Part shown: piece by piece, positions 1 to 64,000 of the stretch
Layout of the letters: every line of letters begins with the position of its first letter
Numbering within the stretch: position 1 is the stretch's first letter
Assembly: GCF_012027645.1 (NCBI RefSeq)
Contig: NZ_SNUU01000001.1
Coordinates: 310,001-374,000, forward strand
DNA length: 64,000 bases
Origin: Thermococcus sp. 18S1
Lineage (GTDB): Archaea; Methanobacteriota_B; Thermococci; Thermococcales; Thermococcaceae
Direction of reading: 5' to 3'
Notes under the pieces: generated by a model
Seen by the model: the letters and a program-made list of their open reading frames with translations, nothing else
What the model was told of the DNA's origin: nothing
Databases searched by the model: none
Translations under genes and position numbers: made by a program

Positions 1-106
1 CGTAGACCTTCTGGCCGGGGACGAGGTTCTTGGTGGCTATCTTCTCGCTACCGTCCTCATCAACGAAGACGTAAACACCGGGGAACTTGTGCTTCTTAAT
101 CCTCAT
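1..106 (-). CDS. flpA: Fibrillarin-like rRNA/tRNA 2'-O-methyltransferase, N-terminal fragment
   Basis: Only the first 35 codons lie in the window; the gene runs off the left edge. The N-terminus ([10 protein letters not shown], then a [12 protein letters not shown] stretch) matches the beta-strand start of archaeal fibrillarin, which is about 227 residues when complete. Fibrillarin is the S-adenosylmethionine-dependent methyltransferase of box C/D guide RNPs and modifies rRNA and tRNA riboses. It follows the nop5 gene by 5 nt on the same strand and its start is preceded by GAGGT, so the pair is an operon. This is the usual archaeal arrangement of the two protein partners of the RNP. The methyltransferase domain itself is not visible here. 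Confidence 0.9.
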
Positions 107-111
107 CTACC

Positions 112-1389
112 TCACCTCTTGCCGCCCTTCTTCTTTTTCTTTCCGCCTTTCTCGCCCTTCTTACCCTTTCCGGCTTTCTCCTTCTTCTTGCCGCCAAAGC
201 CCTTGCCCTTCTTCTCCTTGCCCTTGAACTTCTTCTTTTTCTTCTTCTTTTCCGGCTTGGCCTTCCTCTTGGGCGGGTTCGGATACTTCTGCTTTATTTC
301 CTGAATGCGCTGCTCTATCTCCTGCTTCAGCTCCTCGGCGATGTATTCACCGGAGAAGTAGTCAACCCTGGCAGCTATGGCGAGCTTTCCTGCCAAAGCC
401 CTCGCTATCTTACCCCTCTGCCACCACGGCGAGCGGTTTATGGCCGGGTACTGGAAGATGACGCCGTGCTTGGGCGGCTTTGCACCACTCCTCAGGTGCC
501 TGAAGAGAGCCTTCTCTGCACCGAGAACCTGTATGGTCGATGCTGGCATTATGGCGAGCTCCTTGAGGCCTCCCGCGAGGCTCATAAGGCGGGCGGCGAG
601 CTTGGCGCCGACTAAAGCCTTCAGGTTCGGTGCGACCTCGTCCATGGCCGTCTCCAGGTAGTCCTCTATCTCCTTCCTGAGCTTGTAGAGGTCGTTTATC
701 TCGCTGGCCAGCTTCATTATGATGTCGCTGTCGAACTTACCGAGCGGAGCACCCATTGATGTTTCCGCGGCCTTCAGTATCTTCTCCACCTTGGAATCGG
801 GGAAACCAAGGCTCCTGAGCCTCTCTTCGCTGACGTTGTCCCTCGAGCCAACGGTCTTGACGAACGCCACGTACTGCTCGTGCCTCGGCAGAATCTCATC
901 GAGCTCCGGGAAGTGCAGGCCGTACCACTCCCTCAGCCTGGAGACGAGGAGGTTGGTGACCTTGTCTATGTCGTCGAGGGCCTCGATGGCCTGGATTATC
1001 ATTTTGTCCCTTGCTCCGCTCTGCTTCTGTATGCGGAGCCTGGTCAGGGCAACGCCAACCCCGAAGTACTCGTCGAACCAGCTCTCGCCGAGGAACTCCT
1101 CTGGGCTTGAGCGGAGCTTCTCTCCGGCGATGTTCGGGAACTCGGCGGTTGCGTTGTAGCCGAGCTCCTTCAGGGCCCTTCCCAGTTCGGAGTCTTCCAC
1201 CACAAACTCGTCGTAGCCCCTCTCCATGAGCTCGTCAAGGAAAGAAACCAGCTCGTCGCTTGGCTCACCCTTCAGAAGCCTGTCAAGGCTCGCTTCCGGT
1301 CTTCCGGAGAAGACCTTCTGATCAACGAGATTACCGCTCTCGTCAAAGGCGTAGATGCCCCTGACGTTCTCCGCTATGTAAGCTTTCAT
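112..1389 (-). CDS. nop5: Nop5/Nop56-like C/D RNP scaffold protein
   Basis: Scaffold of the archaeal box C/D RNP: it bridges fibrillarin to L7Ae and the guide RNA. Visible parts are an N-terminal fibrillarin-binding domain (about residues 1-115), a helical coiled-coil arm (about 120-230) and the Nop RNA-binding domain with the signature GAEKALFRHL (about residue 290). The last 55 residues are a very lysine/glycine-rich tail, typical of Thermococcales Nop5. The start at 1389 (MKAYIAENVRG) was chosen because GGGTGAT lies just upstream; upstream GTG/ATG codons to 1398 are in frame but overlap that site. Transcription continues into flpA. Confidence 0.95.
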   Translation of the reverse strand: MKAYIAENVRGIYAFDESGNLVDQKVFSGRPEASLDRLLKGEPSDELVSFLDELMERGYDEFVVEDSELGRALKELGYNATAEFPNIAGEKLRSSPEEFLGESWFDEYFGVGVALTRLRIQKQSGARDKMIIQAIEALDDIDKVTNLLVSRLREWYGLHFPELDEILPRHEQYVAFVKTVGSRDNVSEERLRSLGFPDSKVEKILKAAETSMGAPLGKFDSDIIMKLASEINDLYKLRKEIEDYLETAMDEVAPNLKALVGAKLAARLMSLAGGLKELAIMPASTIQVLGAEKALFRHLRSGAKPPKHGVIFQYPAINRSPWWQRGKIARALAGKLAIAARVDYFSGEYIAEELKQEIEQRIQEIKQKYPNPPKRKAKPEKKKKKKKFKGKEKKGKGFGGKKKEKAGKGKKGEKGGKKKKKGGKR

Positions 1390-1485
1390 TATCATCACCC
1401 TCTCAGTTTTTGTTTCCGAAGTATAAAAGGCATACCCCTTTTAAGCCCTATCGGTAGAAAGAAGTAGGAGAAAAGGAAAAAACCC

Positions 1486-2634
<1,149 letters not shown>

Positions 2635-2707
2635 TTAAGTGTATAGAATTGGTGATGTGCTCAAAGGTGTGCATTTAATGGGGGGAACGGAAGTGGAGGA
2701 AAAACTC

Positions 2708-3949
2708 ATGCGTAAGCTGGGTTCAGGTTCACTGGACTTTGAAACGTACTTCTCTGACAAGGCCAAATCGATGAAGGCATCCGAGATCAGGGAGCTCCTC
2801 AAGCTCGTCGAGAGCTCGGACGTTATCTCACTCGCCGGCGGCCTCCCCGCCCCGGAGACCTTCCCTGTTGAGAAGATCAAGGAGATAGCCCAGGACGTTC
2901 TCACCCACCACGCCGACAAGGCGCTCCAGTACGGTACCACCAAAGGCTTCACCCCGCTCCGCCTCACCCTCGCGGACTGGATGGAGAAGCGCTACGGCAT
3001 CCCGACCAGCAAGGTTGAGATAATGATGGTCGCCGGCAGCCAGCAGGCCCTCGACCTCATCGGAAGGACGTTCATCAACCCGGGGGACCTGATCGTCGTC
3101 GAGGGACCAACCTACCTCGCGGCACTCAACGCGTTCAAGTACTACGATCCCGAGTTCATCAGCATCCCGATGGACGACAACGGAATGATGGTCGATCTCC
3201 TCGAGGAGAAGCTCAAGAAGCTCAACGCAGAGGGTAAGAAGATCAAATTCGTTTACACGGTCTCAACTTTCCAGAACCCGATGGGCGTTACCATGAGTCT
3301 CGACAGGAGGAAGAAGCTCATCGAACTCGCGAGGGAATACGACTTCCTTATCATCGAGGACAGCCCGTACAGCGAGCTTCGCTACTCTGGAGAGCCCATC
3401 CCGCCGATCAAGCACTTCGACGACGAGGGAAGGGTTCTCTACCTCGGAACGTTCTCAAAGATACTCGCGCCCGGATTCAGGCTTGGATGGATAGCCGCCC
3501 ACCCGCACTTCATAAGGAAGATGGAGATAGCCAAACAGGCCGTTGACCTCTGCGCCAACACGCTCGCCCAGCTCATCGCCTGGAAGTACGTTGAGGAGGG
3601 CTACCTCGACGAGCAGATACCGAAGATAATCGAGTTCTACAAGCCGCGCAGGGACGCGATGCTCGAGGCCCTCGAGGAGTACATGCCAGAGGGCGTCAGG
3701 TGGACCAAGCCCGAGGGAGGAATGTTCATCTGGGTCACCCTCCCGGAGGGCATCGACACCAAACTCATGATGGAGAAGGCAGTTTCCAAGGGCGTCGCCT
3801 ACGTCCCCGGTGAGGCGTTCTTCGCCCACCGCGACGTCAAGAACACGATGCGCCTGAACTTCACCTACGTGCCCGAGGAGAAGATACGCGAGGGCGTCAA
3901 GAGGCTCGCCGAGGTCATAGAGGAAGAGATGAAGGCCCTCAAGGGCTGA
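2708..3949 (+). CDS. PLP-dependent aminotransferase, class I/II (multisubstrate, 2-aminoadipate/aromatic type)
   Basis: Fold-type I aminotransferase of 413 residues. The internal aldimine lysine is Lys251 in TFSKILAPG. The PLP ring-binding Asp218 and Tyr221 (IIEDSPYSE), the Asn-Pro pair near residue 190 and the substrate-binding Arg near the C-terminus (MRLNFTYV) are present. The N-terminal MKASEIRELLK and GGLPAPETFP segments are typical of the archaeal/Thermus LysN and kynurenine aminotransferase group, so likely substrates are 2-aminoadipate, aromatic and branched-chain amino acids with 2-oxoglutarate. The start at 2708 is preceded by GGAGG eight bases away; an open frame to 2639 covers the leader and is not used. 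Exact substrate cannot be assigned. Confidence 0.88.
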   Translation: MRKLGSGSLDFETYFSDKAKSMKASEIRELLKLVESSDVISLAGGLPAPETFPVEKIKEIAQDVLTHHADKALQYGTTKGFTPLRLTLADWMEKRYGIPTSKVEIMMVAGSQQALDLIGRTFINPGDLIVVEGPTYLAALNAFKYYDPEFISIPMDDNGMMVDLLEEKLKKLNAEGKKIKFVYTVSTFQNPMGVTMSLDRRKKLIELAREYDFLIIEDSPYSELRYSGEPIPPIKHFDDEGRVLYLGTFSKILAPGFRLGWIAAHPHFIRKMEIAKQAVDLCANTLAQLIAWKYVEEGYLDEQIPKIIEFYKPRRDAMLEALEEYMPEGVRWTKPEGGMFIWVTLPEGIDTKLMMEKAVSKGVAYVPGEAFFAHRDVKNTMRLNFTYVPEEKIREGVKRLAEVIEEEMKALKG

Positions 3950-4015
3950 CCATTCTTCTTTCCCTTTCGCAAAGCTTTTTATCCCCTTCTTAGAACTGCA
4001 GTTAAGGTGATAGTC

Positions 4016-4906
4016 ATGAAACCGCTGATCGGTATAATCGGTCAGATTGACCACTCGAGAAACAGGCTGTTTCTGGACAAAACTCACATAGAGAAGATCG
4101 CGGCGGCCGGCGGAATTCCCGCGGTTTTCAACACCGCCGCCTCACCTGACGAGGTTCTTGAGCACGTCGATGGGATACTCCTCATAGAAGGACCCGACGT
4201 TCACCCCCACTTCTACGGGGAGGACCCTTCCGGCGCCATCAAGTACGTCGATGTTGACCGTGACGAGTTCGAGATAAGCCTCGTGAGAAAGGCCGTTGAG
4301 AGGGGCGTTCCGATACTCGGCATCTGCAGGGGCATGCAGGTCATAAACGTGGCCCTGGGCGGAACCCTCTACCAGGACCTCAACGAGATACCCAAGGCGA
4401 TAAAGCACGACTGGGAGCTCAAACTCATAGGGCCGAGCCAGCGCGTCCACGGGGTCAGGATAAAGATGAGCTCAAAGCTCTACGGGATACTCAAGGACGA
4501 GCTGGACATAGAGGGCACCAACGAGGTCTACCTCAGGGTGAACAGCTTCCACCACCAGGCCGTCAAGAGGGTGGGCGAAGGAATCCGGCCGGTCGCGTAC
4601 GCGGTCGATGGACTGATCGAGGCAATAGAGGGCACCGAGGATGCCGAGGGCTTCATCATGGGGGTCCAGTGGCAGCCAGAATACCTGCCCGAGATGGAGA
4701 AACTGTACGAGGCATTCGTGAGGGCCGCGGCCGAGTATCGGACGAGGAAGCTCGAGCTTGAGAGGGTCGAGATAGAGGCGGAGCTCAAGGAAAAGCTCGG
4801 GAAGGCGGAAACCGAGGAAGAAGCCCCTGCAATCACGGAGGAACGAGATGAGAGCCATCACAGCTCGGAAACGACCGATAGCCCTCCCGACACGAGCCAA
4901 AGCTGA
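4016..4906 (+). CDS. Class I glutamine amidotransferase-like protein (peptidase C26 type)
   Basis: Resembles gamma-glutamyl-gamma-aminobutyrate hydrolase (PuuD) and other class I amidotransferase folds. The nucleophile elbow GICRGMQ places Cys104 correctly. In the second motif, usually VQWHPE, this protein reads GVQWQPE, so the catalytic His is Gln220, while Glu222 is kept. Activity is therefore uncertain. The last 50 residues are a charged helix followed by a Ser/Thr/Glu-rich low-complexity tail, unlike the family core. The 3' end overlaps the convergent radical SAM gene by 74 bp. The start at 4016 has GGTGAT six bases upstream. A paralogous role in gamma-glutamyl hydrolysis is possible but not shown. 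Confidence 0.8.
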   Translation: MKPLIGIIGQIDHSRNRLFLDKTHIEKIAAAGGIPAVFNTAASPDEVLEHVDGILLIEGPDVHPHFYGEDPSGAIKYVDVDRDEFEISLVRKAVERGVPILGICRGMQVINVALGGTLYQDLNEIPKAIKHDWELKLIGPSQRVHGVRIKMSSKLYGILKDELDIEGTNEVYLRVNSFHHQAVKRVGEGIRPVAYAVDGLIEAIEGTEDAEGFIMGVQWQPEYLPEMEKLYEAFVRAAAEYRTRKLELERVEIEAELKEKLGKAETEEEAPAITEERDESHHSSETTDSPPDTSQS

Positions 4907-5675
4907 TTCCCCTTTCCAGAATCTTTCTCTCCGCCTCACGCAGAATCTCAAGCCTCAGCTCGCGGGGCAGGTAGTAGTAGCCCCCTATTCTCTCCCCCCG
5001 CTCATAGAGCGGCCACAGCTTCTCCATCAGCTCCGGGAACTTGGCGAACATCCTTCTCTTTGAATCGGGCCTCAGCTTGAGGGTCGAGACCGTGATATGA
5101 CTCACGAAGCTCAGGGCATCGAGCGTCTCCTCAAAATCCTCCCATGTGTAGAACGGTATTATCGGGTCAATGCGGGCATAAACTGGAATACCCGCATCCT
5201 TTGCCCTCTCAAGCGCCCGGATTCTCGCCCTTGGGGAAGGGGCATTCGGCTCCAGCAGCTTTGCCTTCCGTTTATCCACCGTGGTCACCGTTATTCCGAC
5301 GGCGCACTTAAGCTCGCCCAGAACGTCCAGGTCGCGCTCAAAGATGTCGGACTTCGTGAGGAGCAGGCATCGGACATCGTAGCGTTTGAAGAGCTTGAGA
5401 ACGCTCCGTGTTATGCCCAGTTCACGCTCGATCGTCGGATAGGGGTCCGATGAATAGGAGAGCGCTATTATGTGGCGCCTGTCAAGGCGCCTCAGCTCCC
5501 GTTCCAGCTTCGGCAGGAGACCTTCCTTGATCCTCACCCTGAAGGCGTTGGGGATGTAGCTCGTTATGTAGCAGTAAACGCAGGCATGGTCGCAGCCGGT
5601 GTAGACGTTCAGCGTGTACTTAAAGGGGCATGTGCAGAGCTTCGCCTTCCATGGGTCGAAGGGACGGATATACAT
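4833..5675 (-). CDS. Radical SAM protein, SPL-like family
   Basis: 280-residue radical S-adenosylmethionine protein. The cluster motif is GCDHACVYCY (C-x3-C-x2-C), near residue 29, followed by a TIM-barrel-like region with the GITVTTVD and ARIDPIIPF strands. The family is related to spore photoproduct lyase-like Rv2578c/SplB proteins of unknown substrate. Extra cysteines at the C-terminus (FGSCREGY, PSCDG) could bind a second cluster or metal. It is alone on the minus strand between two rightward genes. Its last 74 bases overlap the end of the amidotransferase gene tail to tail. The function is not known. Confidence 0.82.
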   Translation of the reverse strand: MYIRPFDPWKAKLCTCPFKYTLNVYTGCDHACVYCYITSYIPNAFRVRIKEGLLPKLERELRRLDRRHIIALSYSSDPYPTIERELGITRSVLKLFKRYDVRCLLLTKSDIFERDLDVLGELKCAVGITVTTVDKRKAKLLEPNAPSPRARIRALERAKDAGIPVYARIDPIIPFYTWEDFEETLDALSFVSHITVSTLKLRPDSKRRMFAKFPELMEKLWPLYERGERIGGYYYLPRELRLEILREAERKILERGISFGSCREGYRSFPSCDGSHLVPP

Positions 5676-5733
5676 GTTTTTGCCTACGAAAAGGCCTTAA
5701 AAGGAATTGCGTTTACACTGACGGGTGAAAAAC

Positions 5734-6141
5734 ATGACAGATGAGGTCAGGGGACGCGTCAAGTGGGTTGAGAACATGCAGTTCATCGGAAAGATGGACA
5801 CAGACCAGTGCGCAATAATTCTCGGAGACGGCGGCATAAGCCCCATGAAGCTCCTTCTCCTGAGCGTCGCCGGGTGCACGGCCTACGACGTCGTCATGAT
5901 ACTCCAAAAGATGCGCGAGCCGATTGAAGGCCTGGAGGTCGAGATAAGCGGCGAGAGGCGTGAGGAACACCCCCGCATATACAGGAAGGTTCACCTTCAC
6001 TATAAAATCTACGGCGACGTGAGCGAGGAGAAGGCCAAACGCGCCATAGAGCTGAGCCAGGACAAATACTGCTCGGCCAGTGCGCACGTGAAGCTCAGCG
6101 GTGCCGAGGTTACCTACTCCTTCGAGATAGTCAGGGGTTAG
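5734..6141 (+). CDS. OsmC family protein
   Basis: Small (135 residues) OsmC/Ohr-fold protein. The two family cysteines are visible in DQCAIILGDGG and in SVAGCTAYDV, the latter at the start of the long central helix. OsmC proteins are thiol peroxidases acting on organic hydroperoxides in the cytoplasm; this one is closest to the short YhfA-like branch, whose substrate is less clear. The start at 5734 is preceded by GGGTG. It lies 39 bp upstream of marC on the same strand and could share its transcript. No regulator gene is adjacent. Confidence 0.85.
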   Translation: MTDEVRGRVKWVENMQFIGKMDTDQCAIILGDGGISPMKLLLLSVAGCTAYDVVMILQKMREPIEGLEVEISGERREEHPRIYRKVHLHYKIYGDVSEEKAKRAIELSQDKYCSASAHVKLSGAEVTYSFEIVRG

Positions 6142-6180
6142 GTTTTTAACCCCCTCTTCTTCCCGCCTTCGGGTGGTGAC

Positions 6181-6822
6181 GTGATAGAGCTGGTCAAGTA
6201 CTTCGTGATACTCTACGGCGGACTGTTCGCAATAACGAACCCGGTCGGAGCGGTTCCAGTCTTCCTCGGGGTTACCCACGACCTCTCCTGGAGCCAGAGG
6301 CGGGAGATAGCCCAAAAAACAGCCACCACAGTTATCTTGACCCTCGTCGTCTTCGCCCTCATAGGGGAGTGGATATTCAAGTTCTTCGGCTCGAGCGTCG
6401 ATGCCTTCGCGATAGCCGGGGGAATCCTCCTCTTCAAGATGGCGATGGACATGCTCTCGGGCCGGCTCTCGACGGTCAAGATAAGCAAAGAAGAGACAGA
6501 GGAGTTCAGCGAGGAAGTGGTCACCCTGGAGGAGGTCGCCATAATCCCGCTCGCCATACCCCTCATCTCGGGGCCCGGTGCGATAACCACGGCCATGCTC
6601 TACATGGCGAAGAGCCACGGCGTTCCGGAAAAGGCGACGGTGGTGGCGAGCATTCTCGCGATAGGCCTGACGGTCTGGCTGATCCTCTGCTCCTCCAACA
6701 GGATACAGGAGAGGCTCGGCAGGGTGGGAATAAAGGTCATGACGAGAATGATGGGTCTCATACTCACCTCGATGGCCGTTCAGATGATAATCAATGGCAT
6801 CAAGGGGGCGTTCGGGCTTTAG
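6181..6822 (+). CDS. MarC family integral membrane protein
   Basis: 213-residue membrane protein with six predicted hydrophobic segments arranged in two halves. Family signatures ITNPVGAVPVFL near the N-terminus and IPLAIPLISGPGAIT in the middle identify MarC/UPF0056. The family has been linked to amino acid movement in Thermococcus (NAAT name) and was wrongly tied to multiple antibiotic resistance in bacteria. The start is GTG at 6181 with GGGTGGTGAC in front of it. A direct transport role here is inferred from the family, not visible. Confidence 0.85.
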   Translation: MIELVKYFVILYGGLFAITNPVGAVPVFLGVTHDLSWSQRREIAQKTATTVILTLVVFALIGEWIFKFFGSSVDAFAIAGGILLFKMAMDMLSGRLSTVKISKEETEEFSEEVVTLEEVAIIPLAIPLISGPGAITTAMLYMAKSHGVPEKATVVASILAIGLTVWLILCSSNRIQERLGRVGIKVMTRMMGLILTSMAVQMIINGIKGAFGL

Positions 6823-6946
6823 AGTTTCATGATTTTATTGCCCGGGACTTAAATTTTTATACTTGATTTTGGCCAGGTTTTCACTTTTGGCAATAGGAAA
6901 GGATTAAATAGAAGAATGGCCCACCGTGTAACAGGGTGGCACCAAG

Positions 6947-7825
6947 ATGGATAAGAACGTGAAGGTTGCCGTCCTGGTTCTTTCCGTTGTTGTGGTTCTC
7001 ACGCTGGGTTACTACATATCCGGGAACCAGCTACCAGGCCAGGACTCCAGCGACGGGGTGGACTACTCCACCGTAACCTGCACGCTCGAGACGGAGCCCC
7101 AGTTCACCCACGCAAACGCCTGGACCGGCTGGAGCGTCAGGGAGCTCGTGGACAATCGCATGGTGGAGTTCACCGATTTTCTGGAGTTCGTTCCAAAGGT
7201 ATCGCTGAGTGAAGGAACAAGCAGCGGTTTCCTGCACGCGCAGGACTGGCCGGCTGAGATGGGGATAGCACCAAAGTGCACCCTGGCCGGCAGTGCCGTC
7301 TTCTTCCAGAACAACGATACCGCGAGGGGAATGTACTACCCGGTGGTTGCCGGAAACAGGGGCGCGATAAGAAGACAGGACATCGAACTGCCCGCGGGGG
7401 ACGTTTACTTCGCCCACTACGTGATACCAGTGAAGAACGCCACCTGGGAGGTAACGGAGAACCTCGCGAACTCGAACGGGACGGACTTTCTGATGAGCGG
7501 CGGCATCTCGGAAAGAAGGAGAACAGAGCTCACCGGGGTCTGCACCTGCCCCGTTGAAGCGGTAATTGTCCAGCTCGACGAGGCAATAAAGGCTAAGGGG
7601 TTTGAGGAGGCCGCTCTGGAGAAAAAACCCACCGAGAACGAGTATTTCAGGCCGTTGAGTGCAAAACTCTACCACAGGGGCGGTGATTACCTCTACGTCG
7701 AATTCTCTGAGGTCGAGGGCATGGATTTGGTTAGAGTCCTCATGATAATGGGCGATGAGAAAGTCGTGAAGGCCTACGCGGAAGCCTTCACCGCCGTCGA
7801 GGGGAACGGTTCCGGTGAAAGTTAG
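6947..7825 (+). CDS. Secreted or membrane-anchored protein of unknown function
   Basis: 292 residues with a charged N-terminus (MDKNVK) and one hydrophobic segment (about residues 6-24), then a soluble extracellular part. There is no lipobox cysteine, so it may be a signal-anchored protein. Four cysteines occur (TVTCTLE, PKCTLAG and the CTC of GVCTCPV), which would allow disulfides outside the cell. No enzymatic motif was recognised. A TATA-like AATTTTTATACTT lies about 95 bases upstream and GGGTGGCACCAAG precedes the ATG. I do not recognise the family; no neighbour suggests a role. Confidence 0.7.
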   Translation: MDKNVKVAVLVLSVVVVLTLGYYISGNQLPGQDSSDGVDYSTVTCTLETEPQFTHANAWTGWSVRELVDNRMVEFTDFLEFVPKVSLSEGTSSGFLHAQDWPAEMGIAPKCTLAGSAVFFQNNDTARGMYYPVVAGNRGAIRRQDIELPAGDVYFAHYVIPVKNATWEVTENLANSNGTDFLMSGGISERRRTELTGVCTCPVEAVIVQLDEAIKAKGFEEAALEKKPTENEYFRPLSAKLYHRGGDYLYVEFSEVEGMDLVRVLMIMGDEKVVKAYAEAFTAVEGNGSGES

Positions 7826-7873
7826 AACCGGCACATTTTTAGTCCCTCACGACAACTTTTTTCGGTGTAAGCC

Positions 7874-8155
7874 ATGAGAGGCGACCTGATCCGTGTTCTG
7901 AGCACCGCGGAGGAGAAGGCAAACGAGCTGAAGCTCGACGGATACGAGCCAGACGTGGTCCTCCTTGGAAAAGAGGCCTACGAGTTCATAAGGGAGCAGC
8001 TCAACGAGGAGTTTGGGGATGAAGAGGAGGTTTTCGAGCTCTCCGGACTCAAGATACGTGTGGTCGAAGAGCTCGATGGTGACGCCGTCGTCATAGACAG
8101 CAAGGCCATCGGTCTGGGCCTGGGAGGCGCAAAGCGCCTCAAGGTCGTCCTATGA
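7874..8155 (+). CDS. DUF1884 protein (HK97 A-domain-like, family 4 encapsulin type)
   Basis: 93-residue acidic protein closely resembling the Pyrococcus furiosus DUF1884 protein of solved structure (PF0899). The matching blocks are RGDLIRVL, EKANELKLDGYEPDVVL and DAVVIDSK followed by AKRLKVVL. From memory of the encapsulin literature, DUF1884 proteins have been classed as family 4 encapsulins, meaning isolated A-domains of the HK97 capsid fold proposed to associate with metabolic enzymes. Here the convergent neighbour is a CitG/MdcB-type gene overlapping its 3' end by 17 bp. Whether the protein assembles, and with what, cannot be judged from sequence. The GTAAGCC leader before the ATG is a weak ribosome site. 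Confidence 0.75.
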   Translation: MRGDLIRVLSTAEEKANELKLDGYEPDVVLLGKEAYEFIREQLNEEFGDEEEVFELSGLKIRVVEELDGDAVVIDSKAIGLGLGGAKRLKVVL

Positions 8156-9065
8156 CTCCCCACACCTTTCCGTTTCTCATCTCTATCCTGAGTCCCCGCA
8201 GGGCGAGGAGGCTCAGCGATACCGCCATGACGTCCGCCAGGCTCCCGGGGTTTCTGAGGTCGCCCTTCCCGCGCATGAACGAGTCGAACTCCTCAACGCT
8301 GAGTTCTCCGTTGAGAACCATCTTGGCCTTCTCCCGAACGAGCTTCGCCTCCTCAATGCCAGCCTTCCTGATTATCAGCGTGTCGAGGTTTGTTGCGAGC
8401 AGCTCAACGAAGGCCCTCACGACGGCATCCTCCAGCGGGAGCTCCTTTATCAGTTCGTAGAGCCTTCCAAAGGTTGAATAGCTCAGCTCGTATTCATTAA
8501 GCCACTCGCAGAATATCAGCTCACGCTCGCAGCTTATCTCCGCGAGTCTGGCGAGGTTGATTCCATCCTGGAACAGCTCTTTGAAGGACTCATCGCTGTA
8601 AACATCGTACTTGACGCCGCTGGGGATTCCCTTGGGATTGGCTATCCTTATCGCCCGGTAGAGCTCCATCGTGTCCCTGACCGTCGATTCCTCTATCAGC
8701 AGCCTCGCCTTTTTCCGTGCATCGAGCATGTTACGGCCCATTGTCAGCCCCATTATGAGGGGAATCGAGAGGGCAATGATGCCAAAATTCGGGTTGGCAT
8801 CCTGGGCCTCGCGGGAGTTCTGAACGGCCCGCTTTATCAGCTCACCGAGTCCCGCTTCCCGGGGCTCGAGGATCCCCTTCCTCAGAAGCTCCGCCGTCTT
8901 CACGGCCTCGTAGTAAACCCCCGTGACGGCCGTGTCAGCGAAGAGAAAGTGATAGAAGGTGAGGTCGTCGAAATCCCTGAGGCGGCTCACGTTGCCCGGT
9001 TTCGGAACCGCTGCCTCGAGGAGCGGACCGAGGGTGAAGGCGCGGACTATTCTCCACCTCTCCAT
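8139..9065 (-). CDS. CitG/MdcB-type triphosphoribosyl-dephospho-CoA synthase homologue
   Basis: 308-residue member of the CitG family, which makes the 2'-(5''-triphosphoribosyl)-3'-dephospho-CoA prosthetic group precursor from ATP and dephospho-CoA in bacteria with citrate or malonate lyases. Family blocks are AVPKPGNVSR near the N-terminus, NPNFGIIALSIPL in the middle and GDLRNPGSLADV near the C-terminus. No citrate or malonate lyase genes lie nearby, so the archaeal role is probably different (for example another nucleotide-coenzyme transfer). It is the last gene of a four-gene minus-strand operon, starting directly after the stop of the small membrane protein gene. Confidence 0.8.
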   Translation of the reverse strand: MERWRIVRAFTLGPLLEAAVPKPGNVSRLRDFDDLTFYHFLFADTAVTGVYYEAVKTAELLRKGILEPREAGLGELIKRAVQNSREAQDANPNFGIIALSIPLIMGLTMGRNMLDARKKARLLIEESTVRDTMELYRAIRIANPKGIPSGVKYDVYSDESFKELFQDGINLARLAEISCERELIFCEWLNEYELSYSTFGRLYELIKELPLEDAVVRAFVELLATNLDTLIIRKAGIEEAKLVREKAKMVLNGELSVEEFDSFMRGKGDLRNPGSLADVMAVSLSLLALRGLRIEMRNGKVWGVIGRP

Positions 9066-9293
9066 TCAGACCACCAGGTACAGCAGCAGGTAGATGAGGT
9101 AGAGCACCAGCACGGCCCTTCTGAGGGCCCTTCTCGTCAGCATGTAGAGGCCGAAGGCCACCAAAGTCATACCCCAGAAGGCGTCCTTTATGTACGGCGC
9201 GTACGGCCTCAGCCAGTCAAGGAAAGAGGGATGGAACTCCCTCATAAGGAGAAGAAGGCCGAGGAAAACGAAAATCCAGCCGAGTGTCCTCAT
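9066..9293 (-). CDS. Small membrane protein of the PspC operon
   Basis: 75 residues with three hydrophobic stretches (about 4-17, 38-53 and 61-75) and a basic loop RRALRRA. The shape resembles the LiaI/LiaF transmembrane modules that accompany PspC in bacteria, but similarity is too weak to name. It starts one base after the pspC stop with GGGGGACTGAG upstream and ends directly against the start of the CitG homologue, so it is translationally linked to both. The function is unknown. Confidence 0.7.
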   Translation of the reverse strand: MRTLGWIFVFLGLLLLMREFHPSFLDWLRPYAPYIKDAFWGMTLVAFGLYMLTRRALRRAVLVLYLIYLLLYLVV

Positions 9294-9294
9294 C

Positions 9295-9726
9295 TCAGTC
9301 CCCCCTAACGAGCAGGATGATTCCTATAACCAGGAATGCAACGGCCAATAGCGTCCTGAAGTCCATGGCCGGAAGGAGGAACGGCATGAACGGCCCCGCC
9401 AGTAGTACGGCGCCGAGAATTATAAGAACCACCGCTATCGCCTTTGAGTTCTCATCGCCGGAGAAGACTTCCCCCAGCCTTTCCTCAGTCTCGTCCACGA
9501 GCTCATTGAACCTGTCCGAGAGGGGCTTTTCTTTCTCCTCCCCCTCCTCTGGTATTACCAGGGCCGCTACAAAGTAGAGGAGCGTCATGGCAACGGGATT
9601 GAACACGAGGAGCACCACAAAGAGCAGCCTGACTATCGTGGGATCGATCTCAAGATGCTCGGCTATACCTCCAAGGACGCCGAGGAAAATCCTGTTCCGA
9701 CTGGACCTCACGAGTTTTCTCACCAT
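9295..9726 (-). CDS. PspC domain membrane protein
   Basis: 143 residues. The N-terminal PspC domain is clear (LVRSSRNRIFLGVLGGIAEHL, shown only in part: RIFLGVLGGIAEHLEIDPT, then a hydrophobic helix). A charged linker of about 50 residues (EEGEEKEKPL) follows, then two further hydrophobic segments that resemble LiaI-LiaF-TM. PspC proteins sense or transmit envelope stress in bacterial phage-shock systems. It sits 33 bp after the VVGDV-repeat gene and 1 bp before a small membrane protein gene. The start at 9726 was preferred because GGTGAG lies four bases upstream; a GTG at 9735 overlaps it. Confidence 0.85.
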   Translation of the reverse strand: MVRKLVRSSRNRIFLGVLGGIAEHLEIDPTIVRLLFVVLLVFNPVAMTLLYFVAALVIPEEGEEKEKPLSDRFNELVDETEERLGEVFSGDENSKAIAVVLIILGAVLLAGPFMPFLLPAMDFRTLLAVAFLVIGIILLVRGD

Positions 9727-9759
9727 CTCACTCACCGGAGAATGGAAAGTTGTGGGGAC

Positions 9760-10485
9760 TTAAAAGTCATTCCCCACGGTGACGTCGCCAACCACGTCCG
9801 AGACGCTGATGAGGATCGGCATACCATCCCCGGAGTGGGAGTTCCTGACGTCCCCAACGATGTCCTCTGCGCTGAGCTGGACCGAGAGGTTGACGGGAAC
9901 GGCGATGGCCACGTCGCCGACTACGTCCCGTATAACGACGTCGTTTCCAGCTACGATAGAGACGTCTCCCACTATGTTCTCAAGCCGGTATCCCGCCGCA
10001 GGGGTAGCGATGATATCCCCCACCACGTCCTCGGCGAGGATCCTGGTAGCATCGGCCTCAATCTCAACGTTCCCAACCAGTCCTCGGAACCAGACGTCCG
10101 CGAGGGAAGAGCCAACCTCGATAACCACTGTCCCGTTCCGGTAGTCGGAGCATACGTTGTGTCTCCCCAGGACTGTCTTCTTGTCGGGACAGTACACAGT
10201 CAAGAGACCGTCCCGGTAGCTGGTGTTGAGCGGGATGTTGCTCCTGACCACCACCCCGCTGACGTTCGATTCAACTAGGTGGACATCGCCGACTACGTTC
10301 TCCACAACTATCGCACCGGCATTGAACCTACCAACCTCCACGAGCTTCCCGGCGGCCTTTCGAGGAACCAGGCCTTCTATATGAATATGACCGCTGAGGG
10401 CAAGGACAACTATTATAGTCCCGACCAGGAGTACGAGCAGAACCCCACCGAGGAGGACCGTGGAAAAACCACCTTTTCTTCTCAT
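9760..10485 (-). CDS. Membrane-anchored VVGDV-repeat protein, Toastrack/DUF4097-like
   Basis: 241 residues: a basic start (MRRKGG), one transmembrane segment (about residues 7-31) and an extracellular region made of short beta repeats. At least six units carry (V/I)VGD(V/I), for example ENVVGDV, EDVVGDI, ENIVGDV, RDVVGDV, EDIVGDV and SDVVGDV. This is the pattern of a right-handed beta-helix or prism like the Toastrack domain (DUF4097/DUF2807) found with PspC in envelope stress systems. It is the first gene of the operon continuing to pspC. The start at 10485 has GGTGGGAT upstream. Domain identity is inferred from repeat pattern and neighbour. Confidence 0.72.
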   Translation of the reverse strand: MRRKGGFSTVLLGGVLLVLLVGTIIVVLALSGHIHIEGLVPRKAAGKLVEVGRFNAGAIVVENVVGDVHLVESNVSGVVVRSNIPLNTSYRDGLLTVYCPDKKTVLGRHNVCSDYRNGTVVIEVGSSLADVWFRGLVGNVEIEADATRILAEDVVGDIIATPAAGYRLENIVGDVSIVAGNDVVIRDVVGDVAIAVPVNLSVQLSAEDIVGDVRNSHSGDGMPILISVSDVVGDVTVGNDF

Positions 10486-10594
10486 TCCATCCCACCGGAA
10501 CGGTATCACCGCCAGCCCGTATAAAGGTTACGCCCGTAGAAAGTCACTCATACATTTCAGCCAGCACCAAAGGAAACAGAAAATGGGGTAAACA

Positions 10595-11095
10595 TCACTT
10601 AAGAAGCTTCACAAACTCCCTCATCCAGGCGTAGAGGTCGCCGGGATGCCTTGAGCTCACCCAGTTGCCGTCAACGACTACCTCTTCGTTCACCCATTCG
10701 GCACCGGCGTTCTTCACGTCGTCCTTGATGGTTATGGTGCTCGTCCCCTTCCTGCCTTTGAGCACACCGGCGGAGATGAGTATCTGCGGCCCGTGGCAGA
10801 TGCTGGCAACGGGCTTTCCGGCCTCGAACATCTTTCTGGTTATCTCGACGGCCTTCTCGTTGAGTCTGACTATCTCCGGGGCCTTTCCGCCAGGCAGGAC
10901 GAGGGCATCGAACTCGTCCGGGTCAACCTCCTCGAAGGCGAGGTCAACGTTGACGGGATAACCGTGCTTGCCCGTTATCTTGCCCCGCTCAAAGCTCGCC
11001 ACGTAGACCTCGTGCCCCTCCTCCTTTATCCTGTGGAGGGGGTAGATAAGCTCCAGGTCTTCAAAACCGTCGGCACTAAGAAACAGCACCCTCAT
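10595..11095 (-). CDS. pfpI: DJ-1/PfpI family intracellular protease
   Basis: 166 residues from the start chosen (MRVLFLSADGFED), exactly the length of Pyrococcus PfpI. The nucleophile elbow is ASICHGPQ with Cys100 and His101, and the partner Glu74 is in GKAPEI. PfpI forms ring-shaped hexamers; the family has been described as a protease, and related proteins as deglycases. Upstream ATG at 11110 adds five residues not seen in the family and is less likely. It is a single gene, facing the Lrp gene's promoter region 75 bp away on the same strand side. Confidence 0.92.
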   Translation of the reverse strand: MRVLFLSADGFEDLELIYPLHRIKEEGHEVYVASFERGKITGKHGYPVNVDLAFEEVDPDEFDALVLPGGKAPEIVRLNEKAVEITRKMFEAGKPVASICHGPQILISAGVLKGRKGTSTITIKDDVKNAGAEWVNEEVVVDGNWVSSRHPGDLYAWMREFVKLLK

Positions 11096-11169
11096 CTCAA
11101 ACACCTCCATCCAAACGCTTAGAGGGAAATAGAAATGGGATATTTATAATCCTTTCTGGACAAAAATAG

Positions 11170-11622
11170 TCAGAGAGGAAGCTCCGTGGTCTCCTTGTGT
11201 ATCTTGAGGACGACCATGGTGTGGGTCGCCACGACGCCGTCGATCTCCCCGATGGTGTCGAGGAATTCGTTGAGCTCGTCGCTCCCGCCGGTTCTGATTT
11301 TGACCAGCATGTCGTAGTCGCCGGTGGTCTCGTATATCTCGACGATCTGGGGGTGCTGCTTGAGCTCGTTGGCGACGTGAGAGTACATGCCGGCCTTGGA
11401 TTTTATGAGGATGAACGCCAGGATCTGGAAACCGAGGGAGTCGGGGTCAAGTATGACCGTGAACTTCTTTATTATGCCCCTGTCCTTCAGCTTTTTGATC
11501 CTCTCATAAACCGTCGACTCCGCCAGCCCGACCTCCTTGGAAATCTCCCTCAGGGGCGTTCTGCTGTTTTTCTGGAGGATGGAGAGGATTCTCTTGTCAG
11601 TATCGTCCAAACCCATTCGCAT
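11170..11622 (-). CDS. Lrp/AsnC family transcription regulator
   Basis: About 150 residues: N-terminal winged helix-turn-helix (DDTDKRILSILQ, recognition helix LAESTVYERIKKLK) and C-terminal RAM ligand/oligomer domain ending in THTMVVLKIHKETTELPL. Such proteins are feast/famine regulators that bind amino acids. The start is set at 11622 because GGCGGTGAT lies just upstream; several in-frame ATGs (11616 to 11628) are possible. It is divergent from the DRG-type GTPase gene, with a TATA-like ATTTATAAT about 50 bp downstream belonging to the pfpI side. The target genes are not known. Confidence 0.88.
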   Translation of the reverse strand: MRMGLDDTDKRILSILQKNSRTPLREISKEVGLAESTVYERIKKLKDRGIIKKFTVILDPDSLGFQILAFILIKSKAGMYSHVANELKQHPQIVEIYETTGDYDMLVKIRTGGSDELNEFLDTIGEIDGVVATHTMVVLKIHKETTELPL

Positions 11623-11741
11623 GAGCATCACCGCCGGTAAAAAATTTTCGAAAGGTTATATAAACTTGCCGATTCTGGGGAACCATACTTTTATAAAACG
11701 CCGCTCACCTTTTACCTCTAGAAGTTCTGGGAGGGTCAGCG

Positions 11742-12908
11742 ATGCCAACGAACGTCACAGCGGAGTATCTGGCGGCGGAAGAGGAATACAGGAACGCCAA
11801 GACTATTCCAGAGAAGATCCGCGCCCTTGAGAAGATGTATGCCACCGTCCCAAAGCACAAGGGAACGGAAAAGCTCAGACTCCAGATAAAGCGAAAGCTC
11901 GCCGAGCTGAGGAAGGAGCTTGAGAAGCAGCGCCAGATGAAGAAGGGCGGTGGCGGCCCGTCGCTGAGCGTCAGGAAGGAGGGCGCGGCACAGATAGTCC
12001 TCGCTGGCCTCCCGAACGTTGGAAAGAGCTCACTCATGAAGGCCCTCACAAACGTCGACGCCGACGTCGCGGACTACGCCTTCACCACCGTCGAGCCCAT
12101 CCCGGGAATGATGCACCACAAGGACGTCCAGATACAGCTTGTCGAGGTCCCGGGCCTCGTTGAGGGCGCCGCCCTCGGAAAGGGCATGGGGCCGCAGCTT
12201 CTCAGCGTTATCCGAAACGCCGACGCCGTGGCAATAGTCGTTGACCTGTCCCAGGATCCGGTAAAGCAGCTGGAAACCCTCCTCAAGGAGTTCGAGAGGG
12301 CGGGAATAAAGCTCAACAAGCGCCGCCCGAGGGTGGAGATAAAGAGGACCGCGATGGGCGGAATCGTCATCAACGGCCAGGAGAACATCAAGGGCGACAT
12401 AAGCGAGGTCATGAAGATGCTCAGGGAAGAGCGCATTCACTCCGCGGAGATAACGGTGAAAGAACCCGTGACGCTCGAGGACTTCGCGGATGCACTCGAC
12501 GAGAGCCTCGTCTGGAGGAGGGCCATAATCATCGCCAACAAGGGCGACGCCCCCGGGAGCAAGGAGAACTACGAGAAGCTCGTTGAAGCCTACGGGGACA
12601 GGTTCAAGATAATCCCCGTCTCGGCGAAGAGGAAGATACAGCTGGACAAACTCAAGGACGAACTCTACGAGCTGGCAGGGATTATCCGCGTCTTCACCAA
12701 GAGTCCCGGCGAGGAGCCGGCCTACCCGCCGGTGCCACTGAAGAAGGGCTCGACCGTCATGGATTTAGCGGAAAGGATACACAAGGACTTCGCCAAGAAC
12801 TTCCGCTACGCCCGCGTCTGGGGCAAGAGCGTGAAGTTCCCGGGTCAGCGCGTTGGAGCCGACCACGTGCTCGAAGATGGGGATATAGTGGAGATTCACG
12901 CGAGGTAA
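11742..12908 (+). CDS. DRG/Obg-type GTPase with TGS domain
   Basis: 388 residues. A helical N-terminal region (1-80) is followed by the G domain: G1 GLPNVGKSS (89-97), switch region around FTTVEP, G3 EVPGLVEGA (Glu replacing the usual Asp), G4 NKGD and G5 SAKRK. The C-terminal 75 residues form a TGS domain (MDLAERIHKDF to the last residue). Archaeal DRG-like GTPases are linked to ribosomes and translation. GGGAGGGTCAGCG precedes the ATG. The TATA-like TTTTATAAA at 11690 is its likely promoter. It is monocistronic and divergent from the Lrp gene. Confidence 0.9.
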   Translation: MPTNVTAEYLAAEEEYRNAKTIPEKIRALEKMYATVPKHKGTEKLRLQIKRKLAELRKELEKQRQMKKGGGGPSLSVRKEGAAQIVLAGLPNVGKSSLMKALTNVDADVADYAFTTVEPIPGMMHHKDVQIQLVEVPGLVEGAALGKGMGPQLLSVIRNADAVAIVVDLSQDPVKQLETLLKEFERAGIKLNKRRPRVEIKRTAMGGIVINGQENIKGDISEVMKMLREERIHSAEITVKEPVTLEDFADALDESLVWRRAIIIANKGDAPGSKENYEKLVEAYGDRFKIIPVSAKRKIQLDKLKDELYELAGIIRVFTKSPGEEPAYPPVPLKKGSTVMDLAERIHKDFAKNFRYARVWGKSVKFPGQRVGADHVLEDGDIVEIHAR

Positions 12909-12968
12909 AGGGTTTCTTTTCTCTCCCTGCGAAACCCATAAATAATCTAAGGTAGAGAAGTTCCACTG

Positions 12969-13289
12969 ATGGAGAGCAGGGAAGTTGTAAGGAGAATAAA
13001 AAACGTTATTCTGAAGGAGTTCTCGAAGAGGGGTGTTAACGTAGAAGAGGTTCTCCTCTTTGGCTCCCGGGCCAGGGGAGACTTTAGAGAGGGCTCAGAC
13101 TGGGACGTTCTCGTCGTAATTTCAGAAGACATAGACAGAAAGAAATACAGGGAGTTATGGTACAGCGTTTACAGGCATGTTGATGTTCCCCTTGATCTCG
13201 TGATAGTATCAAAAGAGGCATTTGAAAAATACGTGAGTTCTCCGGGGTTCATATACTACTACGCCGCCAGGGAGGGGGTAAAGATATGA
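12969..13289 (+). CDS. MNT-type nucleotidyltransferase (HEPN-MNT antitoxin)
   Basis: 106 residues with the minimal nucleotidyltransferase signature GSRARG (32-37) followed by SDWDVLV, giving the metal-binding Asp44 and Asp46. A third Asp (PLDLVIV) completes the site. In HEPN/MNT toxin-antitoxin systems the MNT protein is the antitoxin; some members add AMP to the HEPN toxin. The stop overlaps the start of the HEPN open frame (ATGA), which is the normal arrangement. Its partner is truncated here (see next entry), so the pair may no longer function as a toxin system. Confidence 0.85.
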   Translation: MESREVVRRIKNVILKEFSKRGVNVEEVLLFGSRARGDFREGSDWDVLVVISEDIDRKKYRELWYSVYRHVDVPLDLVIVSKEAFEKYVSSPGFIYYYAAREGVKI

Positions 13290-13639
13290 GACCCGACGTG
13301 GCGGCGTGGATAAAGCGGGCTGAGGAAGACCTGTTCACAGCGGAGGCACTCCTAAGTTTTAAGAAGCCTGCACCTTGGATAATATGCTTCCACGCGCAGC
13401 AGGCTGCAGAGAAGTTCCTGAAGGCGTTCGGTGACTTCCTTGGCCCGAAGCCGGAGAGGGAACTGATTCTCCTCGCCGCCATAGAACTCTACCGAGAGGG
13501 GGAAGCTGAGCCTCGGGAAAGCCTCTGAATTCGCCGGTCTTAGCGTGAGGGAGTTCCTCTACGAGCTGAGGAAGAGGGCGTGCCGATAAATTACACGAGG
13601 GAAGAGGCGGAGGCGGGTGCAATTCTTCTCATGGTTTAA
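13286..13639 (+). pseudogene. Chimeric HEPN / UPF0175 remnant
   Basis: The frame open to 13528 begins as a HEPN domain (residues 1-48: MRPDVAAWIKRAEEDL to AAEKFLKAF, with the typical FHAQQAAEKFLKA helix). It then switches to a UPF0175-like sequence (PERELILLAAIELYREG) instead of the second half of HEPN, so the catalytic region is lost. After the run of five G at about 13497-13501 the UPF0175 reading continues in the next frame (KLSLGKASEFAGLSVREF), and near 13577 another one-base shift restores GVPINYTREEAEAGA up to a stop at 13637. The picture is a deletion fusing two toxin-antitoxin genes plus two compensating G-run frameshifts. Sequencing error at the G runs could explain the shifts but not the fusion. 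Confidence 0.7.
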
Positions 13640-14732
13640 TTCTTAAGGCGGCCTCTTGGTAAAACTTGTATTTAAACCGGTAAATGCTCATCACCTTGCT
13701 CCTGGACTGTTTTTCGACTATCCCCATGTCGAGAAGGGTCTCGAGCGTGTTAACGACGCTGACCTCGGTCAGTCCGGAGAGCCTCGCAAGGGACGAGGGC
13801 CTGGAAACGCCCTCACCCATGGCGTTTAAGAGCGCTATCACTTTCCTCTGGTACTCCCTCTGCGGACGCAAATTAACAAAACTCCTGAGTTCGCTCATGG
13901 CCCTTTTAATGGCTTCCTCGCTGGCACTTCTAAGGGCTCTCCTGTGGGTAAGGCCGTCAATCCTTCCCCTGCCGTAAGATGAGAGGTAACCCGGGAAACC
14001 GCCGAGTTCGGCAGATGCTTCCTGAAGCTCTTCAAGGGAGAAATCCACGTTTCCCGCCGCGAGCAGGCCATTTTTTAAAAACTCAACCCCAGTTTGAACG
14101 TCCCACGGATCCACATCAACCCTAACCGGGGCGCGTCCATAGAGGTAGTCATCGTATTCCGGGCTCAGGAGTTTCTTAAAGAGGCCCATGGCGGAGCCCG
14201 TAAAGATTATCGTAGGCCTTCTATCTGCGAGAACGTTGTGGAGCCTCCAAAGCGCCGCGAGGAGCTTGTTCCTTTCCGTCCGAATGTCCTGAACTTCATC
14301 CCATACGAGCAGAGTGCCCTCGGGCAGGGCCTTCATAACCTCGTCAAAGATGGCCCCGGGGTTCTTGGGGGCGATGGAAACCCCATCTTCTTTCTCCAAA
14401 ACCGCCTCGAAGAACTTTACGCCCAGGGATATTCTTTTGAGCCTGAGTTTGTCCTCGTGAACGAGGTTCGCAACGTCCAGTCCGAACCTCTCAACGAATT
14501 CTGTGAAGTTGTGAATGCCGGCGAAGTTTGAATAGACCACCGGTTTGCCAGTTTCAGAGGAGTAGTAAGAAGCGAATGCCCTCGCGAGGCTGGTCTTCCC
14601 CACGGCCCTCGGCCCTATGAGTGCAACCCAGCGTCTCTTTTCGATGACAAGCTGACGCAACCGGGAAACTTCCTTTTCCCTGCCGTACAGTTCATCAACT
14701 CTGATTATTGGGGTCTCCGGAAAGGGCTCCAT
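13629..14732 (-). CDS. Archaeal AAA-type ATPase with winged-helix C-terminus
   Basis: 367 residues of the archaeal ATPase family (PF01637-like, P-loop STAND/AAA relatives). The Walker A is GPRAVGKTS (40-48), Walker B is TLLVWDEVQD, and a sensor-like TGSAMG follows. The last 90 residues form a winged helix (SRPSSLARLSGLTEVSVV). The function is unknown; these genes multiply in Thermococcales accessory regions and are thought to link to DNA or mobile elements. It converges on the broken HEPN/UPF0175 remnant and overlaps its end. The start at 14732 has GGTGGAT upstream; the next in-frame start adds four residues. Confidence 0.82.
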   Translation of the reverse strand: MEPFPETPIIRVDELYGREKEVSRLRQLVIEKRRWVALIGPRAVGKTSLARAFASYYSSETGKPVVYSNFAGIHNFTEFVERFGLDVANLVHEDKLRLKRISLGVKFFEAVLEKEDGVSIAPKNPGAIFDEVMKALPEGTLLVWDEVQDIRTERNKLLAALWRLHNVLADRRPTIIFTGSAMGLFKKLLSPEYDDYLYGRAPVRVDVDPWDVQTGVEFLKNGLLAAGNVDFSLEELQEASAELGGFPGYLSSYGRGRIDGLTHRRALRSASEEAIKRAMSELRSFVNLRPQREYQRKVIALLNAMGEGVSRPSSLARLSGLTEVSVVNTLETLLDMGIVEKQSRSKVMSIYRFKYKFYQEAALRIKP

Positions 14733-14812
14733 GCTATCCACCACATTTTTTAAGATTAAAAAATCCCGTATTTAAGCGTTTTGGAAGCTTTAAAAGCGAG
14801 ATAAATGCAATA

Positions 14813-14838
14813 GAAAAGCCGAACATAGCGGGCTTTTC
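14813..14838. repeat. Hairpin in the AT-rich gap before the mosaic membrane protein
   Basis: GAAAAGCC at 14813-14820 and GGCTTTTC at 14831-14838 are perfectly complementary with a 10-base loop. A second small dyad, CTCG-AAAAA-CGAG, follows at about 14887. The gap 14733-14948 is AT-rich and holds no gene. Candidate terminator or leader structure; direction is not clear. Confidence 0.4.
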
Positions 14839-14948
14839 CATGTCCAGAAAATTTGAGTAATAACGAACATAAAATGACATTCAATTCTCGAAAAACGAGA
14901 CGAAACCCCTAAATATTTTCGCGCCCTACTCCTTCGGGTGGTGTCACG

Positions 14949-16307
14949 TTGCAGGCCAACGTAAACCTCGACGCCCTTCTTGAGAAGATGAAGGCCGAGC
15001 TGGAGCGGGTGAAGAACCCTAAAATCCGAGATGACTTCAAAAAGACAGAAGAATGTTTCAGGCTTGCTGAACCATTTATTCGAGAGAGAGAGAGAGAGAG
15101 AAAAGAATCAGCACTCTCTAAATTAACCCAGAAACGGTTTGATCATGAATTAGAACTCAGTACAAGTGCCCTTTTGTTATTGTTTGTTATGACTCCCCTC
15201 GCAGTTATGTTGTTAATTATGGCAATAACTGCTGAAGAAACAACAGCGAGAATACTTTCCCTCTCCGGAGCAGGAGTATTCATTGTCATTGGGTTGGGTA
15301 TGTACTTTTCAGAAAAGCACAAGATAGCGCAAATAACCAAAGAGATAGAGGATATAGAAAAACAAATCAAGGATATCGATAAAAAACTCAGAAATGCCTT
15401 CTCAGACAACAAGCATGATTGCAGTAACATTCCAGAAATCCTAAGCGGCAGGGGACTCGTGGGATATGTATTTCCCGATCTAGAAAGTGCCCTCATTTTT
15501 ACCATGGAGGGAAAATTCGAAGAAGCTAGGGACTGGTTCATAAAATCTAAAGAAGAGAGTGAAGAACTAGCAAAAAAGTTTGAATCTTTTCCATGGAAGG
15601 CCTATGAAGTTTTTGGTCTAAAAAAACGTGAATTTATCCAAAGTTCAAAAGGCATTGTTCAAGTTCTCTCCTTCGCCGCCCGTGCCTGCGATGCCCTCTA
15701 CCTCGGTGACGTGGAGAAAATGCGTGAGCTACTCGACGAGGCCAGAAGAATGCTTGACGAGCGCAATAAATTCGTCATCGGTGATATTAAGTTCTTCAAG
15801 TACCTCTTCGAGTTCCACTACTTCCTTCTCAAGGCCGTCGTCGAGGCTTACGAGGCTGAAATGGGAGCGGTCGCAAGGGCAACAGAAGAGCAGGCAGAGC
15901 GCTTCGCCGCGGCCAAACCCGTTGAAGTGCCCGAGACCGTCGAGAGGGTTACCGTTTCAGCCGAAGAACCAGAGAAAGAACTATATCGCGGTGAAGTCCG
16001 CTTCAAGATGGGCGCAATGAGTCAGGAGCGCGTTGGAACTCTCGTCATCACGAACAAGAGGCTCAAGCTCACGGGCAAGTACAGGCTGAGGGGGTCCACC
16101 CTCGCTCTGAAAGCCGCTTTGAGAGCTGCTGGAATCGGCGAGGTTTACGAGGATATCCCGCTGAAGGACATCGGCTGGCTTGAGCTGAAAAAAGCACTAC
16201 TCGGCGGCTACTACCTTGAATTCAACGTGAGGGGCAAGAAGTACACGATTTACACCGACGCGGCACAGCACATCTACAACCTGCTCAGGCAGTACACGAA
16301 CACCTAA
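14949..16307 (+). CDS. Mosaic membrane protein with C-terminal PH/GRAM-like domain
   Basis: 452 residues read from TTG (GGTGGTGTCACG upstream). Order: helical segment (1-70) with a repeated Arg-Glu run, two transmembrane helices (about 75-95 and 103-120), a coiled coil (about 120-150), a helical region, then a C-terminal beta-rich domain (about 350-452) resembling bacterial PH/GRAM-like domains (LVITNKRLKLTGKY, KYTIYTDAAQHIYNLL). The first 650 bases are clearly AT-rich with rare codons, whereas the last 600 are GC-rich like the rest of the chromosome, so the gene looks recombined. The function is unknown; a membrane-associated lipid or protein binding role is only a guess. Confidence 0.75.
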   Translation: MQANVNLDALLEKMKAELERVKNPKIRDDFKKTEECFRLAEPFIRERERERKESALSKLTQKRFDHELELSTSALLLLFVMTPLAVMLLIMAITAEETTARILSLSGAGVFIVIGLGMYFSEKHKIAQITKEIEDIEKQIKDIDKKLRNAFSDNKHDCSNIPEILSGRGLVGYVFPDLESALIFTMEGKFEEARDWFIKSKEESEELAKKFESFPWKAYEVFGLKKREFIQSSKGIVQVLSFAARACDALYLGDVEKMRELLDEARRMLDERNKFVIGDIKFFKYLFEFHYFLLKAVVEAYEAEMGAVARATEEQAERFAAAKPVEVPETVERVTVSAEEPEKELYRGEVRFKMGAMSQERVGTLVITNKRLKLTGKYRLRGSTLALKAALRAAGIGEVYEDIPLKDIGWLELKKALLGGYYLEFNVRGKKYTIYTDAAQHIYNLLRQYTNT

Positions 16308-16390
16308 CTCCTAATTCCTTTTTTGCGAGTCGAATTATTCCAACGTCTTTTGCGTCGGAATAAGATTCCAACATCATGCAGGTGAATTTT

Positions 16391-16500
16391 CTGGGGGCGA
16401 GGGGCTTTGCCCCCAGGAGTTTTAGAGAAAACGGGGTGGTGGGGCAGAGCCCCATTCCGGGGGTTTGAGAGTACAGAGAGATAAGGGGCGGAGCCCCCTT
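16391..16500. repeat. Three GGGGC-N3-GCCCC palindromes in tandem
   Basis: GGGGC-N3-GCCCC occurs at 16401-16413 (N3 TTT), 16441-16453 (AGA) and 16485-16497 (GGA), spaced 40 and 44 bases apart. The first is embedded in an 8-bp-armed hairpin (16391-16416, CTGGGGGC and GCCCCCAG), the second is flanked by T and A (TGGGGC and GCCCCA), the third by AA and CTT with one bulged C. They lie between two converging genes. REP-like element or multiple terminators; not known to me. Confidence 0.65.
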
Positions 16501-16509
16501 GTCTTTCGT

Positions 16510-16995
16510 CTAGCGGCAAAACGGCCCCCTGCACTTCCTCCCGCCCTTTCCGGTCACCGCGTCGAGGCTGAACTCCTTTCCGTCGAGGCTGTCCATGATG
16601 AGCTTTTCCCCATCTCTCTCGTAGAGCCAGAACACCTTGTAGGCCCGCGCTTCCCGAACTATCTCTATCCGGGGAAGCCACCAGGAGACGATCCTCGAGT
16701 TTCCCCAGGTTATCGCGCTCTCAAAGGCTTTCATCCTGGCCTCCTCGTAATCAACGAGCGGCTCCATGACGCTCCTCCCCTCTACGTCCCACTCGTAGAG
16801 GTCTATGAACCCGTCCCCCCTCTCCGCGCCCAGGCGGTAGAGGTCCACGTAGGCAAAGTAATCGAGAACACGGTCGCTTCTGCCCAGGCGCTTGTAGAAG
16901 AGCTTCAGGTGGAAGATGTGGTACGGGTACAGCACAAAGCCGGGATTCGAGACATCCTCCGGTCTGAATATAGGCCTCATTATGCTGACCTTCAT
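16510..16995 (-). CDS. Hypothetical protein
   Basis: 161 residues from MKVSIMRPIF. Rich in aromatic residues (YPYHIFHLKLFY, WWLPRIEI, FWLYERDG) and ending in a short cysteine motif (GRKCRGPFCR). I do not recognise the family. The start at 16995 has GGTGCTGGAAT upstream; a longer open frame to 17073 runs into the promoter of the divergent proline locus. It converges on the GGGGC palindromes. Base composition is like the chromosome. Nothing nearby suggests a role. Confidence 0.65.
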   Translation of the reverse strand: MKVSIMRPIFRPEDVSNPGFVLYPYHIFHLKLFYKRLGRSDRVLDYFAYVDLYRLGAERGDGFIDLYEWDVEGRSVMEPLVDYEEARMKAFESAITWGNSRIVSWWLPRIEIVREARAYKVFWLYERDGEKLIMDSLDGKEFSLDAVTGKGGRKCRGPFCR

Positions 16996-17098
16996 ATTCC
17001 AGCACCGTTCAATATACACAGGATATATTATTAACGATTGCGCATGTTTTGTCACAATTTTAGAACGCCACATCTAACATCCGGAATAATTAAACCAA

Positions 17099-17153
17099 TA
17101 AATTTATATTCGTCAAACACATACTAGTGAGCTGATGTCCTTTAATCGACATC
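17099..17153 (+). promoter_or_regulatory. Promoter and dyad before the proline uptake genes
   Basis: TATA box AAATTTATATT at 17099-17109 with A-rich bases upstream. At 17134-17153 is the dyad GATGTC-N8-GACATC, which would overlie the expected transcription start. Position suits a repressor operator or a leader hairpin. The ribosome site GAGGTGGGT is at 17162. Confidence 0.45.
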
Positions 17154-17174
17154 GATGCATTGAGGTGGGTTAGA

Positions 17175-17354
17175 ATGGGATTGAGTGGTGAAGCCTGGGC
17201 AACACTGCTTGTGCCGACTTTTCTCGGGATTTTGACAATGCTGCTCTACGGCTACTGGGACAGGATAACCGGCAAGGAGTACTACGTGGACGACGAGATT
17301 CTAGCCTACGACGAGGACCTTGTAGAACAGCTCAAGGAGGAGGGTAAGGCATGA
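17175..17354 (+). CDS. Small accessory protein of the SSS symporter
   Basis: 59 residues: one transmembrane helix (about residues 9-27, ATLLVPTFLGILTMLLYGYW) shown only partly here: LLVPTFLGILTMLLY, then an acidic cytoplasmic tail (YYVDDEILAYDEDLVEQL). Such one-helix proteins encoded before sodium:solute symporters are known as symporter small accessory proteins in archaea. The stop overlaps the start of the symporter (ATGA). It probably helps insertion or activity of the transporter. GAGGTGGGT precedes the ATG at 17175. Confidence 0.7.
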   Translation: MGLSGEAWATLLVPTFLGILTMLLYGYWDRITGKEYYVDDEILAYDEDLVEQLKEEGKA

Positions 17355-18970
17355 ACAGCGGGATTCTCCTTGGATTTCTGGTGTACCTCGCCCTCCTGGC
17401 CTACATAGGCTGGTGGGCCAACCGCTACACTAAAACGGAGGACCAGTACTTCGTTGGCGGAAGGAAGGTGCACGTCCTCGCCGCGACCCTCTCAGACAAG
17501 GCGAGCGACTTCTCAGGCTGGCTGATGCTCGGTTACCCGGGTGCAGCGTTCTCCAGCGGTCTCGGTGCTTTCTGGGCCGGAATAGGCTGCCTCTTCGGTA
17601 CCCTCGCCGATTACGTCCTTATCGGCCCCAGGTTGAGAATCTACGCCGGTAAATTCAGGGCAATAACCGTCCCCGACTACCTCGAGGCAAGGCTCAAGGA
17701 CGACACCAAGCTGATAAGAATCCTGAGCGCGCTGATAATCGTCATCTTCATGACCGCCTACGTTGCAGCGCAGTTCACCGCCGGAGGAAAGACCTTCGCC
17801 GAGGGCTTCGGCATAAGCGACAACACCGGAATCATCATAACCGTCATCATCCTGACGGCCTACGTTATCACCGGTGGATTCTTCGCCGTCGTCTGGACCG
17901 ACGTCGTTCAGGCAATGTTCATGCTGCTGACCCTCATAATAGTGCCGTTCCTTGCGCTTTCGAAGATAGGGGGCTTCGACAAGGCCACCGCGATAATAGC
18001 CAGCGCGGACCCCGCCAAGCTCCACCCATTCGGCGGCGCCACCGGAATAGCGGCAATAGTTTTCGCGATAGGCTACGCCTCGTGGATAGTCGGCTACCTC
18101 GGCCAGCCGCACATCGTCACCCGCTACATGAGCGTTGAGGACCCGAGGAAGCTCAGAAGGCCGGGTATATTCATCAGCGGTACCTGGACCATACTCGTCC
18201 TCTGGGGCGCGTTCTTCGCCGGATTCATAGGCTTCGCGATGTACAAGGCAGGAATGCTCCAGGTCAGCGACCCGGAGAAGGTCATTCCCGCCATGGCGGT
18301 TGAGCTCATGCCGAGCTGGCTGGCGGGCTTCGTCATAGCCGGTATAATCTCGGCCGTCATGAGTACGGCGGATTCACAGCTGCTGGTGGCTTCCTCGGCA
18401 ATAGCCAGGGACTTCTACCACAAGGTTCTCGGCAAGGAGCTTGGCAAGAAGCAGATGGTGAACATATCGAGGCTCGTCGTTGCCGGTGTCGCCCTCGTCG
18501 GCCTGTGGTTCGCCATCAGCGGGCCGAAGGTCATATACCAGATGGTCGCGACTGCATGGGGAGGTCTCGCGGTTGGCTTCGGTCCGATCCTCGTCCTGAG
18601 CCTCTGGTGGAAGAGAACAACCAAGGAGGGAGCGATAGTCGGAATGGCCTACGGCCTCATCAGCGAGGTCATCTTCGAGGCGAAGATATACGGCTGGGCC
18701 TTCAACCCGGACGCTCCGGGCTTCTTTGGAACGATAGGCGGATGGTTCAACGGCATACCGGTGTTCTTCATCAACTTCTTCGTGACGCTGGGGGTCATAA
18801 TAATCGTCAGTCTCCTCACCAAGCCGCCAGAAGATGTCGTCAAGCTCCACGAGGACATCTTCAAGAAGGTCTCCATCGAGGGAACCGGCAAGAAGAGCAT
18901 CACCGAGACCAGGGCCAAGAGCCAGATCGAGAACGTTGCTGACTTCGTTCTCGCCAAAGGCGCCGCATGA
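17351..18970 (+). CDS. putP: Sodium:solute symporter, probable Na+/proline symporter
   Basis: 539 residues with about 13 transmembrane helices, SSS/PutP family. Characteristic stretches are GGRKVHVLAATLSDKASDFSG near helix 2 (in part: SDKASDFSGWLMLG) and STADSQLLVASSAIARDFY in the middle, which hold the Na+ site. The neighbour pair of proline dehydrogenase genes 150 bp downstream supports proline as substrate. ATGA coupling to the upstream small protein indicates co-translation. The last 60 residues form a hydrophilic tail. Substrate assignment is by context and family. Confidence 0.88.
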   Translation: MNSGILLGFLVYLALLAYIGWWANRYTKTEDQYFVGGRKVHVLAATLSDKASDFSGWLMLGYPGAAFSSGLGAFWAGIGCLFGTLADYVLIGPRLRIYAGKFRAITVPDYLEARLKDDTKLIRILSALIIVIFMTAYVAAQFTAGGKTFAEGFGISDNTGIIITVIILTAYVITGGFFAVVWTDVVQAMFMLLTLIIVPFLALSKIGGFDKATAIIASADPAKLHPFGGATGIAAIVFAIGYASWIVGYLGQPHIVTRYMSVEDPRKLRRPGIFISGTWTILVLWGAFFAGFIGFAMYKAGMLQVSDPEKVIPAMAVELMPSWLAGFVIAGIISAVMSTADSQLLVASSAIARDFYHKVLGKELGKKQMVNISRLVVAGVALVGLWFAISGPKVIYQMVATAWGGLAVGFGPILVLSLWWKRTTKEGAIVGMAYGLISEVIFEAKIYGWAFNPDAPGFFGTIGGWFNGIPVFFINFFVTLGVIIIVSLLTKPPEDVVKLHEDIFKKVSIEGTGKKSITETRAKSQIENVADFVLAKGAA

Positions 18971-19055
18971 GGCCTATTTTTTCTTTTCTGCATTCAATTA
19001 TCGTCCATTCAAGGGAGTATTTAACCAGTGGTTCCACATCATTTTTGGTCAACCT

Positions 19056-19068
19056 AACGTTTATAAAC
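19056..19068 (+). promoter_or_regulatory. TATA box before the proline dehydrogenase pair
   Basis: ACGTTTATAAACA is a palindromic TATA element about 50 bases upstream of the ATG at 19118. The pair can therefore be transcribed separately from the symporter genes. Confidence 0.45.
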
Positions 19069-19117
19069 ATCAATGTATAAAGAAGGGCGCCAATTGTGAA
19101 ATCTTAGAGGTGAGAGC

Positions 19118-20617
19118 ATGAGACCGCTCGACCTGACCGAGAAGGACCCTTCTAGGCGGGTTACAATCTACTTTGAGGGTCAGTCACTGGAGGCCTACGA
19201 AGGGGAAAAGCTCACAGTTGCCCTTCTGGCCAACGGGATATACTGGCTGACGACCAGCACAGAGGGCAGGAAGAGGGGGGCATTCACCTTTGGCCCAGTT
19301 CCTATGGTCGTCAACGGGGTCAAAAACATCAACGGAAGGAAGACCAAGGTTAAGGACGGCATGAGGATAGAGCGCCAGAACTACGGAGAGTTCCAGGAAA
19401 CCGTGGAGATCGACGAGGGCAAGCCCGTCAAGAGGCTGGTCGTTGACGTGGCGGTCATTGGCGGGGGCCCTGCCGGGATAGGTGCCGTACTTGAGGTCCA
19501 GGAGCACCTAACCGCGGCAATAATCGAGGAGAAGGGCTGGCTCGGAGGAGACCTGTGGCTCAAGGGCCTGCCTCAGGAGGGATTCGGTGACCCAAAGAAG
19601 GCCGTTAAAGAGCTCACCGGAAAATTCAATGAAAACGTCAGGGTGTTTAAAGGCACGATAGCCCTCGGCGTCTTCGACAAGGGCGAGTATTTCCTGGTAC
19701 CGATAGTTACGGGGAAGAACCAGCTCATCGAGCTGATGGCCAAGCGCGTCGTTCTTGCCGTTGGTGCTGTTGACAACATCCTCCTCTTCGAGAACAACGA
19801 GTTCCCGGGTGTTTTCAGGCGCGATTTCGCCCTTGAGGTCATGAACGTCTGGGGCGTCGCCCCGGGAAGGAAGGTGGCCGTGGTAGGCAGCAGGCCTGAA
19901 GACATCGTCCCGGAACTGGAGCGCTGGGGAATTGAGTACGTGATAGTGCCCAATCCAAAGCGCGTTGAGGGAAGGGAGAAGGTGGAGAGGCTCATTGACA
20001 TGAACGGACACGTTTACGAGGTTGACGCTGTCATCGTGTCGGACGGGAGGAGGCCCGACATCAACCCGATAACCCAGGCCGGCGGAAAGCTGAGGTTCAA
20101 GCGCGGCTACTACATGCCCATCCTCGATTCCCAGCACAGGATACGCGACGGAATATACGTCGCCGGGAGCGCGGTTTCCATAAAGCCGCACTACGCTAAT
20201 TACCTTGAGGGAAGGCTCGTTGGAGCATACATCCTGCGTGAGTTTGGATTTGACGCCGAACCGTGCGTTTACGAGGAGAAACTCAGGGACTACGAGCCCG
20301 TTCCGATGGCGATTCACCAGATACCCTTCGAGAGCTTCAACCTTGAGGACGTCCAGATATGTGGCTGCGACGTTTCCCTGAAGAAGGTCGACGACGTGGT
20401 CAGGAGCGGAATAACCGACCTGCAGATAATCAAGCGCCTGACCCATCTAGCGATGGGCTTCTGCCAGGGACGCTTCTGCCTCTTCAACGGGGCAGTGGTG
20501 GTCTCGCAGAGAACGGGCTCAGATATGAGCCGCATCGACCTTCCGGTGGCCCGGCCGCCGCTGAAGAACGTCAGGATGAAGGTCACCGCCGAGGGGGTGG
20601 AGGAATATGCCGAGTAA
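19118..20617 (+). CDS. pdhA: Dye-linked L-proline dehydrogenase, alpha subunit (FAD/NAD(P)-type oxidoreductase)
   Basis: 499 residues, akin to the alpha subunit of the Pyrococcus horikoshii PDH1 complex. Order: Fer2_4-like N-terminal domain (1-105), a dinucleotide-binding domain (VAVIGGGPAGIGA near residue 113), a second nucleotide site (RKVAVVGSRPED) and a C-terminal BFD-like domain with CGCDVSLKK and GFCQGRFC. The N-terminal domain lacks the four cysteines that bind [2Fe-2S] in the other alpha subunit of this window (see 41729). In P. horikoshii this subunit binds ATP and FAD. It passes electrons from proline oxidation in the beta subunit. GAGGTGAGAGC precedes the ATG. Confidence 0.85.
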   Translation: MRPLDLTEKDPSRRVTIYFEGQSLEAYEGEKLTVALLANGIYWLTTSTEGRKRGAFTFGPVPMVVNGVKNINGRKTKVKDGMRIERQNYGEFQETVEIDEGKPVKRLVVDVAVIGGGPAGIGAVLEVQEHLTAAIIEEKGWLGGDLWLKGLPQEGFGDPKKAVKELTGKFNENVRVFKGTIALGVFDKGEYFLVPIVTGKNQLIELMAKRVVLAVGAVDNILLFENNEFPGVFRRDFALEVMNVWGVAPGRKVAVVGSRPEDIVPELERWGIEYVIVPNPKRVEGREKVERLIDMNGHVYEVDAVIVSDGRRPDINPITQAGGKLRFKRGYYMPILDSQHRIRDGIYVAGSAVSIKPHYANYLEGRLVGAYILREFGFDAEPCVYEEKLRDYEPVPMAIHQIPFESFNLEDVQICGCDVSLKKVDDVVRSGITDLQIIKRLTHLAMGFCQGRFCLFNGAVVVSQRTGSDMSRIDLPVARPPLKNVRMKVTAEGVEEYAE

Positions 20618-21767
20618 AGAACTCCCCGAGAGGAGTGAGATAGTCATCATCGGCGGGGGAATCGTCGGCGTAACCCTCGCCCACGAGCTTGCCAAGCGCG
20701 GTGAGGAGGTCACGGTAATAGAGAAGCGTTTCATCGGTTCCGGCTCGACCTTCCGCTGTGGAACGGGAATAAGGCAGCAGTTCAATGACGAAGCCAACGT
20801 CCAGGTCATGAAGCGCTCCGTCGAGCTGTGGAAGCGCTATAGCGAGGAGTACGGCTTCTCCTTCGAGCAGACCGGCTACCTCTTCCTGCTCTACGACGAC
20901 GATGAGGTTGCGGAGTTCAAGGAGAACATAGCGATACAGAACCGCTTCGGCGTTCCCACGAGGCTCATAACGCCCGAGGAGGCCAAGGAGATAGTGCCGC
21001 TCCTCGACATCAGCGAGGTTATAGCGGCATCATGGAACCCCACCGATGGAAAGGCCGACCCGTTCTACGCCACTGCCGCCTTCGCCCTCAACGCCGAGCA
21101 CTTTGGGGCGAAACTCGTTGAGTACACCGAGGTCAAGGACTTCATAATCGAGAACGGCGAGATTACGGGACTGAAGACGAGCAGGGGAGTTATAAAGACC
21201 GGCATCGTCGTGAACGCCACCAACGCCTGGGCCAAGCTCATCAACGCGATGGCCGGGATAAAGACCCACATTCCGATAGAGCCCTACAAGCACCAGGCGG
21301 TCATCACACAGCCCATCAGGAAAGGGGCCATCAAGCCGATGGTCATCTCCTTCAAGTACGGGCACGCATACCTCACCCAGACGGCCCACGGCGGCATCGT
21401 CGGCGGAGTGGGTTACGAGCTCGGCCCGACCTACGACCTCAATCCCACCTACGAGTTCATGCGCGAGGTGAGCTACTACTTCACCAAGATAGTTCCCGCC
21501 CTGAGGGAGCTCCTCATACTGAGGACGTGGGCGGGCTACTACGCCAAAACGCCTGACAGCAACCCGGCGATAGGAAAAATCGAGGAGCTCAGCGATTACT
21601 ACATAGCGGCAGGCTTCAGCGGACACGGCTTCATGATGGCGCCGGCGGTGGCCGAGATGGTCGCCGACCTCATCACCAAGGGCAGAACAGACCTTCCAGT
21701 GGACTGGTACGACCCGTACCGCTTCGAGCGTGGAGAACTTCGCGGAGAGGCGCTCCAGATGGGCTGA
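20607..21767 (+). CDS. pdhB: Dye-linked L-proline dehydrogenase, beta subunit
   Basis: 386-residue FAD-dependent amine oxidoreductase (DAO family), the catalytic subunit that oxidises L-proline to pyrroline-5-carboxylate. The FAD site is IVIIGGGIVGVTLAHEL near residue 11 and the family loop GSGSTFRCGTGIRQQF follows at about residue 50. The C-terminal GFSGHGFMMAPAVAEM is the FAD pyrimidine-binding motif. It overlaps the alpha gene by 11 bp and GGTGGAGG is in the overlap, so translation is coupled. A paralogue lies at 39798. Confidence 0.88.
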   Translation: MPSKELPERSEIVIIGGGIVGVTLAHELAKRGEEVTVIEKRFIGSGSTFRCGTGIRQQFNDEANVQVMKRSVELWKRYSEEYGFSFEQTGYLFLLYDDDEVAEFKENIAIQNRFGVPTRLITPEEAKEIVPLLDISEVIAASWNPTDGKADPFYATAAFALNAEHFGAKLVEYTEVKDFIIENGEITGLKTSRGVIKTGIVVNATNAWAKLINAMAGIKTHIPIEPYKHQAVITQPIRKGAIKPMVISFKYGHAYLTQTAHGGIVGGVGYELGPTYDLNPTYEFMREVSYYFTKIVPALRELLILRTWAGYYAKTPDSNPAIGKIEELSDYYIAAGFSGHGFMMAPAVAEMVADLITKGRTDLPVDWYDPYRFERGELRGEALQMG

Positions 21768-21827
21768 GGCTTTCTCTTTTCTCGCTAATCTTAAATATTT
21801 TCGAGTCTAACCCCTCTGGGTGGAATC

Positions 21828-22889
21828 GTGTACCGCGTTGATTCTCCAGGAAGGGTTAATCTGATTGGAGAGCACACGGACTACGCCCTCGGCTACGTTA
21901 TGCCGATGGCCATAAACCTCTACACGGTTCTGCACGCCCAGGAAGACGAAAAAGCAAGGGTTTATTCCCAGATTTTTCTGGAGGTGAAGGAGTTCGGGCT
22001 CGATGAAATCAGAAAAGCCAACGACTGGGCGGACTACGTCAGGGGGATATTCTGGGTTCTGAGGGAGGAAGGCCACACTATCGGGGGAATGAAGGGAATC
22101 CTCGGCGGAGACCTGCCGATAGGTTCCGGACTGAGCTCCTCGGCGAGCCTTGAGCTGGCAGTTTTGGCCTTCCTGAACGAGGCCTATAAGCTAAACCTCC
22201 TGCCGGTGGAGATGGCACTTCTGGCCCAGAGGGCGGAGAACGAGTTCGTCGGTGTCCCCTGCGGCATACTCGACCAGTTCGCGGTTGTCCACGGAAAGAG
22301 GGGGCACGTCATATTCCTGGACACTGACACGCTGGAGCACGAGTACATCAGGTTTCCAGAGGATGTGCAGGTTCTCGTGTTCTACACAGGGGTTAAGAGG
22401 GAACTCGCTGGCTCGGCCTACGCGGAAAGGAGGAAGGTCGCGGAGGAGACCCTCAGGTTCCTCGGAAGGAGAACCTCCAAGGATGTTGAGGAGAGCGACC
22501 TCAGAACCCTTCCCTCCCTCTACCGGCGCTTCTTCGGCTACATAGTGAGAGAAAACAGGCGCGTCCTTGAGGCAAGGGATGCCCTGAGGAGCGGCGATAT
22601 TAGAACATTTGGAGAGCTGATGACGGCCTCGCACTGGGATCTCGCCAGAAACTACGAGGTCTCAAGCGAGGAGCTAGACTTCTTCGTGAGGAAGGCCGTT
22701 GAACTCGGTGCCTACGGCGCCAAACTGACCGGTGCCGGCTTTGGCGGTTCCGCGGTGGCCATAGTGCCCGAGGAGCTGGCCCTGGACATTGCAATGAGGG
22801 TCACCGACGAGTACGTCAGGCACTTCAACTGGGAGCCGAACTACCACCTCGTCAGTCCGAGCGACGGAGTGAGCGTGAGGAGGGTCTGA
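21828..22889 (+). CDS. galK: Galactokinase
   Basis: 353 residues of the GHMP kinase family. The galactokinase signature GRVNLIGEHTDY starts at residue 8, the ATP loop is GLSSSASLE and motif 3 is LTGAGFGG. It phosphorylates galactose at C1 with ATP for the Leloir route. It starts at GTG with GGGTGG upstream and lies directly upstream of the GH57 gene, four bases apart, so galactose set free by that enzyme can be used at once. A TATA-like AAATATTTT lies 45 bp upstream. Confidence 0.93.
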   Translation: MYRVDSPGRVNLIGEHTDYALGYVMPMAINLYTVLHAQEDEKARVYSQIFLEVKEFGLDEIRKANDWADYVRGIFWVLREEGHTIGGMKGILGGDLPIGSGLSSSASLELAVLAFLNEAYKLNLLPVEMALLAQRAENEFVGVPCGILDQFAVVHGKRGHVIFLDTDTLEHEYIRFPEDVQVLVFYTGVKRELAGSAYAERRKVAEETLRFLGRRTSKDVEESDLRTLPSLYRRFFGYIVRENRRVLEARDALRSGDIRTFGELMTASHWDLARNYEVSSEELDFFVRKAVELGAYGAKLTGAGFGGSAVAIVPEELALDIAMRVTDEYVRHFNWEPNYHLVSPSDGVSVRRV

Positions 22890-22893
22890 GTTG

Positions 22894-23985
22894 ATGGCTC
22901 TCCTCCTCCACGGCAACCTGCAGTACGCTGAGATACCGAAGGCGGAGGTAGGGAGGGTCATCGAGAAGGCCTACGTGCCGGTTCTCTCGACGCTCCTCAA
23001 AAGGGAAATTCCCTTCGCCCTCAACATAACCGGTTTCACGCTTGAACTCCTTCCGGGGGACGTGCTGAGGCTCGTGCGCGAGGGCATCGAATCGGGGCTG
23101 ATAGAGGTAACCGGAACCGCCTACAGCCACGCGATACTGCCCCTCCTGAGCCTTGACAGGGTTGAGGCCCAGGTGAGGAAGGACAGGGAGGTAAAGGAGA
23201 CCCTCCTCGAAGTCTCCCCAAAGCTCTTCTTCCCGCCGGAGCTGGCCTACGACCCGATTCTGCCGGCCATACTCAGGGACAACGGCTACGAGACGGTTTT
23301 CGTTGACGGCGAAGCCCTCGTTCTTTCAAACCACCTCAACAGGGCGATAAAGCCTGTGAAGCCCCTCTACCCCCACCTCATAAAGGCCCAGCGGGGCGAG
23401 GGCAACAGATACATCAACTACCTCCTCGGCCTGAGGGAGCTGAAAAAGTCGCTCAAACTTGTCTTTCCGGGCAAGGTGACCCTCGAAGCGGTTAAGGAGA
23501 TCGAGGCGATTCCCGTTTGGGTGAACGTGAACACCGTCGTGATGCTCGGTGCCGGAAGGTTCCCATTGATGAATCCGGGAAAGGCCGCGAAGTGGCTGGA
23601 AAACCTCGACGACATAATCCTCTACGGCACCGACATAGAGTTCTTAGGCTATCGTCCATTAGCGGACTACCTGATAACCGTCGATTCTTTCCTCGAGGTC
23701 TTCGACGCCCTGGGGAGGGAGGTAAAGCCCCCAAGCGGGCTCCCCCACTCCGGAAGGAGGCTCTACCTGAGGACTTCGAGCTGGGCGCCCGATAAAAGCC
23801 TCGCCATATGGAGCCTCGACGACGGCAACGCCAGACTGAACCTCCTATCCCGGAATCTGAGGGGAAAGAAGGCCTTCCTCGCGGAGAACAGCGATGCGAG
23901 GGGATGGGAGCCCCTGCCCGAGAGGAGGCTCGACGCGTTTAGGGCCATCTACGAAGCCTGGAGGGATGGTGAATGGGAAACCTGA
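22894..23985 (+). CDS. galA: GH57 alpha-galactosidase
   Basis: 364 residues, same length and order as the characterised P. furiosus GH57 alpha-galactosidase located beside galK. The family 57 barrel starts with LLLHGNLQYAEI, followed by EVTGTAYSHAILPLL and PKLFFPPELAYDP, which carry catalytic-site stretches of GH57. It releases terminal alpha-linked galactose. No signal peptide, so it is cytoplasmic and acts after uptake. Its 3' end overlaps the MFS gene by 13 bp. The start at 22894 was preferred over a TTG three bases earlier. Confidence 0.87.
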   Translation: MALLLHGNLQYAEIPKAEVGRVIEKAYVPVLSTLLKREIPFALNITGFTLELLPGDVLRLVREGIESGLIEVTGTAYSHAILPLLSLDRVEAQVRKDREVKETLLEVSPKLFFPPELAYDPILPAILRDNGYETVFVDGEALVLSNHLNRAIKPVKPLYPHLIKAQRGEGNRYINYLLGLRELKKSLKLVFPGKVTLEAVKEIEAIPVWVNVNTVVMLGAGRFPLMNPGKAAKWLENLDDIILYGTDIEFLGYRPLADYLITVDSFLEVFDALGREVKPPSGLPHSGRRLYLRTSSWAPDKSLAIWSLDDGNARLNLLSRNLRGKKAFLAENSDARGWEPLPERRLDAFRAIYEAWRDGEWET

Positions 23986-25307
23986 GGAACAAGCTCTCCA
24001 TACTTCTTCTCGTCCTGATGGCGGCCTTCCTGATGGCCGACCAGAACCTGCTTCCCCCCAACTACCAGCAGATAATGGCCGAGTTCGGGATAAGCGAGAC
24101 CCAGATGGGGCTCGTCTCAACGATATTCGTCGCAACGAGCGCCCTGATAACGATAGTCTGGGGTTTTCTCTCAGACATCAAGGGGAGGAAGAAGCTCCTC
24201 GTGGTAGGCGTTCTCCTCGGTGAGATACCCTGCTTTCTGACTGCCTTCGTCAACAGCTACTACGAGCTCCTCCTCATGAGGCTCTTCACGGGGATTGGAG
24301 TTGGCTCGATAATCCCGATAGGCTACTCTCTGATAGCCGACATGTTTCCGAGCGAGGAGCGCGGAAAGGGCTACGCCTTCATACAGACCGCCTTCGGCTT
24401 CGGAACCCTCTTCGGAATGATAATGGCCGGCCTGATAGGGAGCTGGAGGCTTCCGTTTATCCTTGCCTCGGTTCCGAACTTCATACTGGCTCCCTTATTC
24501 TACGTGATAGCGGAGGAGCCCAAGAGGGGGGCCGGAGAGGAGGAGGTCAGAAAGCTCATCGAACGCGGTGTGGAATACACCTACCGGCTGAGCTGGGAGG
24601 CCGTTAGAAAGTCCTTCAGAACCAAAACGAACCTTCTGATATTCCTCCAGGGCCTGGCCGGAACCGTCCCCTGGGGCGTCCTCATGTACTGGCTGGTCTC
24701 GTTCCTCATCGTAACGAGGGGAATGGAGAAGGACACCGCGACCTTCGTTCTGCTGATACTCGGAATAGCAACTGTGATAGGAACCCTCCTCGGAGGCTAC
24801 GTCGGAGACTACTTCGAGAGGAGAAGCCCCGGCGGCAGGGCGCTGATAACGGGGATAGCCGTCTTTCTCGGAATGATAGCGGCGATTGGGATCATAGTTT
24901 ACCCGCTCCCACAGGAGCTCTCTTTCGAGGGCTGGCTCGCACTGACGGTCTACTCGATACTCTTCCTACAGCTCGTCAGCTTCGCGGGGCCGAACGTTAC
25001 GGCCATAATCTCCCAGGTAAACCTGCCCGAGGACAGGGGAACGGTCTTTGGAGTGTTCAACATCATAGACAACGTCGGAAAGGCCCTCGGCCCGCTCTTC
25101 GGCGGGTTCCTCATCGAAGCCCTGAGGGGCGCAGGCTACACCAACGCCCAGGCCTACGAGTACACGCTCGTAATAGGCTCGCTCTTCTGGACGCTCTGCG
25201 CCCTCGTGTGGTTCTGGATAAGGCATCAGTATCCGAAGGACAGGGAGGAGGTCAGGGAGATACTCAGGAGACGCGCCCAGGAACTTTTAGGGGGTGAGGT
25301 ATCTTGA
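23973..25307 (+). CDS. MFS transporter, probable sugar or glycoside uptake
   Basis: 444 residues with 12 predicted transmembrane helices. The MFS loop signature GFLSDIKGRKK lies between helices 2 and 3 and the GYSLIADMFPSEERGKG block after helix 4. Sandwiched and overlapping between the alpha-galactosidase and a deacetylase gene, it likely imports the oligosaccharide those enzymes act on. The start at 23973 has GGATGGTGA in front. Substrate is inferred from context only. Confidence 0.85.
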   Translation: MGNLRNKLSILLLVLMAAFLMADQNLLPPNYQQIMAEFGISETQMGLVSTIFVATSALITIVWGFLSDIKGRKKLLVVGVLLGEIPCFLTAFVNSYYELLLMRLFTGIGVGSIIPIGYSLIADMFPSEERGKGYAFIQTAFGFGTLFGMIMAGLIGSWRLPFILASVPNFILAPLFYVIAEEPKRGAGEEEVRKLIERGVEYTYRLSWEAVRKSFRTKTNLLIFLQGLAGTVPWGVLMYWLVSFLIVTRGMEKDTATFVLLILGIATVIGTLLGGYVGDYFERRSPGGRALITGIAVFLGMIAAIGIIVYPLPQELSFEGWLALTVYSILFLQLVSFAGPNVTAIISQVNLPEDRGTVFGVFNIIDNVGKALGPLFGGFLIEALRGAGYTNAQAYEYTLVIGSLFWTLCALVWFWIRHQYPKDREEVREILRRRAQELLGGEVS

Positions 25308-26101
25308 AGCCGATTCTTCTGGCCAAGGCCAAGCTCAGGGGAGTTTCCCCCGGCGAGTTCAGGGCGCTCTTGAGGGAAACCCTGGGCTTCGACGTGGAGA
25401 GACCCTTCGATGGCGTTGAGAGGATCCTCTGCGTCCAGCCCCACCCGGACGACTGCGAGCTTGCCATCGGGGGAACGCTGGCAAAGCTCTCGCGGGAGGG
25501 AAGGGAGATAACCTACCTCACACTGACGGATGGCTCGGCGGGGAGCAGGGAGGTCCCGCCAGAGGAGCTGAAGGAAGTCCGGAGGAGGGAGCAGGAGCGG
25601 GCGGCGGAGATAATAGGCGTCAAAAAGCTCCTCCGGCTCGACTACCCCGATACGAAGCTCCCCTACAGCGAGGAGGCAAGGATGAAGCTGCTGAAGATAA
25701 TACGCTCCGAGAGGCCCGACCTCGTGCTCGCCCCCGATCCCTGGCTTCCCTACGACGTCCATCCGGACCACAGGAACGCGGGGCTCTTAGCGGGGGAGGC
25801 GGCCTTCTTCTCCGCCATTCCGAGTGTCGGGGAGGGAGAGCCGTGGGAGGTAAGGCTCCTCGGCTTCTACTACACGGACAACCCGAACCACGTTGAGGAC
25901 GTCGGGGCTTTCCTCAAGCTCAAGCTGAAGGCACTGAAGGCTCACGGGAGCCAGTTCAGAGGGGATTGGAACTCGTGGGAGGTCTTCGTGAAGAGCGTTG
26001 CCAGGTTCTACGGCGAGATGGCGGGCTTCAAATACGGCGAGGGGCTGAGAATTCTGCCCACGGTTCTCTTCCACGCCAACCCGCTCGCGGGGGTGCTGTG
26101 A
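25304..26101 (+). CDS. PIG-L family deacetylase (diacetylchitobiose deacetylase type)
   Basis: 265 residues, like the archaeal Dac enzymes that remove an acetyl group from N-acetylglucosamine or its dimer. The zinc motif is QPHPDDCELAIGG (residues about 44-56) and the third ligand is in DVHPDHRNAG. It starts at TTG overlapping the MFS stop and is read with GGGGGTGAGG upstream. It ends directly against the GH4 gene. Its presence points to an acetylated amino sugar in the imported glycan. Substrate not certain. Confidence 0.85.
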   Translation: MKPILLAKAKLRGVSPGEFRALLRETLGFDVERPFDGVERILCVQPHPDDCELAIGGTLAKLSREGREITYLTLTDGSAGSREVPPEELKEVRRREQERAAEIIGVKKLLRLDYPDTKLPYSEEARMKLLKIIRSERPDLVLAPDPWLPYDVHPDHRNAGLLAGEAAFFSAIPSVGEGEPWEVRLLGFYYTDNPNHVEDVGAFLKLKLKALKAHGSQFRGDWNSWEVFVKSVARFYGEMAGFKYGEGLRILPTVLFHANPLAGVL

Positions 26102-27409
26102 ATGAGGATAGCCTTCATCGGAGCCGGAAGCATATTCACCCCGCTGGGCCTCTACACGATAGCCACGAGCGAGGTTCTGAGGAACGCTGAGGTATACCTC
26201 GTCGAGATAGACGGCGAGCGGAGGAAGTTCATAACGGCCCTGGCGGAGAGGATAAAGAAGACATTCAAAGCTGACTTCACCGTCATTCCCCTTGAGAGCG
26301 TCGAGGGGCTCGAAGGGTACGGCGTCGATTACGCGGTTATCTCGGTAGAGAAGGAGCGGTACGAACGCTGGAGGCTGGATTTTGAGATTCCCCATAAGTA
26401 CGGCATCAGGCAGGTTCTCGGGGAGAACGGGGGCTTGGGAGGTCTGGCCCACACGCTCCGCGTCGTCCCGCTGGTTCTGGAGATAGCGAGGAAGATAGAG
26501 GACGTAAACAGGGACGCCCGAGTTTTCATCTACTCCAACCCCGAGCCGAGGGTGACCTACGCGGTTCTAAACTATACCGGGCTCAAAAACGTCTACGGCC
26601 TCTGCACCGGCTACCTTGAGAGGAAGGAAATGTTAGCTCCCCTGCTGAAGGCCGACGAGAGGGAGATAAGCCTAATCGCCGCTGGCCTGAACCACTTCAC
26701 CTGGATAAGGGAACTCCGCGTGGGGGGAGAGGATGCCTACCCAAGGCTCGATGGGGCGCTGAAGAAAAGGCCGGACTTTGAGCCGCTGAGCCAGCTGCTC
26801 TACAGAACCTACGGTCTCTTCCCCTCGCCGGACGACAACCACATAGGGGAGTACCTGGGCTTTGCTTGGCCGCTGGTTCCGGAGGAGAAGAAGGGGCTGA
26901 GATGGATAGAGCGGACGAGGAAGGAGGGGGAGGAGGTAAGGAGGCTTTTGAGGCTGTTCCTCAGGGGCCTCGTCCCCAGGTTCGCCTTCAACCGCTTCGT
27001 TAAGTTCCCGGACGTTGCGATGAACGTCGTGGAGGGGCTTGAGGGCATGGAAAAGCTTCAGGAGGCCATAAACGTCCCCAACAGGGGCTACATCGACCTG
27101 CCGGAAGGGGTCATCGTCGAGGTTCCGGCGGAGGTCTCGCCGAAGGGAGTGAAGCCGCTCCGCGTCGAGCTCCCGAGGGAGGCACTGGTTCCCCTCAGGG
27201 TTCAGGCGGAGATACAGCGGCTATCGGCAGAGGCAGCGGCGGAAGGAAACGTGGAGAAGGTGATAAAAGCCGTGCTCCTCGACCCGGTTGTTCACGACGC
27301 CGAGGCGGGATTGAAGGCCATGGCGGAGCTCCTGAGGGTTCACCTCGATGCCCTTCCCCGGTTCGACGAGGGTGACGTGGAGAAAATAGAGGGCTGGATG
27401 AGGGATTAA
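26102..27409 (+). CDS. GH4 family glycosidase (NAD- and Mn-dependent)
   Basis: 435 residues. N-terminal Rossmann fold FIGAGSIFTPLG (4-15) binds NAD. Metal ligands are the Cys of GLCTGY (about residue 176) and the His of GLNHFTW (about 203), as in GH4 alpha-galactosidases and alpha-glucosidases, which cleave by a redox elimination mechanism. Its start follows the deacetylase stop with no gap. Whether it acts on alpha-galactosides, glucuronides or phosphorylated sugars cannot be told. It converges with the GH1 gene, overlapping by 4 bp. Confidence 0.87.
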   Translation: MRIAFIGAGSIFTPLGLYTIATSEVLRNAEVYLVEIDGERRKFITALAERIKKTFKADFTVIPLESVEGLEGYGVDYAVISVEKERYERWRLDFEIPHKYGIRQVLGENGGLGGLAHTLRVVPLVLEIARKIEDVNRDARVFIYSNPEPRVTYAVLNYTGLKNVYGLCTGYLERKEMLAPLLKADEREISLIAAGLNHFTWIRELRVGGEDAYPRLDGALKKRPDFEPLSQLLYRTYGLFPSPDDNHIGEYLGFAWPLVPEEKKGLRWIERTRKEGEEVRRLLRLFLRGLVPRFAFNRFVKFPDVAMNVVEGLEGMEKLQEAINVPNRGYIDLPEGVIVEVPAEVSPKGVKPLRVELPREALVPLRVQAEIQRLSAEAAAEGNVEKVIKAVLLDPVVHDAEAGLKAMAELLRVHLDALPRFDEGDVEKIEGWMRD

Positions 27410-28659
27410 ACCTCCTCAAGTCCGTACCTTTCGAGCAGCTCGTCGCTTATTTCCTTTTTCCTGGCGATTTCTCCGTAGATGTGGGCGCTTTTCCTCGGCT
27501 TCCTCTCAAAGGTCTCGTAGTCAATCTCCACCAGCCCGAAGCGCGGCCTGAAACCCTCGGCCCACTCGTAGTTGTCTATCAGCGACCAGTAGAAGTAGCC
27601 CCTAACGTCGATGCCCTCTTTTAGGGCTTTATGGACGTACTGGAGGTGCTGGACTATGAACTCCACCCGCCACTCGTCGTCGAGCGTCGCTATGCCGTTT
27701 TCGGTGACGTAGAGCGGAAGGCCGTACTCCGAAAAGGCCTTCAGCCCCTCGTAGATGCCCTTCGGATAGACGCTCCAGCCCATGTCGGTTTTCCTGCTCA
27801 CGTCGGCGTCCTCGACGGCGAAGCGTCTGAGCGGGTTCCGCACTGCCCTAACCTTCATGATGTTGTAGTAGTTCATCCCGAGCCAGTCGAGGCCGCTCGC
27901 GGGAACGTCGAAGGTTCTCATGAAGCCCTTGAATCTCCCGGTCAGGATTCCATCCAGTATGGAGCGGTTGAAGGTGTAGTCTATCTCTTCTGTCGCTTTC
28001 CTGTCCCTCTCGGAATCGCTCGCCGGAATGAAGTGCGGGCGGTTCTTCACCATCCCGACCCTGAACTTGCCGTGAAGAATCTCGTAGGCGATGGCGTGGG
28101 CTTTGATGAGATTTGCCGCGACCTTCTCGGCCTTCAAGGGATTCCTTCTGAAGGGAGGCCACATACCCTCGACGTATGAGGCCACGACGTAAACCATCGG
28201 CTCGTTGAAGGTCGCCACCAGCTCAACGCCCTCGATGTTGTCGGCTATCAGCTCAACGTAGCTCCTCCAGTGCTCAAGGTTCTCCTCTCTCTCAAAGCCA
28301 CCCTTGAGGGCGAACCACGTGGGCAGGGTGAAGTGGTGGAGCGTGAGCATAGGGGTAATCCCGTTCTCGTTGAGAAGGTCGATTATCCCTTGGTAGCGCA
28401 TTAACGCCTCCTCGTTCGGTCTTCCCTCCTCGGGAAAGACCCTGCCCCACTCAATCGAGAATCTATAAGCCCTGTAGCCCAGCCCGGCCATCAGTTCGAT
28501 GTCTTTCTCGTACAGCTCCCAGGAGTTGCAGGCCTTTCCGGCAGGGGGAAGCTTTCCTTTTTCGGCCCAGTACCACCAGTCGCTCCAGACGTTGTCGCTC
28601 TCTATCTGGTAGGAAGACGTTGCCGTTCCGAGGAGAAATCCATCCGGAAACCTGAGCAT
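27406..28659 (-). CDS. GH1 beta-glycosidase
   Basis: 417 residues, close in length to the membrane-associated Pyrococcus horikoshii enzyme BGPh. The acid/base Glu is in ATFNEPMV and the nucleophile Glu in LYVTENGIA. GTATSSYQIE at the N-terminus and WSLIDNYEWAEGF at the end are GH1 signatures. It hydrolyses beta-glucosides, galactosides or mannosides. GGAGG lies seven bases upstream of the start. It follows the dipeptidase gene by 2 bp, so they share a transcript. GH1 enzymes of this group prefer short, alkyl or amino-sugar glycosides; substrate here unknown. Confidence 0.9.
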   Translation of the reverse strand: MLRFPDGFLLGTATSSYQIESDNVWSDWWYWAEKGKLPPAGKACNSWELYEKDIELMAGLGYRAYRFSIEWGRVFPEEGRPNEEALMRYQGIIDLLNENGITPMLTLHHFTLPTWFALKGGFEREENLEHWRSYVELIADNIEGVELVATFNEPMVYVVASYVEGMWPPFRRNPLKAEKVAANLIKAHAIAYEILHGKFRVGMVKNRPHFIPASDSERDRKATEEIDYTFNRSILDGILTGRFKGFMRTFDVPASGLDWLGMNYYNIMKVRAVRNPLRRFAVEDADVSRKTDMGWSVYPKGIYEGLKAFSEYGLPLYVTENGIATLDDEWRVEFIVQHLQYVHKALKEGIDVRGYFYWSLIDNYEWAEGFRPRFGLVEIDYETFERKPRKSAHIYGEIARKKEISDELLERYGLEEV

Positions 28660-28661
28660 CT

Positions 28662-29936
28662 TCAACCCTCCAGCCTGAGTCCAGCATTCTCGTTAACCTT
28701 TCTCCAGCTCCGCCCGAAGAGGAATGGAAGCCTCCCGGGCTTCACGATCTTCTCCCACCTTTCGAGGAGCTTGGCCTCTTCCCTGAAGGCCCACTCCGTT
28801 AAAGCTTTCAGATCCTCCGGCGTCTTCTCAATCTCTCTCGCCTTCTCTATTATCTCGGCCTGCAGTCGGTCCCTCTCGCGGGTGAAGTCATCGATGTAGC
28901 TCCGGTAGTTCGTCAAGAACCTCCTGTGGAAGGCCTCGAAGCGCCACCAGTATGCCTCGGGATCGTAGCGGTCGGTGGGTTCCTTTCCGAGGTCCGGAAG
29001 GCCGCCCTCGAAGGTCACCGGCTTGAAGATGCTCAGACAGGGGTTTGACGTGCCCGTGAACCAGTGAATGCCCCTTCCGAGCTCGGAAATCTGCGAGGAA
29101 GCCGTCTGAGAGGGTCTCGTCAGTCCGCCGTAGTGCATGCATATGTCCCTCATCGAGCCATTCTCCGGGCGGTATGGCTCAAAGGAGTGGGAGCGCAGAA
29201 GGGACATCATGTATTCGAGCGTTATCTCACCCTCCTTCTCTCTTAGTTTTGCCAGCGTGAAGGCCCCCCGCTCCCTGCCGTGGGCGAAGTGGGTGTAAAA
29301 GCGGTCCGAGAAGTGTTTCGCGAAGCTGAAGGAGCCCTTTCTCGCGAGCCTTTCAACGCCCTCGGATGCCATGTCCCAGTCTCCTTCTATCGTGAGGGCG
29401 TTGGAGATGGAGTAAACCCCCTCGATTCTCTTGGCAACCCACTCCTTCCCAACCGTCTCAAGAACCCAGGCCTCCTTTGGGTCGGCTATTATGAAGGAGC
29501 TGAAGTAGTAGAGCTTGTGGCTCTTGCTCCCGTTCCCGCCCTGCAAGCCATCCTCAACGATGCCGGTTATGAACTCCAGGGCCTCTTTCGCGCTCTTCGT
29601 CCTCTCAAGGGCGAGGCGTATCATGTCCATTCCTGTTATCCCCTTCTCCGGCACTTTGACCTTCGTGAAGACCGCCGTGTTGCCTATCGCCAGCTCGAAC
29701 TCGTTTACCCCCATCTCAGCGCCCCACATCCACCAGGGGCGGGAGAGGATTACCGCGTAGGTCTCCTTGACCTGCGGAAAGTTTACGTAGGTCAGCCTGA
29801 CCTTTTCCTCCTCGTGCTTGGTCCTCGGTATGAACTCAAGTACCTGAGCCTCGTTCGGCTCGCGGTCGCTGTTCTTGGCGAAGAGAGTTATTCCCTCCTT
29901 GGTGGCCTCGGGAGTGGCCACGAGAATATCGCACAT
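28662..29936 (-). CDS. Peptidase C69 family dipeptidase (secernin-like)
   Basis: 424 residues, N-terminal nucleophile hydrolase fold. Cys2 (MCDILVATPEAT) would become the N-terminal catalytic residue after removal of Met, as in dipeptidase A/secernin. The C69 marks KNSDREPNE and WGAEMGVNE follow. It cleaves dipeptides or related amides in the cytoplasm. It is cotranscribed with the GH1 gene. Divergent from the MFS gene at 29996; a TATA-like TTATAAAACTT lies between them. Confidence 0.85.
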   Translation of the reverse strand: MCDILVATPEATKEGITLFAKNSDREPNEAQVLEFIPRTKHEEEKVRLTYVNFPQVKETYAVILSRPWWMWGAEMGVNEFELAIGNTAVFTKVKVPEKGITGMDMIRLALERTKSAKEALEFITGIVEDGLQGGNGSKSHKLYYFSSFIIADPKEAWVLETVGKEWVAKRIEGVYSISNALTIEGDWDMASEGVERLARKGSFSFAKHFSDRFYTHFAHGRERGAFTLAKLREKEGEITLEYMMSLLRSHSFEPYRPENGSMRDICMHYGGLTRPSQTASSQISELGRGIHWFTGTSNPCLSIFKPVTFEGGLPDLGKEPTDRYDPEAYWWRFEAFHRRFLTNYRSYIDDFTRERDRLQAEIIEKAREIEKTPEDLKALTEWAFREEAKLLERWEKIVKPGRLPFLFGRSWRKVNENAGLRLEG

Positions 29937-29995
29937 GGTTCCACCCGTGAATCATTGGGAGAAGTTTTATAAGAGGCTTTCCGTAGGGCCGGCCG

Positions 29996-31231
29996 ATGAG
30001 GAGGGAGCTGACGGTACTGCAGGGGCGCAGGGAGAAGGCGGGGAAGCTGAAGAGGCTGAAGGTGAAGAGGAAGAACGTCTTCCTGTTAGCCGTCTCCATG
30101 TTCCTCGCCAACGTCGCCTTCGGCATGGCCTTCCCATACCTGAGCGTCTACATGCGCCTCCTCGGCGGAACGATGCTGATGGTCGGTCTCCTGAGCGTCG
30201 CCTTCAACCTGACCTCGACGGTCTTCCAGTACCCCTTCGGCTGGCTCTCGGACTCGACCGGCAACAGGAAGGGCTTCATAGCCCTCGGCCTGTTCTCGAC
30301 CGGCGTGTTCTACACAGCAATGGCGCTCGTATCCACTCCCCTCGCCCTCCTCGCCCTCAGGACGGCCCAGGGGGCGCTGGGTTCGGCGATGATGCCGGCC
30401 AAGTCTGCCCTCATAGCGGAGCTCTCCACGAGGATAGGCTCGGCCTACGGCATCTTCTCCACCGTCGAGAACTCGGGCTTCATGGTGGGCAACTTCCTCG
30501 GCGGCTTTCTCGTGAAGAGGACGGGGATAGAGGGGATATTCGTGTTCTCCGGCGTCCTGCTGGTGATTTCCACTGCGATAGCCCTGATCATGCGCGAGAG
30601 GCAGAGGGGGAGGAGGACACCCAGGTTGCTCCTTATCCCCCAGGAGGGGCGGGAGAGCGAGAGGGTGACGGTCAGGAAAACAGCCCTCGGGAGGCTGCTA
30701 AGGGGCGAGCTTGGTCTGTTCTACCTCAGCGTCCTGCTGGCGATGATAGCGAGCGGGCAGGTTTACTCGGTGGTCTCGGTCTACTTCGGCGAGACCTTCG
30801 GCGAGGAGTGGGTTGGAATTCTCTTCGGCATAGACTCCCTCGCAGCTGCGCTCAGCGGATACTACATCGGGAAGCTGATAGACAGACACGGCGCCAGGAA
30901 CTTCTACCTGCTCTCCATAGTCGGCTACGGTATAGCCTTCCTCGGCTACGCCTTCGCGAAGAACATCTACCTGATGCTCCCCGTCGCCTTCATCTCGGGC
31001 GTGAAGTGGTCGATGACGCTGAACTCATCCTCCACCTACGTGGCCGAGAGGGTGAAGGTGAGTGAACGCGGCCAGGCGATGGGCCTGCTCAACGCCATGA
31101 TGAGCCTCGGCTGGGTGATAGGGCCGCTGATAGGGGGCTACCTATCGGGAATAAGCTTCACGCTGAACTTCGTCAGCACACTGATTCCCCTTGGACTGGC
31201 ATTCGTTTTGGCCCTTAAACTGCCAAGGTGA
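29996..31231 (+). CDS. MFS transporter
   Basis: 411 residues with 12 transmembrane helices after a basic cytoplasmic N-terminus of about 28 residues. The loop [12 protein letters not shown] between helices 2 and 3 is the MFS signature, and [11 protein letters not shown] follows helix 4. The substrate is unknown. Divergent from the dipeptidase/GH1 operon, it may serve the same glycan locus or export a drug. It ends inside the convergent Tpt1 gene by 17 bp. Confidence 0.83.
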
Positions 31232-31754
31232 TGCACTCGGGCGGGACTTTCTCGACTATCCTCACGTTCCTTCCGGCCTTGTAGATCCTCAGTCCCTTCC
31301 TCCTCAGGCAGTCCGCGTCCATGATGAGCAGAACGACGTCCCTCCCGTGCCTCCCCCCGGTTTCTATAGCTTCTTCCCTGCTCGTGCTCATGTGGACGAA
31401 CTGTCTCTTCATCGGCTTGAGTCCCTCGCGCATAATCATCTCAAGGTTCCTCCTCGGCGTGCCGTGGTAGAGGATCCTCGACTCGGTGTCCTCTTCGTGG
31501 TTCAAAGAGACCGGAAAGCTGTGGCCGTAGCGGGCGCGGATTTTATCCCCCCTTATCTCGTAGCGTCCCTTCGCGTCCCTCTTGACTATCTCTCTCACGA
31601 AATCCCCGGTAACGTCTGGATAAACCTTCTGGAGCGCTCTGACGAGTTCGCTCAGTGGCACGAAGCCCTCGACATCGGGTTTTAGGCTGAACTCCTCAGG
31701 CGAGTGGCGGAGAATGTAGGCCATCAGCCTGCTAACCTTAACCCTCGGCGGCAT
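31215..31754 (-). CDS. kptA: RNA 2'-phosphotransferase Tpt1/KptA
   Basis: 179 residues. N-terminal winged helix ([15 protein letters not shown]) and C-terminal ADP-ribosyltransferase-like domain with the catalytic residues in [20 protein letters not shown] and [11 protein letters not shown]. The enzyme transfers an RNA internal 2'-phosphate to NAD, making ADP-ribose 1'',2''-cyclic phosphate. In archaea the substrate and purpose are not settled since tRNA splicing gives no 2'-phosphate. It is a single gene between two other transcripts. Confidence 0.92.
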
Positions 31755-31784
31755 GGAGAAAAGTGGGAGGGAAAGATAAAAACC

Positions 31785-33530
31785 TCACGGCAGTTCGATG
31801 ACCGCCCACACCGGCCTGTGGTCGGACACGAGGACGTCGCAGAGGCAGCCGTAGTCCTTGACCTCGGCCGGCCAGCCGTTCTTGAGCAGGATGTAGTCGA
31901 TGTTCTCCTTATCGACCACCCCGCTGCGCTCCCAGAGGAAGGTGTAGGGCGGCCTCTCGGGGAAGGCGTCGCGGTAGTCGCGGGTGAGTATCTCTATCGC
32001 CCTCTCGTCCGGCTCGGCGTTGGTGTCGCCCGCTATCATCTGGGCCACCGGCTGGGCCTCGGCGAACTTAAGCAACTCCTCCGCCTGCATTGCCCTCTCC
32101 TCCTCGCTGAGGCCCATGTGGACGTTCACCACAGTTATTCCCAGCTCCTCGATGGAGACCTTCTGGGCCGGCCTCGCCTGGCCGACGCTCTGGAGGTTGA
32201 GTTCGCTCTCGGTCTTCATGTGCCAGTGGGAAAAGACCGCTATTCCGTAGGTGCCCTCGACGGCCGGCTTGTACTCGTAGGCGTAGCCGAGGTGGGCCGA
32301 GACGAAGAGCGGGACGTCCTGGTAGCCGTTGCCTATCATCCCACCGACGACCTCCTGGGCGAACCAGATGTCCGGTTTCTGCTCCGCCAGGAGGTTCACC
32401 AGTTCGTAGCCGTTGAAGGTTCCGTCGTACGGCCCGAAGCCCTGATGGACGTTGTAGGTCCACACGAGAACGCCCTTCTTGGCCTCGGCGTAGGTCGGGC
32501 CAGCGTTGAAGAGAGCTAAGACGATGACAGAGGCCAGAACGACCCCCAGGAACGGGCCGGCGATTTCCCTGGCCTTCGGCAGGCTAACCTCCGCGTTCTT
32601 CCTGTAGGCACTGAGAGCGTAGATGACGGAGGCAACCAGAATGAGGGCCTCGAGCCTGTCCTCCATGAAGGGCAGGCCTATGTCCCTGCCGACGTAGGCC
32701 CCGAGGGCGAGTGTGGCGACGAGGAACAGGTAAGCAGCTCCGATGATTCCCCCTCTGCTGCCCTTCGCGCTTTCAACGAGGGCGATGGTAGAGGCCAGGG
32801 CTATTGGAAGGCCGGCCAGTGAGAGTGGCTTGAGGAAGAGCGTCGCTGAGCCGATTATCAGGAGCGCCATCGCGACCGCCGGCTTCTTCGCGAGGTGAGG
32901 ACCAAGCAGTATCGCCAGGGCGAGGAGCAGGGAGAAGCCGACGAACTCCGGGAGGTAATAGACGGTCATTCCAGAGTAGCGCATTACCGCATTGGGGTAA
33001 ATCAGTCCCAGTTCAAGGAGCGCCGCGAAGGCGTAGAGACCAAAGCCGGGCTTCTTGAGCGTTCCAGGTTCCTTCCAGAGAGCATAGGCCCCCAGAAGCA
33101 GGAAGAGCGCCAGAACAACCTTCGTGTACGGGAAGTCGGCCGGCTCGGCACCGACAGCTAGCACGCGAAGTGAAAGGTCTGCAACGAGTCCCATGGTGAG
33201 GTACTTGACATCAAGCTCCTTGACGAGCGCAAGGGCAACGGGTAGGGCGAAGGCCGCTACGAGATGGACGTACTCCGTGGCATCGGTGGCGAGGAGTGCG
33301 AGGGCGTAGGCCGCCATTATTGCCGCTCCGCCCTTCCGGACAATTCTCCCGACGAGAAAGGCCGCCAGAAGGAGCAGGAGAATTCCCAGTCCGGAGGGGA
33401 AGTTCATTCCATAGAAGAAAGTCTTCTCCAGACTTGAGTACGCTCCGGCCACAAAGACCCTGAGGGACGAGGCCAGCAGCACCCCAGTTCCAAGACCGAG
33501 CAGTATTTTATCCCTCTCGTCCACGTTCAT
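31785..33530 (-). CDS. Membrane protein with C-terminal endonuclease/exonuclease/phosphatase domain (CWH43-like)
   Basis: 581 residues: about ten transmembrane helices (residues 8-355) followed by an extracytoplasmic or cytoplasmic EEP-superfamily domain (about 365-581). EEP marks are WTYNVHQGFG, FAQEVVGG (metal Glu), GDTNAEPDE and the closing SDHRPVWAV (catalytic His). The same order, membrane region then EEP, occurs in CWH43/PGAP2IP, which remodels GPI lipids in eukaryotes. A lipid phosphodiesterase or sphingomyelinase-like role is conceivable. It is transcribed after ubiA on the same strand. The start at 33530 has AGGTGAT upstream. Confidence 0.78.
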   Translation of the reverse strand: MNVDERDKILLGLGTGVLLASSLRVFVAGAYSSLEKTFFYGMNFPSGLGILLLLLAAFLVGRIVRKGGAAIMAAYALALLATDATEYVHLVAAFALPVALALVKELDVKYLTMGLVADLSLRVLAVGAEPADFPYTKVVLALFLLLGAYALWKEPGTLKKPGFGLYAFAALLELGLIYPNAVMRYSGMTVYYLPEFVGFSLLLALAILLGPHLAKKPAVAMALLIIGSATLFLKPLSLAGLPIALASTIALVESAKGSRGGIIGAAYLFLVATLALGAYVGRDIGLPFMEDRLEALILVASVIYALSAYRKNAEVSLPKAREIAGPFLGVVLASVIVLALFNAGPTYAEAKKGVLVWTYNVHQGFGPYDGTFNGYELVNLLAEQKPDIWFAQEVVGGMIGNGYQDVPLFVSAHLGYAYEYKPAVEGTYGIAVFSHWHMKTESELNLQSVGQARPAQKVSIEELGITVVNVHMGLSEEERAMQAEELLKFAEAQPVAQMIAGDTNAEPDERAIEILTRDYRDAFPERPPYTFLWERSGVVDKENIDYILLKNGWPAEVKDYGCLCDVLVSDHRPVWAVIELP

Positions 33531-33592
33531 ACCCATCACCTAAAACCCAAGTTGTTGGGAGGGCACTTAAACTTTGTTGATGTTCCAACGAC

Positions 33593-34441
33593 TCAGAGGA
33601 AGAAGGGCAGCAGGAACGCCAGCGCCCCGAGGAGAAGGGCAAATTCCATCCTCCTGAAAACTTCCCTCCGATCGGCCCCGCGAAGCCATCTCCTGAGCTG
33701 GAGAACCGAGTACGCCATGAAGGGCAGAACCATGAGGGACGCACGGGGATAATAACCGAGAAGGCAGTAGGCAGCGACCATGATGGTAGAGACCGCGAAG
33801 AGCAGCATCCCGACTCTTATTCCCCTCTCCCTGCCGAGCCACGAAGCCGAAGTCCTCGCACCGAGCGAGAGGTCTTCCTCTATCGTCGGAATCGCGAGGA
33901 GCATATGGCCAGCGGAGAGGAGGACGAGGAAGGGGAGCGAGTAGACAACGGCCCATCTGACGGGAAGACCGAGGGACTCGAAGACTAGCCCCATTGTAAC
34001 CGGCCCGTAGGTGAGACCGTTGGTGAGGGAGTCAACGAGGGGCCTCGCCTTGAAGCGAAGAGGTGGGGCGGAGTAGGCCACAGCGAAAAACGATGCGATG
34101 AGGGTTATGGCAAGGGCTTTGGGTGATATCAGCCCAGCGAGGACGAAGGCGGGGATGAAAAGGCCGTAGCCGAGCAGTTTGGCTGTCCTGAGACTAACCT
34201 TTCTGCTCACGAGGGGGAGTTCGGTTCTGTTAGCGAGGACGTCGAGCTCGTAGTCGTGGTACTCGTTGATGACGAGGCCGGCAGAAGTTACGAGAAACAC
34301 CACGAGCATCGCCATGAGGAAATCCACCGTGAAGAAAACGCCGTAGTGATAGCGCGCTATGGTGAAGGCAACTAATCCGGGAACAATGGAAGGAAGGGAA
34401 AATTTGAGGCGGAGAAGGGAAACAACCGCCCTAAATTCCAC
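33593..34441 (-). CDS. UbiA family prenyltransferase
   Basis: 282 residues with eight to nine transmembrane helices. The first prenyl diphosphate motif is NEYHDYELD (N-x3-D-x3-D), the second is in PTIEEDLSLGARTSA. The family attaches prenyl chains to aromatic or glycerol phosphate acceptors; archaeal members include geranylgeranylglycerylphosphate synthases and menaquinone-type enzymes. Starts at GTG directly after the stop of the NADH oxidase gene. Thermococcales make no known quinone, so a lipid role is more likely. Acceptor cannot be predicted. Confidence 0.82.
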   Translation of the reverse strand: MEFRAVVSLLRLKFSLPSIVPGLVAFTIARYHYGVFFTVDFLMAMLVVFLVTSAGLVINEYHDYELDVLANRTELPLVSRKVSLRTAKLLGYGLFIPAFVLAGLISPKALAITLIASFFAVAYSAPPLRFKARPLVDSLTNGLTYGPVTMGLVFESLGLPVRWAVVYSLPFLVLLSAGHMLLAIPTIEEDLSLGARTSASWLGRERGIRVGMLLFAVSTIMVAAYCLLGYYPRASLMVLPFMAYSVLQLRRWLRGADRREVFRRMEFALLLGALAFLLPFFL

Positions 34442-35761
34442 TCAGCGGAACCTCCTGAGGGCCATCTCCGCCGCAACGCTTATCGGGTCTATCGTCGGGC
34501 TCACCGGAGGGGCGTAGGCGGTTTCAAGATAGACCACGTCCTCAACGGTCGCCCCTTTCTGGGCTAAGGCCGAGAGGGTCATTATCCTGCCCCAGACGCG
34601 CTCGCCGCCGACTATCTGGGCGCCGATGAGCTTCCTGTCCGACTTCCTGAAGATGACCTTGACCGTTATCGGCTTTCCACCGGGGTAGTATTCCGGCTTG
34701 GTGGAGCCCTTGAACTTGCCGACGGCTATCTCAACCCCCGCCTTCTTCGCCCGCTCCCCGGTTATTCCGAAGGTGCCTATCTCAAGGCCGAAGAGCTCGG
34801 TTATAGCGGTGTTGAAGGTCGGCCTGAAGGAAGCGTCCTTTCCGGCTATATGTTCAGCGGCAACCTTGGCCATTCTGACGGCACTAGTTCCGAGCTGGCT
34901 GAGCGTCCTCTCGCCGGTTACCGCGTCGATGACCTCTGCGCAGTCGCCTATCGCGTAGATGTCAGGGTCGCTGGTCTGGAGGTGCTCGTTCACGACAATT
35001 CCCCAGTGCACGTCTAGACCGGCCGCCTTTGCGAGGTCAGTGTTGGCCCTCACGCCGGTGGCGACGAGGACGAGGTCGGCAGGAACTTCCTCCTCGCCTA
35101 TCCTAACCGCCTCGACTGGGCTTCCGAGTATCTCGCTAACTCCCTCGTTGAAGCGGAAAGTTATGTTGTGCTTCTCCATCTCGGCCTGGACGAGCTTGGC
35201 AGTATCTTTGTCCAGCATCGTGGGCAGAAGCCTGTCCATGAGCTCAACAATTAGAACCTCCATGCCAAGCTTTGCGAAGGCCTCGGCACCTTCAAGGCCT
35301 ATAAGTCCAGCACCAATTACAACGGCCTTCTTCGGCTTTCTCTCGGCGAGGTAGGCTTTTATTTTCCTCACATCGTCGAGGCTCTTGAGGGCGAAGACCC
35401 CCTCGTTCTCAATGCCCTTTATCGGGGGGACGAAGGCCTTTGAGCCAACCGCCAGAACGAGCTTGTCGTAGGGGACCTCGCCCTTATCGGTGATCACGAC
35501 CTTCCTCTCGCGGTCTATGGATTTGACCTCCGTTCCGAGCATGAGCTCGATTTTCTGCTTCTCATAGAACTCGTTCGGGAAGACGATCACATCCTCCGGT
35601 TTCTCTATCGTGCCGCTGATGACGTGCGGCAGGGCGCAGGGGGAGTACTGCATGGTCTCCTCCTTTCCGACGACCACTATTTCGGCCTTTCTGTCGAGCT
35701 TGCGCATGAACAGCGCGAAGTTACTTCCGGCTGTGCCAGAACCTACGACGACGATTCTCAT
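34442..35761 (-). CDS. NADH oxidase / CoA-disulfide-reductase-like flavoprotein
   Basis: 439 residues of the pyridine nucleotide disulfide oxidoreductase group. FAD site VVVGSGTAGSNFA (4-16), redox cysteine in MQYSPCALPHV (near residue 42), NAD site VVIGAGLIGLEGAEAF (in part: IGAGLIGLEGA) and second FAD motif DIYAIGDCAEV. Family members reduce O2, CoA disulfide or elemental sulfur with NAD(P)H. In Thermococcales this branch is called NADH oxidase (Nox). The gene starts with ATG at 35761 after GGTGCTC; stops one base before ubiA. It is a plausible oxygen-defence or sulfur enzyme; the true acceptor is unknown. Confidence 0.87.
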   Translation of the reverse strand: MRIVVVGSGTAGSNFALFMRKLDRKAEIVVVGKEETMQYSPCALPHVISGTIEKPEDVIVFPNEFYEKQKIELMLGTEVKSIDRERKVVITDKGEVPYDKLVLAVGSKAFVPPIKGIENEGVFALKSLDDVRKIKAYLAERKPKKAVVIGAGLIGLEGAEAFAKLGMEVLIVELMDRLLPTMLDKDTAKLVQAEMEKHNITFRFNEGVSEILGSPVEAVRIGEEEVPADLVLVATGVRANTDLAKAAGLDVHWGIVVNEHLQTSDPDIYAIGDCAEVIDAVTGERTLSQLGTSAVRMAKVAAEHIAGKDASFRPTFNTAITELFGLEIGTFGITGERAKKAGVEIAVGKFKGSTKPEYYPGGKPITVKVIFRKSDRKLIGAQIVGGERVWGRIMTLSALAQKGATVEDVVYLETAYAPPVSPTIDPISVAAEMALRRFR

Positions 35762-35819
35762 GAGCACCACCGGAGGGAGAAGGGCAAGGAGGTATAAAAG
35801 AATAACTAAGAAAAAGAGT

Positions 35820-37676
35820 TCACTTTCGTCGTTTTATCAGGGGTAGCACTATAAATGCCATTAATATCACCACCCCAGGCCCGCAGATACTCAAACCACT
35901 GACTTTTTCTGTTTTGGTAACAGTAATAACTCCAGTTGTTTCCATTGAAGTTGGCGTATTTGTTGCCGTGGACGAAGTTTCTCTTGAGGTCTTGGTAGTT
36001 GTGGCTGTTGAGGTCTCCATCTGATCCCCATTCTCGGAGCTTGGGGAGGTGGTGGTTGATGTTTGGATAGTCGTGGTGGTAGTTGTCGTGCTTGTAGCTG
36101 TGGTTGAGGCCTGTATGGGGATCAGAGAAATACTTATGGTCTCAACATCGCCACCTCTCAGCTCAATCTCCTCTTCCCACTTTATGTAGCCGTTCTTAAC
36201 GATGCTGATGGTATACTTACCCTCAGGTAGCTTCAGCTCTAGGGGTGTTGTGCCTTTGTATTCTCCATCAATGTAAATCTCAGCACCGAGGGGAGTTGAC
36301 GAGATCCGTAGTGTTCCAACGGTTCCAAATATGGGGGTTTCTCGAAGTTGTATATCCTGCACTACAGCACTAGTATCTGCTATGGCAGGGTTACCTTCTG
36401 AGTAGGATATCTCGTAACTATTCACATTGAAGACAGCATTCTTCACGATTCCCTTGGAGTCCTTGCATATATTGCATTCAATACCCCCATCCTTAGGCAT
36501 CTTTATCAGCCAAGCATCAGAGTATCCAGCCCCATAGCTCTTCGTCCAACCAATTGCATAAATGGCATCGTTAAGTTCGAGAGCACCATTCAGTATATCA
36601 ATATATCTTCCGTAGAAGACCTTCTGCCATATCACGTTTCCATACCCGTTAAGCCGGAGTATCCAGCCGTCTCCATCGGAGTCCACAAAACTCTTACTGT
36701 AGCCTGTGACCAAAATGTCTCCAGAAAAGGCAGTTGTGATTCTAAACAGATAATCATAATAGGCGCCCCCGTAGGTTTTGCTCCATATTACGTCACCATC
36801 ACTGGACAGCCTCATCACGAGGCCATCCATGCCTCCTTGTCCAAAGCTAGAGGTACTGCCAACGACGAGAATATCTCCGTTCTCTTCAACTCTTACCCCG
36901 GAAAAATACTCGCTATTTTTGCCGTCGTAGATCTTTGTCCAAATAGGAATCCCATAGGGGTTGAGCTTGAGGAGCAGGGCTTTACCACTCCCCAAAGATC
37001 CTGCGATCACTATGTTCGCCGATGGATCAAGATCAATTCCCCATCCAAATTCGGCAGCATTCTGCAATCTGTAGACCCTCTGCCATATAATCTCTCCGTT
37101 GGAGTTAAGCCTTAAGACCCACAAGTTGGGTGATCCAAAGCTAGTCGTGTACCCCGCCACAATTATGTCCCCGTTAGATGCTATGGTTACCCCCAGCCCA
37201 CTATCAGTTTTCGGTCCACCGAAGCTTCTCTGCCAGAGGACGTTCCCATCTGAATCAAGTTTCACGACCCAAAGATCACCATACTTCCCATAGACCAAGC
37301 CAAAGGAGGAGTAATAAATCTCACTTGCCCCATAAAATCCAACCATCACCACGCTACCATCATCAGAGACGGCCACAGTATAGAGTCCATCGTAGCGTTC
37401 TCCTCCAAGGGACTTCGCCCACAGGATTCTGCCTTCAGAGTCAAACTTAACCACGAGAGCATCAGACTTTCCAGCACCAAAGCTGTAGGTGTAACCAACC
37501 GCTATGATAGAACCATCGCTAAACTTATCTAAGTTAAAGAGTACTTCACTATTTTTCCCACCATAAGCCTTTACCCAGTAGTCTTGATAGTCCTGAGCAA
37601 CTGCCATGCCGCTCTGGATAGCTGTAGCCATTATAAGCAACGCAACCAGCAGTACGAGTTTTCTTCCCCATTTCAT
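35820..37676 (-). CDS. Secreted beta-propeller/PEGA protein with CGP-CTERM anchor
   Basis: 618 residues. Signal peptide (MKWGRKLVLLVALLIM, cleavage after AVA). Then about seven repeats of YGG...W.K / DGS.I..G pattern, giving a beta-propeller (about 30-390). A PEGA domain (GTLRISSTPLGAEIYIDGEYK, in part SSTPLGAEIYIDG, about 450-520) and a Thr/Ser-rich linker (about 520-600, Thr repeats) follow. It ends with SGLSICGPGVVILMAFIVLP and KRRK, in part the CGP-CTERM sorting signal of Thermococcales. The Thr-rich linker is probably O-glycosylated. Likely a cell-surface protein; ligand unknown. The gene is AT-richer than its neighbours. Confidence 0.87.
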   Translation of the reverse strand: MKWGRKLVLLVALLIMATAIQSGMAVAQDYQDYWVKAYGGKNSEVLFNLDKFSDGSIIAVGYTYSFGAGKSDALVVKFDSEGRILWAKSLGGERYDGLYTVAVSDDGSVVMVGFYGASEIYYSSFGLVYGKYGDLWVVKLDSDGNVLWQRSFGGPKTDSGLGVTIASNGDIIVAGYTTSFGSPNLWVLRLNSNGEIIWQRVYRLQNAAEFGWGIDLDPSANIVIAGSLGSGKALLLKLNPYGIPIWTKIYDGKNSEYFSGVRVEENGDILVVGSTSSFGQGGMDGLVMRLSSDGDVIWSKTYGGAYYDYLFRITTAFSGDILVTGYSKSFVDSDGDGWILRLNGYGNVIWQKVFYGRYIDILNGALELNDAIYAIGWTKSYGAGYSDAWLIKMPKDGGIECNICKDSKGIVKNAVFNVNSYEISYSEGNPAIADTSAVVQDIQLRETPIFGTVGTLRISSTPLGAEIYIDGEYKGTTPLELKLPEGKYTISIVKNGYIKWEEEIELRGGDVETISISLIPIQASTTATSTTTTTTTIQTSTTTSPSSENGDQMETSTATTTKTSRETSSTATNTPTSMETTGVITVTKTEKVSGLSICGPGVVILMAFIVLPLIKRRK

Positions 37677-37779
37677 TGGTACCACCTTATGTTTTTTCCA
37701 CGGTATATATCAACCCATATAGTGTATTTCAGATAATAAAACTTTTTGGAGAAACATGTGGTTTTTCAACAAGGTTGAG

Positions 37780-37893
37780 TCAGCGCATCCACTTACGAGC
37801 TATGACTGCGACGATGAGCGCCATGAAGACGGCCCCGGTTAGGGCTTCGATTGCACTGATGGCTTTTAGCCAGCCGGTCGGGTGCATATCCTC
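37780..37893 (-). pseudogene. Remnant of an ion-channel gene 3' end
   Basis: On the minus strand an open stretch reads EDMHPTGWLKAIS then IEALTGAVFMALIVAVIARK-WMR and a stop (pieces shown separately). This is the end of a potassium channel-like protein: the residues after the selectivity filter, then the last transmembrane helix and a basic tail. No upstream part is present; the frame before it is open only for a few codons and the AT-rich gap follows. So it is a decayed gene fragment, GC-rich in an AT-rich surrounding. Homology was recognised by eye. Confidence 0.55.
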
Positions 37894-37972
37894 AAGTGAA
37901 GAAACCCTTAACAAACATACTGCTAGTTCAACAGAACATTTAAATATGTAATTTGTAGCATATTATACCGCT

Positions 37973-39004
37973 ATGAGTAAGAATCCGCCTGTATATAGCA
38001 CTATTGAAATCTCAAGTGAGTTACTTAATAAGGCAAACGCAGATCTAGAGTTGGCTAAGATTATCTTAGGCACACTCGAACACATACCGTCTGAATTGGA
38101 AAGTGAGATGAGAGCTAGAGTAATTTACTCTCTGCAACAGGCATGCGAGAAAACACTAAAAGCTTATTTCCTTTCAACATTCATAAGCGGAATGATTGGA
38201 TTATCATCATTTATTCAAGAACAAGAAGACAAAAAGGCAGGATATGGAAAATGTGTCTCCCTTTTAAAGCGCTCCAGGAACTATACCCGCCCCAAGGCAT
38301 TTGGGCATGGCTTTGAGGGATTTTTTAATTATATGGCCGAACTCTCAAGAGAATATACATATGGACGAATGAGGGAATACATTATACTTTTGTTTAAACG
38401 AATGGCTGAGGCTATTAATTATGCCATTGAAAATGGAAATGTACATTTAAGTGACAATGAGAAAACCTTTGTCCGAGACTCTTTTAAAATCATAATCTCA
38501 TCATTCGAGGGCGTATCAGATAATCCCTCCTCTAATCTTCCAGAAACGGAAAGTAATGTGCAACAAGTCCACATAACGAAAAATAAAAAGGAGAAAAATA
38601 GACACTTAAGGAGCCCTAAGTATCCCTGTTTGAAGGCAACATCAAAAGAGTATCTTAGGTTGTCAAGACAATTAGGGGAGAATTTTGAGAGACTAAAGAC
38701 TAATGTTAATTTAACCTCAGAAAATATCGAGAATTTGACAGGGGTAGTGTTTCCTGAGAGCTTCTCTAAGCTGGATGTTGATATAGTTTTTCAAGCAGTA
38801 ATAGATTCTGTCAAACCACTACTAGCGATTCCTTTGCATATATGCTTGTCCAAATATGAAGCTAGCAGTAGATACCCTGATGAATGGGGTATACCCGAAG
38901 AAGATTTGGAATTAGGTAATTTAAATACCGCCGTAAACGCGGTGGAAGATTTGTTAAAATCGACATCACGATTATTGTCCATATCTTCTGAAGAGGACTC
39001 CTAA
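37973..39004 (+). CDS. HEPN-like protein of an AT-rich island
   Basis: 343 residues. The first 150 residues look like a HEPN domain: a helix with ANADLELAKIIL, then YSLQQACEKTLKAYFL, and a putative catalytic Rx5H motif RPKAFGH (Arg106 to His112). HEPN domains with this motif are metal-free RNases found in toxins and abortive infection systems. The C-terminal half is a helical region of unknown type, joined by a Lys-rich linker (KNKKEKNRH). The gene is AT-rich with codons unlike its neighbours, so probably acquired. TATA-like ATTTAAATATG lies 30-40 bases upstream. There is no obvious antitoxin beside it. Confidence 0.65.
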   Translation: MSKNPPVYSTIEISSELLNKANADLELAKIILGTLEHIPSELESEMRARVIYSLQQACEKTLKAYFLSTFISGMIGLSSFIQEQEDKKAGYGKCVSLLKRSRNYTRPKAFGHGFEGFFNYMAELSREYTYGRMREYIILLFKRMAEAINYAIENGNVHLSDNEKTFVRDSFKIIISSFEGVSDNPSSNLPETESNVQQVHITKNKKEKNRHLRSPKYPCLKATSKEYLRLSRQLGENFERLKTNVNLTSENIENLTGVVFPESFSKLDVDIVFQAVIDSVKPLLAIPLHICLSKYEASSRYPDEWGIPEEDLELGNLNTAVNAVEDLLKSTSRLLSISSEEDS

Positions 39005-39029
39005 TGAGAAGAGAATGATAAAAAGAACT

Positions 39030-39797
<768 letters not shown>

Positions 39798-40964
39798 TCA
39801 GCCTATCTGGAAGGCGCTCGTGCGGAGCTCGCCGCGCTCGAAGCGGTACGGGTCGTACCACTCCCAGTCGAGCGGAACCTTCGCGCGGCCCTTTGAAATC
39901 AGCTCGGCCATCGCCTCCCCAACGGCCGGCGCCATCATGAAGCCGTGCCCGCTGAAGCCTGCCGCGATGTAGAAGTTGTCGAGGAGCTTTCCAATGGCCG
40001 GGTTGCTGTCGGGTGTCTTCGCGTAGAAGCCGGCCCACTGCCTGACGACATGGGCGTAGCGCAGCGGCGGGGCGATTCTGACGGCATACTCCAGAACGCC
40101 GCGCAGGAAGTCGTAGGTCGGCTCGTAGTCGTCGAGGCTCCTAGCTTTGTGTTCTATGCCGGCACCGCAGATTATTCCGCCGTCCTCACCGTCCTGGATG
40201 ATATAGGCGTCGTTCCAGCTCGGCGGGCAGACCAGCGGCTCGGCCTGTCCGGGTTCCAGAGGTTCGGTCTTGACGAGCTGGTGCTTGTATGCCGTGATGG
40301 GAACGAGGTCCCGCTTTAAGCCGGCCATCTCGTTGATGAGCGGCGCCCAGGCGTTGGCCGCGTTCAGAACTGCGTCAACCTTAACGCTCTCGACTTTCCC
40401 GTTGTTCCTGAACTTCACGGCCCTTATGGCATCACCCTCGCGCTCGAAGCCAACAACTTCCGTGTGCTCCCTCGCATCAACGCCGAGCTCCTTAGCCTTG
40501 AAAAGGTAAGCAAAGAGCGTCTTGAAGGGGTTCGCCTTGCCGTCCTTCGGGTTCCAGGCTCCGGCTAAGAAGGGCTCGGTGTTGAGGATCGGCACTATCT
40601 CCTTGGCCTCGTCCATATCGATGAGTCTCGTGGGGACACCGAATTTGTTCTGGAGCTTTATGTTCGCCTTAAACGCCCCAACTTCCTCCTCGCTCGTCGC
40701 GAGGAACAGATAGCCGGTCTGCCTGAAGACGATGTCGCTCTCCAGCTCCTCCTCAAGCTTCTCCCATCTCTCCACGGAGTGCTTCATCAGCCTGATGTTC
40801 GCCTCGTCCGTGAACTGGGCGCGGATTCCCGTTGCACAGCGGAAGGTGGAGCCCGAGCCGAAGTAGTTCTTCTCGAAGAGGATTACCTCCTCGCCGAGCT
40901 TCGCCAGCTCGTAGGCGGTGACAACGCCTATTATTCCGCCGCCGATGATGGCTATTTTACTCAT
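39798..40964 (-). CDS. pdhB: Dye-linked L-proline dehydrogenase, beta subunit (second locus)
   Basis: 388 residues, paralogue of the protein at 20607. FAD site IAIIGGGIIGVVTAYEL (3-19), loop GSGSTFRCATGIRAQF and closing GFSGHGFMMAPAVGEA are the same. It is the catalytic subunit of a four-subunit PDH as described in Thermococcus profundus. Last gene of the operon; overlaps the BFD-like gene by 8 bp, with GGTGGTG upstream of the start. Substrate could be proline, though related enzymes also act on sarcosine or other secondary amines. Confidence 0.87.
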   Translation of the reverse strand: MSKIAIIGGGIIGVVTAYELAKLGEEVILFEKNYFGSGSTFRCATGIRAQFTDEANIRLMKHSVERWEKLEEELESDIVFRQTGYLFLATSEEEVGAFKANIKLQNKFGVPTRLIDMDEAKEIVPILNTEPFLAGAWNPKDGKANPFKTLFAYLFKAKELGVDAREHTEVVGFEREGDAIRAVKFRNNGKVESVKVDAVLNAANAWAPLINEMAGLKRDLVPITAYKHQLVKTEPLEPGQAEPLVCPPSWNDAYIIQDGEDGGIICGAGIEHKARSLDDYEPTYDFLRGVLEYAVRIAPPLRYAHVVRQWAGFYAKTPDSNPAIGKLLDNFYIAAGFSGHGFMMAPAVGEAMAELISKGRAKVPLDWEWYDPYRFERGELRTSAFQIG

Positions 40965-41229
40965 CGGCACCACCCACTATGACCTCTACGCGAATGGGCC
41001 TCGTGGGGACCCTAGCCTTTGGAAGCGGTATCTCCTCCTGCCTCTTTCCGGTCTTCCTCGCGAGGATCGACAGAACTATAGGAATGCAAGTTCTTCCCTG
41101 GCAGGGGCCCATTCCTATGCGGAGAAGCCTCTTGAGCTCCTCGATGTCGGTGACGCCGGAATCGATGAGCGCCTCGACTTCCTCAACGGTGACGTCGTTA
41201 CAGCGACAGACGATCTTCTTTCCGCTCAT
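40957..41229 (-). CDS. BFD-like [2Fe-2S] subunit of proline dehydrogenase
   Basis: 90 residues of the bacterioferritin-associated ferredoxin fold. Cluster cysteines are CRC (residues 8 and 10) and PCQGRTC (43 and 48), separated by helices ALIDSGVTDIEEL. In the first locus of this window the same domain is fused to the C-terminus of the alpha subunit. It hands electrons between flavin subunits. Overlaps its neighbours on both sides by 4-8 bp, so the four genes are tightly coupled. Confidence 0.85.
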   Translation of the reverse strand: MSGKKIVCRCNDVTVEEVEALIDSGVTDIEELKRLLRIGMGPCQGRTCIPIVLSILARKTGKRQEEIPLPKARVPTRPIRVEVIVGGADE

Positions 41230-41732
41230 TCTCTCACCACCTTAACCGCCCTGACGTCCCAGGCCAGCTCCACAGGCACCTCGACGATGATTATCGGCGT
41301 GTCTCCCTTGCTCTTCTCCCTCGGGACGACGGTGAGAACCTTTCCCTTTCCAACAGGCTCGCCGATCCTGTTGAGGAGAACGACCTCCTCGCTCTTCTCG
41401 GGAACCGGAAGGAGCTCGTGGGGCATCGTTATGCGCGCTTTGTCGCCGACGTAGTGCACCATGAAGAAGGCCAGACCGGGGCAGATCTGGACGCAGAGGG
41501 AGCAGCCGATGCACTTGTCGTAATCGACTATCGGCAGGTCGTTCGGGGTGGGCATGCCTATTGCCCCTGTGGGACATATCTCCCTGCACGGGGCGCAGGG
41601 TATCTCCTGCGGGCACTCCGGAACGGCGACGGGCCTCTTCCTGAGCCTCTCCTCGCCCGGCAGGGGGATGAACTTCTCAAGCTCCTCAGGGGTGATGTAG
41701 CCCTTTCTAAGGTACTCCGGAATCTCGCTCAT
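41226..41732 (-). CDS. 4Fe-4S dicluster subunit of proline dehydrogenase
   Basis: 168 residues. Two ferredoxin motifs: CPQEIPCAPCREICP and CIGCSLCVQICP, each able to hold one 4Fe-4S cluster. A C-terminal region of about 80 residues (ELLPVPEKSEEV) has no cluster. It likely links the alpha/beta flavoprotein to an external acceptor. It overlaps the alpha gene (upstream) and the BFD-like gene (downstream) by 4 bp each. Not present in the two-gene proline locus at 19118-21767. Confidence 0.85.
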   Translation of the reverse strand: MSEIPEYLRKGYITPEELEKFIPLPGEERLRKRPVAVPECPQEIPCAPCREICPTGAIGMPTPNDLPIVDYDKCIGCSLCVQICPGLAFFMVHYVGDKARITMPHELLPVPEKSEEVVLLNRIGEPVGKGKVLTVVPREKSKGDTPIIIVEVPVELAWDVRAVKVVRE

Positions 41733-43165
41733 TCTCTCACCACCAGTGCCTTCTTTATGCCCTCGAGCACGTGCCTGCCGAAGGGCCCGGAGCGGAACTC
41801 CAGGAGGTCTTTCTGGGCCTTCTCCATCTCCTTGAGCCAGCCCTCGTCAGCTATGCCGAGCCTCAGGGCGGCGGCTATGCCCGCTATCTTTCCTTCGAGC
41901 ATCGCGGTCGTGGCTTCCTCTATTCCGGCGGAGTCTCCGGCGACGAATATTCCTCTGACCGTTGTTTCCATCCACTCGTCGCGCACGGCCACATGACCGC
42001 TGAGCTCACGGACGTACATTATCTGGCAGCCGGCCTGGTGGAGGAGCTCGATGCTGGGCCTCAAGCCGACGGCGAGGGCTATGACGTCAACCTCAAAGGT
42101 TCTCTCCGTTCCTGGAATTACCCGCCAGTTCTCGTCGAGCTGGGCAACAATAGCTCTCTCGACCTTCTCCTTCCCCTCGGCGCGCAGGATGGTGTGCCTC
42201 GTGAGTATCGGAACGCCCAGGCGCCTAACCTTCGCCGCGTGGACGAAGTAACCGCCCACCTTCGGCATGGCCTCGACTATCGCCTTCACCTCGACGCCGG
42301 CCTGGATGAGCTGGTAGGCAAGAATAAGCCCCACGTTTCCGGCTCCAACGATTAGGACTTTATCGCCGGGCTTGACGCCGTAGGTGTTCATGAGCGTCTG
42401 AATCGCGCCGGCACCGTAGATTCCGGGAAGGTCGTTGTTCTCGAAGGGAATCATCTTCTCCATCGCGCCGGTGGCGACTATCACCGCCCTCCCGCGGAAC
42501 TCTATCAGCTCGCGGTTGTTCCTGACGGCCAGGACGAGCTTCTCGTCGCCCTCCTGGAAGATGCCGACTGCTGACGTTTCAAGGAAGATTTCAACGTTCT
42601 CCCTATTCCTGACCTCGTCCTCAAGGATTTTCGCTATCTCCACTCCCCTAACTCCCGCGAACTGTTCGCGCTTGCCGAAGAACTTGTGGGTCTGCTTGAC
42701 GAGCTGGCCGCCGAGCATTGGGTTCTCATCTAAAAGAACGACGCTCGCCCCGGCATCGGCCGCATGGATAGCCGCCATCAGGCCTGCCGGCCCGCCGCCG
42801 ATTATCACGATGTCCGCCCTCACGACTTTTGCCTCCTTGAACTCCGGCGGCTTTGCCTCCCTCGGCAGTTTGGCCCTTCCGTGCTGGGGCTCGATCCTCA
42901 TGCCGTCCTCGACGAGGGTTATGCACGTTCTGACGTTGGGGATTCCGTTCACGACCATCAGACAGGAGGAGCATTTGCCGATGGCGCAGAAGAGACCCCT
43001 CGGGCGTTTCTCGTTGGCGGAGTAGTTCAGAACCCTGATTCCAGCGGCGTGAAGGGCCGTCGCTATCGTTTCGCCCTCGTAGGCTTTGATGGGTTTCCCT
43101 TCAAAGTATATCGTAACCTCCCTGCCACGCTCAAAACGCAGAACAGGATGCTCAGTTAAGCGCAC
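41729..43165 (-). CDS. pdhA: Dye-linked L-proline dehydrogenase, alpha subunit (second locus)
   Basis: 478 residues from a GTG start (GGGTGAT upstream). N-terminal Fer2_4 domain with intact cysteines FCAIGKCSSC and RTC for one [2Fe-2S] cluster, then FAD site IVIIGGGPAGLMAAIHA (near 118) and NAD(P)-like site VLIVGAGNVGLILAYQ. A GDSAGIEEATTA near residue 420 is the second FAD motif. It accepts electrons from the beta subunit through the FeS subunits and may reduce NAD or another carrier. First gene of the operon alpha-FeS-BFD-beta. The paralogue at 19118 has lost the N-terminal cluster cysteines. Confidence 0.88.
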   Translation of the reverse strand: MRLTEHPVLRFERGREVTIYFEGKPIKAYEGETIATALHAAGIRVLNYSANEKRPRGLFCAIGKCSSCLMVVNGIPNVRTCITLVEDGMRIEPQHGRAKLPREAKPPEFKEAKVVRADIVIIGGGPAGLMAAIHAADAGASVVLLDENPMLGGQLVKQTHKFFGKREQFAGVRGVEIAKILEDEVRNRENVEIFLETSAVGIFQEGDEKLVLAVRNNRELIEFRGRAVIVATGAMEKMIPFENNDLPGIYGAGAIQTLMNTYGVKPGDKVLIVGAGNVGLILAYQLIQAGVEVKAIVEAMPKVGGYFVHAAKVRRLGVPILTRHTILRAEGKEKVERAIVAQLDENWRVIPGTERTFEVDVIALAVGLRPSIELLHQAGCQIMYVRELSGHVAVRDEWMETTVRGIFVAGDSAGIEEATTAMLEGKIAGIAAALRLGIADEGWLKEMEKAQKDLLEFRSGPFGRHVLEGIKKALVVRE

Positions 43166-43196
43166 GGTGTATCACCCATGCACCTATTCGTTCATG

Positions 43197-43240
43197 CATT
43201 TATGAAAATTTTTCAATCCAATGGTGGGCAACCTTTGGTT
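43197..43240. promoter_or_regulatory. Promoter region of the four-gene proline dehydrogenase operon
   Basis: On the minus strand a TATA-like TTCATAAATG (43197-43206) precedes the GTG at 43165. Just upstream, 43224-43240 reads GTGGGCAACCTTTGGTT, one mismatch from the extended SurR motif GTTn3AACn5GTT. SurR is the Thermococcales redox/sulfur switch. Weak match, on the opposite strand relative to the operon; only suggestive. Confidence 0.3.
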
Positions 43241-43297
43241 ATTGGGCGCCCCCTCACCCTACCAAAGCTTTATATATCGGGCGGCGGATAAGTTAGC

Positions 43298-43617
43298 TGG
43301 CGGCGGGCTAGGCCGGGGGGTTCGGCGTCCCCTGCAACCGGAAACCGTCGATATGCCGGGGCCGAAGCCCGGGGGGCGGTTCCCAAAGCCGCCCGCGGAA
43401 GCCGGGGCACAACGGTGATCCCTCGTCCCACGGGGCCGGCGGTGGGCGGGGTCCGGCTGGAGGGCCGGACTAACGCCCTTTGCCCGCCGAACCCCGCCAG
43501 GCCCGGAAGGGAGCAGCGGTAGGCGGGACGTTCGGCGCTCGTGGGGTAGCGGGGGTGAGCGAGCCCCGGTGGAAACGGGCGGTGGAGGGTTCCCACCCCC
43601 GGGCGCGCCCGCCGCCA
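43298..43617 (+). ncRNA. ffs: Signal recognition particle (7S) RNA
   Basis: About 320 bases, strongly GC-rich. The 5' end TGGCGGCGGGC pairs with the 3' end GCCCGCCGCCA. The conserved helix 8 core is present: GCCAGGCCCGGAAGG, then GAGCAGCGG, including the GGAA loop. It scaffolds SRP19 and SRP54 for co-translational targeting. A strong TATA element (AGCTTTATATATC, 43266-43278) lies about 25 bases before the proposed start. Ends are set by pairing and are approximate. Confidence 0.93.
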
Positions 43618-43709
43618 CTAACAGCGCTTCTGGGTTCGTGGTGTGCTAGTGCTTGGAGAATGCAAAACCTTAATAGTCCAGCGACATCTTTTGCCTTTGG
43701 TGTGTCAAG

Positions 43710-44615
43710 ATGGCGAGCCTTGAGGTCGAACTCTTCGGGTTAAGGTTCGAGAACCCGCTCATTCTCGCATCGGGAATAAACGACAAGGTGCCGGAGCAGT
43801 GGATTAGGGCGCACGAGGAGGGCGCCGGCGGGGTGGTTACCAAGTCCATCGGAATCGAGCCGAGGGCAGGTTACGATAATCCAACCATCGTCGAGCTCCC
43901 CTACGGCCTGATAAACGCGATGGGCCTGCCGAACCCTGGCTGGAAGGGGTTCCTGGAGATGGTCGAGGGTTACACCTTCGACTTCCCGCTGATCGTCTCG
44001 ATTTTCGGAGGAACGCCGGAGGAGTTCTCCTTCCTGGCGGAGAAGCTGAGCGACGTGGCAGATGCCTTCGAGCTGAACCTCAGCTGTCCCCACGCCAAGG
44101 GCTACGGCATGGAAATCGGCCAGAAGCCAGAGAACGTCTATGAGGTGGTCAGGGCAGTTAAGGACGCTACCGACAGGCCGGTAATCGCGAAACTAACGCC
44201 GAACATAGACGACATCACGAAGCTCGGTCTCGCGGCCGAAAAAGCCGGAGCCGATGCGGTCTCGGCTATAAATACACTGAAGGCTATTGCCATTGACGTC
44301 TACGCGAGGAGGCCGATACTGAGCAACAGAGTTGGGGGCTACTCCGGACCGGGTGTGAAGCCGGTAGCTTTGAGGGCCGTTTACGACCTCGCGAGAACGC
44401 TTGAAATCCCTGTCATAGGCATCGGTGGTATAACGACGTGGCGGGACGCCGTCGAGTTCCTTTTGGCCGGCGCCTCAGCGCTTCAGATCGGCACGGCCGT
44501 CTCGCTCCGTGGGTGGGAGGTATTCCGTGAGATAAACGAGGGCATCAAAGCCTATCTTGAAAGCGAGGGCTTTTCGAGCGTGAGGGATATAGTTGGCCTG
44601 GCTCTGGAGGGGTAA
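43710..44615 (+). CDS. pyrD: Dihydroorotate dehydrogenase (class 1B catalytic subunit)
   Basis: 301 residues with the FMN barrel. Marks: NPLILASG near the N-terminus, [24 protein letters not shown] with the class 1 active-site Cys, and GIGGITTW and [11 protein letters not shown] at the phosphate site. It oxidises dihydroorotate to orotate in pyrimidine synthesis. Class 1B needs a PyrK electron subunit, not seen here. The gene follows the SRP RNA and precedes queC by 2 bp. Confidence 0.93.
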
Positions 44616-44617
44616 CC

Positions 44618-45490
44618 ATGAGGGAGTGGGAAACACTCTCATTGGGCAAAGATTTGAGCCCTGAAGAAATAGAAAAAGCCACAGAAGAAGCTCTCAATGA
44701 GGCTACAAGTGACATCGAACTTCCGGAAAACTTTAAGCCTTCAAAATTGGATTTGAGCTGGGTGAGAAAAATGAAGCGCGCGGTGGTTTTGTTCTCGGGT
44801 GGGCTTGACAGCACGGCCTGCCTCTACTGGGCGAAGAGGAACTACGACGAGGTCATAATGCTCACCGTTAACTACGGAAGCAACGAGGAGCGCGTTACGA
44901 ACAAAGTTGCAGAGTTCTTCTCGAAGGAGCTGGGCGTTCCGCTGAAGATAGTCCGCCTCGACTTCCTCGAGGAGTTCTCAAAGCTCCGCGGGACAACCCT
45001 AGTGGGTGGCGAGACTCCAAAGGTTACCGCGGAGGAGCTTGAGGACATGAGCGTTGCACAGGAGACGGCGAAAAGCGTCTGGGTTCCCGCCAGAAACGTC
45101 GTGCTGATAAGCATCGCGGCTTCGCTCCTCGATGCCCTCGGAGGTGGGGACATAATAGTCGGCTTCAACGCCGAGGAGGGGGCAACGTTCCCGGACAACA
45201 CCCCGGAGTTCGTCGAGAGGATGAACGAGATGCTGAAGTACGGAACGATGGCAGAGGTTAAAGTGGTCGCTCCGCTCATCGACCTCGACAAAAAGGGAAT
45301 AGCGAGGCTTTTGAAGGAGCTTGGCGCCAAGTACGAGTACTCCAACTCCTGCTACATGCCGAAGGGCTTCACTGAGGACGGGAAGCCGGTGCACTGCGGC
45401 GAGTGCGAGAGCTGCGTGAGGCGCCACCGCGGTCTGATCGAGGCCATCGGTGAGGACAGAACCGTTTACGCGGTCGAGCCCAAGATATGA
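44618..45490 (+). CDS. queC: 7-cyano-7-deazaguanine synthase
   Basis: 290 residues if started at 44618. The PP-loop SGGLDSTA is at residues 60-67 and the zinc motif CGECESC near the end; the middle [12 protein letters not shown] is family specific. It makes preQ0, the precursor of archaeosine in tRNA. The first 51 residues (to WVRK) are extra relative to the usual 235-240 residue enzyme and are AT-richer with unusual codons. A second good start, GGTGAGAAAAATG at 44771 ([11 protein letters not shown]), gives the standard length. Both have ribosome sites; the N-terminus is undecided. Confidence 0.9.
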
Positions 45491-45540
45491 CGTCCACCCC
45501 AAATCCCCAAGGCAGTGCAGTGTCGCCCAACCCACCGCAA

Positions 45541-45550
45541 GATTTATAAA
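45541..45550 (+). promoter_or_regulatory. TATA box of the tRNA-Phe/tRNA-Gly unit
   Basis: GATTTATAAA at 45541-45550, about 30 bases before tRNA-Phe. The second tRNA gene begins 10 bases after the first and has no TATA of its own. Confidence 0.5.
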
Positions 45551-45578
45551 TCCGCTCCAGCCTTTTATCTTTGGACGT

Positions 45579-45655
45579 GGGGCGGTAGCTCAGCCTGGGA
45601 GAGCGCCGGACTGAAGATCCGGGTGTCGGGGGTTCAAATCCCCCTCGCCCCACCA
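45579..45655 (+). tRNA. tRNA-Phe (GAA)
   Basis: Cloverleaf with 7-bp acceptor (GGGGCGG and TCGCCCC, one G-T pair), D arm AGCTCAG...GAGAGC, anticodon stem CCGGA/TCCGG around loop CTGAAGA (anticodon GAA) and T loop GGTTCAAATCC. Discriminator A and CCA are encoded. No intron. Confidence 0.95.
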
Positions 45656-45665
45656 CTTCTCGCAT

Positions 45666-45743
45666 GCGGTGGTAGTCTAGCCTGGTCTAGGACACCGGCC
45701 TTCCAAGCCGGTGACCCGGGTTCAAATCCCGGCCACCGCACCA
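45666..45743 (+). tRNA. tRNA-Gly (TCC)
   Basis: Acceptor GCGGTGG/CCACCGC, anticodon stem CCGGC/GCCGG with loop CTTCCAA (anticodon TCC), T arm CCGGGTTCAAATCCCGG. CCA encoded. It follows tRNA-Phe by 10 bases and is probably on the same transcript. Confidence 0.95.
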
Positions 45744-46128
45744 CAATCTGTTTCTGGGGATTTCAAACTTCAAGAATTGCCCGCAGCACGTATTCTGTAC
45801 CAGACACAGGCGCCCGTTTGCTGGTCTAGGATGCATAACCATTTGTAAAATTTTCAACCCATTGGCGATTTTACGGGACTCCGTGCGTGCCGTATCATAG
45901 GCTCTCTCTTTTCTGCATTGATTGTCAGATTCTGCCAGGTTCAACTTACATTCCGGTGTATCATGATTTTACATATGGAAACTAAAAGTGCCGACAAAGC
46001 CGCCAACAATGAAATAATACTTTTTAAAATCGAAAGATTTATATGTTGATGCTAAAATCAGTGCTCTGATGAAGGGTATAATACCCGGATGACCATCTGA
46101 ACACATCGTAGAAAAGAGGTGTCCACAG
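45744..46128. other. Gene-free gap after tRNA-Gly with the subtilisin promoter
   Basis: 385 bases without a credible gene. The right part is AT-rich and holds a TATA box (GATTTATATG, 46037-46046) followed by a leader of about 60-65 bases with GAGGTG before the ATG of the protease gene. No att repeat of the tRNA end was seen. The left part shows nothing recognisable. Confidence 0.6.
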
Positions 46129-48087
46129 ATGAATGGGTGGAAGGCCATTGTGGTTGCAGTGTTCCTTATTGGTATGATGGCCGGAATGATAGCCGCAGCC
46201 CCTGCAAAGCCCACAACCCCGGTTCAGATCCAGCAGAAGAACTACGGTTTATTGACCCCGGGGTTGTTCAAGAAGGTTCAGGGAATGAACTGGAACCAGG
46301 AGATCAGCACGGTAATAATGTTCAACAGCCCCTCCGATAGGGACAGGGCACTTAGACTGCTGAAGGCTAGGGGGGCAGAGGTCAAGTATTCATACAAGAT
46401 TATCCCTGCAGTCGCCGTCAAGATGAAGGTCAGGGATCTGCTCCTCATCGCCGGCATGATTGATACAGGCTTCTTCGGCAACACCAGGGTCTCCGGAATA
46501 AAGTTCATCCAGGAGGATTACAAGGTTCAGGTTTCCGATGCTACTTCTGTTTCCCAGATTGGGGCAGACACCGTCTGGAACTCCCTCGGCTACGATGGCA
46601 GTGGTATAGTTGTTGCTGTCATTGATACCGGTATCGACGCCAGCCACCCCGACCTCCAGGGCAAGGTCGTGGCATGGTACGATGTCGTCAACGGCAAAAC
46701 CACCCCCTACGATGACAACGGACACGGAACCCACGTTGCCGGTATCGTTGCCGGAACCGGTGCGGTCAACTCACAGTACATCGGCGTCGCCCCCGGAGCG
46801 AAGCTCGTCGGCGTTAAGGTTCTCGCCGCTGACGGCTCAGGAACCATCTCGGATATAATCGCCGGCGTTGACTGGGTCGTCCAGAACAAGGACAAGTACG
46901 GAATCAAGGTCATCAACCTCTCCCTCGGCTCAAGCCAGAGCTCGGACGGCACCGACTCCCTGAGCCAGGCAGTCAACAACGCCTGGGCAGCTGGACTTGT
47001 CGTCTGTGTCGCCGCAGGAAACAGCGGCCCCAACACCTACACCGTCGGTTCTCCGGCCGCCGCTGACAAGGTCATAACGGTCGGAGCGGTGGACAGCACC
47101 GACACCATAGCCAGCTTCTCCAGCAGGGGACCGACCGCCGACGGAAGGCTCAAGCCGGAAGTCGTTGCCCCGGGTGTTGACATCATCGCCCCGAGGGCCA
47201 GCGGAACCAGCATGGGTACCCCGATAGACAACTACTACACCAAGGCCTCTGGAACCAGCATGGCCACCCCGCACGTTGCCGGTGCTGCCGCCCTCATACT
47301 CCAGGCCCACCCGACATGGAGCCCCGACAAGATAAAGACGGCCTTCATCGAGACTGCCGACATAGTCGCCCCGACCGAGATAGCTGACATCGCCTACGGT
47401 GCAGGTAGGATCAACGTCTACAAGGCCATAAACTACGACAACTACGCCAAGCTCGTCTTCACCGGCTCGGTCGCCGACAAGGGAAGCGCCACCCACGCCT
47501 TCGACATCAGCGGCGCGACCTTCGTTACCGCGACCCTTTACTGGGACAACAGCGGAAGCGATATCGACCTCTACCTCTACGACCCGAACGGCAACCAAGT
47601 CGACTACTCATACACCGCCTACTACGGCTTCGAAAAGGTCGGCTACTACAACCCGACCTCCGGCACCTGGACGCTCAAGGTCGTCAGCTACTCCGGAAGC
47701 GCCAACTACCAGGTGGACGTTGTCAGCGATGGCTCCCTCAGCGAATCCAGCGGCGGTGGCGGGGGGACCCAGCCCACCGTTGACGAGCAGACCTTCACCG
47801 GCTACGTCCACGACTACTACGACAAGAGCGACAGCTTCAAGATGACCGTTAACAGCGGTGCCACCAAGATAACCGGTGACCTCGTCTTCGACACCAGCGC
47901 CCACGACCTCGATCTGTACCTCTACGACCCGAACGGCAACCTCGTTGACCGCTCCGAGAGCTACAACAGCAACGAGCACGTCGAGTACAGCAACCCCGCT
48001 CCGGGCGACTGGACGTTCCTCGTCTACGCCTACAACACCTACGGATGGGCCTCGTACACCCTCTACGGAAAGGTCTACTACGGCTGA
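46129..48087 (+). CDS. Secreted subtilisin-like serine protease (Tk-SP type)
   Basis: 652 residues, same plan as Tk-SP of T. kodakarensis. Signal peptide (1-24), inhibitory propeptide (about 25-135), catalytic domain (136-420) and two PPC/jelly-roll domains (about 440-540 and 565-652) joined by a Ser/Gly linker. Catalytic triad: Asp166 (VIDTGID), His199 (NGHGTHVAG), Ser377 (GTSMATPH); oxyanion Asn298 (AAGNSG). A decoy GTSMGTP occurs at 359-365. The jelly rolls carry [12 protein letters not shown] and [12 protein letters not shown]. Extracellular, for peptide scavenging; the second C-terminal domain may be a C-propeptide removed on maturation. Confidence 0.95.
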
Positions 48088-48128
48088 AGCTTTTTAACTT
48101 CTTTTTATCCTATTTACGGGGTGGTGAA

Positions 48129-49895
48129 ATGAGAGGCATTCTTGCGGTGGGAGTCCTTCTCATGCTGATCGTATCAACCGCATCCGGGGTTGAGGCAAGA
48201 AGCGCTGAAATCATACCCTACGTTTACGAACCCACCGTCCCCGACACGGCCTTCTCTGTTCTGGCGTTCTACGAGAACGGGGACTACGCACGTGTTCTGG
48301 AAGGCTGCGAATGGTTGATGATCCTGAAGACACCCTTCGACTCGTGGGGATTTGCCCACGGCGAGGAACACGAAGCAAAGTACACCGCGATGGCAATGAT
48401 GGCCCTGATGAGAGGAGAGCGGGTCGCCAGGGGGAGGTACAACTCAACCCTGAACAGTGCGGCGTACTGGCTCATATACACGCAGAACCCCGACGGTTCA
48501 TGGGGGGACTACACAGACACGGCCCTTGCATTTCTTGCCCTGAGGGAGTTCCTTGATGGCGGATACGTAGACAGCAGACTTCGGGGCCTGGAGAAACAGA
48601 TTGAAGAAGCCCTGAGCCGCGCTCAGGGATGGCTCATGGTGGCAGAACCCAAGAGCGACGCAGATAGGATATTTGGATACATGGCCCTTGGAAAAACCGA
48701 TGAACTCCATGACATGAAGGTTAGCGGAGAGATGGAGGCGTACCGGGCATTTGCCCTTGCGTACCTCGGCAGCAAAATCGAGCTAAGTGGAGATTTCAAT
48801 TCGACAGTCGCCATAGCCATGGCGCTCTACGCCACGGGTGACGAGAGGTACATGAGGGAGCTCATTGAAAGGGAACACTTCGGATTCTGGGGTGTTCTCC
48901 ACTACCGCGTCCTCGATCTGCTGGCGGTTTCCAAGATACAGGGCTTTGGGGAGCTCAGAACCGCGGCCTGCCCATACCTGGATAGATTAAAGCCGACGAC
49001 CGATTTCGAGGGGGTCGTACTTGCCGACTACTACATGACCTGCAACAAAACGCCGCCCCTCCCCTCAAACTATTCCAATCTCCTGCCCTGGCAGGTGGCG
49101 GAGCTCGCGAGGATAAAGGCTGCTCTGGGGAAGGATTATAGAGACGAGGTAAGCTACCTCATATCCACTGGGAACGCTGGAGTCTGGAAGGACTTCTACA
49201 ACACCGCCTACGTGATCTGGGTTTTCAAGGGGCTTAACGTGAGCTACAATTACTCCCCCTCGCTTCGGTACCTGAGGGAAAACCTTACCTGGATGCTCGA
49301 GACGGAGAACCTCAAAACGGGGAACCCGATTTACTACAACGTGCCGACCTACTACTTCGCCTATGCACTGATGGTCTTCAGGGACTTCCGAATGAACGAA
49401 GAGCTCAACAGAACCCTCGACGTGCTGGAGGAGAGACAGTACGAGAACGGCGCCTTTCCCTATACTCAGGGCTCCGTTGCGGGAATAACCTCAACCGCCA
49501 GAGCCGTCTGGGCGCTCCAGGAGGCGGGACTTACAGAAATGAAGCTTTACAGGCGTGGGGTCACCTTCCTCAAGAACCTGCTGTACACCAGAATTCAAGA
49601 GCCCACCGTGGATGAGGGGACTGCAAAGCTGGCCAACGCCACATTCATCCTGGTAAAGAACGGAAAGTACGCAGGTAACACCACCGAAATGGCTTCAATC
49701 TCCGGGGTTGACGGCTACGTGGTGATATATCCCTCCAAGAGCCCGCTGGAAATAAGAGCCTACCCCGTTGAGGGCTTTACCTCCGCAGAACCGGCACAGG
49801 AAGAGAGAACGACCGCCTACGCGTACATAGTGGCTGGGGCTCTACTGATTGCCCTCGCGGTAGTCATTGTCAGAAGAAAGAAGAAAGGGCGTTGA
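48129..49895 (+). CDS. Secreted alpha/alpha-toroid protein, membrane-anchored (terpenoid cyclase-like fold)
   Basis: 588 residues: signal peptide (1-20), a long helical region with prenyltransferase/squalene-oxidase-like repeats (DGSWGDYTDTALAFLAL at about 118-134, GAFPYTQGSVAGITSTARAVW, in part QGSVAGITSTARAVWAL, near 460), then one C-terminal helix (YIVAGALLIALAVVIV) and a basic tail RRKKKGR. No DxDD catalytic motif was seen, so binding rather than cyclisation is likely. It follows the subtilisin by 41 bp and may be its partner or protein substrate handler. GGTGGTGAA precedes the ATG. Confidence 0.75.
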   Translation: MRGILAVGVLLMLIVSTASGVEARSAEIIPYVYEPTVPDTAFSVLAFYENGDYARVLEGCEWLMILKTPFDSWGFAHGEEHEAKYTAMAMMALMRGERVARGRYNSTLNSAAYWLIYTQNPDGSWGDYTDTALAFLALREFLDGGYVDSRLRGLEKQIEEALSRAQGWLMVAEPKSDADRIFGYMALGKTDELHDMKVSGEMEAYRAFALAYLGSKIELSGDFNSTVAIAMALYATGDERYMRELIEREHFGFWGVLHYRVLDLLAVSKIQGFGELRTAACPYLDRLKPTTDFEGVVLADYYMTCNKTPPLPSNYSNLLPWQVAELARIKAALGKDYRDEVSYLISTGNAGVWKDFYNTAYVIWVFKGLNVSYNYSPSLRYLRENLTWMLETENLKTGNPIYYNVPTYYFAYALMVFRDFRMNEELNRTLDVLEERQYENGAFPYTQGSVAGITSTARAVWALQEAGLTEMKLYRRGVTFLKNLLYTRIQEPTVDEGTAKLANATFILVKNGKYAGNTTEMASISGVDGYVVIYPSKSPLEIRAYPVEGFTSAEPAQEERTTAYAYIVAGALLIALAVVIVRRKKKGR

Positions 49896-49910
49896 GGAAC
49901 CTTTCTTTTT

Positions 49911-50966
49911 TCAGGTGGTCGAGGCCTCTTCGTCGTTGTAGAGCTCATCACCGAGCTCTATCTTTTCCTCGAAGCCCTTCGAGCCCTCGAGGGTCTGAAT
50001 CCTAAACATGTAGCTCTTGTACCAGTTGTAGGTCGGCTTGACCTTGACCGGCAGGAGCTTCCAGGCGCGGGTCTCTTCCTCGTAGCCCCAGTTGACGTAC
50101 TCGTTGAAGTTCCTGATTATGTCGGTGATGACGACTCCGAACTCGTTGATGAGGACCTTCTGGATCTCCTTCCACTTGTCGAGCGAGCTCTCGCGCCTCG
50201 TTATGCCAAAGTAGCCGGCGCAACCCGGACCCTTCAGGGTCGCTATTCCCCTTCCGACGAACGCCCTTATGGCGTCAACCGTCTCGGGCGGGTCGGTGAT
50301 GAAGGTGTCGAACTTGTGGAGCGCGTAGTCAGGGAGCGGCTCGCGGAGGTCAAAGGTGAACATCTCGATGTTCTCGTAGCCGAGCTCGTCGGCGGTCTTC
50401 TCGATGAACTTCACGAGGCGCTCGTCTATGTCGAGGACGGCTATCCTCTTGGGAAGCCCGCTGAGCATCAGCGCTATGCTCGTGAGGTCGTCGTCGCCGA
50501 GGACGAAGACCTCCTTGTTCTCAAGGTCCCCGCGGGTGTGCATGAGGGCTATCCTGGCAACGGTGGTCTCGGGGGTAACGTAGGCCTGGTCGAAGTCGTG
50601 CTTTGGCTGTGGGCGGTCTTTGACTATCTCCTTGAACTGCTCAAGGAGGTCGCTGAACGCTGAAAACTCGACCGTTTTGCCCTCGCAGTGAGAGCAGGTG
50701 TAGTCCTTCCTGGCACCTATTCCATACTTCTCCACCAGCTTCCTGCCGCTCTGAGTGAGAACGACGCTCGGGCCGTCGAAGGCCACGTAGCCGAGCTCGT
50801 GGAGTGCGGTGACAACGGCAACGACGAGCGGGAGCGGCTCCTCACTGAGGTCAACGATTCTCCAGACGTCTCCGCTCGCCTGGATGGCGCTCAGAACGTT
50901 CTCAACGGTTCTCTCGTAAACGGGGATGCTCGTCTTCTCCTTAACCTTTTCCACTATCTCCTTCAT
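49911..50966 (-). CDS. bpsA: N4-bis(aminopropyl)spermidine synthase (branched-chain polyamine synthase)
   Basis: 351 residues, same as the T. kodakarensis BpsA. Winged-helix N-terminus, a zinc-like CSHCE (about 91-95), and the Rossmann-like catalytic domain with GDDDLTS, DIDERLV and TDPPET. It adds aminopropyl groups from decarboxylated SAM to spermidine to make the branched polyamine that supports growth at high temperature. Start at 50966 (MKEIVEKVKEK); the longer open frame to 51128 is upstream sequence. Tail Asp/Glu-rich (NDEEAS) is flexible in the known enzyme. Divergent from the PP-loop gene. Confidence 0.93.
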   Translation of the reverse strand: MKEIVEKVKEKTSIPVYERTVENVLSAIQASGDVWRIVDLSEEPLPLVVAVVTALHELGYVAFDGPSVVLTQSGRKLVEKYGIGARKDYTCSHCEGKTVEFSAFSDLLEQFKEIVKDRPQPKHDFDQAYVTPETTVARIALMHTRGDLENKEVFVLGDDDLTSIALMLSGLPKRIAVLDIDERLVKFIEKTADELGYENIEMFTFDLREPLPDYALHKFDTFITDPPETVDAIRAFVGRGIATLKGPGCAGYFGITRRESSLDKWKEIQKVLINEFGVVITDIIRNFNEYVNWGYEEETRAWKLLPVKVKPTYNWYKSYMFRIQTLEGSKGFEEKIELGDELYNDEEASTT

Positions 50967-51075
50967 CGCAAGCACCTCCAGAAGCATTTTTTGTTCGTGA
51001 ACGGGGTTAAGGTGGGTCTCTTTTAAGGTTTTCCCAGCGGCAAGTTTAATAAACAGTTCCCCGATTTGGTCTCCG

Positions 51076-51816
51076 ATGATAGGCCCCGTTGGAGATGACT
51101 TCGTCAAAAGGTACCGGCTTGAGTACAACCTGGACGCCCTTGAGAGGGTTAGGGGAGAGATCGGCGAAGAAGCCTATTCCCGCCTGAAAGCCCTGATAGA
51201 GTACCGTCTCCACGGGAAGGAGTTTGACCGCTCGCCTATCGACGTTAAGATAGCCCTCGCCTTTTCCGCCGGTTCGGACAGCACGGCGTCCCTTAAAATA
51301 CTCCGCTGGGCCGGCTTCGACGTTGTCCCGGTTATGGCAAAGCTCCCGCAGATGAGGGAGCCGGTTCTCCTCAACGCCATGACGCAGGGTGCGGTTTTCG
51401 TGGAGATACCGGGATACATGGACGAGATGAAGGAGCAGATAAGGAAGAGGGCACCCGTCTGCGGCCGCTGTCACACGATGGTCATGGATGCTATCGAAGA
51501 CTACGCCAGGGAGAACGGGATAAAGATAGTGGCGAGCGGTGACCTGCTGAGCTCAGGGCTTATCTCGATCCACAGAAAGGACGACCTGGTTATTCTGAAC
51601 CTCCCGGCCTTTCTGGCCCTTGACAAGGGCGAGGCGATAGCGACCCTCGGACGGAAGTATGCCCTCGGCTTCGGATGCACCCTCTGGAGGTCGGCCGCAA
51701 AGAATTCGCCGGTTCTGAAGAGGTTCGGCATCCAAAGGGTCCTGAGGGAGCTCCGGGCCAGGGCGCTTACTCCCGAGATGGCGGAGAAACTGATATTCGA
51801 CATCCTATCCCAGTAG
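51076..51816 (+). CDS. PP-loop superfamily ATPase
   Basis: 246 residues. The pyrophosphate loop is FSAGSDSTAS (67-76). A CGRCH motif (about residue 133) suggests a metal or FeS site, like tRNA thiolation enzymes. GDLLSSGLISIH and FGCTLWRS follow. The exact reaction is unknown: tRNA thiolation (TtuA-like) or another adenylation of a substrate. It is divergent from bpsA, 109 bp apart; no further gene is coupled. Confidence 0.8.
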   Translation: MIGPVGDDFVKRYRLEYNLDALERVRGEIGEEAYSRLKALIEYRLHGKEFDRSPIDVKIALAFSAGSDSTASLKILRWAGFDVVPVMAKLPQMREPVLLNAMTQGAVFVEIPGYMDEMKEQIRKRAPVCGRCHTMVMDAIEDYARENGIKIVASGDLLSSGLISIHRKDDLVILNLPAFLALDKGEAIATLGRKYALGFGCTLWRSAAKNSPVLKRFGIQRVLRELRARALTPEMAEKLIFDILSQ

Positions 51817-51878
51817 CTACCCATTTCTGACCCAAAAGGTTTAAATCTGTCGTCCTGAACTTCACCCAGGTGGTGAAT

Positions 51879-52409
51879 ATGGTAACAAAAGAGGAAGTTG
51901 AAAATATCATCAAAGGGATAGTTGATGAGAAGTTCGTAAAATCCATAGAGGTTGATGAAAAGGGCAACGTAACGGTCACCCTCGCAAAGGACACCCCGAA
52001 CATTGACGACGTGCTCATAAAGCTCAACACGGAGCTCGGAAAGATCGAGGGAGTTGGCACCATAATGATAAACCGCGAGAGGGAAAAGAAGGCCGAAGAA
52101 AACGTCGAGCTGAACAAGGACATGATACTGGAAAAGCTCAAGGAAGTCATAGACCCCGAGATAGGTGTGGACGTCGTCAACCTGGGCCTTATATACCAGC
52201 TGGACATAAGGCCGGACAACACAGTCTACGTCAAGATGACGATGACGACCCCGGGCTGTCCGCTGACCATGTGGATTCTCCGGGCGGTAGAGGACAAGAT
52301 ACTCGAGGTTCCGGGCGTTAAGGACGCCGAGATCGAGCTCACCTTCGATCCGCCGTGGACTCCCGAGAGAATAAGCGAGGAATACAAGAAAAGGTTGGGG
52401 CTTTTCTGA
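51879..52409 (+). CDS. MIP18/DUF59 family iron-sulfur assembly protein
   Basis: 176 residues. The DUF59 core is at residues about 80-175: LKEVIDPEIGVDVVNLGLIYQ (in part IDPEIGVDVVNLGL), MTTPGCPL with the conserved Cys, and TFDPPWTPERIS. The first 65 residues look like a degenerate half of the same fold (VENIIKGIVDEK). MIP18/SufT-type proteins help deliver FeS clusters. A ferredoxin gene lies 130 bp downstream. GGTGGTGAAT is before the start; an in-frame GTG at 51870 adds three residues. Confidence 0.88.
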   Translation: MVTKEEVENIIKGIVDEKFVKSIEVDEKGNVTVTLAKDTPNIDDVLIKLNTELGKIEGVGTIMINREREKKAEENVELNKDMILEKLKEVIDPEIGVDVVNLGLIYQLDIRPDNTVYVKMTMTTPGCPLTMWILRAVEDKILEVPGVKDAEIELTFDPPWTPERISEEYKKRLGLF

Positions 52410-52745
<336 letters not shown>

Positions 52746-52813
52746 AGCCTCTTCTTTTTCCCCTTCATTGAACACCGCTTTTCTGAAAGACAATTAAGAA
52801 ATAGAAGAGGAAG

Positions 52814-53986
52814 TCACTCCAGGCCCAGTCCAAACTTCTCGGCCTGCTCAAGCACGTACTCCCTTACCTCCCGCGCCTTCGGTAGCTCCGCCACTATCTC
52901 CCCGTTCTCGATAAGCGGCTTGATGAGCGGCTCAACCTTTGCACCGCAGACAGGACAGCGTTCGAGCTTTTTGTCCGCCGGAACGCGGTGGTAGTGGCCC
53001 TTCTCACAGCGGTATATCTGCTTTCTTCCGCTGAGCTTGCCGCGCTTCGTTATCGGCTTCCCCTCGATCTCCACTATGTCGAGCGAGAAGTCAACGGGTT
53101 TGGCGCTGGCTATCGAGCCTCCAACGCCGAAGGCATCCGCAACGTCCACTATCTCACTTATGCTCTCCTCGTCCAAACCGCCGCTCACGAAGATTTTGAC
53201 GTGCTCGTGGCCCCTCAGGTCGAGCTCCCAGCGAACCTCCTCGATTATCCTCCTGAAGTTGCCCCTCCTGGAGCTCGGAGTGTCGAGCCTGACCGCGGTG
53301 AGCCTCTCGCCAAGCGCTTCAGCCGCCATCAACGCTTCAAACTTCTCGTCGCAGAGAGTATCAACTAAGGCGGTTCTCGGAACCTCGGGCTCAACGACCT
53401 CGTCGAAGTACTTCCAGGCCTTCACCTGATCGCCGACTACCAGGATAAGCGCGTGGGGCATCGTGCCGACGGGCTTCTCCCCCATCATCTCTGCTCCCAT
53501 GACCCCAGAAACACCGTCGCAGCCGCCTATGAAGGCCGAGCGGTCTATCATCGGCGCTATTGCCGGGTGCATGTGCCTTATGCCGAAGGAATAGACCGGC
53601 TTGAAGTTCGCGGCTATCTTCGTCCTGAGTGCGGCGGTGGCTATTCCCGTCGCCTGACTGAGCATTCCAAGCAGGGCGGTCTCGTAGATTCCAAACTCCT
53701 TGTAGTAGCCCTCTATCTGGAGAACGGGCTCGTAGGGGTGGAATATTGTTCCCTCCGGCATCGCGTAGACGTTCACGGGGAGCCCCTCAAGGAGCTTTGC
53801 AACCTCCTCGATTCCCGCCAGAACCCCCCACTTCCAGCCCTTCGGAAGGGAAGTCGTTGTCACGTCGGCGAAAACCTTCCTGTGGATGCCCTTCTCGACG
53901 AGTATCTTCTTCGTTCTGATGAAGTAAACGTCCGTGGTCCTTCCGGCTTTGATATCGTCCTCATGGGCGATGTAGAAGTCTCTCAT
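52814..53986 (-). CDS. pncB: Nicotinate phosphoribosyltransferase
   Basis: 390 residues. Motifs: EGTIFHPYEPVLQIEG near residue 80, GIRHMHPAIAP with the phosphate site, and VDVADAFGVGGSIA. A C-terminal zinc ribbon (RCEKGHYH and CPVCGAKV) is as in archaeal NAPRTase. It makes nicotinate mononucleotide for NAD. A single gene. GAGGAGAA lies just upstream of the ATG at 53986. Confidence 0.93.
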   Translation of the reverse strand: MRDFYIAHEDDIKAGRTTDVYFIRTKKILVEKGIHRKVFADVTTTSLPKGWKWGVLAGIEEVAKLLEGLPVNVYAMPEGTIFHPYEPVLQIEGYYKEFGIYETALLGMLSQATGIATAALRTKIAANFKPVYSFGIRHMHPAIAPMIDRSAFIGGCDGVSGVMGAEMMGEKPVGTMPHALILVVGDQVKAWKYFDEVVEPEVPRTALVDTLCDEKFEALMAAEALGERLTAVRLDTPSSRRGNFRRIIEEVRWELDLRGHEHVKIFVSGGLDEESISEIVDVADAFGVGGSIASAKPVDFSLDIVEIEGKPITKRGKLSGRKQIYRCEKGHYHRVPADKKLERCPVCGAKVEPLIKPLIENGEIVAELPKAREVREYVLEQAEKFGLGLE

Positions 53987-54074
53987 TTCTCCTCACCTGA
54001 TAGGGAGTTCTCACCATCCGATTTAAGGATTTCCAATGACAAACCTTATTGGGAATAACGTCAAACTATAAACT

Positions 54075-54872
54075 ATGACGGGAACGAAATCTCTCTCTGA
54101 ACTGATCTCCCTAAAGGGGAGGAAAGCCCTGATAACCGGTGCGGCATCCGGGATAGGCCGTGCGACGGCACTTCGCTTCGCCGAGGCCGGGGCAGATTTG
54201 GAGCTTGTGGATATAGACGAGTTTGGTCTGGAGGAAACCAAGGCGCTCGCCGAGGAGTTCGGCGTCGAGGTTGGCATTCACCGCGTTGACCTCTCGAAGA
54301 AAATTGAAGTAGACGCGCTCTGGGAGGCCCTGAAGGGCAGGGAACCGGATATTCTGGTGAATAACGCCGGCGTCTACTGGTTCAAGGACTTCACTGAGGT
54401 TGATGAGAGGTTCTACGAGAGGGTCATGGCGATAAACCTCGACTCCGTCTTCTGGATGTGCCAGCACTTCGTTCGGGCGAGAAAGGACAAGGGGGGAGTC
54501 ATAATCAACGTGAGCTCGATAGAGGCGTTCCTGCCCTTTGCCAAAGGCCTTGCCCACTACGACGCGGCCAAGCTTGGCGTGGTCGCACTCACCAGAGCGA
54601 TAGCGAGGGACTACGGCAAGAAAATCAGGGCCAACGTTGTGGTTCCAGGGGGCATAGAGACAGAAGGGGTAAAGAAGCTCAAGAAGGAGGCGATAATGAA
54701 GTTCGACATGGAGAAGATAGGTATCTCCTTCAACTTCAACGCGCGCCTCCCTATGGGCCGCTTCGGTCAGCCGGATGAGGTAGCCAGAGTCATGCTCTTC
54801 CTTGCAAGCGACCTATCAAGTTATGTCAACGGAGCGATAATCCCCGTGGACGGCGGATTCCTCTCGACCTGA
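54075..54872 (+). CDS. SDR family oxidoreductase
   Basis: 265 residues. NAD(P) site GAASGIGRA (21-29), NNAGVY, NVSSIEA (Ser), and the YxxxK pair in HYDAAKLG. The catalytic Ser is in the NVSS block. Family members reduce ketones or oxidise alcohols of sugars and secondary alcohols; Thermococcales relatives are tentatively alcohol or glucose dehydrogenases. The ATG at 54075 has no clear ribosome site. No neighbour gives a substrate. Confidence 0.87.
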   Translation: MTGTKSLSELISLKGRKALITGAASGIGRATALRFAEAGADLELVDIDEFGLEETKALAEEFGVEVGIHRVDLSKKIEVDALWEALKGREPDILVNNAGVYWFKDFTEVDERFYERVMAINLDSVFWMCQHFVRARKDKGGVIINVSSIEAFLPFAKGLAHYDAAKLGVVALTRAIARDYGKKIRANVVVPGGIETEGVKKLKKEAIMKFDMEKIGISFNFNARLPMGRFGQPDEVARVMLFLASDLSSYVNGAIIPVDGGFLST

Positions 54873-54935
54873 GCTTTAGAGCGTTGTACCAGTACATTAT
54901 TAACGCAAGCTTCCGAGTTTTCTTTGGTGAGGCCG

Positions 54936-55631
54936 ATGCGCGAGGATTTTGATATCGGCAGAATAATCCCTGGAGGGATTCTTCTAGTATCATACGGTCA
55001 GTACAGCCTCGGCTGGAAGATAGGTGTGGATTACCTCAAAAGAGAGATAGAGCGGGGCGCCTTTGGAATCATCATGAACACCACAGTTCCCATTAGGAAG
55101 CTCTGTGAGAGGACAAGGTTGGCGGGATTCGATATTTTAGAGACAGGTAAAAGAGGACAGTTGGCGGTTATAGATCTGTTCAACGAGCAGACCGGGCTCG
55201 ACTTCGTCTACCCCATTGATACTGTTGACAGAACCCTCATAATCCCCAGGATAGAGAAGGTAATGGAGGAGATACAAGCCAGATACAACCTCAAGAACAG
55301 AAGGGTCGTGGGGGCCATAGCGACCCTGGACGGCCTCTACGAGCTGTTCGGGGAAAAGTTTCTGAAGAACATGATGCGCCAGTACCTGATCCGGTCAGAG
55401 AGACTCCTGAGGGATGGTTATGATCACTGGACGATACTCATAGTCAACAGGGACACCATACCCCAAGAGCTCCACTCATGGATAATCAGCATCAGCGACT
55501 ACGTGATCCTGACCGAAGGCATAGTGAACAGAGAGAGCCTGATAGAAAACACGGTTCTTTTGAAGAGTCTGGCTCCGGGATTCTCCCAGAGGGTGTTTCA
55601 GACGACCGTGCCTGCAAAGAAGCTGCAATGA
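54936..55631 (+). CDS. DUF257 family protein (KaiC/RecA-like fold)
   Basis: 231 residues. The sequence looks like the Thermococcales-restricted DUF257 family: GRIIPGGILLVSYGQYSLGWKIG (in part PGGILLVSYGQYSLGW), GAFGIIMNTTVPI and AIATLDGLYELFGEKF. The order of strands suggests a RecA/KaiC-like core with a degenerate P-loop. No known activity. Start at 54936 with GGTGAGG upstream; the ORF from 54924 begins at TTG or GTG in that site. Convergent with the metallo-hydrolase gene at a 1-bp gap. Confidence 0.72.
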   Translation: MREDFDIGRIIPGGILLVSYGQYSLGWKIGVDYLKREIERGAFGIIMNTTVPIRKLCERTRLAGFDILETGKRGQLAVIDLFNEQTGLDFVYPIDTVDRTLIIPRIEKVMEEIQARYNLKNRRVVGAIATLDGLYELFGEKFLKNMMRQYLIRSERLLRDGYDHWTILIVNRDTIPQELHSWIISISDYVILTEGIVNRESLIENTVLLKSLAPGFSQRVFQTTVPAKKLQ

Positions 55632-55632
55632 G

Positions 55633-56529
55633 TCAGAGGCTGAACGGAAGCTCCACCTCCTCGCCCTCTTCCCTTTTGTGAAGCTCCCGCCTGTAGGCCT
55701 CAAGGGGCCTGTCTTCAACCTTCAGATAACCGGCGAACGTCTTTGGGGTTTCCTCCAGCCCACCGAAGAACTCCGGATAACGTTTGTCCCTGATGATGTG
55801 GTGGTCGAGTACTATCTCGGCACCGGTTTCGCGGATTATCTCGTTGAGGTTCTTGATGCCCGTTTCCCAGCCCCCCTCGGCACGCTTTCCGAGGTAGGTC
55901 GGCGGCCCGCCCGTGATGAGCAGGTCCGGATTCTTCTCCACTATCCATTCAACGGCCTTCCTGTTGAGGAGCTGGATGTCGCTGGCGTGGATTAAGCGGA
56001 AGCCGTCGTCGATCATAACCATGACCACAAAGCCGAGCTTCGAGCCATCACTCCCATGAGGAACTGCAGGGGAGAACTCCAGCGTAACGCCGCCGAGGTC
56101 GAAGCTCCTGCCGTCTGCGAACTCTATCTTCTCCGCTATCGGCTCGGCGTTCTTCATGAAGGCCCAGGCGCGCTTCCTCTGGCTGAAGTTGATGTTCTCC
56201 CTGGGGTGCTTTATGAGGAGAACCTTTCCGGAGTAGATTTCCTCCGCGTACTCCTCGCTGGAGCTCTCGTAGAGGCCCTCAAAGAAAGGCGTGTGGTGGT
56301 CGTAGTGGTAGTGGGAGATGGTGATCACATCGGCCCTCCTGGCGTAACCCTGAAGCTTACGGCGCATTCTGTGGAGCGTCTCTATCTCAACCTTCGCTGG
56401 AGGAAGGCCGTAGCGCTTTGGCCCCAGGGCAACTCCCGGATCTATGAGGATTTTCCTTCCTCCAGCTTCAACGAAGACTGCCAAGCTCCTCACACCGAGG
56501 CTCTCGGAGGCGAGTGGAATCGTTCTCAT
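55633..56529 (-). CDS. UPF0282 metallo-beta-lactamase-fold hydrolase
   Basis: 298 residues. The zinc motif is SHYHYDHHTPF (about residues 73-83). Later ligands are in VPHGSDGS and HASDIQ, and LDHHIIRD near 245. UPF0282 proteins are archaeal MBL hydrolases with no known substrate. The start at 56529 (MRTIPLAS) overlaps the end of the transglutaminase-like gene by 4 bp and GGGAAGGGGATGAG is upstream. The two genes form an operon. Confidence 0.85.
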   Translation of the reverse strand: MRTIPLASESLGVRSLAVFVEAGGRKILIDPGVALGPKRYGLPPAKVEIETLHRMRRKLQGYARRADVITISHYHYDHHTPFFEGLYESSSEEYAEEIYSGKVLLIKHPRENINFSQRKRAWAFMKNAEPIAEKIEFADGRSFDLGGVTLEFSPAVPHGSDGSKLGFVVMVMIDDGFRLIHASDIQLLNRKAVEWIVEKNPDLLITGGPPTYLGKRAEGGWETGIKNLNEIIRETGAEIVLDHHIIRDKRYPEFFGGLEETPKTFAGYLKVEDRPLEAYRRELHKREEGEEVELPFSL

Positions 56530-57878
56530 CCCCTTCCCTCCCACATCACTACGGTCACCCCGTCTTTTCCCAGATACTCCTTAAACGTAGCCCGCCATGG
56601 AAATTCCCTGAAGTAGTACATCGGATCTCTGTACGGTATGCCTATCGCTATCTCGGACACGTCACCGGTGAGTCTGAGGTAGTCGTAAGAAGGATATTTC
56701 CCGAAGTACTTGACGCCCTTCCATTTTTGTATAACCGCGTTGCCCCTGTCAACCAGAACGACCCTGCTCCGCTCGCCGGGGGTTAGCTCGATTGGGGCGG
56801 AGATGTTCACCAACTTAATGCGGAGTACTATCAGATCGTCACTGAAACCGGCATCCACGAGCTCGGCCCCTCCCCGACCGATCCCTTTCATCATGACCGT
56901 GTAACTGTTCCTAAATTCTCCATCGAACCCCTGTTTCATCTCGGCGTTTATCTGCTCAAGCTTCTCACCCGCCCCCTCTGAGACGCTGAAGGAGGGTATG
57001 TCGTAGGCGGCTTCAAATGAAGGAATCCGGTATAGTGTAACGTGATAGCCGTATCTGAGGTATCCCCCCACCATGCTGTAAACGCTCAGCATCTCCTCCA
57101 GGGAGGAGAAGCGGACGGCCCTTGCGGTATCGGCCGGAAACCACCCTATCACCCACACGTTCTTATCAACCCTCAGAACCTTGAACCTGTACCTTCCGTA
57201 GGCGATGTGAAGGTACGAGGTGGCAAACCAATCGTAGGCCTCCCAGTGACCATCGGGATAACGGACCGCAAGGAACGCGTGTCCGGTACCAATCGGGGGA
57301 ATGCTGCCGACGAAGAAGTACTCTGCGGTGATGTTGTACCTAAGGTTGATATGCTTTATCAGCGCATAGTCCACGAGGGTCCAATCCGAGCACACCCCGC
57401 CATTTGTCACGGTGTAAGAAGGCAGATCAAGCTTGGAATCATGAACGTATTTCACCCTGTCAAGGAGAAGCATGTAGGCGGTACCCCTCACCAGTTCAGG
57501 CGTTGGGGTTTCGCCCATTCCCCGTATTAGGGCTATACTCCTGTCGATGATATCGTCCACGTACCTCTTGAGGACGTCGTTGTCAAGATCTCGCTCCAGC
57601 TCCTCCGGCGAGAACCGCACCCAGGGCGGCCTCTGTGGAGATTCTTCCCGCCCCCCAAAGGGGTTGGGTAGTGACGGTGAGGTGACGTTGCCCTCGTTGC
57701 CCCTCCGATACTCAACCAGTTTGACCGGGGCCAAGAAAAATCTCTCAAGCCCGCTCCCCTTGTCGGGGATGGGAAGAAAGGTGACGGCTACATTGCTCAG
57801 GAGAAGGAAGAGCAGGAGCATCCCGACAACCGGCTTCAACACGAGCCGAAGTTCCCTCCACACCATGGCCAATTTCAT
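56526..57878 (-). CDS. Membrane-anchored transglutaminase-like protein
   Basis: 450 residues with one transmembrane helix (about 12-36) and a long extracellular part. The papain-like transglutaminase triad is visible: Cys163 (GGVCSDW), His200 (GTGHAFL) and Asp216 (AYDWFA). The C-terminal 200 residues are beta-rich (IVLRIKLVNISAPI). A peptidase or crosslinking role outside the cell is likely. It is upstream of and overlapping the UPF0282 gene. Start uncertain: ATG at 57866 is an alternative. No recognised substrate. Confidence 0.8.
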   Translation of the reverse strand: MKLAMVWRELRLVLKPVVGMLLLFLLLSNVAVTFLPIPDKGSGLERFFLAPVKLVEYRRGNEGNVTSPSLPNPFGGREESPQRPPWVRFSPEELERDLDNDVLKRYVDDIIDRSIALIRGMGETPTPELVRGTAYMLLLDRVKYVHDSKLDLPSYTVTNGGVCSDWTLVDYALIKHINLRYNITAEYFFVGSIPPIGTGHAFLAVRYPDGHWEAYDWFATSYLHIAYGRYRFKVLRVDKNVWVIGWFPADTARAVRFSSLEEMLSVYSMVGGYLRYGYHVTLYRIPSFEAAYDIPSFSVSEGAGEKLEQINAEMKQGFDGEFRNSYTVMMKGIGRGGAELVDAGFSDDLIVLRIKLVNISAPIELTPGERSRVVLVDRGNAVIQKWKGVKYFGKYPSYDYLRLTGDVSEIAIGIPYRDPMYYFREFPWRATFKEYLGKDGVTVVMWEGRG

Positions 57879-57974
57879 TTTCCAACTGCAAACTTCTTAA
57901 TCGTTGCGCCTGGGAGATGTTTCCATGGAGCCCGGGGAGAACTTTTTAAGGGCCTGTGCTGAGGTCGATTCGAT

Positions 57975-58038
57975 GCACCGATGAAGAGTGTCATCCCTCC
58001 TGATGCCAAGATGATGACATTATCCCCACCTGAGGTGG
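57975..58038 (+). ncRNA. Candidate box C/D guide sRNA
   Basis: Pattern: terminal stem CACC (57976-57979) with GGTG (58034-58037); box C core GATGA (57980-57984); D' CTGA (58000-58003); C' ATGATGA (58011-58017, perfect); D CTGA (58030-58033). Guides are 15 and 12 bases, the D'-C' spacer 7. The box C lacks the first two consensus bases. The right stem doubles as the ribosome site of the next gene. Candidate only. Confidence 0.45.
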
Positions 58039-58042
58039 TCCC

Positions 58043-58507
58043 ATGCTTGGATTCTTCAAGAAAAAGAAGAAGGAAACTTACGGCCCGCTCGTCTACCTGA
58101 GCGAGCCCACGATACTCTACCACACCCACACAGAGAAGGCCATCCTTGAGATACTCGAGGAGAAGCTCGGCTCCAACAACTTTGTAATCCCCTCCGACTA
58201 CGGCCTCAGAACAACCGACCATCTGATCCCTGATGCCGAAATCTTCGTGGCGATAGCCATCGTCGGCAAGTTCACTTCCCTCGTCGTTAGAGAAATCGAG
58301 ATAGCCAGAAAGCACGGAAAGAAAATCTACACCCTCGACGTGGCCAGAAAGGACGACGAGATACTCTACCTCTTTGAGGAGGGGATTCCGGAGAGGATCG
58401 AGTGGCTAACACCGGAGGAAACCCAGAGCCTCTACGCGGCATTCCGCGGTGAGGACTTCTCGGGCTTCATGAAGTTCTTCGTGGGAGACAGAAAAAGGCA
58501 GTGGTGA
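58043..58507 (+). CDS. Hypothetical protein (alpha/beta fold)
   Basis: 154 residues. It begins with a basic stretch (MLGFFKKKKKE) and has alternating strands and helices (GPLVYLSEPTILYHT, EIFVAIAIVGKFTS, KIYTLDVARK). The layout vaguely recalls nucleoside deoxyribosyltransferase or TIR-like folds but no catalytic motif was certain. GGTGGTCCC precedes the ATG. It converges on the Nfn operon with a 13-bp gap. I do not recognise it. Confidence 0.7.
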   Translation: MLGFFKKKKKETYGPLVYLSEPTILYHTHTEKAILEILEEKLGSNNFVIPSDYGLRTTDHLIPDAEIFVAIAIVGKFTSLVVREIEIARKHGKKIYTLDVARKDDEILYLFEEGIPERIEWLTPEETQSLYAAFRGEDFSGFMKFFVGDRKRQW

Positions 58508-58520
58508 AAAAAGAAAGGAC

Positions 58521-59957
<1,437 letters not shown>

Positions 59958-60800
59958 TCAGACCACCCCCTTGGACTGAAGGTAGTGCTTTTTGGCCGTC
60001 TCCTGTTCGCGGACGAACCTGCTGTCACGCCTTATCACGTCATCCCAGTCCACCTTGTGGGCGTCGAACATCGGCCCGTCGCGACAGGCGAACTTTATCT
60101 CCCCGTCGTAGAGTATCCTGCAGGAGCCGCACATTCCAGTTCCGTCCACCATTATCTGCCTGACGGTGACTATGGTCGGGATTCCGTACTCCCGCGTCAG
60201 CTCCGCGAGCTTTTTGAGGTTGCCGAGCTTTCCGCCGCCGAAGACTATGTCCACCTTGTCCTTTTCGATGAGCTCCCTGAGAACGTCGAGATAGTGCCCC
60301 TTGATCCCGCGCGAGCCGTCCTCGGTGGTGAGGTAGTGCTCATCGGCAACGGGCTTTGCCAGGAACTTCTCGGGATAGGAGTGGGCCTTGTCCTCAAAGG
60401 TCTGAATCGAGATTGTGTAGTTGCCGGCCTCCTTCATGGCTTTGAGCGTGGCGTAGTTCTCGGCCTGACCGCAGACGGCGTCGGAGACGAAGGCAACGTT
60501 TCCGTAGTACTTGACCTCTATCGGCTTCCCAAGAGGTCCCGCGACGGCGTAGAGGGAATCTCCAACGTGGAAGTTGTCCCACAGGTCAAAGGTGGTCTTC
60601 CCGTGCCTCCTGATGAACATTCCTATCCTTCCGGTCTCCCTGTCGGCGTAATAGATGGACATGGGGATCCTTTCGCCCTTCTCATGTATGAGCAGAACGA
60701 CGAATTGACCGGGTTTCCAGGCATTGGCCACGTGAGGAGCCTCAACCTCAATAAAAAAGTCCCTCACGTCGAGCTCTTCTTTAGCAGTTATCCGATACAT
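59958..60800 (-). CDS. sudB: FAD/[2Fe-2S] subunit of Nfn / sulfide dehydrogenase (beta, SudB type)
   Basis: 280 residues. The ferredoxin-reductase-like fold: RIPMSIYYAD (FAD), GGGKLGNLKKL (NAD site; the reader sees GGGKLG), and the cluster cysteines DGTGMCGSCRI and FACRDGP (CGSC-RI and Cys at 225 approx). It holds the FAD bifurcation site in the complex. Start ATG at 60800 with GGTGATG upstream. It is the first gene of the operon under the SurR-motif promoter. Confidence 0.88.
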   Translation of the reverse strand: MYRITAKEELDVRDFFIEVEAPHVANAWKPGQFVVLLIHEKGERIPMSIYYADRETGRIGMFIRRHGKTTFDLWDNFHVGDSLYAVAGPLGKPIEVKYYGNVAFVSDAVCGQAENYATLKAMKEAGNYTISIQTFEDKAHSYPEKFLAKPVADEHYLTTEDGSRGIKGHYLDVLRELIEKDKVDIVFGGGKLGNLKKLAELTREYGIPTIVTVRQIMVDGTGMCGSCRILYDGEIKFACRDGPMFDAHKVDWDDVIRRDSRFVREQETAKKHYLQSKGVV

Positions 60801-60817
60801 GGATGCATCACCTTGAG

Positions 60818-60857
60818 CATTTGTCCAAGTTTGTTCACTTTTGGTTTAGGACAAATG
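60818..60857. promoter_or_regulatory. 9-bp inverted repeat in the Nfn leader region
   Basis: CATTTGTCC at 60818-60826 and GGACAAATG at 60849-60857 are perfectly inverted with a 22-base spacer (31-base centre-to-centre distance, about three helix turns). The repeat brackets the expected transcription start of the leftward Nfn operon. Candidate operator for an unknown factor. Confidence 0.45.
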
Positions 60858-60860
60858 GCT

Positions 60861-60894
60861 TTTATATAGATTTTTTAAACCAAAGGTTGAGAAC
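60861..60894 (-). promoter_or_regulatory. Nfn promoter with perfect extended SurR motif
   Basis: On the minus strand 60878-60894 reads GTTCTCAACCTTTGGTT, a full match to the SurR consensus GTTn3AACn5GTT. The TATA box CTATATAAA (60861-60869) follows eight bases downstream. SurR activates or represses genes of hydrogen and sulfur metabolism depending on redox state. A site directly upstream of BRE/TATA fits activation. Start of transcription would be near 60838. Confidence 0.65.
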
Positions 60895-60978
60895 GGCTGA
60901 ATCTGAAAACGGTGTATAAGCCCCTTAAAGAGAGAAAGGCTTTTTACGCCCCGAGCCCAAGTAACAGGGGGGATGAAA

Positions 60979-61764
60979 ATGGTCGAAATACCCAAGAGCC
61001 ACCCGCGCTACTGGAGCCTGTACTACAGGGAGAAGATCATCGAGGGAATGGAGAAGGGGATGACCGCCAAGGCCGGTCTGATAGCCCACGGCCGCGGTGA
61101 GGCCTTTGACTACCTCATCGGGGAGAAGACGATAGAACCCGCCGAGAGGGCGATGAAAGCCGCCGTCGCCAAGCTCATTCTGGCCGAGCATCCGGTCATC
61201 TCTGTCAACGGCAACGTCGCGGCACTCGTCCCAAAGGAAACGATAGAGCTGGCAAAAGCGCTGAACGCCAAGCTCGAGATAAACCTCTTCTACCGCACGG
61301 AGGAGCGCGTTAGGGCGATAGCGGAGGAGCTGAGAAAGTACGACCCCGATGTTGAGCTCCTCGGAATAAATCCCACGAAACGCATTCCGGGTCTTGAACA
61401 CGAGAGGGGGAAGGTTGACGAGGAGGGAATCTGGAAAGCCGATGTAGTCGTTGTCCCGCTGGAGGACGGCGACAGGACGGAAGCTCTCGTCAGAATGGGC
61501 AAGTTCGTGATCACAGTTGACCTCAACCCGCTTTCACGCTCGGCGAGGATGGCGGATATAACCATCGTCGACAACATAGTCCGCGCGTATCCGAGAATGA
61601 CTGAACTGGCGAGGGAGATGAAGGACTACAGCCGCGGGGAGCTCCTCGCGATTCTGGAGGAGTACAGCAACGAAAAAACGCTGAGCGACGTGCTCGTACA
61701 CATGGAACGCAGGCTGACCAGGCTGGCCGAAGGAGGGGTCTGGAGGAAGAAGACACTGGAGTGA
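60979..61764 (+). CDS. 4-phosphopantoate--beta-alanine ligase (phosphopantothenate synthetase)
   Basis: 261 residues, the archaeal enzyme of CoA synthesis replacing pantothenate synthetase and kinase order. Marks: SHPRYWSLYYREKI near the N-terminus, NVAALVPKE, LGINPTKRIPGLEHERG (in part GINPTKRIPG) and TVDLNPLSRSARMADI (in part VDLNPLSRSA). It ligates 4-phosphopantoate and beta-alanine with ATP. Start at 60979 with GGGGGATGAAA upstream; an in-frame ATG six bases earlier (60973) is possible. Convergent with the XRE regulator. Confidence 0.93.
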   Translation: MVEIPKSHPRYWSLYYREKIIEGMEKGMTAKAGLIAHGRGEAFDYLIGEKTIEPAERAMKAAVAKLILAEHPVISVNGNVAALVPKETIELAKALNAKLEINLFYRTEERVRAIAEELRKYDPDVELLGINPTKRIPGLEHERGKVDEEGIWKADVVVVPLEDGDRTEALVRMGKFVITVDLNPLSRSARMADITIVDNIVRAYPRMTELAREMKDYSRGELLAILEEYSNEKTLSDVLVHMERRLTRLAEGGVWRKKTLE

Positions 61765-61766
61765 GC

Positions 61767-62498
61767 TCAGAACTCCTTATCTGTCTTTTCTACCAGCCTT
61801 CTGAGGCCGGCAATGAGCTCTGCCTCACTTCCAACGTTCGATATCACCAGCGGAACCCTCTCACGCTCTGCGAGCTTTACGGCGAGCTCATCGAGCTTCT
61901 TGACCCCGTGGAGAACGACAACGGCCGGCTTGAGTCCCTGAACGCGGACCGCTATCATCGGGCTCCTTCCCGTTGTGACCTTGGTGAATATCAGCGCCCT
62001 CTCGGTCGTCCAGCCGTAGAGCTTGAGGAACTCCTCGCTGCTCATCTCGAGGATCGCCTTTATGCTGTCGACGACGGTGTAGCCGTATATGCGCCTGTCG
62101 AGGAGGTGCATGTTGGCGACGACCTCCCCCCTGACGGCCCCAACGAGGTCCTTTATGGTTATCGGGAGGGCGAACTCCCGGATATCGAGTATGGCGCTCG
62201 TGGGAAGCTCGCTGCCGAGGGTCTTGCTGAACGCACGGATCACGTTTCCACCGCGCTTCTCGTCTATCTCAAGGAGGGCCTCGACGAACTTCCGTATCGT
62301 GGACGCGCCGGGGCTCTTTCTCCTGCCGCCCTCGTAGTCGCTTATGACCGAAGAAGAAACGCCGAGGTATTCGGCGAGTTCCGTCTGGCTGATTCCGAAT
62401 ATCTCACGCCATTTGCGCATGGTTTTACCGGGGTCGGAGGAGAGGGTGATTTCCCCCGCTATCCTCTTTGCCAGGGCTTCTTTCTCCTTTTCAAGCAT
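61767..62498 (-). CDS. XRE-type transcription regulator
   Basis: 243 residues. Helix-turn-helix at about 31-53: FGISQTELAEYLGVSSSVIS (in part SQTELAEYLGVSS) then DYEGGRRKSPG. The rest is an alpha/beta region with repeated strands (ALIFTKVTTGRSPMIAV, PAVVVLHGVKK) of unknown ligand. Archaeal family with COG1709-like plan. The 3' end meets the phosphopantothenate synthetase gene 2 bp away. A regulatory target is not known. Confidence 0.83.
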   Translation of the reverse strand: MLEKEKEALAKRIAGEITLSSDPGKTMRKWREIFGISQTELAEYLGVSSSVISDYEGGRRKSPGASTIRKFVEALLEIDEKRGGNVIRAFSKTLGSELPTSAILDIREFALPITIKDLVGAVRGEVVANMHLLDRRIYGYTVVDSIKAILEMSSEEFLKLYGWTTERALIFTKVTTGRSPMIAVRVQGLKPAVVVLHGVKKLDELAVKLAERERVPLVISNVGSEAELIAGLRRLVEKTDKEF

Positions 62499-62601
62499 GT
62501 TGGTAAAGTGTTCGTCAATCGTTATAAGCTTTTCGGCAATTGCCTAACATCCCTGCCCTCAAGCTTAAAAACTCCCCACCCTACGCTCCCCGGTGAGGCT
62601 C

Positions 62602-63396
62602 ATGGCGATATACTTCATAGGGCTTGGCCTTTACGACGAGAGGGACATCACGCTCAAAGGCCTTGAGGTGGCCAGAAAGTGCGACCTGGTCTTCGCCGAG
62701 TTCTACACGTCCCTTCTGGCCGGAACAACGCTGGACAGGGTTGAGGAGCTCATCGGTAAGCCTATCCGGAGGCTCAGCAGGGAGGAGGTTGAGCTCCACT
62801 TCGAGCGCATCGTGCTGAGCGAGGCCAAGGAGAAGGACGTGGCCTTTCTGACCGCCGGCGACCCGATGGTGGCGACGACGCACTCCGATCTAAGGATAAG
62901 GGCCAAGGAGCTCGGAATCGAGAGCTACGTCATCCACGCCCCGAGCATCTACTCGGCGATAGCGATAACGGGGCTGCAGATATACAAGTTTGGCAAGAGC
63001 GCAACCGTGGCCTATCCTGAGAAGAACTGGTTTCCGACGAGCCACTACGACGTGATAAAAGAGAACATGGAGAGAAACCTGCACACAATGCTCTTCCTCG
63101 ACATAAAGGCCGAGCAGAACCGCTACATGACGGCCAACGAGGCGATGGAGATACTGCTCCAGGTAGAGGATATGAAGAAGGAAAACGTCTTCACCCCGGA
63201 CACGCTGGTCGTGGTTCTGGCGAGGGCAGGCTCACTGAACCCGACGCTCAGGGCCGGCTACGTCAGGGACATGCTCAAGGAGGACTTCGGAAGGCAGCCC
63301 CACGTGATGGTCGTTCCGGGCAGGCTCCACATAGTGGAGGCGGAGTACCTGGTGGCCTTCGCTGGGGCCCCGAAAGAGATACTCGACGGAATCTAG
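62602..63396 (+). CDS. dphB: Diphthine synthase
   Basis: 264 residues of the SAM-dependent tetrapyrrole methylase fold. Marks: IYFIGLGLYDERDIT at the N-terminus, TAGDPMVATTH, HAPSIYSAIA and VPGRLHIVEAEYLV near the end. It methylates the histidine side chain of elongation factor 2 in diphthamide synthesis. GGTGAGGCTC is upstream of ATG 62602; an in-frame start at 62593 adds three residues. Single gene followed by tRNA-Val. Confidence 0.95.
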   Translation: MAIYFIGLGLYDERDITLKGLEVARKCDLVFAEFYTSLLAGTTLDRVEELIGKPIRRLSREEVELHFERIVLSEAKEKDVAFLTAGDPMVATTHSDLRIRAKELGIESYVIHAPSIYSAIAITGLQIYKFGKSATVAYPEKNWFPTSHYDVIKENMERNLHTMLFLDIKAEQNRYMTANEAMEILLQVEDMKKENVFTPDTLVVVLARAGSLNPTLRAGYVRDMLKEDFGRQPHVMVVPGRLHIVEAEYLVAFAGAPKEILDGI

Positions 63397-63438
63397 CGAA
63401 AGCTTTATATTTCTCCCCCCACCCATTATTCCGGGGAC

Positions 63439-63516
63439 GGGCCCGTGGTCTAGCCTGGTTATGACGCCGCCCTCACACGGCGGAGGTCCGGGGTTCGAAC
63501 CCCCGCGGGCCCACCA
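63439..63516 (+). tRNA. tRNA-Val (CAC)
   Basis: Acceptor GGGCCCG/CGGGCCC, anticodon stem CCGCC/GGCGG with loop CTCACAC (anticodon CAC), T arm CCGGGGTTCGAACCCCCG region, CCA encoded. TATA-like CTTTATATTT at 63403-63412. Confidence 0.94.
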
Positions 63517-64000
63517 TAACAAACTTTTGCAGAGCAAAAGTTTGATCAAAAGGTCGTGATTCCTTTTGAGAGGCTAGATTTTTAGTGGGTTTTTCAGTGG
63601 TCGGATTGTACTTTGGATTCATTGTCAAAAGAGCGTTCTTTAACGGGTTCGACTTCAACTCGCGCTCCAGGGAGCGCTAAAAACTCGAACCCATTTTAGA
63701 TGCGTAGCTCAAAAGAATCTCAGTTAGAACTGCCAATTCAAGTGAAAACCTTCCTAAACAGCAATCCACAAAAGAATCACAAACTTTAATGAAACTTTGC
63801 CTGCGCAAAGTTTCAGCGCTGGCGGAAAAATGGCGTGCAATTCTAAAAACGCTTGTTGATCTGATAGTGTTTCACTCCCAACAATGTCAAATGACAAGGC
63901 TTGATATTAAACCCTCATTCACCTGCAGATTTCAGAATTCATGCTTGATTTTCCCAAAGCTGGCCTGGTTGGCAAAGTTCTGGGGGTGTGGGGGCGTTAG
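63517..64000. other. Gene-free tail with three perfect hairpins
   Basis: 484 bases after tRNA-Val without a credible gene. Hairpins: CAAACTTTTGC-AGA-GCAAAAGTTTG (63520-63544, 11-bp arms), GCGCTC-CAGG-GAGCGC (63662-63677) and GAAACTTTGC-CTGC-GCAAAGTTTC (63791-63814, 10-bp arms). The first, two bases after CCA, may end tRNA-Val transcription. The last bases are GC-rich (GGGGGTGTGGGGGCG) and may begin another palindrome like those at 16.4 kb. Confidence 0.6.

Follow-up and report, generated by a model that had tools for sequence, protein, structure and literature searches.

A candidate PspA-free PspC, LiaI/LiaF-TM-like and Toastrack membrane module beside a CitG-family gene in Thermococcus

Four minus-strand genes at 8139-10485 of a 64,000-nucleotide stretch of the Thermococcus sp. 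18S1 genome (hereafter the window) encode a predicted Toastrack-type repeat protein, a PspC-domain protein, a short membrane protein and a homologue of CitG, which raises the question of whether these genes act together as one envelope-stress operon and what an enzyme of the CitG family does at the end of it. An earlier note on this DNA had proposed a four-gene operon of this kind. Its four open reading frames and their spacing are borne out on the minus strand of this 2.0 Mb archaeal genome, with recomputed intergenic gaps of 33, 1 and 0 bases, and the features that we recognize, from the promoter of the first gene to the last coding region, are as follows.

10517..10533, minus strand: element GCGTAACCTTTATACGG over the BRE/TATA region of the Toastrack gene, with a short dyad CGTA-N7-TACG (from genome pattern searches)
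9760..10485, minus strand: predicted 241-aa Toastrack protein (DUF4097/LiaF-C type), a membrane-anchored beta-solenoid carrying VVGD repeats (from profile, predicted fold and alignment)
10396..10467, minus strand: predicted single N-terminal transmembrane helix of that protein, residues 7-30, after MRRK (from model and hydropathy)
9760..9765, minus strand: TATA-like hexamer TTTTAA that precedes pspC and overlaps the Toastrack stop codon (from a hexamer survey)
9295..9726, minus strand: 143-aa membrane protein that has a PspC domain and, in a C-terminal extension, further transmembrane segments (from Pfam, alignment and hydropathy)
9066..9293, minus strand: putative small LiaI/LiaF-TM-like membrane protein, 75 aa (from sub-cut-off profiles and fusions in relatives)
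8139..9065, minus strand: archaeal-type CitG-family protein, 308 aa (from Pfam and a structure model)

Our answer, which we hold to be probable, is that the cluster comprises a PspA-free PspC, LiaI-LiaF-TM and Toastrack module followed by a functionally separable CitG-family gene that is probably co-transcribed with the pspC part. An anti-phage defence role for the cluster was rejected because none of the four proteins matched any defence-system family in PADLOC. Around the cluster, citG and a convergent ENCP4-like gene (7874-8155, plus strand; Pfam name 'putative type 4B encapsulin shell protein') share their last 17 bases, 8139-8155 of the window, an overlap that recurs in most related loci, and positions 6947-7825 encode a 292-residue membrane-anchored protein that has no Pfam match and that is variable, and at times duplicated, in relatives.

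Evaluating the two middle genes by family profiles revealed a PspC protein that matched Pfam PspC at 76.3 bits (E 1.6e-21, cut-off 25), with a further match to the NCBIfam equivalog TIGR02978 that, at 44.2 bits (E 1.5e-11), lay under the cut-off of 104. The small protein matched both LiaI-LiaF-like_TM1 (E 2.2e-5, 24.9 bits, cut-off 27) and LiaF-TM (E 6e-4) below their cut-offs. In eight loci from four other genera (L041, L042, L044-L046, L049, L050 and L094) this small membrane domain is fused to Toastrack, such that a LiaF-like protein of about 290 residues sits between PspC and CitG, with L094 carrying both a separate Toastrack and the fused form. It is because of these fusions that we read the small protein as a putative LiaI-LiaF-TM, an assignment that they strongly support. 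In L042, L045 and L094 the main PspC gene is immediately preceded by another, short PspC gene.

Comparison across 94 genomes of the order Thermococcales, of which 74 were counted as good (well-sequenced), revealed CitG in 87 genomes, including every good one, PspC in 69 and Toastrack in 61. Linkage holds across Thermococcales, where the earlier note had allowed that the genes might prove unlinked in relatives: PspC adjoins citG in 63 of the 68 genomes that possess both and Toastrack adjoins citG in 59 of 61, the exceptions being pairs split between contigs and, in the case of PspC, three Pyrococcus-like genomes that carry the PspC-small-protein pair elsewhere. In the Pyrococcus-like genus Toastrack remains beside CitG in the absence of the downstream flank, the upstream flank varies between PadR, GcvH and methyltransferase genes, and among the loci read every such break falls ahead of PspC, with none separating PspC from CitG. 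Within Thermococcus the neighbourhood LRP-PfpI-module-CitG-ENC-MarC-OsmC is conserved as a whole, and because neighbours are generally conserved there, adjacency within the genus says little about joint function; the module slot between pfpI and citG is empty in L087, L089, L093 and L095. Two further contexts each come from one genome only. A PadR-family regulator gene lies directly upstream of pspC at L031:4403-4753 (pspC orientation), and at L047:2144-5840, in a Pyrococcus-like genome, PspC and its small partner lie on one strand, flanked by hsp20 on one side and by a CDC48/VAT gene on the other; in P. furiosus, Phr controls hsp20 and its neighbour vat1, both of them heat-shock genes (PMC10746257).

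The CitG homologue shares with the CitG/MdcB triphosphoribosyl-dephospho-CoA synthases both the Pfam family (E 1.3e-49, 169.8 bits, cut-off 27) and the fold, since its model (pLDDT 92.9) aligns to PDB 3h9p from Archaeoglobus fulgidus with a TM-score of 0.88 by target length. It departs from those enzymes in its motifs when compared with an MdcB-type reference of the same class (L134), having PKPGNV..DF.DL where CitG/MdcB have PKPGLV..H.DM (thus F.DL for H.DM), NPNFG for NT[HQ]KG and NPGS for SPGG, and at 14.8 bits it falls below the cut-off of 272.3 for the NCBIfam CitG equivalog TIGR03125. The carrier protein CitD/MdcC (PF06857) gave no match in the Thermococcus genome, with a positive E. coli control, and a role for the enzyme in serving citrate lyase or malonate decarboxylase was rejected on the grounds of this missing carrier. 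Given the non-canonical motifs and the missing carrier protein, we read the homologue as likely a cofactor enzyme. A part in modified-folate (methanopterin-like) synthesis was kept as a lead only; beta-RFAP synthase passes its cut-off in the host genome, and no paper linking CitG to methanopterin was found in the open-access literature. Among more distant relatives, a planctomycete CitG homologue lies next to a 6-pyruvoyl-tetrahydropterin synthase gene (L155:4965-6425), a pairing seen in two near-identical loci among ten examined.

The earlier note had treated CitG as an integral, if unexplained, part of the stress device, and this part of its proposal is not supported by the comparison. Retention of CitG in 74 of 74 good genomes, its presence in 10 genomes with neither PspC nor Toastrack, and its much slower evolution (mean column identity of 67%, against 33% for Toastrack, 48% for PspC and 42% for the small protein) mean that CitG is probably not part of that device. 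These same observations bear on a different coupling, in which CitG would be the output of the module, controlled through contact or co-expression by Toastrack/PspC/LiaI sensing and adjusting the envelope by (tri)phosphoribosyl transfer to a nucleotide cofactor or a lipid head group. Such an arrangement would fit the very tight, conserved 0-base junction between the small membrane gene and citG, the Pyrococcus-like Toastrack that stays by citG even where the PspC-TM pair has moved, and the holding together of PspC-TM-citG when the upstream flank changes, but we consider it unlikely given the retention and slower evolution of CitG and given that distant CitG-like genes in Theionarchaea and planctomycetes occur without PspC or Toastrack within the stretches read.

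It is also conceivable that the membrane genes simply fill a slot that lies between pfpI and citG, with no other connection to citG, as the conservation of the whole Thermococcus neighbourhood from LRP to OsmC, with a slot that is sometimes empty, might suggest. We find this quite improbable, as the block persists with different flanks and as its genes are joined by a 0-base gap or by overlapping start and stop codons.

Whether the cluster is one operon is a separate matter from whether it is linked, and here the gene set and spacing of the proposed operon are confirmed and its single transcription unit is not. Separate TATA-like promoter signals precede the Toastrack gene and pspC, and for this reason we do not read the cluster as one operon; the independent loss, decay or relocation of the first (Toastrack) gene argues the same way. 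Upstream of the Toastrack gene, a 17-bp element (GCGTAAnnTTTATACGG) occurs in exact form just once in the host genome, and across the 94 genomes an exact match occurs once per genome in 19, with the reversed control giving 0. Coordinate comparison places all 19 matches just upstream of a Toastrack gene. Among the Toastrack upstream regions (n=38), 18 carry the element exactly and 7 with one mismatch, such that 25 of 38 lie within one mismatch, whereas none of 672 background windows came within three. A wider regulon of the element was not found in the host genome, where two-mismatch matches are few in number and the reversed pattern, run as a control, likewise gives 2. We also considered a further conserved dyad, at the Toastrack start site, and rejected it as not general. 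For pspC, a TATA-like hexamer lies at -48 to -28 in 22 of 25 genes, compared to 8% of shuffles. The simplest reading of these signals is two predicted promoters, one for the Toastrack gene and one at pspC, and citG probably shares its transcript with pspC. The Toastrack gene is decaying in L033 (internal deletion) and in L034 (stop codon); both loci keep the promoter element at one mismatch and an intact PspC-small-protein-CitG set.

The lack of PspA that had been pointed out for the window extends much further, with no match in the host genome, where its presence elsewhere is thereby rejected, and none over the family cut-off across all 94 Thermococcales genomes (the control was positive in 9 of 14 genomes). 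The strongest of the weak matches sit in frames of about 1190 codons and are probably long coiled-coil proteins. As for possible substitutes, no Snf7/ESCRT-III protein was found in the host genome, in a weak test whose model matched 1 of 14 control genomes and that below cut-off. With regard to a LiaRS-type two-component pair, no kinase or response regulator was found among the identified neighbouring genes.

The identity of the repeat protein is a question of fold, as sequence profiles gave matches below cut-off only (Pfam LiaF-like_C, E 3.9e-5, 23.9 bits, cut-off 29) and a sequence-based search of solved structures gave no relevant match. It possesses seven [VIL]VG[DN] units (four VVGD, two IVGD and one LVGN), six of which are spaced 17-22 residues as the coils of a beta-solenoid would be, and this count of seven was reached by none of 20,000 composition shuffles (maximum 4); the previously claimed 'at least six VVGD' is right provided that I/V variants are counted. 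Two cysteines, C99 and C112, are nearly invariant in the alignment of the Toastrack family. Structure prediction with an alignment of 27 relatives, which was used to check the suggested DUF4097/Toastrack fold, gave a model (mean pLDDT 90.9) with one N-terminal helix followed by strands alone save one very short helix. In a Foldseek search against the PDB, the best match was 4qrk (E 4.7e-7, probability 1.00), followed by 3pet, 3jx8, 4ygu, 3lyc and 4opw (the last at E 1.3e-3), with 'putative adhesin' entries among the matches, and non-Toastrack beta-helices appeared from E of about 0.9 upward. Of these structures, 4QRK and 4OPW have been assigned to Toastrack, one of the domains that partner Psp/Lia systems (PMC11237479). 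We thus predict a Toastrack fold with high confidence in the model; the alignments to Toastrack structures have moderate TM-scores (0.27-0.60) and a large rmsd, so we base the assignment on fold class together with context.

The charge pattern of MRRK and the hydropathy of the single helix after it make it plausible, as the earlier note had it, that the Toastrack domain lies on the outer face of the membrane, opposite to the intracellular location that Ravi et al. infer (PMC11237479). We think it very unlikely that the protein acts as an adhesin at the surface, or as a structural component associated with the S-layer, outside any stress module, for although the depositors named the nearest solved structures 'putative adhesin', and the likely outward orientation, the two nearly invariant cysteines and the fast evolution with recurrent loss or decay would suit a surface protein, Toastrack is fused to LiaF-type membrane helices and lies next to PspC in other genera, and 4QRK and 4OPW belong with the Psp/Lia partner domain (PMC11237479).

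Under the preferred reading of a PspA-free module with a separable CitG gene, the Toastrack solenoid would be tethered to the membrane by its one helix, with the domain probably on the outer face, and would have PspC and the LiaI-like protein as its membrane partners, possibly in a complex. The Toastrack gene would be switched by its own promoter element while a second promoter would drive pspC, the small membrane gene and citG. Without PspA, the membrane proteins themselves may serve as sensor and stabiliser, and CitG would make a cofactor or ribosylated metabolite that is needed constitutively. A response to envelope or heat stress is suggested by analogy, from the protein families and from the PadR (L031) and hsp20/VAT (L047) contexts. 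The open-access literature yielded nothing relevant on PspC or a CitG-like enzyme in Thermococcus, and no experiment on the module genes in Thermococcales was found in it.

Placed beside known systems, a PspA-free PspC/LiaI-LiaF/Toastrack module is of a kind already described in bacteria. The modules of Ravi et al. 2024 (PMC11237479) similarly bring the same three domain families into one neighbourhood with no PspA nearby, have Toastrack either separate or fused to LiaI-LiaF-TM, and count PadR among their listed partners. The Thermococcus module differs from these in being archaeal, in an order with no PspA over cut-off, in having a dedicated promoter element, and in adjoining a CitG-family gene, the word CitG being absent from that paper (PMC11237479). 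The Bacillus Lia system (liaIHGFSR) likewise has a small LiaI-like membrane protein, and the helix-Toastrack fusions of related genera are LiaF-like, but the Thermococcales module is without LiaH/PspA; in the same manner, the Thermococcus cluster has the PspC-domain protein of the Psp system without the PspA/IM30 effector. Unlike the rest of the module, the single-gene promoter element is new.

A more far-reaching proposal, which we regard as a long shot, is that an outward-facing Toastrack with a single-target promoter is functionally coupled, without PspA, to a CitG-family enzyme whose product is a ribosylated lipid or cofactor; if true, envelope sensing would be tied directly to a nucleotide-derived metabolite. 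Thermococcales include genetically tractable species, and the promoter element, with one target per genome, offers an unusually specific lead to a regulator. For the CitG homologue, the motifs and the lack of a carrier protein speak against the usual annotation, and many archaeal genomes may therefore be mislabelled in this respect. More generally, a small PspA-free version of the Psp/Lia systems could let PspC and Toastrack be studied apart from the PspA response that dominates bacterial studies.
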